Assembly: GCA_022767445.1 (NCBI GenBank)
Contig: JALENJ010000058.1
Span: 1 to 47,433, forward strand
DNA length: 47,433 nt
Source: Erysipelotrichaceae bacterium
Lineage (GTDB): Bacteria; Bacillota_I; Bacilli_A; Erysipelotrichales; Erysipelotrichaceae
Direction of reading: 5' to 3'
Shown here: piece by piece, positions 1 through 47,433 of the stretch
Layout: each line of letters starts with the position of its first letter
How positions within the stretch are numbered: the first letter of the stretch is position 1
Position numbers and translations under genes: made by a program
The notes under the pieces: generated by a model
What the model saw: the letters and a program-made list of their open reading frames with translations, nothing else
Database searches by the model: none
Told to the model about the DNA's origin: nothing

Positions 1-91
1 TGAAATTGAATCAAAGAAGAAACATCAAAAAGAAATTATTATAGAAGAAATAAAAAACAACCCAAACCAAATTGGAACGGGTTGTTGATCG

Positions 92-301
92 ATGAGAATT
101 TTAAATATTTCCCATGTCTACTTGACTAGGGTTGTATCAAAAACTCTGCTTGAAAATTTCATAAAAAGCTTGGATGGAATAGAGGGTGAAATTACTAAAT
201 TTGATGAAGACTTGTGGTCAGGGTTATTTGACTATATTTTGGTAAAGGATAAAGAACACTACACGGTAGTCTTCAAAAATGGTACAGAGGTGGATGTTTG
301 A
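92..301 (+). pseudogene. C-terminal fragment of a large serine recombinase
   Basis: The 69 codons resemble the extreme C-terminus of Firmicutes large serine (Tn-type) recombinases: a short helical stretch, then FDEDLWSGLFDYILV and a closing FKNGTEVDV strand, like the family's FDEXLWxxLVDxVTV...FxDGTEI tail. There is no catalytic serine domain and no DNA-binding domain. The reading frame is closed by a stop at 86-88, just before the ATG, and there is no good ribosome-binding site. I therefore read it as a remnant or a frameshifted 3' end whose main body lies left of the window. Bases 2-88 are a separate 28-codon open stretch, rich in Lys and Glu, that may belong to the same broken gene. An independent small protein cannot be excluded. 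Confidence 0.5.
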
Positions 302-381
302 GGCTATTAGATTATTCTGCGAAATATTAAAAAATTGTATTATATAAATGACGTATGACGCTAGTAATAAAGTGATTTATT

Positions 382-446
382 TGATATAATACATTCGTAT
401 AATTAGATGAAAAGAGTTGACATGTAATGAAAAATATGTACACAAT
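382..446 (+). promoter_or_regulatory. Candidate promoters for the LPXTG surface protein gene
   Basis: Two candidates are visible. One is an extended -10, TGATATAAT, at 382-390. The other is a perfect -35 TTGACA at 417-422 with a weak -10 CACAAT at 441-446 (18-bp spacer). From the first promoter the AGAC tract lies in the 5' leader; from the second it begins at about the transcription start. I cannot tell which one is used. Confidence 0.4.
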
Positions 447-449
447 TTT

Positions 450-504
<55 letters not shown>

Positions 505-608
505 GTGGTATAGATTTTTATGATTGGCAAGAGTATGTACCTGATGGGTAGGTATGTAATTTTGTCAATTTTTTTATAATATTTTTTAAAGATAAAGGAG
601 GATAAAAA

Positions 609-2351
609 ATGAAAAAGATAAAAAGTTATAAGGTTCTTTCAATATTGTTGTCATTTATGATTTGTATACCTTTATTTTCATCAGTAGTAGTTTATGCAGA
701 TGATGAAATACCTGATGTACCTACAGCTATTGCAGAGAATTATTGGGGAGAGTTAGAGGAAGATAATTCAGTCGATGGTGGTATATATCCTAAGTATTTA
801 ATGAAAATACAAGATAGTCTTCTTAAAAATTTCAAACTTTCAAAAGGGTTTTATTCACCAAGTACAGGTGTGTACAAAGATTTTAATACGTTAACCTATA
901 GCCCTGTTGGGGATATGTTCGATTATATTTCACAGCCGGAACTCAAAGAAAATGAAGGCCCTAACGGAGATCCTAATTACCAAGATAATAAATATCACAA
1001 TCCATTTAATTTCAGTTTTGCTACTGATTTTATTAGAGATAGAGATCAGCTGAATGTATATGGGGATATTTCTGTTAACGGGAATACTGAAAATACAACT
1101 GTAGCGACTCATAGTGTTGGAGAAGAGTTAAAACTCGATTTTTCTGTTGATTTAAGTAATTTAAGTAAATGGCAAAACACCCGATTTTGGCAAAATATAA
1201 ACGGACAATCTGCAGGTCAACTTTGGAAAATTAACGGAACAGAAAGCTATAGAGCAACTGATTCAGAATTAGTGTTTGTTTTGAATATGCCAAAAGGAAT
1301 TAATGTTCCAGATGTAGATACGTTAAAATTCACTGTTGAAGGATTAAGTCACATCAAATTTAAATCGGCAAAAAGAGATGGTGATAAACTCATTATTACA
1401 GTACATCCTTCATTAAATAATGAAGGATATATGACGGCAAAAGATTATTATGAATATCTTAAAAGTATTAGCAAAATTAAAATTAGCATTGACGGACTTT
1501 TAGTTAATGATGAAATTGCTAAAGATAGTAATATAACTATTACAGGAAGTGTTGCTGGAGTTCAGGATGAATTGTCAACGAACTCAGAAGAGGCTGCCAA
1601 AAATAAGAGCGGTGCTGGAACAGATGATGCAAGAATGGCATATTTCTTTGTTGGAAAACAAAGTAATGAAGGTAGAGATGTAGCAAGTACACAAGATAAG
1701 CCAAATCTGATATCGTATACCTTTAAAGTAAATAAGCCTGCAAACAATACCGTTACATTTATAAATGAGGATGTGGAATATGCAAAGGTAAAGGTTGAAA
1801 CGGACAAGGCTATTGATAATGATGGTTTAACGAGCGAGTCAATGCCACAAAATCCAACTAAGAGTGGTTATACATTTAAAGAATGGAATACACAAAAAGA
1901 CGGTAAAGGAACTGCCTTTACAGGAACGACCGTTGTAAATGAAGATATGACGGTTTATGCAATTTACAGTAAAAATGCCATTGTCATCAATGAAGCACCG
2001 CAATTAGAAGTTACAGATAAGACTATAGAAAAGGGAACAACTTTAGACCTGAAAGAACTTATCATATCAGCTACAGATAAAGAAGATGGAGACCTTAAGT
2101 CCAAGGTCGAACTTATTGATGATGGCGGATTTGATAAAGACAAGGTAGGAAAATACACAATTACATTTAAAGTAACAGATAAAGGTGGAGCAAGCACAAT
2201 TAAAAAAGCAACCGTTACTGTAATAGAAGATGATAAGACATTACCAAAGACAGGCGACAGTTCTAATCTAGCGTTATATGGTACATTGATGGGATTATCA
2301 GGATTACTGCTTATCGCTCTTGAAATTAGAAAGAGAAGAAAAGAGAGTTAA
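609..2351 (+). CDS. LPXTG-anchored surface protein with InlB-type and Ig-like repeats
   Basis: The 580-residue product should be exported and fixed to peptidoglycan by a class A sortase. It has an N-terminal signal peptide (Lys-rich start, hydrophobic core, likely cleavage after VYA near residue 30). The first ~360 residues, which I do not recognise, look like an adhesin-type stalk. An InlB/Listeria-Bacteroides (Flg_new) repeat follows (about 375-450, with the typical GYTFKEWNT core), then an Ig-like/DUF5011-type domain (about 460-540). The C-terminus is LPKTG near residue 545, a hydrophobic segment and a KRRKES tail. A strong RBS (AAGGAGG) precedes the ATG. The gene stands alone, with its own leader and a terminator at 2373. 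A role in adhesion is inference. No sortase gene is in the window. Confidence 0.88.
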   Translation: MKKIKSYKVLSILLSFMICIPLFSSVVVYADDEIPDVPTAIAENYWGELEEDNSVDGGIYPKYLMKIQDSLLKNFKLSKGFYSPSTGVYKDFNTLTYSPVGDMFDYISQPELKENEGPNGDPNYQDNKYHNPFNFSFATDFIRDRDQLNVYGDISVNGNTENTTVATHSVGEELKLDFSVDLSNLSKWQNTRFWQNINGQSAGQLWKINGTESYRATDSELVFVLNMPKGINVPDVDTLKFTVEGLSHIKFKSAKRDGDKLIITVHPSLNNEGYMTAKDYYEYLKSISKIKISIDGLLVNDEIAKDSNITITGSVAGVQDELSTNSEEAAKNKSGAGTDDARMAYFFVGKQSNEGRDVASTQDKPNLISYTFKVNKPANNTVTFINEDVEYAKVKVETDKAIDNDGLTSESMPQNPTKSGYTFKEWNTQKDGKGTAFTGTTVVNEDMTVYAIYSKNAIVINEAPQLEVTDKTIEKGTTLDLKELIISATDKEDGDLKSKVELIDDGGFDKDKVGKYTITFKVTDKGGASTIKKATVTVIEDDKTLPKTGDSSNLALYGTLMGLSGLLLIALEIRKRRKES

Positions 2352-2372
2352 TATTAACTTCAACTAAAATAT

Positions 2373-2418
2373 ATCGACCTTTGTGATTAGCTGTTGCTGA
2401 TTTCAAAGGTCGATTTTT
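2373..2418 (+). terminator. Rho-independent terminator after the surface protein
   Basis: A perfect 11-bp inverted repeat (2373-2383 with 2404-2414; arm ATCGACCTTTG), 20-nt loop, then TTTTT. Confidence 0.85.
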
Positions 2419-2463
2419 CATGGTGGGTGTATTTACAGTTTCTATCGTGTAATTGTATCCATT

Positions 2464-3102
2464 TCATAGCTCCATTGAATCCGAATCTTTATGGGAATAA
2501 TGATAGTAATAATCTGAGCGTGTGATTTGTGGCAATGATGAATTCTTTTTAATCGCCATTAAGATGAATTGTAATGGCCTTTTAAGTTCTTGCCTCAGTT
2601 CAGTCACTACCTGTACTATTTCTTGTTTTTTCGGTTTATTCTTTCTGAAACTAAGGCATTCATTTTTTTTGCGTATTCTCTCTGAATCGTAAGCATCTCG
2701 TTCTGCTTGCGTAATTCTGCATTCTGCTTTTTTAGAATTTTGATTTCTTTCTCGAGCTGTTTGTTTGTCTGCTTTGGCATGTCGTCTGCGTTTCCTATCA
2801 ACGACATTATATCCGTTTTCTTTATATTCTTTAATCCAACGAGACAACCCTAAATCTATCGATACACTATGAATAGATTCATGATAAACAAGCACTCTTT
2901 TCATAGCTTTCTCCTTAAATTCAGGAGAGTAATAATGATATTCATGTTTAAGAATATCCAGCCCATGTTGATCTACTAAGCGAATAAGATATTCCACTGT
3001 TGAAATATATACTTTCCATTTTAAAGATAATTCCCTCAGTGATATACCTTCTTCTCTTCTTTCTTTGTATATTTTTACTTTATCTACATACGTTAATTTC
3101 AT
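2464..3102 (-). pseudogene. IS3-family transposase, frameshifted OrfA plus truncated OrfB
   Basis: Translation should begin at 3102 (MKLTYVDKVKIYKERR), behind AGGAGG. The helix-turn-helix part of OrfA is recognisable. Within the region of about 2755-2780 the frame shifts: the coiled-coil leucine-zipper part (KQLEKEIKILKKQNAELRKQ) is in another frame (2616-2807), so at least one base has been gained or lost. The return to the first frame near the A-rich site at about 2625-2635 matches the place where IS3 elements use programmed -1 frameshifting to join OrfA and OrfB. OrfB then ends after SDYYYHYSHKDSD, before its DDE core. A few residues also seem to be missing in the second helix region of OrfA (DLGLS-RWIKEYK). 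Non-functional. Confidence 0.75.
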
Positions 3103-3146
3103 ATAAAAAGTGAACCTCCTAAGTTGTGTCCAACTTTTGGGTTCAC
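2464..3146 (-). mobile_element. Truncated IS3-family (IS150-like) insertion sequence remnant
   Basis: On the minus strand the element starts near 3146 with TGAACCCAAAAGTTGGACA, an end typical of IS150-type IS3 elements. It continues through OrfA into the first ~40 codons of OrfB. The OrfB catalytic (DDE) domain and the other inverted repeat are missing: I see no matching end around 2420-2464. The copy cannot move by itself. Confidence 0.7.
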
Positions 3147-3223
3147 TGCAAAACCATGTCTTTTTTCTTGCATGCATGGTAAAGAAATGATACCTTACAT
3201 ATAGGAAACATGTAGGAGTTAAA

Positions 3224-3916
3224 ATGGACATATCATATTTCTTTCGATATCAAACAGATGGCGTACATAACATATCAATGCTCTTGGCTCGGTTACTTTT
3301 CTGTGTAGGGATGTTAGTTGCCTATCAATATCGTCATCATAAATGTTTATTGGATATCACTTTGTATTTGGGCTTATTTTTACAGGTAGTCATGTTTATC
3401 TGGTATGCTGGTGATCAATCGTTATTCTTAAAAGAGGGTTTACCATTTTATCATTGCCGATTATCGGCATGTATGTTGGTAGTATGTCATCTTTTGCATA
3501 AACCTAAGCTTGAGCGATACTTTGCTTGGCTTGGTTTATTGGGTGCTTGTATCGCTTTTATCTTCCCTGATCCTTGTCGTTTTCTTTGGCCGCATATCAC
3601 CAATATTACGTATGTTGGTACACATGTATTATTGAGTATGTCTTCTTTGATGATATTGATGGATAAGAAAACGATGTTATCGATCAGGGATATACTAACT
3701 GTGACAGGTATGATGAATTTGGGTTTGTCTATCGTGAATCGATTGATACAGAGTAACTATGGTTATCTACAAGAATTACCGAAGATGTTTCCGTTTCATT
3801 TTTCTGCTGTTACGCTGTATTTTGTGTTAACGATACTCATTACTATCCTGATTGCGATGATGGAAATGACATCATATCTCATTAGAAAAGTTGATTTTAG
3901 ACATGATGTAAACTGA
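3224..3916 (+). CDS. Multipass membrane protein, YwaF/TIGR02206-like
   Basis: The 230-residue protein is strongly hydrophobic, with about six or seven predicted membrane segments. It contains the short motif LPFYHCRLSACML after the second helix, which matches the LPLHLCRxS element of the uncharacterised YwaF/TIGR02206 membrane family. Usual family length is 220-240, so it looks complete. RBS TAGGAG stands 7 bases before the ATG, and the start lies in the left flank of the IS remnant, so that insertion may have replaced its native promoter. The biochemical role of the family is unknown to me. Confidence 0.6.
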   Translation: MDISYFFRYQTDGVHNISMLLARLLFCVGMLVAYQYRHHKCLLDITLYLGLFLQVVMFIWYAGDQSLFLKEGLPFYHCRLSACMLVVCHLLHKPKLERYFAWLGLLGACIAFIFPDPCRFLWPHITNITYVGTHVLLSMSSLMILMDKKTMLSIRDILTVTGMMNLGLSIVNRLIQSNYGYLQELPKMFPFHFSAVTLYFVLTILITILIAMMEMTSYLIRKVDFRHDVN

Positions 3917-3926
3917 AAAATGTTGG

Positions 3927-3935
3927 TGATATAAT
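3927..3935 (+). promoter_or_regulatory. Extended -10 promoter
   Basis: TGATATAAT, 30 bases before the ATG at 3965, with no convincing -35. The RBS is the GGGGGA just before the start. Confidence 0.5.
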
Positions 3936-3964
3936 AAATTTATCGTAAATGGGGGATTTATAAA

Positions 3965-4954
3965 ATGGACGATATTAAACAACAATTCAAAAGCTACTTC
4001 AGAGCAGGAAATGGTGGTATCATCACTGGAATTTTCTTGCTAGTAGTAGCAATTGGGATCATTGTAGTACCACGAGTATTACCAAGTTTTATTTACACTG
4101 AAAAGAATGCTGTAAAGTTTGATGCGGTAGATCCATCTTTAGATGGAAAGTACACATACATTGATATCGTTGGTATTGATGATTACAGTGCATCTAAAGG
4201 AAAGGATTATTATTACCTAGTATTAGATACAGATAATACGATGGATATTGTTCAGATGTCACCAAGTGTATATAACTCTTTAACAGAACAACAAGAGTAT
4301 ATGCAAAATCGTGGGGATGAGGAAGCTACAGTACCTGAACCATATCGTATTTATGGTGTAACACATAAAATCTCTGATGAACTGATGAGTACTGTCGCAT
4401 CAACATATAATCAATCCACTGCAGTCATGGCGAAGTATGTCGGTGGTTACTATCTTACAAACAAGGCTAGTTTCAGTAAGAATATATTAGAGTATACATT
4501 CATCGGTGGTGTCATAGTTGCGATTGCAGGTATCGCTATCGCTGCAGATAATGTCTCTAAGAATAAGAACATCAACAAGACACTCTCTCGTCTTGAAGTA
4601 CAGGGAACATTACTCGCTGCTTGGAATGAATTACAGACATATCTACAATCCAATCCAAAGAGTCCATACATTTTAACGGATAACTATTTAGTTACACAAA
4701 ATGGTGTTGTAGCTCGCTATGAAGATATCTTATGGGCTTATGAGTTTGTTAGAAAACGCAATTTTGTAACAGTAGCTCGCTACGTTATCTGTAAACTGAA
4801 TGATGGTTCAAGTGCTGAGTTGATTTCTAAGAAGGTATTTAAGAAGGAAGAAGTACAACAAACACTGGATGCGTTAGGTCAGAAGAATCCAAATATGTTA
4901 ATGGGATTCGATGTAGAAAACCAACGTGCTTACAAGCAAATGATTCAGAAATAA
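3965..4954 (+). CDS. Two-helix membrane protein of unknown function
   Basis: The 329-residue protein has a membrane helix at about residues 18-40 and another at about 175-196. Between them is a ~135-residue polar domain, probably extracytoplasmic (YTYIDIVGIDDY, several Asp- and Tyr-rich stretches). After the second helix is a ~130-residue cytoplasmic domain with NKTLSRLEVQG and a PH-like pattern of strands (YLVTQNGVVARYEDILWAYE). This layout resembles DUF6709-type proteins, but I cannot confirm the family. It has its own promoter (3927) and terminator (4965), so it is probably monocistronic. No catalytic motif is visible. Confidence 0.7.
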   Translation: MDDIKQQFKSYFRAGNGGIITGIFLLVVAIGIIVVPRVLPSFIYTEKNAVKFDAVDPSLDGKYTYIDIVGIDDYSASKGKDYYYLVLDTDNTMDIVQMSPSVYNSLTEQQEYMQNRGDEEATVPEPYRIYGVTHKISDELMSTVASTYNQSTAVMAKYVGGYYLTNKASFSKNILEYTFIGGVIVAIAGIAIAADNVSKNKNINKTLSRLEVQGTLLAAWNELQTYLQSNPKSPYILTDNYLVTQNGVVARYEDILWAYEFVRKRNFVTVARYVICKLNDGSSAELISKKVFKKEEVQQTLDALGQKNPNMLMGFDVENQRAYKQMIQK

Positions 4955-4964
4955 TTGTTGAAAG

Positions 4965-4991
4965 CATCTACAATCATGTAGGTGTTTTTTT
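4965..4991 (+). terminator. Rho-independent terminator
   Basis: CATCTAC (4965-4971) pairs with GTAGGTG (4978-4984, one G-T pair), followed by seven T. Confidence 0.8.
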
Positions 4992-5026
4992 CATGATTGT
5001 CTCAAGCAGAAACAAGAGAAAGTGTA

Positions 5027-5035
5027 TGTTATAAT
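5027..5035 (+). promoter_or_regulatory. Extended -10 promoter of the MATE-nrdG operon
   Basis: TGTTATAAT, about 20 bases before the MATE start, with no clear -35. Confidence 0.55.
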
Positions 5036-5055
5036 AAGGCCTAAGGGAGATTTCA

Positions 5056-6411
5056 ATGATTAAAGAAAGAGGCTTTTATACACGCTTATTAGCGATGATG
5101 CTACCACTTGCAATACAGGAGTTAATTAACTTCTGTGTACAGATATTGGATACAGTCATGGTTGGCTCACTTGGAGATCATGCAGTATCTGCAGTTACCG
5201 TTGCAGGACAACCATACTTTATCTTCAGTGTCTTTGCCTTTGGATTAACATCTGCAGGAGCAGTGATGATATCCCAATACTGGGGACAAAAGAATATCGA
5301 GAAGATTAAACAGGTTATGAGTTCCATGTTGTGGGCAGTCGTTGTTGTCTCGATTGTATATATGTCCTTATGTGCATTATTCCCGGCACAGATTATTCGC
5401 TTGTTTGCCAATGAGGAAAGTATCATACAACTAGGCGTATCTTACTTACGTGTTGTTGTCATATCGTATTTGTTAAATGGTTTATCGATGTGGTATTTCT
5501 CCTCGTTATCCGCCAAGGAAAATGTGAAGATTAGTGCACTTGTATATACGGGTTCTTTCTTTGTAAATCTATTGTTTAATTATCTACTCATCTATGGTAA
5601 CTTTGGATTTCCAAAGCTTGGCGTAGTGGGTGCTGCAGTTGGTACAATACTTGCAAGAAGCTTCCAGCTAGTATGTGCGAGTATCTATGCACGCTACCAT
5701 GAAAAAGATATACGTTTTGGATTACAGGATGTAATGGACGTCAGTAAGAATATGATTACGACATTCTTACGTACAAGTTTACCAATTATTGGTGACGATT
5801 TAATCTGGAGTTTAGCAGTGTCTGTACAGCTTGCGGTGATTGGACGTATGAGTAGCGAGTATGTAGCTGCTGCTTCCATTGCCAGTCTTGCCCAACAGTT
5901 TGTCATGATATTAATTCTATCGATATCCAAGAGTGCAACCATTACCGTAGGTAAAGCAGTTGGTCAAGGTGATCATGATCGTGTACTAAAGATAGGACGA
6001 ACATTCTTAGTGCTCGCAACTCTGATTGGTTTTATTGCCTTTAGCACTGTATTATTGATACGTACACCAATCTTGTGGATGTATCCAAATGTCAGTATAC
6101 AGACCAAAGAGTTGGCATACTCATTTATGGGCGTTATCGCACTCATTATGCTAGGTGCAGGTATTGAGAATACTGCGATTGTTGGTGTATTGCGTGGGGC
6201 AGGTGATATTCACTTTGCGTTTAAGATTGATGCAGGCTGTATGTGGTTTGTCGGTATTCCGATGGGCTTGTTGGCCGCATTTGTTTGGAAGTTACCTGTA
6301 ACCTATGTATATTTCTTCTTGCGTTGTGATATCTTCTTGAAGATTACAATCTGTACAATACGCATTTTGAAGGGAAACTATATCAAAGATATTACGCAAA
6401 AAAGCGTATAG
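5056..6411 (+). CDS. MATE family efflux transporter
   Basis: The 451-residue inner-membrane protein fits the multidrug and toxic compound extrusion family: about 12 hydrophobic helices in two homologous halves, with the family's opening pattern (LAIQELINFCVQILDTVMVG, then SAVTVAGQ). These carriers exchange Na+ or H+ for cationic drugs or metabolites; the substrate cannot be read from sequence. Length is normal (440-460). The start follows AAGGGAG. nrdG begins 9 bases after the stop, so the two are probably co-transcribed, although I see no functional link. Confidence 0.9.
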   Translation: MIKERGFYTRLLAMMLPLAIQELINFCVQILDTVMVGSLGDHAVSAVTVAGQPYFIFSVFAFGLTSAGAVMISQYWGQKNIEKIKQVMSSMLWAVVVVSIVYMSLCALFPAQIIRLFANEESIIQLGVSYLRVVVISYLLNGLSMWYFSSLSAKENVKISALVYTGSFFVNLLFNYLLIYGNFGFPKLGVVGAAVGTILARSFQLVCASIYARYHEKDIRFGLQDVMDVSKNMITTFLRTSLPIIGDDLIWSLAVSVQLAVIGRMSSEYVAAASIASLAQQFVMILILSISKSATITVGKAVGQGDHDRVLKIGRTFLVLATLIGFIAFSTVLLIRTPILWMYPNVSIQTKELAYSFMGVIALIMLGAGIENTAIVGVLRGAGDIHFAFKIDAGCMWFVGIPMGLLAAFVWKLPVTYVYFFLRCDIFLKITICTIRILKGNYIKDITQKSV

Positions 6412-6420
6412 AGGTGAAGT

Positions 6421-6942
6421 ATGTATTATGGAAACATAAAAGAATATGATATTGCGGATGGACCCGGTGTTAGAGTATCAATATTCGTTTCGGGCTGTAC
6501 GAATCGTTGTAAGGGCTGTTTCCAACCACAGACATGGAATTTCTGCTATGGTAAAGTCTACACAGAAGAAGTAGAAGAATATATCTTAGATGCGATGGGG
6601 AAGGAATACATCCAAGGATTAACACTACTTGGTGGAGAGCCCTTTGAACCAGAGAATCAAAGAGTATTGGTGAATCTGTTACGCAAGGCAAGACAACGTT
6701 ATCCACAAAAAGATTTGTGGAGTTATACAGGATTCATCTATGAAAATGATTTGGTAGAAGGTGGTAGAAGACATTGTGAAGTAACAGATGAAATGCTCGA
6801 TCTTCTAGATGTCTTAATTGATGGGCCATTTATGTGGCAAAAGAAAAACCTACGACTGATGTATCGCGGTTCAGAGAATCAAAGAATTATCGATTTAAAG
6901 AATACACGTAAAGAGGGCAAAGTCATATTATTGATGAAATAG
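6421..6942 (+). CDS. nrdG: Anaerobic ribonucleotide reductase activating protein (radical SAM)
   Basis: NrdG uses S-adenosylmethionine and a [4Fe-4S] cluster to make the glycyl radical on NrdD, the oxygen-sensitive ribonucleotide reductase. The cluster ligands are visible as C26-x3-C30-x2-C33, together with the NrdG-typical DGPGVRVSIFVSGC opening and the LLGGEPF SAM-binding segment near residue 72. The 173 residues match full-length NrdG. The gene is 9 bases behind the MATE gene with RBS GAGGTG. The partner nrdD is not in the window, whereas the two are commonly adjacent. Together with PFOR it points to an anaerobe. Confidence 0.92.
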   Translation: MYYGNIKEYDIADGPGVRVSIFVSGCTNRCKGCFQPQTWNFCYGKVYTEEVEEYILDAMGKEYIQGLTLLGGEPFEPENQRVLVNLLRKARQRYPQKDLWSYTGFIYENDLVEGGRRHCEVTDEMLDLLDVLIDGPFMWQKKNLRLMYRGSENQRIIDLKNTRKEGKVILLMK

Positions 6943-6962
6943 ATGGAGAAATCCATCTTTTT
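6941..6962 (+). terminator. Rho-independent terminator after nrdG
   Basis: AGATGGA (6941-6947), GAAA loop, TCCATCT (6952-6958), T-tract. The nrdG stop codon lies in the left arm. Confidence 0.8.
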
Positions 6963-7015
6963 ATATGATTAGATAAAACGTAAATGGTATTTATCGTGCC
7001 ATTTTAGTGGTAGTA

Positions 7016-7024
7016 TGGTATAGT
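7016..7024 (+). promoter_or_regulatory. Probable extended -10 promoter of the EamA gene
   Basis: TGGTATAGT. A 6-bp inverted repeat (AAATGG ... CCATTT, 6982-7005) just upstream may be an operator. Confidence 0.35.
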
Positions 7025-7068
7025 CGTTGTTGCGCAAGTTGAACTTAATTTAGAAATGGAAACAGAGA

Positions 7069-7956
7069 ATGAAGAATAAAACAATCCTAGGACACTTACA
7101 AATTATCCTATCATCTTCCTTGTTTGGTCTAATGCCATTGTTTACAAGGATAGCCTATAGCTATGGAGCGACACCAATCACGGTCGCCTTTACAAGATGT
7201 TTTTACGCAGCGATTATTCTAGCTATCATCTTACCTGTGTTTATGAAAAAGAATATCTTTGCGATCACTAGAGAAGATATTGTGCCAATGTTGAAGATAG
7301 CCATACCTTTTGGCTTAATACCAATCGCATTATTTATATCCTATACATATTTAGATACAGGTATGGCTACAATCCTGTTCTATACACATCCTATCTTTGT
7401 AATGGTGTTGACAATTTTGATGTATCATAAGTTTCCTTCCACAAAGCAGATTATCTGTATGTTTCTGTGTATCTTAGGAATCGTCTTGTTGAATGCGATT
7501 CAAGGGAATATTGAATTTACAGGAATCATCATTGCGATTGCGGCAGGATTTATTTACAGTGTCTATGTCATCGCTTGTGGTCAAAAGGAAATTGAAAAGA
7601 TTGATCCATCTGTATTATCCTTTTGGATGAATATGTTTGCGGCAATTGAGATTGGTATCATTGGTATCTTTTCAAAACAACTCGTCTTTGTGGTTGATCC
7701 ACAAGGTCAGTTATCGATGTTTACACTAGCACTCTTAGCTTCTGTATTTGCGGTATTGTTATTCCAACATGGAGTATTAATTACAGGGGGTTTAAAGGCT
7801 TCCTTGTTAAGTACATTTGAGCCTCTTACAAGTTTATTTGTTGGGGTACTTGTATTCCATGAGTTATTGTCAATCAGACAGTGGTTCGGTATCGCTTTGG
7901 TATTGGTGTCAGTGATATTGTTGGTATTACCAATTGATAAAACAAAAAAGGCATAA
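7069..7956 (+). CDS. EamA/DMT family transporter
   Basis: The 295-residue protein has ten hydrophobic helices arranged as two EamA repeats, the second starting near residue 150 (IEFTGIIIAIAAGFIYSVYV). Members of the drug/metabolite transporter superfamily export or import amino acids, nucleosides, sugars and similar small solutes; the substrate here is unknown. The first repeat's SSSLFGLMPLFTRIAYSYGATP and the second repeat's STFEPLTSLFVGVLVFHE are typical. Length is standard. The upstream Shine-Dalgarno is weak. The gene is convergent with ppc, and the two share a hairpin whose loop contains this gene's TAA. Confidence 0.88.
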   Translation: MKNKTILGHLQIILSSSLFGLMPLFTRIAYSYGATPITVAFTRCFYAAIILAIILPVFMKKNIFAITREDIVPMLKIAIPFGLIPIALFISYTYLDTGMATILFYTHPIFVMVLTILMYHKFPSTKQIICMFLCILGIVLLNAIQGNIEFTGIIIAIAAGFIYSVYVIACGQKEIEKIDPSVLSFWMNMFAAIEIGIIGIFSKQLVFVVDPQGQLSMFTLALLASVFAVLLFQHGVLITGGLKASLLSTFEPLTSLFVGVLVFHELLSIRQWFGIALVLVSVILLVLPIDKTKKA

Positions 7957-7965
7957 GCCTTTTTT
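7944..7965. terminator. Bidirectional terminator between EamA gene and ppc
   Basis: A 9-bp stem, AAAAAAGGC (7944-7952) with GCCTTTTTT (7957-7965), and an ATAA loop. The A- and T-runs let it work on both strands. Confidence 0.85.
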
Positions 7966-7966
7966 A

Positions 7967-10663
7967 TTATCCAGAGTTACGTAAACCAGTCGCGATACCG
8001 TTAATCGTTACATGGATTGTCTTCTCTAATTCTTCTGTATATTGACCTTCACGGATACGTTTAATCAATTCAATTTGAATGTAGTTGAGAATATCGAAGT
8101 AAGGGAGTCGATACTCTAGACTATCTTTTAATGCTGGTAAATCTTCAATAAACGCATGATGCTTTTCAATCTTCAACAGTACATCTTTTGTCTTTTCCCA
8201 TTCTTTATAAATGATATCAAAGACTTCTTTGGTCTTTTCATCTTGGCATAAGTCACTGTATCGCTTTGCGATATGCATATTGGATTTGGATAATACCATG
8301 TCTGCATTCTCAAGCAGTGACTTAAAGAATGGCCAAGTCTGATACATCTTTTGTAGCTTTGCCAGATTCTCTGTTGGATTTTGGGTGATATAGTTTTGCA
8401 TGGATGAACCAATGCCATACCATCCTGGTAACATGATGCGATTCTGTGACCAGGAGAATACCCAAGGAATAGCTCTTAGTCCATTGATATCTGTAATTGT
8501 CTTACGTGCGGCAGGTCTTGAGCCTATGTTTAAACTTGATATTTCTTTGATTGGACTTGCCGCAAAGAAATAGTCATAGAAGTGTTTGTTGTGGAAGACT
8601 AAATCTCGATATACCTTGTTGGAGTCTTCCACAATGGAATCCATCACATCATAGTATTCTTTGAGTACATCTTTGTTTAATACCATTGGATTGATCATAC
8701 GATTCAGTGTAGCGGAGATTAACATCTCTAGATTGTAGTAGGCAGCGTCTTGGTTACCATATTTATTACCGATCACTTCTCCTTGTTCTGTTAGACGGAT
8801 ACGGTCTTTGATGGAACCAAAAGGTTGAGAAGTGATCGCATCATAGGAAGGACCACCACCTCTACCAACGGTACCACCACGGCCATGGAAGAAGGTAATC
8901 TTCACACCACAGTTTTCACCGATGGTAGTTAGTTCTCGTTGTGCTTTGTATAGATACCAACCAGATGCTAGATACCCGCCATCTTTATTGGAATCAGAGT
9001 ATCCAAGCATAATCTCTTGATAGTTTTTATGATCAGCTAGCCAGTTTTTAACAATTGGAATATTGAGGTATTCTTGCATGATCGCATTGGCATTCTGCAA
9101 GTCTTCAATTGTTTCAAATAGAGGTACTATCTGCATACGACTATGCTTGGCATCGATTAAACCAACTTCTTTTAATAGAATCGCTAACTCTAACATATCG
9201 GAGATACTCTCACAGTGAGAGATGATATGTTGTCGGATGACGTTTTCTCCAATTTGGTCTTTGAGAACTCTAGCGGTTTGGAAGATAGCGAGTTCTTTTG
9301 TGAGTAATTCAGATTTTGGCAGTTGTGTAGCGGATAAAATCCGTGGATCATGTTCTAAAAGATTGAGTAGTAACTTACATTTTTCTTTTTCCGCAAGTTT
9401 ACTATAGGATGATTCAATGTTTGCGGATGATAATAGCTCACTGATGCAAGCTTCTAGGATACTGGAGTCTTGACGCATATCGATACTAGCTAGATAGAAT
9501 CCAAAGATATCGGTTGCCTGTAGGATTTGGGCAAAATTACCAGTCGTCAGAATACGATCATTGTGGTCAATCAAAGATGTTTGTATGGTTAACAAGTCTT
9601 CTTTGAATTCATCAACGGATTGATAGGATGGATCTTTGTGATCGTTGTTTGTTAGATTTATATAAGTGTTTTCTAAGCGCTGAAGAATGTAATGGAGCGC
9701 TTTGCGATATGGTTCTTTTTCACGATACACGGAGTGGTCACTAGATTGTTGGGCCATCTTTTCAACTTCTGGCGAAACACTGGTGATACTGGAAGATAGT
9801 GAGTAGTAGAAGTAGAGCTGTTGTATCTGTTGCATGTAATACTGCAAGATTACCTCTGCTTGCGTGATGGCTGAGATTCGTAGGGTTTCATCGGTAACGA
9901 ATGGATTTCCATCACGGTCACCCCCAATCCACATACCCATAGTGATAGGGGTAGCGTTTGAAATATCGATGTGATGTTTCTGGGCTTGGGTGCGATATTG
10001 CATGGTGAGTTTGGTAATTGCTGGAATCAAAGAAGTATTGTAGTAATCTAAGACATTGCGAATCTCATTTTTTACTTTGAGTTTTTTCTCGCGTATCATA
10101 TCTGTTTCCATGATTAACTCAATCATGCGATGTAGATTATCCATCCATGTCTGTTGGTTTATAGAGCCTTCTTTATAGTCTCTGTGCATACGCAATAGCA
10201 CATGGATTTGATGCGTTAAATCTAACATGGATTTACGTTGTACTTGGGTTGGATGTGCTGTTAGAACAGGTACGACGTTAAGATTTTCTAGTATCTCTTT
10301 GGCATTTGGACTACCTGCAATACTTTCAATTTGTTTGGATAGTTTTCCTAGATAGTCTTGGTTTGTATTATTTTGTTGATTTACCTCATATGCTAAATCA
10401 ACATCTTCGACAATATTGATAAGTAGGGGTAATACCGAAAAATATCTGGAGATGATATCAAGGTCTTCATTGGATAGATGGGCGATTACATCGATTAATT
10501 GATCATACTTTTCTTCTTTGGATAGAGTAGAAAGTTGATTAATGAGCTGATATTTTTCGTTAGAAATCATGTTTTGCATAGACTGGTTTAACAGATCTTT
10601 GAGTACATGAATTTCTTCTTCAATCACATGGATGTGATTGTTATTTTCTAACTTCGATAGCAT
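7967..10663 (-). CDS. ppc: Phosphoenolpyruvate carboxylase
   Basis: The enzyme adds bicarbonate to PEP to give oxaloacetate and phosphate, refilling C4 intermediates. The 898 residues cover the whole family (E. coli about 880). Visible motifs are [14 protein letters not shown] (catalytic His; the more common TAHPTE has Gln here), [24 protein letters not shown] (catalytic Arg/Gly loop), [20 protein letters not shown], and the C-terminal RNSG that closes the active site. The start follows GGAGG, and an extended -10 (TGCTATAAT on the minus strand, 10701-10693) lies about 30 bases upstream. It is divergent from the ABC importer operon, with about 100 bases between them. In a fermentative anaerobe it probably feeds aspartate synthesis and a reductive C4 branch (inference). 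Confidence 0.97.
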
Positions 10664-10692
10664 GGTGGATACCTCCTAACAATGACTGCTCA

Positions 10693-10701
10693 ATTATAGC
10701 A
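10693..10701 (-). promoter_or_regulatory. Extended -10 promoter of ppc
   Basis: TGCTATAAT read on the minus strand, with a weak -35. Confidence 0.5.
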
Positions 10702-10725
10702 TTATTCCTAGGTCTTAGAGTTTAC

Positions 10726-10754
10726 TTGACGAAACATTTGTCATCAAATACTAT
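10726..10754 (+). promoter_or_regulatory. Promoter of the ABC importer operon, with an overlapping palindrome
   Basis: TTGACG (10726-10731), 17-bp spacer, TACTAT (10749-10754). The spacer side carries the imperfect palindrome TGACGAAACATTTGTCA (10727-10743), with 4-bp perfect outer arms and an AA/TT inner match, placed where a repressor would block RNA polymerase. The -10 is only 8 bases from the ATG at 10763, which implies a leaderless or near-leaderless mRNA. Confidence 0.5.
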
Positions 10755-10762
10755 TTTTATAC

Positions 10763-11728
10763 ATGATAAAAACTATACACTATCTAAAATATGTGATAAG
10801 AAGATTGCTGAAAGTAATACCTATGGTGATAGGGATTACCTTTTTAACTGCATTTCTAGTACATATTTCTAGTGATGATCCAACAACGATGCACTTCCAT
10901 GATGCTGGCGTACCCGCAACACAACAGATGTTGGATGACTTTCGCCAACAACATCATCTTGATCAACCATTCTTACAACAATATTTCATATGGGGTAAAG
11001 ACTTCATCCATGGTGATTTTGGCGTGTCATATCAAGACAATCAACCAGTCCTACAAAAGATACAAACAGCAGCACCATATACAGTTTCTATCGCTATCAA
11101 TAGTATGTTGTTAACACTGATTGTTTCGATACCTATCGGTATCGTCAGTGCTTATCGAAAAGATTCACGATTTACGAAAGTAATCAATGGTATCATACAG
11201 GTTGGTATCGCATTACCAAGCTTTATTGTTGGTCTTGCCATTTTATATATATTTACATCAGTATTTCATGTCTTTGCGGTATTGCCAAAGAATCCTGCAA
11301 CAGGGGTGATTATGCCGAGTTTAACAATCGCACTTGTGATGTCATTTCGCTACATCAAGCAGATACAAAAAATCACCGAAGATGAATTACAACAGAAGTA
11401 TATCAAGGGCCTAAGAAGCCGAGGCATTTCAACAATCTCTATCTTAACGCATACCGTATTACGTAATATTATGATTGAAATTATCACATTAACTGCGTTA
11501 TCCTTCGGTAGTTTGTTGGGTGGCGTGGCACTTGTGGAGACGGTATTTAACTGGCCGGGTCTTGGCAAACTGTTGGTGGATGCAGTGATTGTAAAAGATT
11601 TACCACTGCTGCAGGCAATCGTGGTAATACTTGTCATCTTCTATGTGCTCATCCACTTTGTGGCGGATATTTTGTATGGAATATGTAATCCGAAGATACG
11701 GATACTAGGTGATGAACATGAAGCGTAA
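10763..11728 (+). CDS. ABC importer permease 1 (DppB/OppB/NikB family)
   Basis: The 321-residue inner-membrane subunit has six helices and the cytoplasmic coupling loop typical of binding-protein-dependent permeases (EDELQQKYIKGLRSRGIS, the EAA-like loop near residue 210). The first helix region RRLLKVIPMVIGITFLTAFL matches the OppB_TM opening. The C-terminus ALSFGSLLGGVALVETVFNWPG is the family signature. There is no Shine-Dalgarno before the ATG. Initiation is probably leaderless; the next Met (residue 21) lies inside the first helix and has no RBS either. It is the first gene of a five-gene operon with overlapping starts. Confidence 0.92.
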   Translation: MIKTIHYLKYVIRRLLKVIPMVIGITFLTAFLVHISSDDPTTMHFHDAGVPATQQMLDDFRQQHHLDQPFLQQYFIWGKDFIHGDFGVSYQDNQPVLQKIQTAAPYTVSIAINSMLLTLIVSIPIGIVSAYRKDSRFTKVINGIIQVGIALPSFIVGLAILYIFTSVFHVFAVLPKNPATGVIMPSLTIALVMSFRYIKQIQKITEDELQQKYIKGLRSRGISTISILTHTVLRNIMIEIITLTALSFGSLLGGVALVETVFNWPGLGKLLVDAVIVKDLPLLQAIVVILVIFYVLIHFVADILYGICNPKIRILGDEHEA

Positions 11729-12533
11729 TGTGACTCGATGGATCATACTCAGTATCTTAATAGGGATTGTTATAGCCAGTATACTTGTCGATATCTTTGC
11801 AGGATCTATGATTACAGAATCCAATGCGATGATACGTCTACAACCACCAAGCTTTACACATTTCTTTGGGACAGATGGATATGGTAGAGATGTATTTTTA
11901 CGAGTGTTATCTGCCGCAAAGATCAGTATCGTATCATCCTTAGTTGTTGTTGTGGTTGCGGCTAGCATCGGTATTTTTACCGGTATGGTCAGTGGATACT
12001 TTGAAGGAATTCTTGATGAGGGATTGATGATGATATGCGATCTATTCCTAGCATTCCCACAGATGATACTTGCGATAGTGATTGCAGGGGTATTTCAAGG
12101 AGGATTGTTTAGTGCAATGGTTGCGTTAACACTGAGTGATTGGATGGTCTTTGCAAGAATCACTCGCTCTAGTGTATTCAAGCAGAAACAAGAACTCTAC
12201 GTTACCGCATCAAAATTTTCAGGTTTATCCGATTTTGAGATATTATGGAGACATATCTTGCCCAATATACGAAATCTATTGATGGTCACATTTACCCTAA
12301 ACTTTGCAAGCATGTTGTTGAACTTAGCAAGTCTTAGCTTCTTAGGTATCGGTGTAAAGATACCGACTGCAGAGTGGGGGTCTATGATCAGTGAAGGTCG
12401 ACAATATTTAAATTCTGCCCCATGGATTGTTGTATTCCCATGTATTGCGATCTTTACAACTGTTTTATTGATTCATTTATTGGCCAAAACATTTGAGAAA
12501 AATAAAGGAGAGAGAAATGCCCAGCTTGATTAA
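11718..12533 (+). CDS. ABC importer permease 2 (DppC/OppC/NikC family)
   Basis: Second membrane subunit of the importer, about 272 residues. The N-terminal helix is followed by the OppC/NikC element PPSFTHFFGTDGYGRDVFLR, then five more helices and the coupling loop around TASKFSGLSDFEILWRHILP. I chose the ATG at 11718 because AGGTG is 6 bases upstream; GTG at 11709 and ATG at 11712 are in the same frame and would add two or three residues. The start overlaps the upstream permease by 11 bases, indicating translational coupling. Confidence 0.92.
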   Translation: MKRNVTRWIILSILIGIVIASILVDIFAGSMITESNAMIRLQPPSFTHFFGTDGYGRDVFLRVLSAAKISIVSSLVVVVVAASIGIFTGMVSGYFEGILDEGLMMICDLFLAFPQMILAIVIAGVFQGGLFSAMVALTLSDWMVFARITRSSVFKQKQELYVTASKFSGLSDFEILWRHILPNIRNLLMVTFTLNFASMLLNLASLSFLGIGVKIPTAEWGSMISEGRQYLNSAPWIVVFPCIAIFTTVLLIHLLAKTFEKNKGERNAQLD

Positions 12534-14031
12534 AATCATTGTTTCATTATCATTACTTGCTCTAAGTGGTTGTGTTCCAAACACATCCCATGTAGAAAAC
12601 ATGCATCAAAATACCATGCATATCGGCACAGAACAATTCCCATCCTCCCTGGATTCAGGTTTAGAGTGGAATGGATGGTTTACTGTTCGCTATGGAATTG
12701 GTGAAACACTATTTACTGTTGATGATCAAATGGTCTTACAGCCATGTTTAGCTGAAGCTGTTGATTTTATTGACGCATATACTTGGAGAATTACATTACG
12801 TTCAGATGTGAAATTCTCTGATGGTAGTGTGATGGATGTGGAAAGTGTACGTAATAACTTACAAAGAGTTTCCCAAGTGAATCCTCGTGCATCCTTCTTA
12901 AAGGATGCTACTTATGATATAGATGGTAATCAACTTACCATCCATACAACATCCATGTGCGTAACACTACCATCAGAACTCAGTGACCCAATGTTTTCAA
13001 TCCTAAATCTTAGTAGTTCGAATGATAAGGACAGTATCCCAGTAGGAACAGGTCCTTATCAAGTACAAAGTTTTACAGCTGATAAAGATGTAACTTTAAT
13101 ACCAAATACTTACTACTGGAATGGTCAACCAAAGGTTAATGAAATCACCGTTTCAAAAGTATTAGAAAAAGAAACGGCTTTGCTCGCTCTAGAAAATCAT
13201 GAATTGGATGCCTATACAGATATCAATCCACAAGGCATCCAACAACTACAAAACAATAATGATTTTACAATCCAATCGATTCCATCCAGTCGCGTCTATT
13301 CATTGTATCTAAATCCTAAGACTTTAGAAGATTCTACACTTAGACAAGCGATTGCGATAGCAATCGACAAAGACACTATTGCCAACCATCTGCTTGAAGG
13401 TAATATCACACCAACCTATAGTCCATTTCCAAGTGACTCCATGTATGCATATGAGGCAGATAAGAATATCTACAACCTTGATCAAGCAAAACAACTGTTA
13501 AAGGATGCAGGGTATGTGGACACAAACAATGATGGATATATTGATATTGATGGTAAGAATATCAATCTGCGTATCAGTTACTACAAACGTTTATCACTTG
13601 AAGCAATAGCGACACAGTTGCAGTCAACACTTAAGAAACTGGGTATTCAATCTGAGGTGAATGTCTATGAAAGCTCTGGATATCTAGAAACCAAGGACTA
13701 TGATTTAGGCTTGTATTCCATGGTAACCATGCCAACAGGAGATCCTGCTTACTATTTTAATGCACTACTAGCAGATGGTGGTTCTGTAAACTATATTGGT
13801 AGTCCTAGTGAACAACTTCAACAGCTTCTCGATCAATTGAATACGACTTCTGATACAGAAGCTAGAAGTCAAATATCGATGGATATTCAAAAATTATATC
13901 TTCCAGATAATTTTGTAATCTACATTGGTTTTGTGAACCTCAATTTTGCGATGGATTCTCATATCAAAAACTTTGTACCACATGAGACTGACTATTATCA
14001 GATTACCAAGGATTTGGAAATTGATTCATGA
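12517..14031 (+). CDS. Extracellular solute-binding lipoprotein, family 5 (peptide/nickel)
   Basis: Substrate receptor of the importer, about 504 residues. A lipoprotein signal is clear: hydrophobic core LIKIIVSLSLLALSGC with the lipobox LSGC, so it should be lipid-anchored outside the membrane. RTVxYG-like segments (NGWFTVRYGIGETLF), FSDGSVMDVESVRNNLQR and VGTGPYQV are family-5 (NikA/DppA/OppA) hallmarks. The start at 12517 follows AAAGGAG; an in-frame ATG at 12493 has no RBS. The gene overlaps the permease end by 17 bases. The opening resembles the NikA-like branch more than OppA, but nickel versus peptide cannot be decided from the sequence. Confidence 0.9.
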   Translation: MPSLIKIIVSLSLLALSGCVPNTSHVENMHQNTMHIGTEQFPSSLDSGLEWNGWFTVRYGIGETLFTVDDQMVLQPCLAEAVDFIDAYTWRITLRSDVKFSDGSVMDVESVRNNLQRVSQVNPRASFLKDATYDIDGNQLTIHTTSMCVTLPSELSDPMFSILNLSSSNDKDSIPVGTGPYQVQSFTADKDVTLIPNTYYWNGQPKVNEITVSKVLEKETALLALENHELDAYTDINPQGIQQLQNNNDFTIQSIPSSRVYSLYLNPKTLEDSTLRQAIAIAIDKDTIANHLLEGNITPTYSPFPSDSMYAYEADKNIYNLDQAKQLLKDAGYVDTNNDGYIDIDGKNINLRISYYKRLSLEAIATQLQSTLKKLGIQSEVNVYESSGYLETKDYDLGLYSMVTMPTGDPAYYFNALLADGGSVNYIGSPSEQLQQLLDQLNTTSDTEARSQISMDIQKLYLPDNFVIYIGFVNLNFAMDSHIKNFVPHETDYYQITKDLEIDS

Positions 14032-14801
14032 GTACGATCTTAGATATCCATGATTTATCCGCTTCTTATGACCAACAAGAAATTCTAAAGCATGTCTCTA
14101 TACATTTAGAGCAAGGACAAGTACTTGGGATTGTTGGTGAAAGTGGAAGCGGAAAGACAACACTGTTAAATTGTATTTTACAACTAGATAAGTATCTTTG
14201 TATCAATGGTGGTCAGTTGCGATACAAAGATATTAACTTACTACAACTATCCACAAAAGAAAGAAGACAGCTTTATCGCAAGGATATCGCTACAATCTTT
14301 CAAAGTAGTAATGAGATGTTAGTACCTACCAGAAGGATTCAAGATCAATTCTATGAAACAACCAAAGGATTATTCACTAAAAAAGAGACCAAAGAGAAAG
14401 CGATATCCTTGTTTGAACAATTTGCACTAGAAAATCCTGAAAGGATACTACATAGCTATCCATTTGAATTATCGCTAGGTATGGCACAAAGGGTAGCGAT
14501 TGCACTGGCACTGATACATCAACCAAAGCTATTGTTGTGTGATGAGCCTACATCCGCTTTGGATGTAAAGAATGCCAATGAAGTGATGGAATTGTTACGT
14601 ATGTATAAAGAAAAAGAGAAGATGAGTATGTTGTTGATTACCCATCATCTAGGACTTGCTGGAAAGCTATGCGATGATATCGCAGTGATGTACCGAGGTG
14701 AGATTGTAGAACACAACAGTGCAGAAACAATATTCTCTACACCACACCATCCATACACAAAACAGTTATTACATGCATTACCAAAGGTGGAACAAGTATG
14801 A
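14028..14801 (+). CDS. ABC importer ATPase 1 (DppD/NikD family)
   Basis: Cytoplasmic ATPase, 257 residues. Walker A GESGSGKTT (about 37-45), Q-loop ATIFQSS, Walker B LLLCDEPTSALD, and the switch His in LLITHHL. The signature motif is ELSLGMAQRVAIA, i.e. LSLGM instead of the usual LSGGQ/LSGGM. The start overlaps the lipoprotein stop (ATGA). The C-terminal HHPYTKQLLHALP is the oligopeptide/dipeptide-transporter element present in DppD/NikD proteins, though the family's Fe-S-type Cys-rich tail is missing. It pairs with the next ATPase to drive the two permeases. Confidence 0.92.
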   Translation: MSTILDIHDLSASYDQQEILKHVSIHLEQGQVLGIVGESGSGKTTLLNCILQLDKYLCINGGQLRYKDINLLQLSTKERRQLYRKDIATIFQSSNEMLVPTRRIQDQFYETTKGLFTKKETKEKAISLFEQFALENPERILHSYPFELSLGMAQRVAIALALIHQPKLLLCDEPTSALDVKNANEVMELLRMYKEKEKMSMLLITHHLGLAGKLCDDIAVMYRGEIVEHNSAETIFSTPHHPYTKQLLHALPKVEQV

Positions 14802-15526
14802 CAAGATTGATTGATGCCAAACATATTACGCATGTATTCCACTCTGCCAATCAAAAGATTAAGGCATTGGATGATGTATCTATTCATTTAGATGATAGAG
14901 AGATTCTTGGTATTATCGGGGAAAGTGGCAGTGGTAAAAGTACGCTATTGCGTATCCTTTCAGGAATCTTAATTCCAAAACAAGCAGAGATACAATTATT
15001 CAACCAACCGCTCAATCCAAAAGATAACACACGCTTTTCAAGGATGCAGATGATATTTCAGGATGCACGTTCTTCCTTTGATGAGTTATATACCATCGAA
15101 GAAAGTCTCAATGAAGTACGTCAACATCTAAACCCAGATGCGATTGAAAATCGTTTTCTACTACAGGAAGTAGGCTTAGATATGATATTTGCCAAGAAGT
15201 ACCCAAGTCAAATGTCAGGGGGAGAGTGTCAACGAGCCGCAATCGCACGTGTACTAGCATGTCATCCAGATATTCTGTTGTGTGATGAAATCACAAGTGC
15301 GTTGGATGTCATCACACAAAAAAAGATATGCGAGTTATTGTTACACCTGTGTCAACAACATCACATATCAACAGTCTTTGTATCTCATGATATCGCCCTT
15401 GTAAGTCAATTATGTAGTCGTATCATGATTATGCAAAAGGGTAAAGTTGTAGAAGAAGGCGATACAACAAGCGTATTATCCAATCCACAACATGCATATA
15501 CAAAAGAATTATTACAATATATTTGA
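14798..15526 (+). CDS. ABC importer ATPase 2 (DppF/NikE family)
   Basis: Second ATPase, 242 residues, overlapping the first by ATGA. Walker A GESGSGKSTLLR, Q-loop MIFQDAR, signature MSGGECQRAAIARVL, Walker B ILLCDEITSALDV, switch His in VFVSHDIAL. In the Walker B extension, EITSALD replaces EPTSALD, common in DppF/NikE. It is slightly shorter than DppF (about 320-330) because the C-terminal extension is missing, which fits NikE-like proteins. Last gene of the operon: a strong terminator begins 3 bases after the stop. Confidence 0.92.
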   Translation: MTRLIDAKHITHVFHSANQKIKALDDVSIHLDDREILGIIGESGSGKSTLLRILSGILIPKQAEIQLFNQPLNPKDNTRFSRMQMIFQDARSSFDELYTIEESLNEVRQHLNPDAIENRFLLQEVGLDMIFAKKYPSQMSGGECQRAAIARVLACHPDILLCDEITSALDVITQKKICELLLHLCQQHHISTVFVSHDIALVSQLCSRIMIMQKGKVVEEGDTTSVLSNPQHAYTKELLQYI

Positions 15527-15528
15527 TG

Positions 15529-15557
15529 GATAACCCGAAAGCGGGTTATCTTTTTTT
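15529..15557 (+). terminator. Strong terminator of the ABC importer operon
   Basis: A perfect 9-bp stem, GATAACCCG (15529-15537) with CGGGTTATC (15542-15550), AAAG loop, seven T. Confidence 0.92.
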
Positions 15558-15638
15558 ATCCACACCTCATACGTACAAATGCTAGGATCATTTTTGATAA
15601 ATTGAATCATCTCTTTAGTGAATGTTTCAATCGCATGG

Positions 15639-15773
15639 ATGCGTGTTGGACTTGGACAGAGTCACAATGCAGTTGCGAATATGTCTGCCGTCATTGAAAG
15701 AAGAGGACCAGATCCAACAGCTTGGTTTGTACTACCTGTTGTAACAGTCATCTTTATCAACATACTACGTTAG
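15639..15773 (+). pseudogene. C-terminal remnant of a GltS-like sodium symporter
   Basis: Forty-four codons end in a TAG. The peptide GLGQSHNAVANMSAVIERRG followed by a hydrophobic FVLPVVTVIFINILR resembles the last helices of GltS-type sodium:glutamate/carboxylate symporters (…ANMxAVxExxG...AFxVVPxVxxFFIxI). There is no RBS and no upstream part of the gene. The stretch 15559-15638 before it encodes nothing I recognise; the minus strand there has an open 28-codon stretch (ETFTKEMIQFIKNDPSI) that may be another fragment. Assignment to GltS is tentative. Confidence 0.4.
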
Positions 15774-16080
15774 GGGTGACTACGATGGAATTGACAGAAG
15801 AAAAAGAAAACAACTTGTATGCATACCAACGGGTAATATTGCGGATAATAATCCTGCTGTAAAACAAGGAACTTTAGACGCAGGTATCTTTCCCACCGAT
15901 CCAAGTTGTCATATGTTCGGTAGAGCGGTGATAGTACAATGTGTTTCAGGAGACAATCTTGCACTACACCAAGGTATCTATGCAGCACATGCAGGAGATG
16001 TACTCATCTTTGACTTACATGGATATACACAAGCAGGTCGCTTTGGAGATATCATAGCACTAGTCTGTAAGGAAAGATGA
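15769..16080 (+). pseudogene. RraA-like aldolase fragment
   Basis: In the frame ending at 16078-16080 the peptide reads IPTGNIADNNPAV, TLDAGIFPTDPS, VSGDNLALHQGIYAAHAGD and VLIFDLHGYTQAGRFGDIIA. These are the successive conserved blocks of the RraA / 4-hydroxy-4-methyl-2-oxoglutarate aldolase-like family (IPTGNIADA, DxxIxP, PGDNLxLHxAL, AxPGDVLVVD). The frame has no start codon after the in-frame stop at 15742; an ATG at 15785 with a weak RBS is in a different frame. It stops after about 95 codons, whereas the family needs 160-220. A short frame at 16086-16130 (EIYGFDKLIEEKTK) could be the displaced C-terminus. Both frameshift and truncation indicate a dead gene. Confidence 0.65.
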
Positions 16081-16140
16081 CACTTGAGATTTATGGTTTC
16101 GACAAGCTAATCGAAGAGAAAACAAAATAGAAGAAAAAAA

Positions 16141-16162
16141 GCACTTGGAATGAGTGCATTTT
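16141..16162. terminator. Hairpin terminator before priA
   Basis: GCACT (16141-16145) with AGTGC (16153-16157), flanked by A7 upstream and T5 downstream, so it could act on both strands. Confidence 0.65.
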
Positions 16163-16243
16163 TCAATTCACTTACAAGAAAGATAATCCATAGGATAATC
16201 TAGTTAGAAACTATAGTACAATAATAAAGAAATCGGAGAACAA

Positions 16244-18403
16244 ATGAAAATCGTAGAGTGTTGGTTAGAACATCCTGTTAGAAGACTAGATCAGACATAC
16301 AGTTATCTTTATGATGGTGCTATTGAAGTAGGTAGTCGTATCACCATACCTTTATTGAATCGTAAAGTAACTGGCTTTGTGGAAAGCTATGTTGAAACGG
16401 ATGAAAGTAAAGAAGAAATTGAAAAGCGATTAGGATATCGTCTGCGTTATATTCTTGAATGTAAAGATCAAGAGAGTCTAATTACGGATGAACTACATGA
16501 TTTAGCATTTTGGATGAAAGAGAATACACTCTCTACGACAATCTCTTGTTTTCAAACGATGTTACCATCGAAATTAAAACCGGTTTCTAACGACAAAAAA
16601 GTCGTTAAAGAAAAGTGGGTGAAAGTAACAGATCATGAAGTGACATTAACACCAAAACAATTAGAAGCTTTTCTTTATGCACGAGATCATCAACCAATCA
16701 CATACACTGCATTTAGAAAGTTATATCCAAGTCATGCGCATACATTGATTACTAAGAATGCGATTGTTCTAGAAGAGAAGGATAGAGAAGCACGTGAGGA
16801 TGTTGTAAACGTGCAAGCATGTCCAACGCTAAAACCACTCCAGAAAAAAGCAATGGATGATATTAACAGCAGTCATGATTCTATCTACCTACTACATGGT
16901 GTAACAGGTTCTGGTAAAACAGAAGTATATCTACAACTTGCGGCACAAACCCTTGCAAAGGGTAGACAGGTACTCATACTTGTACCAGAGATAGGTCTAA
17001 CACCACAGATGATACAACGCGTATCTTCTCGCTTTGGCAAAGGTCTTGCTATCTATCACAGTGGATTAAATGATCAAGAAAAATATGAACAATACCGCAA
17101 AGTGAAGATGGGAAAAGCATCCATTGTTGTGGGCACACGCAGTGCTGTCTTCTTACCATTTCAGGATTTAGGATTAATCGTTATGGATGAAGAACACGAT
17201 AGCTCCTATAAACAAGAAAACCAACCGGCATACCATTGTCGAGATATCGCAATCTGGCGAGGCAACTACCATGGTTGTAAGGTGATTCTAGGCTCAGCAA
17301 CACCAGCACTTGAAAGCTATGCAAGAGCCCTAAAGGCTGTATATCACCTTGTTGAGATGAAGGAGCGTATCAACCAAAATCTGCCAAAGATTGAAGTTGT
17401 TTCAATCAAAGATGAAATCAAAAAGAATGGCTCCTATATTCTAACGAGAACTCTACAAGAAAAGATACAACAGCGATTAGATTCTAATGAACAGATTATT
17501 CTATTGTTAAATCGTCGTGGCTTTGTTTCGCAGGTGCGCTGTAAAGAGTGTCAAGAAGTTGTAATGTGCCCACATTGTGATATCGCGATGAGCTATCATC
17601 GCGACGTAAAACGGTTGAAATGTCATACTTGTGGAACAGAGATGTCTGTGCCTCAAGTTTGTCCTAGTTGTCATAGTCGTGCTGGTTTTTCTACATATGG
17701 ATTTGGTACAGAGAAACTTGAGGCAGAAGTGCATGCATGCTTTCCAAAGGCGAAGGTATTACGTATGGATGCGGATACGACAAGTCGTAAGAATGCGCAT
17801 CAAAAGATACTAGATGCCTTTGGTAAACACGAAGCAGACATCTTATTGGGTACACAGATGATAGCCAAGGGTTTGGATTATCCGGATGTGACCCTTGTTG
17901 GAATCATCAACGGAGATGAGGGACTACAACGAACAGATTTCCGCAGTTGTGAGACAACCTTTGATTTACTGATGCAGGCATCAGGCAGAAGTGGTAGAGG
18001 CCACACAAATGGAGAAGTTGTATTACAAGTGTTTGATCCAAAACATTATGCAGTACAATGTGCTAGTAAGCAGGATTACGAGACTTTCTTTAAGAAGGAA
18101 ATGCAGTATCGTCACCTCAGCGAGTATCCACCATATACTTATCTGATATCCTTAACGATACAAAATCGTAAAGATGATATCGCAATGAAGCTAGCAAGTC
18201 GTATCAAACGAGAAATCACAGGTAACTTTAAAGTGATAGGTGTTATATCACTATTAAAGATACAGGACTTCTATCGCTATCGCTTAGTACTAAAGGGAAA
18301 AAACTTAGAAGCGATGAAACAAGCAGTTCGAGAATTCTTGATAAATACAAAATTGGATTTGAGTGGATTACGCATTGATGTAAATCCGATATATTTAGAT
18401 TAA
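16244..18403 (+). CDS. priA: Primosomal protein N', replication-restart helicase
   Basis: PriA reloads the replication machinery at stalled forks; it is a superfamily 2, 3'-to-5' DNA helicase. In 719 residues: an N-terminal 3'-DNA-binding domain (HPVRRLDQTYSYLYDG), Walker A GVTGSGKTEVYLQ, the DEEHDSSYKQ box, then the zinc-binding insert with four CxxC pairs (CKEC, CPHC, CHTC, CPSC; about residues 430-480), motif V/VI DILLGTQMIAKGLDYPDV and QASGRSGRG. Length is slightly below the typical 730-800. RBS GGAG. The GNAT gene follows 10 bases after the stop. Confidence 0.97.
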   Translation: MKIVECWLEHPVRRLDQTYSYLYDGAIEVGSRITIPLLNRKVTGFVESYVETDESKEEIEKRLGYRLRYILECKDQESLITDELHDLAFWMKENTLSTTISCFQTMLPSKLKPVSNDKKVVKEKWVKVTDHEVTLTPKQLEAFLYARDHQPITYTAFRKLYPSHAHTLITKNAIVLEEKDREAREDVVNVQACPTLKPLQKKAMDDINSSHDSIYLLHGVTGSGKTEVYLQLAAQTLAKGRQVLILVPEIGLTPQMIQRVSSRFGKGLAIYHSGLNDQEKYEQYRKVKMGKASIVVGTRSAVFLPFQDLGLIVMDEEHDSSYKQENQPAYHCRDIAIWRGNYHGCKVILGSATPALESYARALKAVYHLVEMKERINQNLPKIEVVSIKDEIKKNGSYILTRTLQEKIQQRLDSNEQIILLLNRRGFVSQVRCKECQEVVMCPHCDIAMSYHRDVKRLKCHTCGTEMSVPQVCPSCHSRAGFSTYGFGTEKLEAEVHACFPKAKVLRMDADTTSRKNAHQKILDAFGKHEADILLGTQMIAKGLDYPDVTLVGIINGDEGLQRTDFRSCETTFDLLMQASGRSGRGHTNGEVVLQVFDPKHYAVQCASKQDYETFFKKEMQYRHLSEYPPYTYLISLTIQNRKDDIAMKLASRIKREITGNFKVIGVISLLKIQDFYRYRLVLKGKNLEAMKQAVREFLINTKLDLSGLRIDVNPIYLD

Positions 18404-18413
18404 GGAGAGCCGT

Positions 18414-18971
18414 ATGCAAGAGTTATTACAATATCGAAAAGAAGTATTGATTGGTGAGAAAATCAATCTTAGAGTCACAACAAAAGAAGATGAAGAACTA
18501 TTCGCCAAATGGTGGAATGAGGATACCATCCTATTAGGAAATCGCAATCGTATCATTCCGACATTTGAAGAGGATAATGCGCCACTATTTCATAATTGGT
18601 CAGCAAATCAAAACAGCAATGGATTTGCGCTGACCATTGAAAACAAAGAGTGTGTAGCGGTAGGACATGTCAGTGTATTTGGTTTATCTTTGCCGATGAT
18701 GATCGCTACGATTGGTATCTTTGTAGGTTCTGAATATCGCGGTCATGGTTATGGCAAAGAAGCGATGCAGAAAGCAATCCGTATCTGCTTTGAAGAACTC
18801 AATGTGCATAAAGTTGAGTTGAATGTATATTCGTATAATGAAGCAGCGATTGCGATGTACAAGAAAGTAGGTTTTGTACATGAAGGAACGCGTCGTGCTG
18901 CTTCATACCATCATGGTAAGTACTATGATGTTTATACAATGGGTATTTTACGTGAGGAATACCTAGGTTAA
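18414..18971 (+). CDS. GNAT family N-acetyltransferase (RimJ/RimL-like)
   Basis: The 185-residue cytoplasmic enzyme has the GNAT fold landmarks. The acetyl-CoA loop GSEYRGHGYGKEAMQ supplies the R/Q-x-x-G-x-G/A pattern, followed by the motif-B pattern VELNVYSYNEAAIAMYKKVG and FVHEG. The N-terminal INLRVTTKEDEELFAKWWNE resembles the RimL/Acetyltransf_3 group, whose members acetylate ribosomal protein N-termini, antibiotics or small amines. The substrate is unknown. It starts 10 bases behind priA with AAGGAG, so the two are one operon ending at the terminator at 18987. Confidence 0.88.
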   Translation: MQELLQYRKEVLIGEKINLRVTTKEDEELFAKWWNEDTILLGNRNRIIPTFEEDNAPLFHNWSANQNSNGFALTIENKECVAVGHVSVFGLSLPMMIATIGIFVGSEYRGHGYGKEAMQKAIRICFEELNVHKVELNVYSYNEAAIAMYKKVGFVHEGTRRAASYHHGKYYDVYTMGILREEYLG

Positions 18972-18986
18972 TTTTAGTTTTGTTTT

Positions 18987-19057
18987 AAAGAAGAAAAATC
19001 TTGTGAACTCATTCATAAAAAACATGGATGAATAACGAGATTTTTCTTCTTTTTTTA
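18987..19057. terminator. Long-stem terminator after the priA operon
   Basis: A perfect 15-bp inverted repeat (18987-19001 with 19038-19052) ends in a T-run. Nested inside is a shorter repeat (ATTCAT/ATGAAT). The A-rich left arm makes it plausible on both strands. Confidence 0.85.
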
Positions 19058-19094
19058 CGTAATTTTTTCAAATCAGATATTGTATCTAAATAAC

Positions 19095-19132
19095 AAAGTG
19101 GTAGAATAGTGGTAGGAAATGGAGCAAAGTGG
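19095..19132 (+). promoter_or_regulatory. MraZ-box-like direct repeats upstream of mraZ
   Basis: Four related motifs occur at helical spacing: AAAGTGG (95-101 of this kilobase), ATAGTGG, AAATGG and AAAGTGG. Their common A(G/A)TGG cores start at 19097, 19108, 19118 and 19128, i.e. 11, 10 and 10 bases apart. MraZ proteins bind direct repeats of this type (AAAGTG units in Mollicutes, TGGGN units in E. coli) in front of their own operon. The last unit runs into the mraZ RBS. Confidence 0.6.
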
Positions 19133-19145
19133 AGGGAATCGTTAG

Positions 19146-19586
19146 ATGGTGATGTTTACAGGGGAATACAGACATAATCTGGATCCAAAAAACCGACTGA
19201 TTATTCCATCCAAGTACAGAGACCAGTTGACAACAAAAATCTATGTCACTGAGTGGATGGACGGATGCTTAGCTGCATTTGCGGAAAACGAGTGGAATAG
19301 CTTGGTAGACAAGCTAAACAAACTGCCTGTTACCAACAAGAAAGCTCGTGCTTTTGTGCGTAGTATCTTAGGTAAAGCAGACGAATGTAGTGTGGATAAC
19401 CAAGGAAGAATTCTATTGCCACAGTTTCAAATTACAGATCGAGGTTTCGAGAAGGCTTGTGTGATTGTTGGAGCTTCAGATCATTTTGAAATTTGGCCAC
19501 AACAAACATTTGACGATTACAACCAAGAGTCGATGGGTGAGTTGGATGACTTCGCTGAGGATTTGACGGAGCTATTACAACTATGA
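19146..19586 (+). CDS. mraZ: Transcriptional regulator MraZ
   Basis: MraZ is a DNA-binding ring-forming protein that controls its own division/cell-wall operon. The 146 residues contain two SpoVT-AbrB-like half-domains. The first is GEYRHNLDPKNRLIIPSKYR; the second contains DNQGRILLPQFQ. Each carries the DxxGRxxxP pattern of the family, with DPKNRLIIP as the variant in the first. I keep the ATG at 19146 because GGAGGG lies 9 bases before it; an in-frame ATG two codons later would be too far. Its stop overlaps the rsmH ATG (ATGA). Confidence 0.95.
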   Translation: MVMFTGEYRHNLDPKNRLIIPSKYRDQLTTKIYVTEWMDGCLAAFAENEWNSLVDKLNKLPVTNKKARAFVRSILGKADECSVDNQGRILLPQFQITDRGFEKACVIVGASDHFEIWPQQTFDDYNQESMGELDDFAEDLTELLQL

Positions 19587-20518
19587 AACACACATCCGTA
19601 TTGTTGAATGAGACAGTAGATAGCCTAGAGGTAAAAGACAATGGTATCTATGTTGATGGAACACTGGGCAGAGGTGGTCACTCCAAGTATTTGATTTCAA
19701 AGCTAAAGACAGGTCATCTTTATGCTTTTGATAAAGATTTACAAGCAATCAAGGAATCAACTGAAAATCTGAAGGATGTACTTCCATTTATCACGATGAT
19801 TCACAACGACTTTCGCTCAATGAGAGATGAACTTCAAAAGCAGGGCGTTGAATCTGTAGATGGCATCATGATGGATTTGGGAGTGAGTTCTCCTCAGTTT
19901 GATGATCCAACGCGAGGATTTAGTTACCGCTATGATGCAAGACTAGATATGCGTATGGATAGCACACAACAGTTGGATGCGTATCAAGTAGTCAATACGT
20001 ATTCATTCGAACAACTTGTACGTATCTTGCGTGAGTATGGTGAAGAGAAATTTGCCAAGCAAATCGCAAGAGCGATAGAGAAACAACGACTACAACAACC
20101 AATTGAGACGACATTTCAGTTGGTGGATGTTATTAAGTCGGCACTTCCTGAAAAGGTGTTACGACAAAAGGGACATCCAGCAAAGCAAACCTTCCAAGCA
20201 TTACGCATTGAAGTCAATGATGAACTTGGTGCATTGAAGAAGGGATTGCAGGATGCTTTATCACTGCTAAAACCAAATGGTAGATGTGCAGTGATTACAT
20301 TCCATTCATTGGAGGATCGCATTGTAAAGAATGTGTTTAAGGAATATTCCTTGGCACCTTACATAGATCCACGGATTCCGATTAAAGCATCCGAAATACA
20401 ACAAGCAGATTATCAACTGATTACAAAAAAGCCGATAACAGCAAGCGATGAAGAATTAGAAGAGAATCATCGTTCACATAGTGCAAAGCTAAGAGTGATT
20501 AAGAAAAAGGGAGACTAG
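19583..20518 (+). CDS. rsmH: 16S rRNA (cytosine-1402-N4)-methyltransferase RsmH (MraW)
   Basis: Methylates N4 of C1402 in the decoding centre of 16S rRNA, using S-adenosylmethionine. The 311 residues show the MraW opening HTSVLLNETVDSL, the SAM-binding GIYVDGTLGRGGHS and GIMMDLGVSSPQFDDP, GFSYRYDARLDMRM, and the late FHSLEDRIVKN. Complete. Translationally coupled to mraZ by ATGA and followed 4 bases later by ftsL, the classical dcw order. Confidence 0.97.
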   Translation: MKHTSVLLNETVDSLEVKDNGIYVDGTLGRGGHSKYLISKLKTGHLYAFDKDLQAIKESTENLKDVLPFITMIHNDFRSMRDELQKQGVESVDGIMMDLGVSSPQFDDPTRGFSYRYDARLDMRMDSTQQLDAYQVVNTYSFEQLVRILREYGEEKFAKQIARAIEKQRLQQPIETTFQLVDVIKSALPEKVLRQKGHPAKQTFQALRIEVNDELGALKKGLQDALSLLKPNGRCAVITFHSLEDRIVKNVFKEYSLAPYIDPRIPIKASEIQQADYQLITKKPITASDEELEENHRSHSAKLRVIKKKGD

Positions 20519-20522
20519 GGAC

Positions 20523-20849
20523 ATGGCGAAGATTGTGAAAAAGAAAAAACAGAAAAAAAATACAGCATTTTTAAATTTTGCTGTATGGATGTTTATGATT
20601 TCTGCTACACTTTATTTGGCTAGTTCTATATTCTTGAGAACTTACAACAACTCTTTAAGTGCACAAACACAGCAGATGGAAGCTGATATCGCTACTTTGC
20701 ATACACAAAATGATGCATTGAAAGTAGAGATTCTAAATCTAGGTTCAAATATCCGTGTTGATGAAATCGCTGCAAATAACGGACTCAGTAAGAAACAGGA
20801 GAATATTGTCACTATCACAGGTGGAACTGGTAACACAACTGGAGAGTAG
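20523..20849 (+). CDS. ftsL: Cell division protein FtsL
   Basis: Small bitopic division protein, 108 residues: a Lys-rich cytoplasmic start (KIVKKKKQKKN), one membrane helix (about 16-38, FLNFAVWMFMISATLYLA) and an extracytoplasmic coiled coil (about 45-80, with spaced Leu/Ile), as expected for FtsL/DivIC-type partners. Sequence conservation in this family is low, so the call rests on topology and on position between rsmH and the PBP. Its stop and the PBP ATG are separated by a single base. Confidence 0.82.
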   Translation: MAKIVKKKKQKKNTAFLNFAVWMFMISATLYLASSIFLRTYNNSLSAQTQQMEADIATLHTQNDALKVEILNLGSNIRVDEIAANNGLSKKQENIVTITGGTGNTTGE

Positions 20850-20850
20850 A

Positions 20851-23025
20851 ATGGCAAAAAAAAGGAAGTATCGTAACGAAGTACGTCGAATAACGATTGT
20901 GACATTAGCAGCAATGATGCTGATTGCTTCTAATGTTTTTTTCGTGACCATAGGAAAAGTACATATGCGCTCAGGTACAGATTTAAGTGTTTATGCAGAT
21001 TCCGCAAACACGGTAACAGAGACAACCCTTGCAATGCGTGGATTTATCTATGATCGCAATGGTCAGGTGATTGCCCAGGATAATCATACTTACGATATTA
21101 TCTGTATCTTATCTTCTTCAAGACAATCCATTGAAGGACAACCTGCCTATGTACAAGATAAAGAAGGAACTGCAAAAGTTCTCTCCGATATATTAAAGAT
21201 TGATTATCAAAAAGTCTTAGACTTTTTAAGCCAAGATATCTATCAAACAGAGTTAGGTACTGGTGGCAGAAGATTATCACAAGCAACCAAGGAAGAAATT
21301 GAATCCTATAATCTTCCAGGTATTGAGTTTGTAGATTCTATCAAACGTATTTATCCTAACGGACAATTTGCGTCAAACTTAATTGGATACGCACAACCAA
21401 ATGATGAAGGGGATACCGTAGGTCAGATGGGATTGGAACTCTATCTGGATTCCTATCTTGCGGGAACAAACGGATCTCGTACCTATCAAACAGACTCCAA
21501 TGGATATCGTTTACCAGGTATGAAGGATGAAGTAACAAGTGCTGTCAATGGTAATGATGTATACCTAACAATTGATACATCCATCCAACAGACACTAGAA
21601 CAATCCATGAGTATGACGCAATCTCAATTCGGTGCGGATTCTGTATGGGGTGGTGTTATGGAAATCAATACAGGTAAAGTTCTAGCCTGGGGACAATCCA
21701 ACTCCTTTGATCCTAATGTACTAGAGATTTCTGATTATACGAATACAGGTGCACAGGTAGCTTATGAACCTGGTTCTACATTGAAGACATTTACCTGGGC
21801 AGCTGCCATCAATGAAGGCAAGTACAACGGTACAGAGTTAACCAATGGTAATTCCTACTGCTATGGTACGGATGAAAATAACAATCCAGTCCGTGCTACC
21901 GCAGGCAATAGCTTAGGTTGTGTATACAATGCAGATATGTATCAATATGGTGCAGTTGATTTTGATACAGGTTTGATTTACTCCTTAAACTCTGTTGCAG
22001 GTACTGTACAAAATGAAGTTATTACACCAGATATAAACTTAGAGTATTTAAGAAAGTTTGGTTTCTTTAATGCGGTGGATACGGATGGATTACCTGAATC
22101 AACAGGTTTATTAAACTTCACATATCCATCCGATAAACTATCTCTATCCTTTGGACAGGGTTCTACTGTAACAATGTTGCAATTGATGCAAGCATACAGT
22201 GCAATATTCTCAGATGGTACCATGGTGAAACCATACTTCGTAGATTCTATCCGCAATGGATATGACAACAACAAATACATCTATAAAGCAGATAAGACAG
22301 TATTGGGAAATCCAATTACACCAGAAACTGCGAAGCAACTACAGGGAATCTTATATCGTGTTGTCAACGATGATCGCGGAACAGGACGTGGCTATCGTAT
22401 TCCTGAATGTAAGGTCATCGGTAAAACCGGTACAACCGAACTTGCGGTTAACGGTAGTTATCAATCTGGTAAGTATATTTATTCCTTTATGGGTGCCTTA
22501 CCGGCAGAAAACCCACAGATTCTTGTATACTATGCAATCCAGATTGACTCCAGCGCACCTGTCAACCAACAACCACAGGTAAATCTACTACGTAGAGTTG
22601 CGATGCAATATGGCTTTGCACAGCAAGATACACCACAACAACAAACAGCGACAGCAGAAAACGTATCTGTATATCAGATGCCAAATCTTGTGAATCATAG
22701 CTTAGACTATGTACAAAGTACACTAGCTCCATATGGTGCAGACATCAATGTATTGGGTGATGGTAGCAGTGTCATTCGTCAATATCCAGAAGCAGGACAT
22801 TCTCTAACAACAGGACAAAGAGTCTTTGCGGTAACGAATACATCATCCTTCATCATGCCAAATATGGTAGGCTGGAGTAGACAAGATGTGGCAGGCTTCT
22901 GGCAAGCAACTGGATTTGATGTGGATATCCTAGGAGATGAAACTGCCATGGTAACCTCGCAAAGTATACCAGCGGGCACAACAGTCGAAAAAGGTACTGT
23001 GATAACAGTCAACCTAGGTGGCTAG
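20851..23025 (+). CDS. pbpB: Class B penicillin-binding protein with two PASTA domains (PBP2X/FtsI type)
   Basis: Septal peptidoglycan transpeptidase, 724 residues. One N-terminal membrane helix (about 20-38), a PBP dimerisation domain (MRGFIYDRNGQVIAQD), then the transpeptidase domain with STxK in EPGSTLKTFTW, the SxN-type motif SLNS, and KTGT in VIGKTGTTELA. Two PASTA domains close the protein (MPNLVNHSL... and MPNMVGWSR...), as in Firmicutes PBP2X/SpoVD. I start at 20851, behind GGAGAG; an in-frame ATG at 20755 lies inside ftsL and would add 32 non-family residues. It is the β-lactam target of the cluster. Confidence 0.96.
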   Translation: MAKKRKYRNEVRRITIVTLAAMMLIASNVFFVTIGKVHMRSGTDLSVYADSANTVTETTLAMRGFIYDRNGQVIAQDNHTYDIICILSSSRQSIEGQPAYVQDKEGTAKVLSDILKIDYQKVLDFLSQDIYQTELGTGGRRLSQATKEEIESYNLPGIEFVDSIKRIYPNGQFASNLIGYAQPNDEGDTVGQMGLELYLDSYLAGTNGSRTYQTDSNGYRLPGMKDEVTSAVNGNDVYLTIDTSIQQTLEQSMSMTQSQFGADSVWGGVMEINTGKVLAWGQSNSFDPNVLEISDYTNTGAQVAYEPGSTLKTFTWAAAINEGKYNGTELTNGNSYCYGTDENNNPVRATAGNSLGCVYNADMYQYGAVDFDTGLIYSLNSVAGTVQNEVITPDINLEYLRKFGFFNAVDTDGLPESTGLLNFTYPSDKLSLSFGQGSTVTMLQLMQAYSAIFSDGTMVKPYFVDSIRNGYDNNKYIYKADKTVLGNPITPETAKQLQGILYRVVNDDRGTGRGYRIPECKVIGKTGTTELAVNGSYQSGKYIYSFMGALPAENPQILVYYAIQIDSSAPVNQQPQVNLLRRVAMQYGFAQQDTPQQQTATAENVSVYQMPNLVNHSLDYVQSTLAPYGADINVLGDGSSVIRQYPEAGHSLTTGQRVFAVTNTSSFIMPNMVGWSRQDVAGFWQATGFDVDILGDETAMVTSQSIPAGTTVEKGTVITVNLGG

Positions 23026-23037
23026 TAAGGGGTAGTT

Positions 23038-24003
23038 ATGACGATATTTAATATGAGCTTGTATTTCTTGGTGAGTCTAGCAATCGTGTTAGTGACGATG
23101 CCAATGTTAATACAATATTTGAAAAAGTTGAGTTTTAAGCAAACCATCAGTGAGTATGCTTTGGATGATGACAAAAAGAAGGCAGGAACACCAATTATGG
23201 GTGGCATACTGTTTATTGTTGTTCCTGTGATTTTGACATTTATCTTTGTGCCAAATGTAATACATGATTTGGATACGTTGGTGGTGATATTGGCGTTTGT
23301 TGGATATGGACTGATTGGGTTCATTGATGACTTCTTGATTGCGATACTTAAAAACAACAAAGGTTTAAAAGCTGCCTATAAGTTATTATTACAACTATTG
23401 TTGGCTGTGATATTCTTTATGATTTATCGCCAGAATACTTCTTTGCATATCATCTTACCAGTTTCAAAAGTCGTATTACCATTAGGATTTGGATACTTTA
23501 TCTTGATACTGATTATGTTTGCAGGATCCAGCAATGCGGTAAACCTAACAGATGGTATGGATGGATTATCCTCAGGTGTTAGTATCATTGCCTTGATTCC
23601 ATATTTAATCTTCACTTTGGTAAATGGACAAAATGGTGTAGCAGTATTCATCATTACTTTGATTGGTGCATTACTTGGTTATCTATACTACAACAAGAAA
23701 CCAGCAAAGATCTTCATGGGAGATACAGGTTCACTTGCCTTAGGTGGAGTACTCGCAGCTTTGGCGATGATTACCAAGACAGAATTATTACTCATTTTGA
23801 TTGCAGGAGTACCTGTGATTGAAACACTCTGTGTTATCATCCAGATTGGATCTGTCAAGATACGTCATAAACGCGTATTCCCATATACACCAATTCACTA
23901 TGCATTCCGCATCAAAGGCATGCCAGAGGTCAGCATCGTCTATATGTTCTGGTTGGTTGAAGCGATACTTGCATGTATCGGATTGTTGATTGGTTTACAT
24001 TAA
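23038..24003 (+). CDS. mraY: Phospho-N-acetylmuramoyl-pentapeptide transferase MraY, variant HHH motif
   Basis: Integral membrane enzyme that transfers phospho-MurNAc-pentapeptide to undecaprenyl phosphate, making lipid I. In 321 residues it shows about ten helices, GTPIMGG, the Asp pair in GFIDDFL, NLTDGMDGL and FMGDTGSLALGG, all standard. The last motif is unusual: other MraY proteins read PxHHHFE, whereas this one reads TPIHYAFRIKG, keeping only one His. RBS AGGGG; 12 bases behind the PBP gene. Last gene of this dcw segment (terminator at 24013); murD is found 3.5 kb downstream rather than next to it. The sequence otherwise looks intact. Confidence 0.94.
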   Translation: MTIFNMSLYFLVSLAIVLVTMPMLIQYLKKLSFKQTISEYALDDDKKKAGTPIMGGILFIVVPVILTFIFVPNVIHDLDTLVVILAFVGYGLIGFIDDFLIAILKNNKGLKAAYKLLLQLLLAVIFFMIYRQNTSLHIILPVSKVVLPLGFGYFILILIMFAGSSNAVNLTDGMDGLSSGVSIIALIPYLIFTLVNGQNGVAVFIITLIGALLGYLYYNKKPAKIFMGDTGSLALGGVLAALAMITKTELLLILIAGVPVIETLCVIIQIGSVKIRHKRVFPYTPIHYAFRIKGMPEVSIVYMFWLVEAILACIGLLIGLH

Positions 24004-24012
24004 GTGATATCT

Positions 24013-24036
24013 AGCAGGATACATGTCCTGCTTTTT
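24013..24036 (+). terminator. Terminator of the mraZ-mraY operon
   Basis: AGCAGGA (24013-24019) with TCCTGCT (24026-24032), then a T-run. Confidence 0.85.
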
Positions 24037-24152
24037 ATTTTGGAAATTGTATCTAGGTTTTATGAGGTGATACGTCTATAATGGATTTAAGAGATTATTG
24101 TAATAAGCTGTTCTTAATTTTTCTAGAAGAAATGGTTATTGAAAGAGGTTTT

Positions 24153-24161
24153 TGTTATAAT
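24153..24161 (+). promoter_or_regulatory. Extended -10 promoter of the comN-secDF operon
   Basis: TGTTATAAT, 23 bases before the comN ATG, with no clear -35. Confidence 0.55.
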
Positions 24162-24184
24162 AATTGAGTTGTGAGGGGGAAGGC

Positions 24185-24472
24185 ATGTCAAAAGATGTAT
24201 TTGATGTGAATCATCGCTTGGTTGAGCTAACGATGGTTCTAAAATTACAAAAATTACAAAAGAATGATTTGCCGACTCTTACGTATGTAAATCTTGAGGA
24301 CTATTTAAATCATTTATGGCGTTATAAGTCTCCACGCACTTTAAATCAAGCGGTTGATGTGGTGTGGAATATTGCGGTAAGTGATATTGTACGCTTCTTA
24401 TCAAGCCAAGCTGTAATAGATGGTGCAAAGAAGAATCTCGAAGATTTTGCGGATGTCATTGGAGGGAATTAA
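24185..24472 (+). CDS. comN: ComN-like post-transcriptional regulator (YrzD family)
   Basis: Small soluble protein, 95 residues, mostly helical, with no membrane segment. The central LTYVNLEDYLNHLWRYKSPRTLNQAVDVVWNI resembles the ComN/YrzD family (shown in two pieces: LTYVNLEDYLNHLWRYK and SPRTLNQAVDVVWNI). In B. subtilis ComN also lies directly upstream of secDF and affects comE mRNA. That synteny carries much of the call. I start at 24185, behind a GGGGGAAGG RBS; a TTG at 24164 is in frame but unnecessary. secDF begins 3 bases after the stop. Confidence 0.65.
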   Translation: MSKDVFDVNHRLVELTMVLKLQKLQKNDLPTLTYVNLEDYLNHLWRYKSPRTLNQAVDVVWNIAVSDIVRFLSSQAVIDGAKKNLEDFADVIGGN

Positions 24473-24475
24473 CAT

Positions 24476-26776
24476 ATGGCAAAAAATGCTACAAAAAAGA
24501 GTAAGCTAGCAATATTTGGACTGGTTGTTATCTTGTTAGGTACTTTAATTGGTACAACAATTCGTTCAATTATCTCTGGTTTAAACCTAGGTCTTGACTT
24601 ACGTGGTGGTTTTGAAATCTTGTATCAGGTTGAACCATTAAACGAAGGCTCAACCGTAGATATGTCAGCTGTTATTAACAGTATTTCAAAGCGTATCAAT
24701 GTATTAGGCGTCAGTGAACCACAGATTACGGTTGAAGGTAATAACCGTATACGTGTTCAGCTTGCAGGAGCTAGTGATCTAGAGACTGCTCGTGAAATGA
24801 TTGGTACAACAGCGAATCTGACATTCCGTGATGTCAATGATGTTGAGTTAGCAGATTCTTCAATCCTAAAAGAGGGTGGAGCGACACTTGCATATCAAAA
24901 TGGTGAACCAGTTGTATCTTTAGCGATTGCGGATAAAGAAAAGTTTGGTCAGATGACTTCTGATATTTCAAAACGTACAAACGGTACAAATATCATGGTC
25001 ATTTGGTTGGATTGGGAAGATGGTGATACTTACGCTGCAGAAGCTGCGAAAGCACGTGCAGGAGAAGAGTCTAAATATATCTCCGCTGCTAGTGTAAATT
25101 CACAGATTAATGATGACTGTATCATCTCTGGTAACTTTACAGAAGAAAGTGCTAGAACACTTGCGAACTTAATCAACTCAGGTTCCTTACCTGTCAAACT
25201 AACAGAACTTTCCAGCAATGTTGTATCAGCTTCCTATGGAGCTGACGCATTACGCGTTACTGCACTTGCTGGTGTGCTTGGTGTTGCGGTTGTTATGTTG
25301 GTAATGATCTTGGTATATCGTCTACCTGGTCTTATCTCTGCAATCATGCTTGCATTCTATGTATGGGCAGTATTTGGTATCTACTCCTTGATGGGTGCTG
25401 TATTTACACTATCTGGTATTGGTGCCTTGGTATTGGGTATCGGTATGACAGTCGATGCGAATATTATCAACTACGAACGTATCCGTCAGGAACTCTATAA
25501 AGGTCGCAGTGTAAGAGCTGCAGTCGCAGAGGGTGGTAAGCTATCCTTTGGTGCGGTCTTTGATGCACAGTTAACAACATTAATCGCTGCATTAATTATG
25601 TATATCTGGGGAACAGGTACTGTTAAGGGATTTGCAACAATGTTAATTATCACTGTTGTGATGACACTATTACTTAACGTAGGATTCTCTAAGCGGTTAT
25701 TAAACTTAATTGTTGACTCTGGTGTATGTGATAATAAACCTGGTTTATTCGCTGTTAAGAAGAATCAGATTCCAAATGTATCTAAGGGTGAAAAACAGTT
25801 CTATACAGGAACACATCACTTAGACTACATGGGCAAAGCGAAGTATGCTGTTGGTATTAGTTCACTCATCGTGATTGTGGCATTATGCTTAAGTCTATTT
25901 AATCTAAGCAAGGGTAATGGTTTCTTCAATTTAGGTATTGATTTCGCATCTGGTACAAAGTTAACAGTGACATCTGAAAATACAGTTGAAGTAAGTGATG
26001 TACAAGCTACACTTGAATCACTAGGATATGATGACTTTAGCTTCCAATCATCTGGAGATAGCACAGTATACGCAACAACAAAGGCATCTTTGGATAAGCA
26101 ACAGTTAACAGAAATTAAGTCAGCATTTGAAGAGAAGTATGGCGTAGAGCCAGGCGATAACATCGTTACACCAGTCGTAGGTGCAGAGCTTGTACGTAGT
26201 GCAATTATCTTAACAGTTGTTGCTTGGATTGCGATGCTAGGATATATTTCATTCCGTTATGAGTTTGACTATGCATTAGGATGTCTAGTTGCACTTGTAC
26301 ATGACGTATTGATTGTTCTTGCGATATTTAGTATCTTGCGACTAGAAGTAAATATTGAGTTAATCTCTGTATTACTAACAATCATCGGTTACTCGATCAA
26401 TAACTCCATTATTGTCTTTGATAGAGTTAGAGAAGTAGTAAGATCACGTCACAATATTGATCCAAGCGAATATCGTACGATCGCTAATGATGCGATTGAT
26501 GAAGCAATTAAGATGTCTGTGATATCTTCAATTACTACATTAATTCCAGTTATCTTCTTACTAGTCATGGGTAGTAATTCTATCTTCACATTCGTATTTG
26601 CGATGCTCGTAGGATTGATTGCTGGTACAGTATCTTCAATCTTTATCGCAGCTTACTTATGGTGCATAATTCGTATCCACAGCAAGCCAAAACAAAGAAA
26701 CAAGAAACACACCAAAGCAAAGAAAGAGAAGAAAGAAGCTCTTGATGAATATACCATTACTGGTATTAACGCTTAA
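24476..26776 (+). CDS. secDF: Fused protein-export membrane protein SecDF
   Basis: Accessory component of the Sec translocase that uses the proton-motive force to pull proteins outward. The 766 residues join SecD and SecF in one chain, as in Bacillus. SecD half: LGLDLRGGFEILYQV after the first helix, a P1 periplasmic domain, then TM4 with the conserved Asp in GIGMTVDANIINYERIR. SecF half, from about residue 445: NLGIDFASGTKLTV, and GYSINNSIIVFDRVRE. Twelve membrane helices, and a Lys-rich cytoplasmic tail. Complete. RBS GGAGGG. Confidence 0.97.
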   Translation: MAKNATKKSKLAIFGLVVILLGTLIGTTIRSIISGLNLGLDLRGGFEILYQVEPLNEGSTVDMSAVINSISKRINVLGVSEPQITVEGNNRIRVQLAGASDLETAREMIGTTANLTFRDVNDVELADSSILKEGGATLAYQNGEPVVSLAIADKEKFGQMTSDISKRTNGTNIMVIWLDWEDGDTYAAEAAKARAGEESKYISAASVNSQINDDCIISGNFTEESARTLANLINSGSLPVKLTELSSNVVSASYGADALRVTALAGVLGVAVVMLVMILVYRLPGLISAIMLAFYVWAVFGIYSLMGAVFTLSGIGALVLGIGMTVDANIINYERIRQELYKGRSVRAAVAEGGKLSFGAVFDAQLTTLIAALIMYIWGTGTVKGFATMLIITVVMTLLLNVGFSKRLLNLIVDSGVCDNKPGLFAVKKNQIPNVSKGEKQFYTGTHHLDYMGKAKYAVGISSLIVIVALCLSLFNLSKGNGFFNLGIDFASGTKLTVTSENTVEVSDVQATLESLGYDDFSFQSSGDSTVYATTKASLDKQQLTEIKSAFEEKYGVEPGDNIVTPVVGAELVRSAIILTVVAWIAMLGYISFRYEFDYALGCLVALVHDVLIVLAIFSILRLEVNIELISVLLTIIGYSINNSIIVFDRVREVVRSRHNIDPSEYRTIANDAIDEAIKMSVISSITTLIPVIFLLVMGSNSIFTFVFAMLVGLIAGTVSSIFIAAYLWCIIRIHSKPKQRNKKHTKAKKEKKEALDEYTITGINA

Positions 26777-26783
26777 TATCTAA

Positions 26784-26808
26784 AGCAGCGGGTATACCGC
26801 TGCTTTTG
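26784..26808 (+). terminator. Hairpin after secDF (possibly partial terminator)
   Basis: A perfect stem AGCAGCGG (26784-26791) with CCGCTGCT (26797-26804), followed by only four T. The HAD gene starts 21 bases later with its own RBS, so read-through is likely. Confidence 0.6.
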
Positions 26809-26824
26809 TTGTATAGGAGGTTTT

Positions 26825-27496
26825 ATGGTTGATATAAAAGCAGTATTATTTGATTGTGATGGGTTGATGTTTGAAACAGAACTTGTATCCCAACAGATAT
26901 GGAGAGATGAAGCACGAAAGTTAAACATCACATTACCAGATGATTTCTTTATGCATATCACAGGTTCTGGTGGACAGGAATTAGAGAACTATATCTTAAC
27001 TGTTCCGGGTGCCAAAGAACTACGTAAGATACTCAAAGAAAAACGCTTTGATATCGATTTCTGGAAATCGATACAAAAAGATTGTATGAATAAAGTAGGG
27101 TTGATCGAAATCTTTACTTGGTTAGCAAATCACAACTATAAAGTTGCGGTATGTTCTAGCAGTGCTAGAACATATGTAGAAGCTTTGATATCCACTGTAT
27201 CTGTTCCATTACAATATGATGCGATTGTATGTGGTGATATGGTCAAACATGCCAAACCAGATCCAGAGATATTCTTAACAGGAGCTAAGATTCTAGGCAT
27301 AAATCCTGAAAACTGCATGGTCCTAGAGGATTCTAAGCAGGGTATTATTGCGGCAAATGCGGCAGGCATGCATTCATGTTTTATCCAAGATACCATTCAA
27401 CCAGATAGTTTGATGGAATCACTGATTGAATATCGCAAGCCAAGTTTAATCGAAGTCATAAACCTACTAGAAGAATTAAAAGAGGTAACATTATGA
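26825..27496 (+). CDS. HAD-superfamily hydrolase (β-phosphoglucomutase-like, subfamily IA)
   Basis: The 223-residue soluble phosphatase or mutase has the four HAD motifs: nucleophile/acid LFDCDGLMFETE (Asp9 and Asp11), VCSSS (motif II), KHAKPDPEIFL (motif III Lys) and VLEDSKQGI (motif IV acids). The cap domain between motif I and II is α-helical (subfamily IA). Possible roles are sugar-phosphate or nucleotide dephosphorylation; the substrate is unknown. RBS AGGAGG. The gene overlaps murD by ATGA, so it is the first member of the murD-recJ unit. Confidence 0.88.
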   Translation: MVDIKAVLFDCDGLMFETELVSQQIWRDEARKLNITLPDDFFMHITGSGGQELENYILTVPGAKELRKILKEKRFDIDFWKSIQKDCMNKVGLIEIFTWLANHNYKVAVCSSSARTYVEALISTVSVPLQYDAIVCGDMVKHAKPDPEIFLTGAKILGINPENCMVLEDSKQGIIAANAAGMHSCFIQDTIQPDSLMESLIEYRKPSLIEVINLLEELKEVTL

Positions 27497-28803
27497 GTCT
27501 ACAAGCATGGATAGATGAATTTTCAAATCGCAAAATCATGATCTGGGGTTATGGGAAAGAAGGCAAAGCGACCTACCAGTTTATCCGCCGTATCTTACCA
27601 CAACAAGTACTGACAATTGTTGAGTCACAACCAGGAAAATCCTTAGATCAAGCCAAACTTGATACTGTATATACAGAGTGTCTATGCCAAGATGATGTTG
27701 ATTTTAACAAGTTTGATATGATACTGAAATCACCAGGTATTGTAATACCAGAGGGTCTTGATACATCCAAGATTACAGGCGAAGCAGAGCTATTTATTAA
27801 ACACTATCGCGATCATATCGTTGGTGTCACTGGTACCAAAGGCAAGTCAACAACGACCTCACTGATTGCGGCTATCCTAAAAGAAAAATATCATGTATGT
27901 CTTGTTGGTAATATCGGCATTCCATGTTTTGAAGCAATTTTAGAGATGGAAGAGGGTGCGTATGCCGCATTAGAACTATCTTGTCATCAATTAGAGATAT
28001 GCCGATATTCACCAAAGTATGCAGTATTTTTAAATCTATATGAAGAGCATCTAGATCACTATAAAACCATGGAGAAGTATGGACTTGCCAAGTCTCATAT
28101 CTTTACCAATCAATTACATGGTGATGTATTGATCATTCATCAAGACTTAACAAACTTTATACAACAATCCATCAATACACCATACTTGATTGGTAAAGAC
28201 ATCACTGCAGTTGGTAAAACACTGCATATTCCATCGCATACATTAGATGCGTCCAATGCGAAATTAATAGGTGAACACAATTATTGCAATCTAGCAGTTG
28301 CCAATATGATAGGAAATCTATTGGGTGTTAGTGATGAACAAGTTCATCAAGCGATTGCAAACTTTAGACCTTTGGCACATCGCTTAGAAGACCTTGGTGA
28401 ATACAAAGGTATACGCTATATTAACGATTCCATCTCTACGATTGGACAATCCTGTATACAGGCATTGGAATCGATAGACAATGTGGATACAGTCCTGGTT
28501 GGTGGAATGGATCGAGGTATTGAGTATGATGAAATTGAAGAATACCTATCCAAGCGTAAAGATGTTCAAGTCATATTTATGTACGCAACTGGAAAAAGAA
28601 TCTATCATGAAATGGAGAACAAGGGACTATTGCGCGATGGTTTACATGTTGTAGAGGACTTACAACAAGCAGTCACACTAGCCAAGAGCTTAACAGCGAA
28701 ACATCATGCATGTGTACTATCACCAGCTGCTAGTTCCTATGATCATTTTAAGAATTTTGAACATCGTGGAGATGTCTTTAGAAAGTTGGCTTTTGAAGAA
28801 TGA
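27493..28803 (+). CDS. murD: UDP-N-acetylmuramoyl-L-alanine:D-glutamate ligase MurD
   Basis: Cytoplasmic ligase that adds D-Glu to UDP-MurNAc-L-Ala. The 436 residues show the Mur-ligase P-loop GVTGTKGKSTTTSLIA (about residues 113-128), a Rossmann-like N-terminal segment IMIWGYGKEG, LSCHQLEI (Mur central-domain motif) and, in the C-terminal domain, the AHRLE and NDSISTI motifs. Normal length. It is not beside mraY, its usual dcw neighbour, but sits between a HAD gene and recJ, coupled to both by ATGA overlaps. Confidence 0.95.
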   Translation: MSLQAWIDEFSNRKIMIWGYGKEGKATYQFIRRILPQQVLTIVESQPGKSLDQAKLDTVYTECLCQDDVDFNKFDMILKSPGIVIPEGLDTSKITGEAELFIKHYRDHIVGVTGTKGKSTTTSLIAAILKEKYHVCLVGNIGIPCFEAILEMEEGAYAALELSCHQLEICRYSPKYAVFLNLYEEHLDHYKTMEKYGLAKSHIFTNQLHGDVLIIHQDLTNFIQQSINTPYLIGKDITAVGKTLHIPSHTLDASNAKLIGEHNYCNLAVANMIGNLLGVSDEQVHQAIANFRPLAHRLEDLGEYKGIRYINDSISTIGQSCIQALESIDNVDTVLVGGMDRGIEYDEIEEYLSKRKDVQVIFMYATGKRIYHEMENKGLLRDGLHVVEDLQQAVTLAKSLTAKHHACVLSPAASSYDHFKNFEHRGDVFRKLAFEE

Positions 28804-30392
28804 AATACAATGTCATAGATGTTGAGGCTACCCAGTTACAAAAGAATTATAACATCGGTATTCTAAGTGCGAAGCTTCTAGAAGCTTCACACTTAGAACA
28901 AGAACGTATTGATGAACTGTTTAGTGAGGATAACACACTTTCAACAAGCCATGCACAGTGTGTAATGGATTGTTGTCAAAGACTACTATTAGCGAAAGAA
29001 AGAAATGAGAAGGTCATGATTGCAGGAGACTATGATGCGGATGGTATCTGCTCAACCGCAATCATGAAGATGACCTTGAATCACTTAAAGATACAAAATG
29101 GTTACTACATTCCAGATCGTATGAAAGAAGGATATGGATTATCTGCAAATACAGTTCAACTTGCGTATGAGAAGGGATATGGCTTATTAATCACAGTCGA
29201 TAATGGTGTAAAAGCACATGAAGCGATTCAAAAAGCCAATGATCTAGGACTGGATATCATCATTACTGACCACCACCAGATTGATGAGGCGATAGAAACA
29301 GCGAATGTCGTTCATCCTGATTACATGGAACCAGAGTTCCAGTATCTATCTGGTGCAGGTGTTGCTTTGCAAATCGCAAGAAATCTAATCGGCAACAATG
29401 ATATCCAAACAGCTTTGGCCGCTGTTGCGCTAATTGCGGATGTGATGCCACTATGGAAAGAAACAAGAAAAATAGTCAAACGTGGTATCTCTATCTTGAA
29501 ACAGGGAAAACCACGTAGTTTACTCTATCTATTATATCCAGGAAGTAGTGTGGATATGAACGCAATTACCTTTTCCATCGTACCGAAGCTAAATAGCTTA
29601 GGACGTATGAGTGATATCGCCAATGTCAATACAATGGTAACGTATCTTTTATCCAACAACGAAGAACAGATGAGAAAATACGCACAACAAGTCGATGTGG
29701 TTAACAATAAGCGTAAAGAGATTAGTGCGACGATTAGTGATACCGCAATCAAGATGATTGCGGATGAAAAGTTTCCTATTCTCTACAAAGAGAATTTCCA
29801 TGAGGGAGTTTCAGGACTTGTGGCAGGTAAGCTTGTATCACAACTACAAAGACCAGTACTTGTAATGGCTAAAAGTGGTGATGTCATTAAGGGTAGTGGT
29901 AGAAGTGTACCAGGATTTAATATCTTTGATTTCTTCAAAGATTTTGATGGCTTGGTTGCCTTTGGTGGACATGAGCAGGCAGTCGGAATCTCCATTGACG
30001 CAAGTCAATTTGAACAGTTTCATCAAACAGCACAAAAAAAGATGGAAAAGACAGGTTTTACATATACAGAACCAAGCTTAGATGCGATTCGCATACAGGC
30101 AGAAGATGTTACCTTTGATAATATCGCAGATATCGGTTGCTTGATGCCATATCCAAAGCAGATGATTGAACCAAATTTTGCGATAGAGAATATGCATGTT
30201 GTAGAGCGCAAAGAGAGTGCCAAGATGGTGAAGTACATGATTGCCAATGCGACTGGAGGATTTGAAGCTGTACTTTATAAGAGTCGTAATCTACCGGCAC
30301 CAACTCTACCGAAACGCTTGGTTGGAAAGTTATCCATCTCAAGATGGAGAGGACGCGTAAGCTTGCAAATGATACTCGAAGATATTGCGTGA
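28800..30392 (+). CDS. recJ: Single-stranded-DNA-specific exonuclease RecJ
   Basis: 5'-to-3' exonuclease on single-stranded DNA, used in recombination and mismatch/base-excision repair. 530 residues: DHH domain with AGDYDADGICSTA (about 75-87), LITVDNG, IITDHHQ and VHPDYM (metal ligands), SGAGVALQIARN; DHHA1 with FGGHEQAVGIS; and a C-terminal OB-fold region (RIQAEDVTFDNI onward). Shorter than many RecJ proteins (560-790) but with all core blocks. The start overlaps murD by ATGA. Found next to apt and relA, as in Bacillus. Confidence 0.96.
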   Translation: MKYNVIDVEATQLQKNYNIGILSAKLLEASHLEQERIDELFSEDNTLSTSHAQCVMDCCQRLLLAKERNEKVMIAGDYDADGICSTAIMKMTLNHLKIQNGYYIPDRMKEGYGLSANTVQLAYEKGYGLLITVDNGVKAHEAIQKANDLGLDIIITDHHQIDEAIETANVVHPDYMEPEFQYLSGAGVALQIARNLIGNNDIQTALAAVALIADVMPLWKETRKIVKRGISILKQGKPRSLLYLLYPGSSVDMNAITFSIVPKLNSLGRMSDIANVNTMVTYLLSNNEEQMRKYAQQVDVVNNKRKEISATISDTAIKMIADEKFPILYKENFHEGVSGLVAGKLVSQLQRPVLVMAKSGDVIKGSGRSVPGFNIFDFFKDFDGLVAFGGHEQAVGISIDASQFEQFHQTAQKKMEKTGFTYTEPSLDAIRIQAEDVTFDNIADIGCLMPYPKQMIEPNFAIENMHVVERKESAKMVKYMIANATGGFEAVLYKSRNLPAPTLPKRLVGKLSISRWRGRVSLQMILEDIA

Positions 30393-30395
30393 ATC

Positions 30396-30404
30396 TGCTA
30401 TACT
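30396..30404 (+). promoter_or_regulatory. Extended -10 promoter of apt
   Basis: TGCTATACT, just after the recJ stop and 45 bases before the apt ATG. Confidence 0.45.
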
Positions 30405-30448
30405 AAAGAGTGCAAATATAGAAAATATAAATGAAGGGAAGGATTCAA

Positions 30449-30982
30449 ATGGCTATCAATGTAGAAGATTATATTGCGTCAGTCAAAGATTTTCCGATCG
30501 AGGGAATTCTTTTTCGAGATATTACGCCAATATTAGAAAACGCAGAAGCGTTTAGAGAGGTGACACATCGTCTTGCGGAATACGCAAAAAGCGTAAATGC
30601 GGATATGATTGTAGGACCTGAAAGTAGAGGATTTATCTTTGGATGTCCAGTGGCTGTAGAGCTTGGTTTGGGATTTGTTCCTGTACGTAAACCAGGTAAA
30701 CTACCACGTGAGACAATCAGCTGTAAATATGATTTAGAGTACGGCTCAAATGAAGTACACATGCATAAGGATGCGATTAAACCTGGACAAAGAGTTGTCA
30801 TCATCGATGACCTACTAGCCACAGGTGGTACTGCTAAGGCAACCGCAACAATGATTGAACAGTTGGGTGGTGTCGTAGCCGGATTTGCATTTGTGATTGA
30901 ACTTTATGGTGATGGCATGGATGGACGTAAAGCACTTGAGGGCTACGATGTCTATGCAATGACACGCATGAGTGATAAATAA
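30449..30982 (+). CDS. apt: Adenine phosphoribosyltransferase
   Basis: Salvages adenine to AMP with PRPP. 177 residues, with [13 protein letters not shown] near the start, [17 protein letters not shown] and the PRPP-binding loop [16 protein letters not shown] (about residues 117-132). I choose the ATG at 30449 ([11 protein letters not shown]), behind GAAGGATT; an in-frame ATG at 30431 would add MKGRIQ with no RBS. It stands between recJ and relA, with its own promoter and terminator, as in the Bacillus recJ-apt-relA order. Confidence 0.96.
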
Positions 30983-30986
30983 TCGA

Positions 30987-31011
30987 GTCGAAGAGAAATC
31001 TTCGGCTTTTT
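30987..31011 (+). terminator. Terminator after apt
   Basis: GTCGAAGA (30987-30994), GAAA tetraloop, TCTTCGGC (30999-31006, one G-T pair), five T. Confidence 0.85.
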
Positions 31012-31031
31012 GGAAATAGGGAGGTGAGAAT

Positions 31032-33233
31032 ATGGCTGAACGTAAAAATCCTAGTGTTGATGACGTGATGAATGAAGCACGTACGTATATTCATGATCCA
31101 AATAGCTTAGCTTTGATTGAAAGAGCTGCTTCATACGCTGCAGGTAAACATGCTGGCATGTTTCGGAAGAGTGGCGATCCATATTTTGTACACCTCATTA
31201 ATGTCGCATATATTCTTGCGACTCTAAGAGTTGGACCAACTACAATATCTGCTGGTTTTTTGCATGATGTCATCGAAGATTGTAACGTGACACGTGAAGA
31301 GCTAGCAGAGGAGTTTACTGATGAAATCGCAAGTCTAGTAGAGGCTGTTACCAAGATTGGTAATCTAAACTTCAAGGGCAAGGATGATCCAGAGTATCAA
31401 GCTGCTAACCATCGTAAGATATTCATCGCGATGGCAAAGGATATCCGTGTCATCATCATTAAACTTGTTGATCGTCTACATAATATGCGTACACTGGACT
31501 TTCAACCAGAAGCTTCCCAGAAAAGGATTGCGGCTGAGACCTTGGATGTGTACGCCCCGATTGCCCATCGTCTAGGTATTAGTGCAATCAAGAATGAATT
31601 GGAAGATCTATGTTTCTATTACTTGATGCCTGAGGAGTATTATCATATTGCTCATCTTGTAGAAACAAAGAAAGCAGAAAGAGATGCTTCTGTTAATAAG
31701 ATGATTGCGGATATCTCCACAATCCTAACAAAGCACAATATTAAATTCCGTATCTTTGGTCGCTCAAAACACTTGTATTCCATCTATAAGAAGATGGTGA
31801 ATAAACATAAGCGTTTTGATGAGATACTAGATCTATTAGCGATTCGTATCATCACCAAAACAGAACTAAACTGTTATGAAACATTGGGTTATATACATGC
31901 AATCTATAAACCAATACCAGGCAGATTAAAAGATTATATCGCTGTACCAAAGCCAAACATGTACCAATCCTTACATACAACGATACTAGGTGAGGATGCT
32001 AGGATATTCGAAGTACAGATACGTACAGAGGATATGGATGCGATTGCCGAGCGAGGTATTGCGGCACACTGGCGTTATAAAGAAGGTACACGTTATGATG
32101 CCAAGGTTGAACAAAAAGAGATTGAAGATAAACTATCATGGTTTAAAGACTTCGCTACCTATAGTGAAACCGAGGCCAACACTTCCGCAACAGACTACAT
32201 GGAACTGTTACAAAAAGATGTCTTTGAAGCCAATGTCTATGTCATGACACCAAAGGGTAGAGTTATCGATTTACCAGCAGGTGCTACACCAATCGACTTT
32301 GCATATCGTATTCATACAGATGTAGGGCACACCATGGTTGGTGCGATTGTCAACGACGCGATTGTTCCATTGAATACAGAGTTACATACAGGAGATGTTG
32401 TCAATATCAAGACACTGAAGGGAACAGGCCCATCTGAGGACTGGCTCAAGATTGTTAAGACAGCACAAGCTAGAAATAAGATACGCGCCTACTTCTTAAA
32501 GAAAGAATCAGAAAAGCGCGAAGAGAAGATTGCTGAAGGAGAAAAATCACTGACAGATGAATTACGTAAGCGTGGTTTTGATCCAAAAGAATACATGGAA
32601 CGCAAGAAGATAGATAATATCACATCAGGTTTCCAAGTATCCAACTACAATGAGTTGATGTATGGCATTGCGGTTAAGTCCATCAACGTTGGATTATGTG
32701 CAGAAAGACTAACTAACGTCAAACAACGTGTAAGTGAAGATGAAACTCTATCACGCGTATTAAACAAAGAGACAGTACACCGTGTATCCAAGTCAGGGCT
32801 TGTCATTCCTGGTATTGACTCAATGAAGATGTCATTGGCACATTGTTGTCTACCAGTATATGGCGATGAAATCATCGGTTATATCACACGAAGTGAGGGC
32901 GTCAAAGTCCATCGTACAGATTGCCCTAACATCAAAAATGAGAAGTCAAAACTGATTAAAGTACATTGGGATGAAGGAGATGCTGATCGTCTCTATGACT
33001 GCGATTTGAGTATCATCTCAAACGATCGCCCACACTTACTCACAGATATTGTCAATACAATATCCCAGTGCAAAGTTCAATTAGAATCGATCAACACAAA
33101 CGTCAATCACGAAACATTAACATCCACTGTAAAAGTTTCCATTCGTCTACGTAATATCGAGCAGATGGATAACGTCATCGCCAATATACGTAAGGTTGAA
33201 TCAGTGCTCAGTGTTGATCGAACAACACACTAG
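31032..33233 (+). CDS. relA: Bifunctional (p)ppGpp synthetase/hydrolase RelA/SpoT
   Basis: Makes and degrades the stringent-response alarmones. 733 residues. HD hydrolase domain: HLINVAYILATLRVG and FLHDVIED (metal-binding His-Asp). Synthetase domain: GRSKHLYSIYKKM (Rel-type G-loop region), RLKDYIAVPKPNMYQSLHTT. TGS domain, CHC zinc-finger-like segment with the conserved Cys pair (AHCCLPVYGDEI), and a C-terminal ACT domain. Both catalytic domains look intact, so it is a long Rel protein of Firmicutes type. RBS GGGAGGTG. Confidence 0.97.
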   Translation: MAERKNPSVDDVMNEARTYIHDPNSLALIERAASYAAGKHAGMFRKSGDPYFVHLINVAYILATLRVGPTTISAGFLHDVIEDCNVTREELAEEFTDEIASLVEAVTKIGNLNFKGKDDPEYQAANHRKIFIAMAKDIRVIIIKLVDRLHNMRTLDFQPEASQKRIAAETLDVYAPIAHRLGISAIKNELEDLCFYYLMPEEYYHIAHLVETKKAERDASVNKMIADISTILTKHNIKFRIFGRSKHLYSIYKKMVNKHKRFDEILDLLAIRIITKTELNCYETLGYIHAIYKPIPGRLKDYIAVPKPNMYQSLHTTILGEDARIFEVQIRTEDMDAIAERGIAAHWRYKEGTRYDAKVEQKEIEDKLSWFKDFATYSETEANTSATDYMELLQKDVFEANVYVMTPKGRVIDLPAGATPIDFAYRIHTDVGHTMVGAIVNDAIVPLNTELHTGDVVNIKTLKGTGPSEDWLKIVKTAQARNKIRAYFLKKESEKREEKIAEGEKSLTDELRKRGFDPKEYMERKKIDNITSGFQVSNYNELMYGIAVKSINVGLCAERLTNVKQRVSEDETLSRVLNKETVHRVSKSGLVIPGIDSMKMSLAHCCLPVYGDEIIGYITRSEGVKVHRTDCPNIKNEKSKLIKVHWDEGDADRLYDCDLSIISNDRPHLLTDIVNTISQCKVQLESINTNVNHETLTSTVKVSIRLRNIEQMDNVIANIRKVESVLSVDRTTH

Positions 33234-33236
33234 AAC

Positions 33237-33265
33237 TTGTATTACATCAGTGAAAACGTTATAAT
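33237..33265 (+). promoter_or_regulatory. Promoter of the hisS-aspS T-box leader
   Basis: TTGTAT (33237-33242), a 17-bp spacer and TATAAT (33260-33265); transcription should start near 33272. Confidence 0.75.
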
Positions 33266-33271
33266 ACAGCT

Positions 33272-33482
33272 ACATTCAATGAAAGAGAATACTTGTAAGG
33301 AAGCGGTTTAGCGACAATGGTTTGGTGCAAGCATTGACGACGAATTACAACTGACACTCTTGAGAAGATACCTGAAACATATAGTAGGGATATCCGTATT
33401 CCGCGTTAAGGATAAAGTCGCATGAGGAATCATGAACTAAGGTGGTACCGCGCAATAGCGTCCTTGGATTAGGGACGCTTTT
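33272..33482 (+). promoter_or_regulatory. T-box riboswitch controlling hisS-aspS
   Basis: The leader carries the T-box core AAGGTGGTACCGCG (33439-33452), which binds the uncharged tRNA acceptor end. It overlaps the left side of a terminator hairpin AGCGTCC (33457-33463) with GGACGCT (33473-33479) plus T-run. Stem I occupies about 33285-33375. The likely specifier lies in CTGACACTC (33351-33359), where GAC (Asp) and CAC (His) codons overlap. Starvation for charged tRNA would favour the antiterminator and raise hisS-aspS expression. Confidence 0.88.
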
Positions 33483-33506
33483 ATTATTTGTATAAAGGAG
33501 GATAAG

Positions 33507-34772
33507 ATGAGTTATCAAACACCAAAAGGAACATATGATATTTTGCCAGAAGACGTACACCGTTGGCACGCTGTAGAGAATATCATTCATAACACAACAA
33601 AAAAATATCGCTATAAAGAAATACGTACACCATACTTTGAGGAAACAAAAGTCTTCAAACGTGAAAACGACTCTAGTGATATGGTAAACAAAGAAATGTA
33701 TAGCTTTGAGATGGGTTCCAACTCCTATACATTACGACCAGAGGGAACAGCAGGTGTCATCCGCGCGTTTGACCAACACAAACTCTATGGTTCCATGGAA
33801 ATGCCAGGTCGCTTCTACTACATGGGTGCCATGTTCCGCCATGAACGCCCACAAAAGGGAAGACAAAGACAGTTTACCCAATTTGGCGTAGAAAACATTG
33901 GCGCAAAATCCCCAGAGTTAGACGCAGAAACGATTGCTTTAGGTTACGATATCGTCAAACAACTTGGTATCTCTAGTATTAAGGTATGTATCAACACCTT
34001 GGGTGATGACGCTTCAAGAAGCGCTTACCGTACTGCACTCAAAGAATATTTCCAACCACACTTACACGATTTATGTTCAGATTGTCATCGTCGTTATGAA
34101 CAAAATCCATTGCGTATCTTAGACTGTAAAGTCGATCATGATAAAGAAATCATGCATACGGCACCACGTCTGGTGGATTATCTTAATGAAGAATCTCGTA
34201 CATACTTTGATAAAGTACTAGCTAGCCTTGATGCTTTAGGCATTCCATATGAGGTAGATGATCGACTTGTCAGAGGGCTAGACTACTACACACATACGGT
34301 CTTTGAAGTTGTATCGACAAGACCAGATAGCGGTGCACAGGCAACCATCTTTGCGGGTGGTAGATACGATCACTTCGTTGAATATTATGGCGGACCAGAT
34401 ATGTCAGGTATTGGTTTTGCGATTGGTATGGAAAGACTCATTTCACTTGCACAAGAAGAGGGATATGACTTTGGTGATGAGAATGTCTGCGATGTGTATG
34501 TAATTGGATTAGGGGATGTAGGTACACATGTACTCAAGACCCTACAAGATTTACGTAATGCTGGATACATCGCAGAAGGAAACCTTGTACAACGTTCCTT
34601 GAAAGCACAGTTTAAGAGTGTCGATCGCAATCATGCCAAGTATGTCGTGATTCTTGGTGAAGATGAAGTCAAAAACAATACCATGAATCTCAAGAATACA
34701 ATCACAAAAGAACAGATTACGATCGATACAAACACACTGATCGATACATTAAAGAAGTGGGAGAATAAATAA
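33507..34772 (+). CDS. hisS: Histidyl-tRNA synthetase
   Basis: Class II synthetase, 421 residues. Motif 2 (RPEGTAGVIRAF and RHERPQKGRQRQFTQFGVE), HisA-type RGLDYYTHTVFEV, and motif 3 GIGFAIGMERLI are visible, with a C-terminal anticodon-binding domain (about 325-421). RBS AAGGAGG, 25 bases after the T-box terminator. The stop overlaps the aspS ATG by one base (TAATG). Confidence 0.97.
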   Translation: MSYQTPKGTYDILPEDVHRWHAVENIIHNTTKKYRYKEIRTPYFEETKVFKRENDSSDMVNKEMYSFEMGSNSYTLRPEGTAGVIRAFDQHKLYGSMEMPGRFYYMGAMFRHERPQKGRQRQFTQFGVENIGAKSPELDAETIALGYDIVKQLGISSIKVCINTLGDDASRSAYRTALKEYFQPHLHDLCSDCHRRYEQNPLRILDCKVDHDKEIMHTAPRLVDYLNEESRTYFDKVLASLDALGIPYEVDDRLVRGLDYYTHTVFEVVSTRPDSGAQATIFAGGRYDHFVEYYGGPDMSGIGFAIGMERLISLAQEEGYDFGDENVCDVYVIGLGDVGTHVLKTLQDLRNAGYIAEGNLVQRSLKAQFKSVDRNHAKYVVILGEDEVKNNTMNLKNTITKEQITIDTNTLIDTLKKWENK

Positions 34773-36535
34773 TGGAAAGAACACATGAAAATGGAACCCT
34801 ACGCCTAGAACATGTTGACCAAAAAGTAACGCTTGTAGGATGGGTTAGCAAGCGTAGAAACCTAGGATCACTTGTCTTTATCGACTTGCGAGACCGCAGT
34901 GGTATCGTACAGCTTACCTTCGATGAGACAATCGCAGATGAAATCAAAAATGTACGTAACGAATACATCTTGCAAGTCGAGGGAACAGTAGAAAAAAGAA
35001 AAGACGCAAACCCAAAGATTGCGACTGGTGAAATTGAAATCCATGTAGAAAAAGTAAACATTGTTAACAGTGCTGAAACAGCACCGATCACAATCGCTGA
35101 TGATACTGACACAAATGAAGATACACGTTTAAAGTATCGCTACCTAGACTTAAGACGTTCTGTATTACAGAAGAATTTAATCCTACGTCATAAGGTATGC
35201 ATGGTAGCTAGAAACGTGTTAGATAAACAAGGATTTGTTGAGGTAGAAACACCAATCCTAGCGAGAAGTACACCAGAAGGTGCACGTGATTATCTTGTGC
35301 CTTCTCGTATCTACAACGGAAAATTCTGGGCATTACCACAATCCCCACAGATCTATAAACAGCTACTTATGATTGGAGGAATGGAGAAATACTTCCAGAT
35401 TGCTAGATGTTTCCGTGATGAAGACTTACGTGCAGACCGCCAACCAGAATTCACGCAGATCGATATTGAGATGAGTTTTGGGGATGAGGATACAATCTTT
35501 GGTGTTGTTGAAAATCTTATGCAAAACATCTTCCGAGAAACAATCGATTACAAACTAGAAGATCACTTTGTACGTATTCCTTGGGCGGAGTGCATGGCAC
35601 GCTTTGGTAGTGATAAGCCAGATATGCGTTTTGGCAATGAGATTGTTGATATTACAGATATCTTTGCAAATACTGAATTTCAAGTATTCAAGAACACCAT
35701 CGCAGATGGTGGTATCATCAACTGTATCAAGTTTGAAAATGCGGCAGATCAATACAGCCGTAAGGGACTAGACCAACTACAGGACTTTGTAAAACAAGGA
35801 TTCAAAGCAAAAGCACTTGCATACCTCAAGATGGAAAAGGGAACACTATCAGGTTCTATTGCCAAGGTATTAAGTGATCAAGAAAAAGAAGCCTTGGCAA
35901 CCAAGCTAAACCTAGAGGATAATGATTTGGTACTTGTCATTGGTGATAAAGCTAAGATTGTACAATCTTCTTTAGGCGCTTTACGCGTACGTTTAGCACA
36001 TGAGCTAAAGCGTATCCCTGAAAAACCAACCTATAAATTCTTGTGGGTAACAGACTTCCCGATGTTTGAATACAGTGAAGAAGAGGGACGTTGGGTAGCT
36101 GCTCACCATCCATTTACTGCACCAAAACAAGAGGATGTTGATAAGCTATTTACCGATCCTGCTCATGTATCATCACGTGCGTATGACCTTGTGTTAAATG
36201 GATACGAACTACTATCAGGTTCGATTCGTATCCACAATCAAGACCTACAGGCAAAAGTCTTTGAAGCAATTGGCTTAAGCTTTGAGCAAGCAAAGAAACG
36301 CTTTGGTTTCTTCCTAGATTCATTCCGTTATGGAACACCTCCACATGGTGGTGTTGGTATTGGTCTTGAACGTTTAATCATGGTATTAGCTGGAACAGAT
36401 AATATCCGTGATGTTGTAGCATTCCCAACAACAAATAGTTCATTCGACTTGATGAGTGAAGCACCAAATGTTGTCGATAACAAGCAATTAGAAGTGCTTG
36501 GTATCGAGATTTCTAAACAGGAACAAGAAAAATAA
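34772..36535 (+). CDS. aspS: Aspartyl-tRNA synthetase
   Basis: Class II synthetase, 587 residues: N-terminal OB anticodon-binding domain (WVSKRRNLGSLVFIDLRD), RYLDLRR, motif 2 QSPQIYKQLLM and YFQIARCFRDEDLRADRQPE, the bacterial GAD insertion (about 290-420), motif 3 GIGLERLIMVLAG. Co-transcribed with hisS under the T-box. Whether it charges only tRNA-Asp or also tRNA-Asn cannot be decided from sequence. Confidence 0.97.
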   Translation: MERTHENGTLRLEHVDQKVTLVGWVSKRRNLGSLVFIDLRDRSGIVQLTFDETIADEIKNVRNEYILQVEGTVEKRKDANPKIATGEIEIHVEKVNIVNSAETAPITIADDTDTNEDTRLKYRYLDLRRSVLQKNLILRHKVCMVARNVLDKQGFVEVETPILARSTPEGARDYLVPSRIYNGKFWALPQSPQIYKQLLMIGGMEKYFQIARCFRDEDLRADRQPEFTQIDIEMSFGDEDTIFGVVENLMQNIFRETIDYKLEDHFVRIPWAECMARFGSDKPDMRFGNEIVDITDIFANTEFQVFKNTIADGGIINCIKFENAADQYSRKGLDQLQDFVKQGFKAKALAYLKMEKGTLSGSIAKVLSDQEKEALATKLNLEDNDLVLVIGDKAKIVQSSLGALRVRLAHELKRIPEKPTYKFLWVTDFPMFEYSEEEGRWVAAHHPFTAPKQEDVDKLFTDPAHVSSRAYDLVLNGYELLSGSIRIHNQDLQAKVFEAIGLSFEQAKKRFGFFLDSFRYGTPPHGGVGIGLERLIMVLAGTDNIRDVVAFPTTNSSFDLMSEAPNVVDNKQLEVLGIEISKQEQEK

Positions 36536-36566
36536 AAGTGTCAAGACTAGTCTTTCGAGAAAGGGA

Positions 36567-36575
36567 TGTTATAAT
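36567..36575 (+). promoter_or_regulatory. Extended -10 promoter of the 6S-like RNA
   Basis: TGTTATAAT, with transcription expected near 36582. Confidence 0.55.
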
Positions 36576-36582
36576 ACATCTT

Positions 36583-36768
36583 GTCGGAGGGAACATATTT
36601 TTCCTACACTTTGATATAAGGGAATTCTGACTTTGTATGATGGAGTGAAAACTCGTTACGAGCGAGGATCCAGAAGTTATACTAAGAATACCCACCTCTA
36701 CTTAAGAGGGAACTATATCAACCTTCGACTTATAACTCATGATTACCGGCATCTGCCGGTTTTCTTTT
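36583..36768 (+). ncRNA. ssrS: Probable 6S RNA
   Basis: A ~185-base non-coding transcript with its own promoter and terminator. The ends pair: GTCGGAGG (36583-36590) with CCTTCGAC (36722-36729, one G-T pair). Inward, TTGATATA (36611-36618) pairs with TATATCAA (36714-36721), and GGGAATTCT pairs loosely with AGAATACCC. A central hairpin CTCG-TTA-CGAG and TGGA/TCCA flanks leave a long rod with an internal bubble, the 6S shape that mimics an open promoter and sequesters σ70/σA RNA polymerase. The neighbourhood fits: B. subtilis bsrA (6S-1) is next to aspS, as I recall. No direct sequence match can be verified here; another structured RNA is possible. Confidence 0.55.
36745..36768 (+). terminator. 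Terminator of the 6S-like RNA
   Basis: ACCGGC (36745-36750) with GCCGGT (36755-36760), ATCT loop, T-rich tail. Confidence 0.85.
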
Positions 36769-36771
36769 ATC

Positions 36772-36800
36772 TTGCAAGCATGTATAAAACAAGATAAAAT
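36772..36800 (+). promoter_or_regulatory. Promoter of yneF
   Basis: TTGCAA (36772-36777), a 17-bp spacer, TAAAAT (36795-36800). Confidence 0.5.
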
Positions 36801-36833
36801 AACAGAGTACATGAAGAATAGGTGGTGTAATTT

Positions 36834-37043
36834 ATGGAATTTTGGAGTTCATTAGGATTCTTTATTGTCGGTGGATTGATCGGTGCTGTCATCGCTTTCT
36901 TCTTAACTAGAAGATATTTCGAGAAGCAACTAAAAGAGAATCCTCCAATCAATGAGAAGATGGTACGTGCTATGTTTATGCAGATGGGACGTAAACCAAG
37001 TGAAGCACAGATTCGTGCTGTGATGAAATCTATGAATCAATAA
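36834..37043 (+). CDS. yneF: YneF family (UPF0154) small membrane protein
   Basis: 69 residues with one N-terminal membrane helix (about 6-24, FFIVGGLIGAVIAFFLTRRY) and the family's conserved tail MRAMFMQMGRKPSEAQIRAV (given here from VRAMFMQMGRKPSEAQIRAV). Widespread in Firmicutes; function unknown. RBS is the weak GGTGG about 9 bases before the ATG. Monocistronic, with terminator at 37043. Confidence 0.9.
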   Translation: MEFWSSLGFFIVGGLIGAVIAFFLTRRYFEKQLKENPPINEKMVRAMFMQMGRKPSEAQIRAVMKSMNQ

Positions 37044-37067
37044 GAAGTCGCTTGACTTCTTTTTTTA
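37043..37067 (+). terminator. Terminator after yneF
   Basis: AGAAGTC (37043-37049) with GACTTCT (37054-37060), then T7. The yneF stop lies at the base of the stem. Confidence 0.85.
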
Positions 37068-37184
37068 TGAAAAGAATGAAACATTGTTAGTGAATTGACA
37101 AAATAACAAATATTTTATTTCAAAAAAGTTGTGAAGAATCCATTGTTTTGGGCAAAATTCCTGTTTTTTCAGTGCGATTAAGCT

Positions 37185-37190
37185 TATAAT
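37185..37190 (+). promoter_or_regulatory. -10 element of nifJ
   Basis: TATAAT, 28 bases before the ATG, with a poor -35 (TGTTTT at 37162). The palindrome TTTTGGGCAAAA (37147-37158) just upstream could be an operator. Confidence 0.45.
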
Positions 37191-37217
37191 TATTAGAGGT
37201 ATTATGAAGGAGGACAT

Positions 37218-40200
37218 ATGAGTACTGAAAACAAAAAGGTTTTCGAAGCTATGGATGGTAATACCGCAACTGCCCACGCCGCGTATGCTTTTACGGAAGT
37301 AGCCGGTATTTATCCAATTACACCGTCATCACCAATGGCGGAGAATGTAGACGCATGGTCAACAGCTGGTCGTAAGAACGTGTTTGGTGATCGTGTAAAG
37401 GTTGTTGAGATGCAATCAGAAGGTGGTGCTGCTGGAGCTATCCACGGTGCATTACAAGCTGGTTCTTTAGCTACTACATTTACAGCTTCACAGGGTCTAT
37501 TATTGATGATCCCAAATATTTACAAACTAAAGGGTGAGATGTTGCCAGGTGTTATCCATGTCGCAGCTCGTACTTTAGCTACACACACATTAAGTATTTT
37601 CGGTGATCACTCTGACGTATATGCTTGTCGTCAAACAGGTATTGTTCAGATGTGTTCCCACTCCGTACAGGACTGTATGGATTTAGCTGGTGTTGCCCAC
37701 TTGGTCGCTATTGATCAACGTGTACCAGTAATGCATTTCTTTGATGGATTCCGTACATCACACGAAATCGATAAGATTGAAGTAATGGATTATGACTTCT
37801 TAAGAAGCTTAATCAACCAAGATAAATTGGAAGAGTTCCGTGCATTAGCATTGAACCCACATTCAAATCCAGTTGTTCGTGGTGGTACACAGAATGACGA
37901 TATCTTCTTCCAAGCAGCAGAAGCACAGAATACGCACTTTGCGAATATTCCTGCAGTCGTTGCTGAATACATGAAGAAGATCTCTGAGCATACTGGTCGT
38001 CATTATGCACCATTTACATATGTAGGTGCACCAGATGCTGAACGTATTATCATTGCGATGGGTTCTGTAACTGACACAATTACAGAAACAATTAACACAC
38101 TTGTAAAACGTGGAGAGAAAGTCGGTTTGATTAAGGTTTACTTATATCGTCCATTCTCTGTTGAGTACTTAGAATCAGTACTTCCATCTACAGTTAAGAA
38201 GATTGCTGTATTGGATCGTTCTAAGGAACAAGGTGCACGTGAACCATTATTCTTAGATGTTGTTTATGCACTACGCCATCACAAGGATCTAACAATCATC
38301 GGTGGTCGTTATGGACTATCTTCCAAGGATACAAACCCTTCACACATCAACGGTCTATTTGAAGAGTTGAAGAAGGAAAATCCAAAGGAAGAGTTCACAA
38401 TTGGTATTGAAGATGATGTTACAAACTTATCCATTGAACCAGTTGATATTACAGTTGATGCTGATTACACTTCATGCTTATTCTATGGTTTAGGTTCAGA
38501 TGGTACAGTCGGTGCTAACAAGTCTACAGTTAAGATTATCGGTAATAACACAGACCTATATTCACAAGCATACTTTGCTTATGACTCAAAGAAGTCTGGT
38601 GGTGTTACACGTTCTCATTTAAGATTTGGTAAGAGTCCAATTCATAGTCCATACTATATCGATAAGGCAGACTTTATCTCATGTTCACTGGATAGCTATT
38701 GCTTCCAATTCGATATGATTCGTGACTTGAAACCAGGCGGAACATTCTTGTTAAATACAACAATCCCAGCTGATGAAATTGAAAACAGACTTCCAAACCG
38801 TATCCTTGCAAGACTTGCAAGAAGAAATGCGAAGTTCTATATCATCAACGCTACAAAGATTGCCCAAGATACAGGAATGGGACGTTTCACAAACACAATC
38901 TTACAGGCAGCTTTCTTCCGCTTAAATGAGCAGATTATGCCATATAGCCAATCACTCGAACTCATGAAGGATTCTGCACGTCATACATATGCTCGTAAGG
39001 GACAAGACGTTGTAGATAAGAACATCAAGGCAATTGAAACAGGTGCTTCTGGAATCGTTGAAGTTACAGTGAAACCAGAATGGGCTGATTTACAGTTCAA
39101 CAAGTCACTATTAGGCAACACAGGTGATGAGTACTTCGACAAGCACGTTACAGCAATCAACCACCTAGAAGGTTATGATATGCCAGTATCTTCATTCTTG
39201 AAGTATGGTGTAACAGATGGAACATTGAATCCAAACGTTGCTTACAAGGAAAAGAGAACAATCGCTTCTCTTGTACCTGAGTGGGATGCTCAGAAGTGTA
39301 TTGAATGTGGTAAGTGCGGATTTGCATGTCCACACGCTACAATTCGTTCCTTCTTACTAGATGAAAACGAAGTTAGCCAAGCACAGAAGATTGCGGATGA
39401 AAACAAGGTTGAACTAACATTGAAGGATCCATCTCCTGCTTATAAGGGAGCTAAGGAAGCTAACCTTAAGTTCAGAATTCAAGTATCTACAGAAAACTGC
39501 GTAGGTTGTGGTGTATGTATTACAGTATGTCCTACAAAGGCTCTATCTGCTGCAGATGTTAAGACACAAATGGGACAAGAACCAGTTGCGGATTACCTAT
39601 ACAAGCACACAAGATACAAGAGTGAATTCGCTAATACAGCAACAGAAGGTGGCGTATCACTATTGATGCCATACTTTGAAGTATCAGGTAGCTGTCCTGG
39701 ATGTGGTGAGGCTCCATACTATCGTTTAGCTTCACAATTATTCGGTAAGGACATGTTGATTGCTAACGCAACAGGATGTTCTATGATTTACTGCTCTGCT
39801 ACACCTACAAACCCATTCGTAACAGATGGAGATGGTGATGGTGTTGCTTGGGCAAACTCACTATTTGAGGATAACGCAGAATATGGTTATGGTATGGCAA
39901 TTGCACAATCTTACAAGAGTGCAAGAATCCTCAAGATTATGGAAGACAATATGGACAAGGTTGAGCCAGAATTAAAGGCAAGCTTTGAAAGCTATATTGC
40001 GGCTAACGATGATCGTGATGTACAAAGAGGTATCGTTGGTAAGTTAATCGAACAAGTGAAGGCTTCTGCTAACGCTGATGTGAAGGAACTATTGAAACTT
40101 GAAAGAGACCTAGTCTCCAAGTCAGTTTGGATTATCGGTGGTGATGGATGGGCATACGATATCGGATATGGTGGACTTGACCATATCATGGCTAACAACC

Positions 40201-40781
40201 TAGATGTAAACGTATTAGTACTTGATACTGAGGTTTACTCAAATACAGGTGGACAGTCATCTAAATCATCACAAGCTTCCTCAATTGCGAAGTTCGCAGC
40301 TGGTGGTAAGCAAGGTGCGAAGAAGGATATTGGTCAGATCTTCATGGAATACGGAACAGCATATGTTGCACAAGTATCCATGGGTGCTAACCAAGCACAG
40401 ACAATCAAAGCCTTCAAAGAAGCTGAAAGCTACAAGGGACCATCAATCATCATCGCTTACTCACCATGCTTAGAGCACGGTATTAAGGGTGGTCTAGTCA
40501 ATATGCCAAACGTTCAAAAGAACGCAGTTGCATGTGGTTACACAGTCCTATATCGTTTCGATCCAAGACTCGAAAAACCATTACAGATTGACTCACGTAC
40601 ACCAGACTTCAGCAAGTTCAATGACTTCTTACTCAATGAAGCACGTTACTTCAACTTACCTAAGGTATTAGGTCAAGAGGCTGCTGACAAGCTATTTGAG
40701 AAAGCACGTCTAGACGCTGAAAAACGTTATAACAGACTCTTATTCAAGAAGAGAGTACAAGACGAAGAAGCTGGTAAATAG
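37218..40781 (+). CDS. nifJ: Pyruvate:ferredoxin (flavodoxin) oxidoreductase
   Basis: Oxygen-sensitive enzyme that oxidises pyruvate plus CoA to acetyl-CoA and CO2 and reduces ferredoxin. The single 1187-residue chain contains all domains: N-terminal pyrimidine-binding TPP domain (YPITPSSPMAENVDAW), domain II, a two-cluster ferredoxin domain (CIECGKCGFACP near residue 695 and CVGCGVCITVCP near 760), the extra cluster Cys in GSCPGCGEAPY, and the pyrophosphate-binding TPP domain with GDGWAYDIGYGG and the EVYSNTGGQSS loop. Full length for the family. RBS AAGGAGG. Stands alone. Major route from pyruvate in an anaerobic fermenter. Confidence 0.98.
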   Translation: MSTENKKVFEAMDGNTATAHAAYAFTEVAGIYPITPSSPMAENVDAWSTAGRKNVFGDRVKVVEMQSEGGAAGAIHGALQAGSLATTFTASQGLLLMIPNIYKLKGEMLPGVIHVAARTLATHTLSIFGDHSDVYACRQTGIVQMCSHSVQDCMDLAGVAHLVAIDQRVPVMHFFDGFRTSHEIDKIEVMDYDFLRSLINQDKLEEFRALALNPHSNPVVRGGTQNDDIFFQAAEAQNTHFANIPAVVAEYMKKISEHTGRHYAPFTYVGAPDAERIIIAMGSVTDTITETINTLVKRGEKVGLIKVYLYRPFSVEYLESVLPSTVKKIAVLDRSKEQGAREPLFLDVVYALRHHKDLTIIGGRYGLSSKDTNPSHINGLFEELKKENPKEEFTIGIEDDVTNLSIEPVDITVDADYTSCLFYGLGSDGTVGANKSTVKIIGNNTDLYSQAYFAYDSKKSGGVTRSHLRFGKSPIHSPYYIDKADFISCSLDSYCFQFDMIRDLKPGGTFLLNTTIPADEIENRLPNRILARLARRNAKFYIINATKIAQDTGMGRFTNTILQAAFFRLNEQIMPYSQSLELMKDSARHTYARKGQDVVDKNIKAIETGASGIVEVTVKPEWADLQFNKSLLGNTGDEYFDKHVTAINHLEGYDMPVSSFLKYGVTDGTLNPNVAYKEKRTIASLVPEWDAQKCIECGKCGFACPHATIRSFLLDENEVSQAQKIADENKVELTLKDPSPAYKGAKEANLKFRIQVSTENCVGCGVCITVCPTKALSAADVKTQMGQEPVADYLYKHTRYKSEFANTATEGGVSLLMPYFEVSGSCPGCGEAPYYRLASQLFGKDMLIANATGCSMIYCSATPTNPFVTDGDGDGVAWANSLFEDNAEYGYGMAIAQSYKSARILKIMEDNMDKVEPELKASFESYIAANDDRDVQRGIVGKLIEQVKASANADVKELLKLERDLVSKSVWIIGGDGWAYDIGYGGLDHIMANNLDVNVLVLDTEVYSNTGGQSSKSSQASSIAKFAAGGKQGAKKDIGQIFMEYGTAYVAQVSMGANQAQTIKAFKEAESYKGPSIIIAYSPCLEHGIKGGLVNMPNVQKNAVACGYTVLYRFDPRLEKPLQIDSRTPDFSKFNDFLLNEARYFNLPKVLGQEAADKLFEKARLDAEKRYNRLLFKKRVQDEEAGK

Positions 40782-40790
40782 TCTATAAAC

Positions 40791-40840
40791 AAAAGATGTC
40801 TACTCACAAGTTACATACTTGTAGGGTAGGCATCTTTTTT
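40791..40840. terminator. Terminator after nifJ
   Basis: AAAAGATG (40791-40798) with CATCTTTT (40831-40838), and T-run. The 32-base loop holds a second, smaller stem (ACAAGT/ACTTGT). Confidence 0.75.
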
Positions 40841-40906
40841 ACTTTGATGAGTACTCTGTTAAAAGGAATGAATCTATAATTGTTTCTTGATTTTACACCT
40901 ACAGCA

Positions 40907-40935
40907 TTGAACACACATACTTTGTGTACTATACT
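40907..40935 (+). promoter_or_regulatory. Candidate cas9 promoter
   Basis: TTGAAC (40907-40912), a 17-bp spacer, TATACT (40930-40935). Start would be near 40942, giving a ~220-base leader that is antisense to the tracrRNA gene. A second TATAAT at 40954 lacks a good -35. Confidence 0.6.
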
Positions 40936-40997
40936 TTGTTTAGAGTTTTCGGATATAATTCGAAGGAAAACATTATCAATACATAAAATTAGATTAA

Positions 40998-41110
40998 AAA
41001 TAAAAACTCTCCGAAGAGAGTAATTATCACACAATGTGATTTCGCAATGCGATAATTTCGCTAAAAGCTTATTTGAACTTACTATGTAAATTATCTTACT
41101 GGTATAAGAC
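40998..41110 (-). ncRNA. tracrRNA of the type II-A CRISPR system
   Basis: Read on the minus strand, about 110 bases start near 41110 with an anti-repeat. On the + strand this shows as a degenerate repeat copy: ATTTGA (41071-41076) pairs with the repeat's first six bases (one G-U), a bulge follows, then 14 perfect bases (41081-41094, ACTATGTAAATTAT), then TGGTA (41100-41104). After it come a nexus hairpin GCGA/TCGC (41061-41049), a second hairpin ATCACA/TGTGAT (41040-41026), and a terminator ACTCTC-TTCG-GAGAGT (41021-41006) with T5. This is the standard type II tracrRNA plan. It should pair with pre-crRNA for RNase III processing and bind Cas9. Confidence 0.92.
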
Positions 41111-41116
41111 AATTAA

Positions 41117-41144
41117 ATAATACAAAAAACTGTAACAAAGTCAA
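41117..41144 (-). promoter_or_regulatory. tracrRNA promoter
   Basis: On the minus strand: TTGACT (41144-41139), a 16-bp spacer, TATTAT (41122-41117). The start falls about 7 bases further, exactly at the anti-repeat. Confidence 0.75.
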
Positions 41145-41164
41145 TATACAAAAGGGAGAAAATC

Positions 41165-44100
41165 ATGAAAGTTTTAAAACAGAATGGAAACAACAAGGTA
41201 GCAGGCGATTATTATTTAGGCCTAGATGTAGGCTCAAACTCTGCAGGTTGGGCAGTTACTGATACTGAATACAACGTGCAGAAATTTAAAGGAAAATCAA
41301 TGTGGGGAGCACGATTATTTGAAGAGGCTTCAACCGCAAAAGATCGTAGAACTCACAGAAGTGAGCGTAGACGTATTGCAAGAAGAAAGCAAAGATTATT
41401 GTTATTAGACTCCATATTTGAAAAAGAAATTACAAAAATTGATCCTAATTTCTTTGCACGTATGCAAGAGAGTAATCTTTGGGCAGATGATAAAACAGTA
41501 ACAGATAAATTTTTACTATTTAACGATAAAGGATATACAGATAAAGACTATTTAAAACAATATCCATCAATCTACCATCTAAGAGCAGATTTAATTCATA
41601 ATCCTGAAAAACACGATATTAGATTGGTATATTTAGCTTTACATCACCTAATCAAATATAGAGGACACTTTGTCTATGCAAATGCAAAGAGCGAGAATGG
41701 AATTGATTTAGATGAATCGATTAATAAATTAACAGAATGGCTCATTGGTAATGAAATTACTTTTGAACCTGCTGATTATGCTAAGTTTAAAGAAGTCCTT
41801 ATCGATGCAAGCTTAAAAATAAGTTTGAAAAAAATTGAACTGAAGAAGGCGTTTGGCAAAATTGATGATTCTAGCAGAATCAGTATAAAGACACTTCTTG
41901 AGCTACTTTCAGGTGCAAAAAAGAGAGTGAAAGATCTAATTGAAGGTATCGAACTGGATGATGAAAAGTTATCAATTTGTTTTAATGATGATTTAGATGA
42001 AAAACTAGATGAATTATCAAGTGTATTAGGTGATGATATAGAACTTATCCTAATTTTAAAGGAAGTATTTGATGTTGCAAAATTAAAAGCTTCATTAGGA
42101 GAGCATAAGTATATATCAGATGCTAAGATTGACTTATTTGAAAAAAACAAGAAAGATCTGAAACAATTAAAGCAATTTATAAAAGAATATCATCCAGAAG
42201 ACTACAAGAAGGTGTTTAACCTGTGTGATGATAAAAACTTTAAGTGCAATTATGCAGTATATTCGAAGTACAAAAATAACGAAACATGCAAGCAAGAAGA
42301 ATTCTGTAAATTTTTGAAGGGTAGATACCTAGAAGATTTGAAAAAAACTAATAATAATGAATATATTCGGATCGCTGAAGAGATAGAGGCAGGTACGTTC
42401 TTAACAAAACTTCGTACTAGCGAAAATAGTATCATCCCATATCAAATACATAAGATTGAACTAGAAGCAATTCTAGAAAATGCATCAAAATATTTAGAAT
42501 TCTTAAATGAAGAAACAGATAATTTAACATATGCAGATAAAATCAAATCAATCTTTACTTTTAAGTTGCCATACTATATAGGTCCGTTAAATAAGAAGTC
42601 AGAGTGGTCATGGGTTATTAGAAAAGATGAAAAAATATATCCTTGGAACTACAAAGATGTAATTGATGTAGATAAGACAGCACAAGAATTTATGGATCGA
42701 CTAAAGAACAGATGCTCTTATACCAATGATCCTGTACTACCTATGGATTCATTGCTCTATAGCAGATATAGCGTTTTAAATGAGATTAATCCACTGAAGG
42801 TAAATGGGAAATCTATCCCAGTCGAAGTAAAACAGAGTATCTATATAGACTTATTTGAAAACAGTAAGAAGAAAGTTACTAAGAAGTCTATATATACATA
42901 CTTATTAAAGAATGGTCACATCCAAAGAGATGATCAGATATCTGGAGTCGATAATGAACTAACTTCAAACTTAAAATCTTTCCATGATTTTAAGATGATC
43001 ATAGATTCCAATAAATGTACGATGGATGGTATTGAAAACATCATTCATGCGATTCTTGTGTATTCAGATGATAGAAAGATGCTTTCTAAATGGCTAAAAA
43101 ATAATATAAAGACATTAGAAGAGAAAGATATTAAATATCTTTCTAAACTAACATATAAGAAATGGGGTCGTTTTTCTAAAACATTCCTAACTGAAATATA
43201 TTCTATTAATCCAGAAGATGGTGAGGCAATAAATATTATTGATGCACTCTGGAATACTAACTACACAATTATGGAATTACTAAATAAAAAAGAATTCCAC
43301 TTTTCAGAATGCCTCCAGGAATATAGAGATGAAATGTATGCGGAAAGAGAAAGTATACATGATGCCTTAGATGATATGTATGTTTCGCCATCGGCTAAAC
43401 GTTCGATATGGCAAACACTGCGTATCGTTGATGAAATAGTAGATATTAAAAAATCTGCACCAAAGAAAATCTTTATTGAAATGGCTAGAGACAGTAGTAA
43501 AGCAATGAAGGGGAAGAGAACCCAAAGTCGCAAAGAGAGCTTGCTAAAACTCTATGAGGCATGTAAAAAAGATTCGATAGATTTATATGATAAATCTCTG
43601 CATGAAAAACTAAAGAATGAAACAGATACTAATTTGCGTAGAGATAAACTATATCTGTACTATACTCAAATGGGTCGCAGTATGTATACAGGTAAAATAA
43701 TTAATTTCGACCTTATGATGAAAGACAATCTCTTATATGATATTGATCATATTTATCCAAGATCAAAAATTAAAGATGATAGCATTACTAATAGAGTATT
43801 GGTTGAAAAAACAATTAATGAAAATGATAAAAAGGATATATATCCAATCGATGAGTCAACTCGAATGAAGATGACACCATTCTGGAAAATCTTGAAAGAT
43901 AAAAATCTAATTAATGATGAAAAATATAAGAGATTGACTCGTAACTTTGAATTAACAGAAGAAGAACTATCATCATTTGTTGCTAGACAATTAAATGTCA
44001 CACAACAGTCTACAAAAGCACTCGCAACATTACTATCGACTATCTATCCAACAACGAAAATAGTATATTCGAAAGCAGGAAATGTCAGTGAGTTTAGACA

Positions 44101-45157
44101 TGGCTTTGATTTAATTAAGTGCAGAGAAATCAATGATTTACACCACGCTTATGATGCATATTTAAATATCGTTGTAGGTAATGCCTATGATACAAAATTT
44201 ACTGAAAAATTCTTTTTGAATATTAGAAAAGAAAAATACAGTTTAAAACAGGTATTTAACTTTAATATCAAAGGTGCTTGGCAAAAAGACATAACAATTA
44301 ATACAGTTAAAAAATACTTAGCAATGTATAATCCGATTGTTACATTTGCTCCAAAAGAAGTTAAAGGAGAACTATTTGATAATAATATTAGACCTAAAGG
44401 TGAAGGACAGTTCCAAATCAAAAAAGGATTAGATATTGATAAATATGGCGGTTATAATAAAGTCTCTTGTGCATACTTTTGCGTTGTAGATAGCAAATTA
44501 AAGGGAAAAGTTATAAGAACATTATCACCAGTTTATATTAAAGATATTGAGTTGTATGAACATTCACCAGAAGAGTACTGTAGAACAATTTTAATGATGG
44601 AAGAGCCAAAAGTTATTAGACAGAAAATTCTCATGGGTTCTACATTTAATGTTGATGGAAAGAAACTTGTAATTACAGGCAGAACAAATGAAGACCGGTT
44701 ATGCCATCACACTTATCAATTGGCAATTTCATATGATTTTAGTAAATATATTAAAACTATTACAAAATATCTTTCAGAATGTGAAAAGGAACCAAATTTG
44801 GAAAGAGAGATAAAACTAGAAATTAATGCTGAAAAGAATTTTGAACTATATACGGAATTTGAGAGAAAGATTACTTCAACACCATATAGTTTAGTACTTA
44901 ACGCACTTAAGAAAGATATTGTTGATAATGAGCAGAAATTTGCTTCTCTTACAGTCTATGACCAATGCAAGATACTTGTTGAAATACTAAGTGCATTTAA
45001 GTGCAATCGAGTAACTTCAAATATTAAAGAATTAAATGGTAAGTCATCTGCTGGTGTTATTAAAATCTCTAGTAAGATTTCAAATTGTACTCAATTCGAA
45101 CTAATTAATCAATCTATTACAGGCCTATATGAGGTTAAGTTGGATCTTTTGAAATAG
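41165..45157 (+). CDS. cas9: CRISPR-associated endonuclease Cas9, type II-A
   Basis: RNA-guided double-strand DNA nuclease, 1330 residues. RuvC-I YYLGLDVGSNSAGWAV (catalytic Asp21), Arg-rich bridge helix KDRRTHRSERRRIARRKQR (about 59-77), the recognition lobe, RuvC-II KKIFIEMARDSSKAMKGK (Glu772), HNH YDIDHIYPRSKIKDDS (His862, acidic partner Asp860), RuvC-III LHHAYDAYLNIVVG (His994, Asp997), then the C-terminal PAM-interacting region (from about 1050). All expected catalytic residues are present. By length and operon it belongs to the SpCas9-like branch. RBS AAGGGAG. One base separates its stop from cas1. PAM cannot be predicted from sequence alone. Confidence 0.98.
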   Translation: MKVLKQNGNNKVAGDYYLGLDVGSNSAGWAVTDTEYNVQKFKGKSMWGARLFEEASTAKDRRTHRSERRRIARRKQRLLLLDSIFEKEITKIDPNFFARMQESNLWADDKTVTDKFLLFNDKGYTDKDYLKQYPSIYHLRADLIHNPEKHDIRLVYLALHHLIKYRGHFVYANAKSENGIDLDESINKLTEWLIGNEITFEPADYAKFKEVLIDASLKISLKKIELKKAFGKIDDSSRISIKTLLELLSGAKKRVKDLIEGIELDDEKLSICFNDDLDEKLDELSSVLGDDIELILILKEVFDVAKLKASLGEHKYISDAKIDLFEKNKKDLKQLKQFIKEYHPEDYKKVFNLCDDKNFKCNYAVYSKYKNNETCKQEEFCKFLKGRYLEDLKKTNNNEYIRIAEEIEAGTFLTKLRTSENSIIPYQIHKIELEAILENASKYLEFLNEETDNLTYADKIKSIFTFKLPYYIGPLNKKSEWSWVIRKDEKIYPWNYKDVIDVDKTAQEFMDRLKNRCSYTNDPVLPMDSLLYSRYSVLNEINPLKVNGKSIPVEVKQSIYIDLFENSKKKVTKKSIYTYLLKNGHIQRDDQISGVDNELTSNLKSFHDFKMIIDSNKCTMDGIENIIHAILVYSDDRKMLSKWLKNNIKTLEEKDIKYLSKLTYKKWGRFSKTFLTEIYSINPEDGEAINIIDALWNTNYTIMELLNKKEFHFSECLQEYRDEMYAERESIHDALDDMYVSPSAKRSIWQTLRIVDEIVDIKKSAPKKIFIEMARDSSKAMKGKRTQSRKESLLKLYEACKKDSIDLYDKSLHEKLKNETDTNLRRDKLYLYYTQMGRSMYTGKIINFDLMMKDNLLYDIDHIYPRSKIKDDSITNRVLVEKTINENDKKDIYPIDESTRMKMTPFWKILKDKNLINDEKYKRLTRNFELTEEELSSFVARQLNVTQQSTKALATLLSTIYPTTKIVYSKAGNVSEFRHGFDLIKCREINDLHHAYDAYLNIVVGNAYDTKFTEKFFLNIRKEKYSLKQVFNFNIKGAWQKDITINTVKKYLAMYNPIVTFAPKEVKGELFDNNIRPKGEGQFQIKKGLDIDKYGGYNKVSCAYFCVVDSKLKGKVIRTLSPVYIKDIELYEHSPEEYCRTILMMEEPKVIRQKILMGSTFNVDGKKLVITGRTNEDRLCHHTYQLAISYDFSKYIKTITKYLSECEKEPNLEREIKLEINAEKNFELYTEFERKITSTPYSLVLNALKKDIVDNEQKFASLTVYDQCKILVEILSAFKCNRVTSNIKELNGKSSAGVIKISSKISNCTQFELINQSITGLYEVKLDLLK

Positions 45158-45158
45158 T

Positions 45159-46067
45159 ATGGGATGGAGAACTGTGGTAGTGACGAATACTGCGAAACTT
45201 GATTATAAGATGGACTACCTTGTAGTCCGGGAAGGTGATCAGGTTTCGCGTATTCACCTAAGTGAAATTTCATTAGTGATTTTAGAAACACCAGCTATCT
45301 CTCTAACAGCATATTTATTATGTGAATTGGCTAAAAATAAGATTGATATTATATTTTGTGATGAGAAACGATATCCTAATGGCAGATATATGCCATTTTA
45401 TGGCTCCCATGATACTAGTAATAAAGTTAGAAAACAGTGTATATGGGATGATAACATCAAGAGATTGATTTGGAAAGATGTTGTAAAACAAAAAATACTA
45501 GGACAATTGAAAGTTCTAGAGAGATTTGAAAGACTAGATAATCCTGATAAACTCTCTCAATATATTTCAGATGTACAACTTGGTGATGAAACAAATCGAG
45601 AAGGACATGCTGCTAAGGTATATTTTAATAGTCTATTTGGAAAGGGCTTCTCTAGAGATAATAAGGAAGATCCAATTAATGCACAATTAAATTATGGTTA
45701 CGGAATACTGCTTTCTATTGTTTGTCGCGAAGTAATTAAAAATGGTTATATTACGCAATTGGGCATACATCACGATAATATGTTTAATGATTTTAATCTG
45801 GCATGTGATCTAATGGAACCATTTAGACCGTTTATTGATTTAATAGTATTAGGATTGAATCATAGTGAGTTTAATACAGTGATCAAGAGAGAAATATTAG
45901 GCTTTCTAAGCAGAAAAATCATTATTAATGATCGAGAACAGTATGTGATTAATGCAATAGAAATATACGTAAAGAGTATCTTGGATGCAATTACAAATCA
46001 CGATAGTAGTTTAATAAACTTTCCGGAATATGAATTTAAGACTTATGAGAGTAATTGTATTCTTTGA
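45159..46067 (+). CDS. cas1: CRISPR-associated Cas1 integrase (type II)
   Basis: Metal-dependent integrase that inserts new spacers. 302 residues. The metal ligands are visible as Glu148 (TNREGHAAKVYF), His205 (LGIHHDNMFNDF) and Glu220 (CDLMEPFRP). Normal length (290-305). The start is right after cas9, and the 3' end overlaps cas2. It works as a Cas1-Cas2 complex with Csn2 and Cas9 to select and integrate protospacers. Confidence 0.97.
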   Translation: MGWRTVVVTNTAKLDYKMDYLVVREGDQVSRIHLSEISLVILETPAISLTAYLLCELAKNKIDIIFCDEKRYPNGRYMPFYGSHDTSNKVRKQCIWDDNIKRLIWKDVVKQKILGQLKVLERFERLDNPDKLSQYISDVQLGDETNREGHAAKVYFNSLFGKGFSRDNKEDPINAQLNYGYGILLSIVCREVIKNGYITQLGIHHDNMFNDFNLACDLMEPFRPFIDLIVLGLNHSEFNTVIKREILGFLSRKIIINDREQYVINAIEIYVKSILDAITNHDSSLINFPEYEFKTYESNCIL

Positions 46068-46350
46068 TTTGCCAGTCACAACTGTTCAAGGTCTAAGGGC
46101 ATATACAAAATTTCGTAAATTTTTAATTAAAGATGGCTTCTTTATGATGCAGGAATCGGTTTACTCAAAATTAGCACAAAATCAACTAGCAGCAAATGCA
46201 TTGATATCACATATTAAGAAGAACAGTCCTGATGAAGGTTTGATCCAGATTCTAACGATTACTGAAAAGCAATATTCAAATATTGAAATGATAATTGGAT
46301 CGAAGAAAGGCGATGTAATTAATGATTCTAAAAGAATTGTTGTTTTATGA
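46030..46350 (+). CDS. cas2: CRISPR-associated Cas2 (type II)
   Basis: Structural partner of Cas1, 106 residues with ferredoxin-like fold landmarks: MRVIVFFDLPVTT, KFRKFLIKDGFFMMQESVY. In type II-A Cas2 proteins the FFDLP motif carries the conserved Asp. The ATG at 46030 and the ATG at 46045 (MRVIVFF) are both possible, neither with a good RBS; I keep the first because related proteins often begin a few residues before the MR motif. Overlaps cas1 by 38 bases. The csn2 ATG overlaps its stop (ATGA). Confidence 0.93.
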   Translation: MNLRLMRVIVFFDLPVTTVQGLRAYTKFRKFLIKDGFFMMQESVYSKLAQNQLAANALISHIKKNSPDEGLIQILTITEKQYSNIEMIIGSKKGDVINDSKRIVVL

Positions 46351-47006
46351 AAATAGTAAATTATAAGTATTTTGATATTATAAACTTTGAACAGTCTATC
46401 CAAGTGTTAGTTGTAGAAAATTTATTGTTATTTAGAAGCATTGTTTCTAGCTTAAAATTTCAAATTAATGAAAAAGTAGGGGATTTTATATTATCTGATA
46501 AAGATGAAATACTTGACTTATCAAAGCATGCCATATTAATAACAGACATTTACAATTTAGAGTCAATTGCTAAGCAAGTTAAAACAAAAGTTCAACAAAA
46601 TCTTGAGAAGAATTGTGATGAGGATGAAATATTCACAGATATATTTATAAGATTAAATGAATTAGGTGATAAATTAGTTGTCTCATCATCATATTCCTTA
46701 ATTTATAAACAAGAACTATCAAAAATGGAAATCATAAAGCTACTAGATTTTCAACTTGATTATTCATATGAGACAGAAATTGAACAGTTAATTGATTATA
46801 TAGATGTATTAAAGGATATCTGTAAAATTAAGTTATTTATCTTTGTTGGATTAGGTGACTATATGACAGAGGATGAGCTAATTGAGTTAGCAAAAATAGC
46901 AGATTATAAAGGGATCAAAATTCTGATGTTAGAAAGAAATAACCACGGTATTCAAGGGGAGTATCTGAATAAGAGGATAATTGATAAAGACTTATGTGTG
47001 ATATAA
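46347..47006 (+). CDS. csn2: CRISPR-associated Csn2 (type II-A)
   Basis: Ring-forming DNA-end-binding protein needed for spacer acquisition in type II-A systems. 219 residues, the short Csn2a size. The sequence is acidic and helical, with LLLFRSIVSSLKFQIN near the start and the hydrophobic IKLFIFVGLGDYMTEDEL strand-turn of the family. Coupled to cas2 by ATGA. Its last codons hold the probable pre-crRNA promoter (TTGATA, 46981, and TGATATAAT, 46999). Confidence 0.93.
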   Translation: MKIVNYKYFDIINFEQSIQVLVVENLLLFRSIVSSLKFQINEKVGDFILSDKDEILDLSKHAILITDIYNLESIAKQVKTKVQQNLEKNCDEDEIFTDIFIRLNELGDKLVVSSSYSLIYKQELSKMEIIKLLDFQLDYSYETEIEQLIDYIDVLKDICKIKLFIFVGLGDYMTEDELIELAKIADYKGIKILMLERNNHGIQGEYLNKRIIDKDLCVI

Positions 47007-47068
47007 TTGGTATGCGATTCAGCATACCAATTACTATGTTGGTTATTTACATGTTCTCGACATTTGAG
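46981..47068 (+). promoter_or_regulatory. CRISPR leader and candidate pre-crRNA promoter
   Basis: TTGATA (46981-46986), a 15-bp spacer, and an extended -10 TGATATAAT (46999-47007). An 11-bp inverted repeat AATTGGTATGC (47005-47015) with GCATACCAATT (47022-47032) overlaps the expected start. The leader ends in ATTTGAG (47062-47068), directly next to repeat 1. ATTTGAG is the leader-anchoring sequence described for type II-A spacer integration in Streptococcus thermophilus. Confidence 0.65.
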
Positions 47069-47433
47069 GTTTGAGAACTATGTAAATTATGCTGGTAGTA
47101 AAACCGAGTTGACGTCTCGAAAGTAATCAATCTTGTTTGAGAACTATGTAAATTATGCTGGTAGTAAAACAACTTATAAAACTGCTTATGAGTCTGGTTC
47201 GTTTGAGAACTATGTAAATTATGCTGGTAGTAAAACTCAATCAATGCATTATATACTAAATCTCCGTTTGAGAACTATGTAAATTATGCTGGTAGTAAAA
47301 CTTGAAAACTACCAAGAATAACTTAAATCCGTTTGAGAACTATGTAAATTATGCTGGTAGTAAAACGCTGTAATGCATTTCTGACTGTATCTATGTGTTT
47401 GAGAACTATGTAAATTATGCTGGTAGTAAAACG
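47069..47433 (+). CRISPR. Type II-A CRISPR array, at least six repeats, continues past the window
   Basis: Six identical 36-bp repeats start at 47069, 47135, 47201, 47266, 47331 and 47397 (first bases GTTTGAGAAC, last bases GTAGTAAAAC). The five complete spacers are 30, 30, 29, 29 and 30 bases, all different. Repeat 6 ends at 47432, and one base of spacer 6 is seen. The leader is on the left, so new spacers are expected there. Repeat 5' sequences match the tracrRNA anti-repeat. Confidence 0.98.

Follow-up and report, generated by a model that had tools for sequence, protein, structure and literature searches.

Comparative analysis points to a complete type II-A tracrRNA gene with a probable 5'-terminal hairpin in an Erysipelotrichaceae bacterium

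The closest solved Cas9 to the protein described here is FrCas9 of Faecalibaculum rodentium (765 bits, vs about 433 bits for SpCas9), which recognizes an NNTA PAM. The FrCas9 structure is available as PDB 9JWK according to PMC13052146. This type II-A system also comes from the Erysipelotrichaceae; its tracrRNA was located upstream of and opposite to cas9 by small-RNA sequencing, and its crRNA repeats are about 20 nt long (PMC8931148). The S. pyogenes tracrRNA (tracr-S/tracr-L) is likewise transcribed divergently from cas9 and consists of a lower stem, bulge, upper stem, nexus, hairpins and terminator, the same parts as found here. A further point of comparison is provided by the tracrRNAs of Clostridia, Erysipelotrichia and Treponema with GTTTGAGAG-type repeats (loci L054-L133), which share with the present gene the promoter layout, the AAGUUCAAAUAA core, the nexus, two stem-loops (SL1 and SL2), the terminator and, in most cases, a hairpin at the transcript start, while their stem sequences differ.

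We analysed a window of 47,433 nucleotides, covering positions 1 to 47,433 of contig JALENJ010000058.1 (assembly GCA_022767445.1). The host assembly, of 1.9 Mb and 97% completeness, belongs to the Erysipelotrichaceae and is grouped with Lactimicrobium. The window holds a CRISPR-Cas locus in the order cas9-cas1-cas2-csn2-array, with the tracrRNA gene ahead of cas9 on the opposite strand as in the FrCas9 system, and the presence of csn2 together with this gene order assigns it to subtype II-A. The Cas9 has clearly diverged from FrCas9 (1330 vs 1372 aa). The protein genes and the array are as follows.

41165..45157, plus strand: cas9, type II-A, 1330 aa (TIGR01865, E=1e-254; Pfam REC, PI, RuvC, HNH and BH domains)
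45159..46067, plus strand: cas1 (TIGR03639)
46030..46350, plus strand: cas2 (TIGR01573)
46347..47006, plus strand: csn2, the marker of subtype II-A (TIGR01866)
47069..47432, plus strand: CRISPR array of six 36-nt repeats GTTTGAGAACTATGTAAATTATGCTGGTAGTAAAAC, running off the contig end

The spacers of the array are 29-30 nt long; a PAM search with the 3' ends of three of them returned no match among viral contigs.

The minus strand from 41144 to 40998 is very probably the complete tracrRNA gene of the adjacent Cas9. The preliminary description had already proposed a self-contained gene at this place, and its promoter, anti-repeat and terminator are confirmed here, while the anatomy between them is corrected. 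The RNA displays every testable hallmark of a type II-A tracrRNA: an anti-repeat against the adjacent array, neighbouring cas9, cas1, cas2 and csn2, a nexus directly after the duplex, and 3' hairpins followed by a terminator. The predicted parts are listed in order of transcription.

41139..41144, minus strand: promoter -35 box TTGACT (consensus match)
41117..41122, minus strand: promoter -10 box TATTAT (consensus match)
41093..41110, minus strand: probable 5'-terminal hairpin GUCUUAU-ACCA-GUAAGAU, from the predicted +1 at 41110 (folding, conservation, compensatory change, RNAalifold)
41071..41105, minus strand: anti-repeat (co-fold with the 36-nt repeat, uniqueness in the genome)
41060..41068, minus strand: nexus mini-hairpin GCU-UUU-AGC (compensatory change in the genus, arm-pair types across relatives)
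41042..41052, minus strand: SL1, UCGC-AUU-GCGA (compensatory change, swap null)
41026..41040, minus strand: SL2, AUCACA-UUG-UGUGAU (core CACA/UGUG conserved, outer pairs varying together across relatives)
40998..41021, minus strand: Rho-independent terminator with UUCG tetraloop and U tract (shuffle test, compensatory change)

The two promoter boxes, both named before, are separated by a 16-nt spacer and match the consensus at 10 of 12 positions. A scan of 80 related cas9 loci yielded 73 tracrRNA genes, 71 of them distinct, each immediately upstream of cas9 and on the opposite strand; a TTGACA-17-TATAAT promoter is common to almost all, with a mean -35 match of 5.8/6 and a 17-nt spacer in 58/72 relatives. 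The promoter consensus alone places the predicted transcription start at G41110. The gene would accordingly be transcribed away from cas9, from its own sigma-70-type promoter to the UUCG terminator, and the RNA would be about 105-113 nt long. The terminator, ACTCTCTTCGGAGAGT plus a T tract at 41021-41006, was described correctly; one such structure is present in its region vs 0.1 expected in shuffles.

The tracrRNA promoter overlaps the cas9 leader, here (41139-41165) and in the L054-L133 loci, in many of which the ribosome-binding site of cas9 falls between the two tracrRNA promoter boxes and is followed by the -35 box before the ATG. Since no clear cas9 promoter is found between the two genes, cas9 transcription may begin within the tracrRNA gene or on its far side and run antisense to the tracrRNA. 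A promoter-like TTGAAC-17-TATACT lies on the plus strand at 40907-40935, upstream of the tracrRNA terminator; if it serves cas9, the leader would carry the full tracrRNA antisense.

The repeat of 36 bp was correctly read in the preliminary description; it is present in six copies from 47069. The 14-base anti-repeat that it reported is exact at 41094-41081, yet the pairing extends further, since the outer UACCAG (41105-41100), which had been left out, pairs with CUGGUA of the repeat. The anti-repeat thus comprises this outer part, the 14-nt upper stem AUAAUUUACAUAGU, a bulge, and the lower stem UUCAAAU (41077-41071). Co-folding of the repeat with the tracrRNA gives the lower stem, bulge and upper stem expected of such a duplex, together with the downstream hairpins. 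A better anti-repeat elsewhere in the genome was looked for by pattern search of the 1.9 Mb assembly and none exists: apart from the six array repeats, the 14-mer occurs mismatch-free at 41094-41081 alone, and the tracrRNA gene has a single strong copy. By homology and established type II biology, the anti-repeat would pair with the pre-crRNA repeat through lower stem, bulge and upper stem, RNase III would be expected to trim the duplex, and the nexus, SL1 and SL2 would serve as Cas9-binding modules.

Next to the gene itself, we considered its occurrence in the genus. Among 60 sampled genus genomes, strong tracrRNA homologues (E below 1e-16) occur in four (G060, G016, G035 and G014), and related cas9 sequence is present in each of these; the genome G018, with a distant Cas9 only, has no strong homologue. 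In Lactimicrobium massiliense (G014; locus L199, with L021/L007), cas9 is split and interrupted by stops; its tracrRNA keeps the 3' modules, but through decay the lower stem has degenerated and the start hairpin is missing. For a set of 41 divergent sequences RNAalifold returned no structure, as hairpins of unequal length were misaligned by MAFFT, and this set was replaced by a genus alignment of four sequences and by module-wise tests. The genus alignment holds 22 pairs in five helices, and all of them are kept in 4/4 sequences (100% of cells). Two-sided compensatory change is seen in four of the five helices and in none of the controls, in which pair partners were slid by 1-3 columns. Specifically, the start hairpin changes from A-U to G-C (UUA/UAA to UUG/CAA), the nexus from U-A to A-U (giving GCA/UGC), SL1 from C-G to U-A (UCGC/GCGA to UCGU/ACGA), and the terminator from CUCUC/GAGAG to CUCCC/GGGAG.

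These changes bear directly on the position of the nexus, which the preliminary description had placed at GCGA/TCGC. Both the co-fold with the repeat and the relatives give GCU-UUU-AGC as the first hairpin after the duplex. The energies of the two folds are nearly equal (-16.1 and -16.3 kcal/mol) and do not separate them, so the choice rests on comparison between species. The GCGA/UCGC helix (41061-41058 with 41052-41049) stays pairable in all four genus sequences, but no two-sided compensatory change is seen there, the complete four-pair helix forms in only 7/71 relatives (with GCGA itself unchanged in six of the 7), and some of its bases belong to two helices for which covariation is seen. 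The GCU/AGC position, on the other hand, shows 14 arm-pair types across the 71 relatives, and in the GC-containing subset 22/30 are paired vs a swap-null mean of 7.9 (max 16), the test having little power for the AU-only nexuses of many relatives. Taken together, the comparison assigns the conserved nexus to GCU/AGC at 41068-41060, followed by SL1 and SL2, and makes a nexus at GCGA/UCGC very improbable. The UCGC of that label belongs to SL1, which is strong in 60/71 relatives vs 31 (max 41) in the swap null. The region of the second hairpin reported earlier holds two hairpins, SL1 and SL2, which had been reduced to one. Counting against the two-hairpin fold, the minimum-free-energy structure of the free RNA at 41057-41022 (minus strand) fuses SL1 with SL2 in a single extended hairpin, AAUUAUCGCA...UGUGUGAUAAUU, which is species-specific and more stable than the conserved SL1+SL2 arrangement.

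The nexus GCU-UUU-AGC, and SL1 and SL2 with the CACA/UGUG core, set this tracrRNA apart from that of S. pyogenes. The previous argument for a guide RNA orthogonal to SpCas9 drew on the wrong nexus, and the Cas9 distance is the better one: according to PMC3936727, a dual-RNA is accepted only by closely related Cas9s, which, given that distance, makes orthogonality plausible.

An Rfam search found no tracrRNA family at threshold. It did return a weak match to RAGATH-30 (RF03055), 28 bits on 41078-41024 of the minus strand, far below the gathering score of 59.5. The element order of RAGATH-30, AAAUAAG, a short U-rich stretch and two hairpins, is that of the 3' part of the tracrRNA, and RAGATH-30 may be an unrecognised tracrRNA family. 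It matches the tracrRNA of one relative, L057, at 30.9 bits, but almost no other tracrRNA; two equally good matches lie in coding genes, and the remaining matches in relatives are mostly something other than tracrRNA. On this question, scanning viral contigs by pattern found nothing. The likeness is a resemblance, and family membership is unproven.

The gene is ordinary in kind; its start hairpin is absent from the preliminary description. The outer anti-repeat falls within the loop and 3' arm of this hairpin. Among 52 distinct long-form relatives, 49 form a stem of 5 bp or longer (5'-arm shuffles: mean 25, max 35) and 27 one of 7 bp or longer (mean 3.7, max 11). The null consists of 500 shuffles of the 5' arm only and ignores shared ancestry; arm swaps between species give similar values. 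Additionally, RNAalifold recovers the hairpin in the genus alignment when no structure is given. Agreement is weaker in a second set, 13 long-form loci largely from Bacilli, where 11/13 reach a stem length of 5 bp or more (null mean 7, max 11); several of these hairpins are placed entirely 5' of the anti-repeat, which takes no part in them. We judge it likely that the start hairpin is real and selected. It is not obligatory, since it is absent from 13/65 distinct relatives, whose 5' ends are short and start 13-21 nt before GUUCAAA. For a class of tracrRNAs (L064, L066, L067, L073, L089, L092, L099, L113, L119, L120 and L130) the predicted start is 13-19 nt before GUUCAAA, and the primary transcript would already have about the length of the mature anti-repeat.

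The inverted repeat at the 5' end sits between two divergent genes, and operators are typically palindromic, so it might instead be a DNA operator between the tracrRNA and cas9 promoters. Several features of the pairing make this reading rather improbable. The arm sequences differ among species while the pairing is kept, and the pairing ends at the predicted +1: 30/49 stems begin exactly there vs 20% in shuffles, and in-register Watson-Crick pairing rises from about 35% upstream of +1 to about 85% at +2 to +5, some of this rise reflecting the selection of the best register, an effect already contained in the shuffles. The stem flanks hold an excess of G-U pairs, which fill 22/84 non-Watson-Crick positions vs about 10% expected. 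Together, the kept pairing, the stem start at +1, the step in pairing and the flanking G-U pairs speak for an RNA hairpin rather than a DNA palindrome.

That the hairpin is a functionless by-product, for instance a relic of repeat duplication at the locus, seems unlikely, though less so than the operator. The 3' arm is constrained in any case by its complementarity to the repeat, and the short-form tracrRNAs do without a hairpin; nevertheless, the free 5' arm follows changes of the 3' arm across many arm sequences.

Autorepression by tracr-L is known in type II-A (PMC11417352), and the 5' arm, being a pairing partner of the anti-repeat, looks like part of the repeat. Might the 5' region then yield a natural single guide of this kind, aiming Cas9 at its own promoter as in S. 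pyogenes? The layout of the locus speaks strongly against it. Here the start hairpin covers the outer anti-repeat and no room is left for tracr-L: just 55 bp separate the predicted +1 from the cas9 ATG, any longer transcript would need a start within cas9 itself, and the one further promoter-like site on the minus strand there, at 41237-41208, is weak (9/12). By inspection, no GUUUGA-like lower-stem partner is seen upstream of the anti-repeat. The natural single guide of S. pyogenes is characterized by a long isoform that has a repeat-like partner for the lower stem and a spacer directed at the cas promoter. The distance to the ATG and the missing lower-stem partner make such a guide highly unlikely.

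As for the function of the start hairpin as an RNA element, co-folding predicts that the full-length 36-nt repeat opens it in 41/41 loci. With a 20-nt crRNA repeat, 80% or more of the hairpin pairs persist in 27/41, this locus included. Combined with the mature crRNA repeat of about 20 nt reported for FrCas9, these folds lead us to propose, tentatively and as one possibility, that the hairpin acts as a cap and gate in many type II-A tracrRNAs. It would protect the 5' end of the free tracrRNA and hold the outer anti-repeat in its loop (ACCA/CUACC, complementary to the repeat); the full-length pre-crRNA repeat would open it, and the processed crRNA repeat of 20-22 nt would leave it closed. The 5' exonuclease in Bacillota is RNase J, and protection from such an enzyme is suggested by the start of the stem at +1. 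Protection also fits better than gating for those Bacilli hairpins that lie wholly 5' of the anti-repeat. In the open-access literature that was searched, no account of a 5'-terminal tracrRNA hairpin turned up, which does not by itself prove novelty.

Our analysis provides a corrected list of guide-RNA parts, comprising repeat, anti-repeat, nexus, hairpins and terminator, for an uncharacterised Cas9 related to FrCas9; a single guide built from the GCGA/UCGC nexus would misread important bases. If the start hairpin is functional, it would add a step to tracrRNA stabilisation and to the start of crRNA pairing in type II-A systems, one that standard single-guide designs have hidden by removing the 5' part. 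Should the cap and gate prove true, this would be a step of guide biogenesis for which the open-access literature yielded no description.
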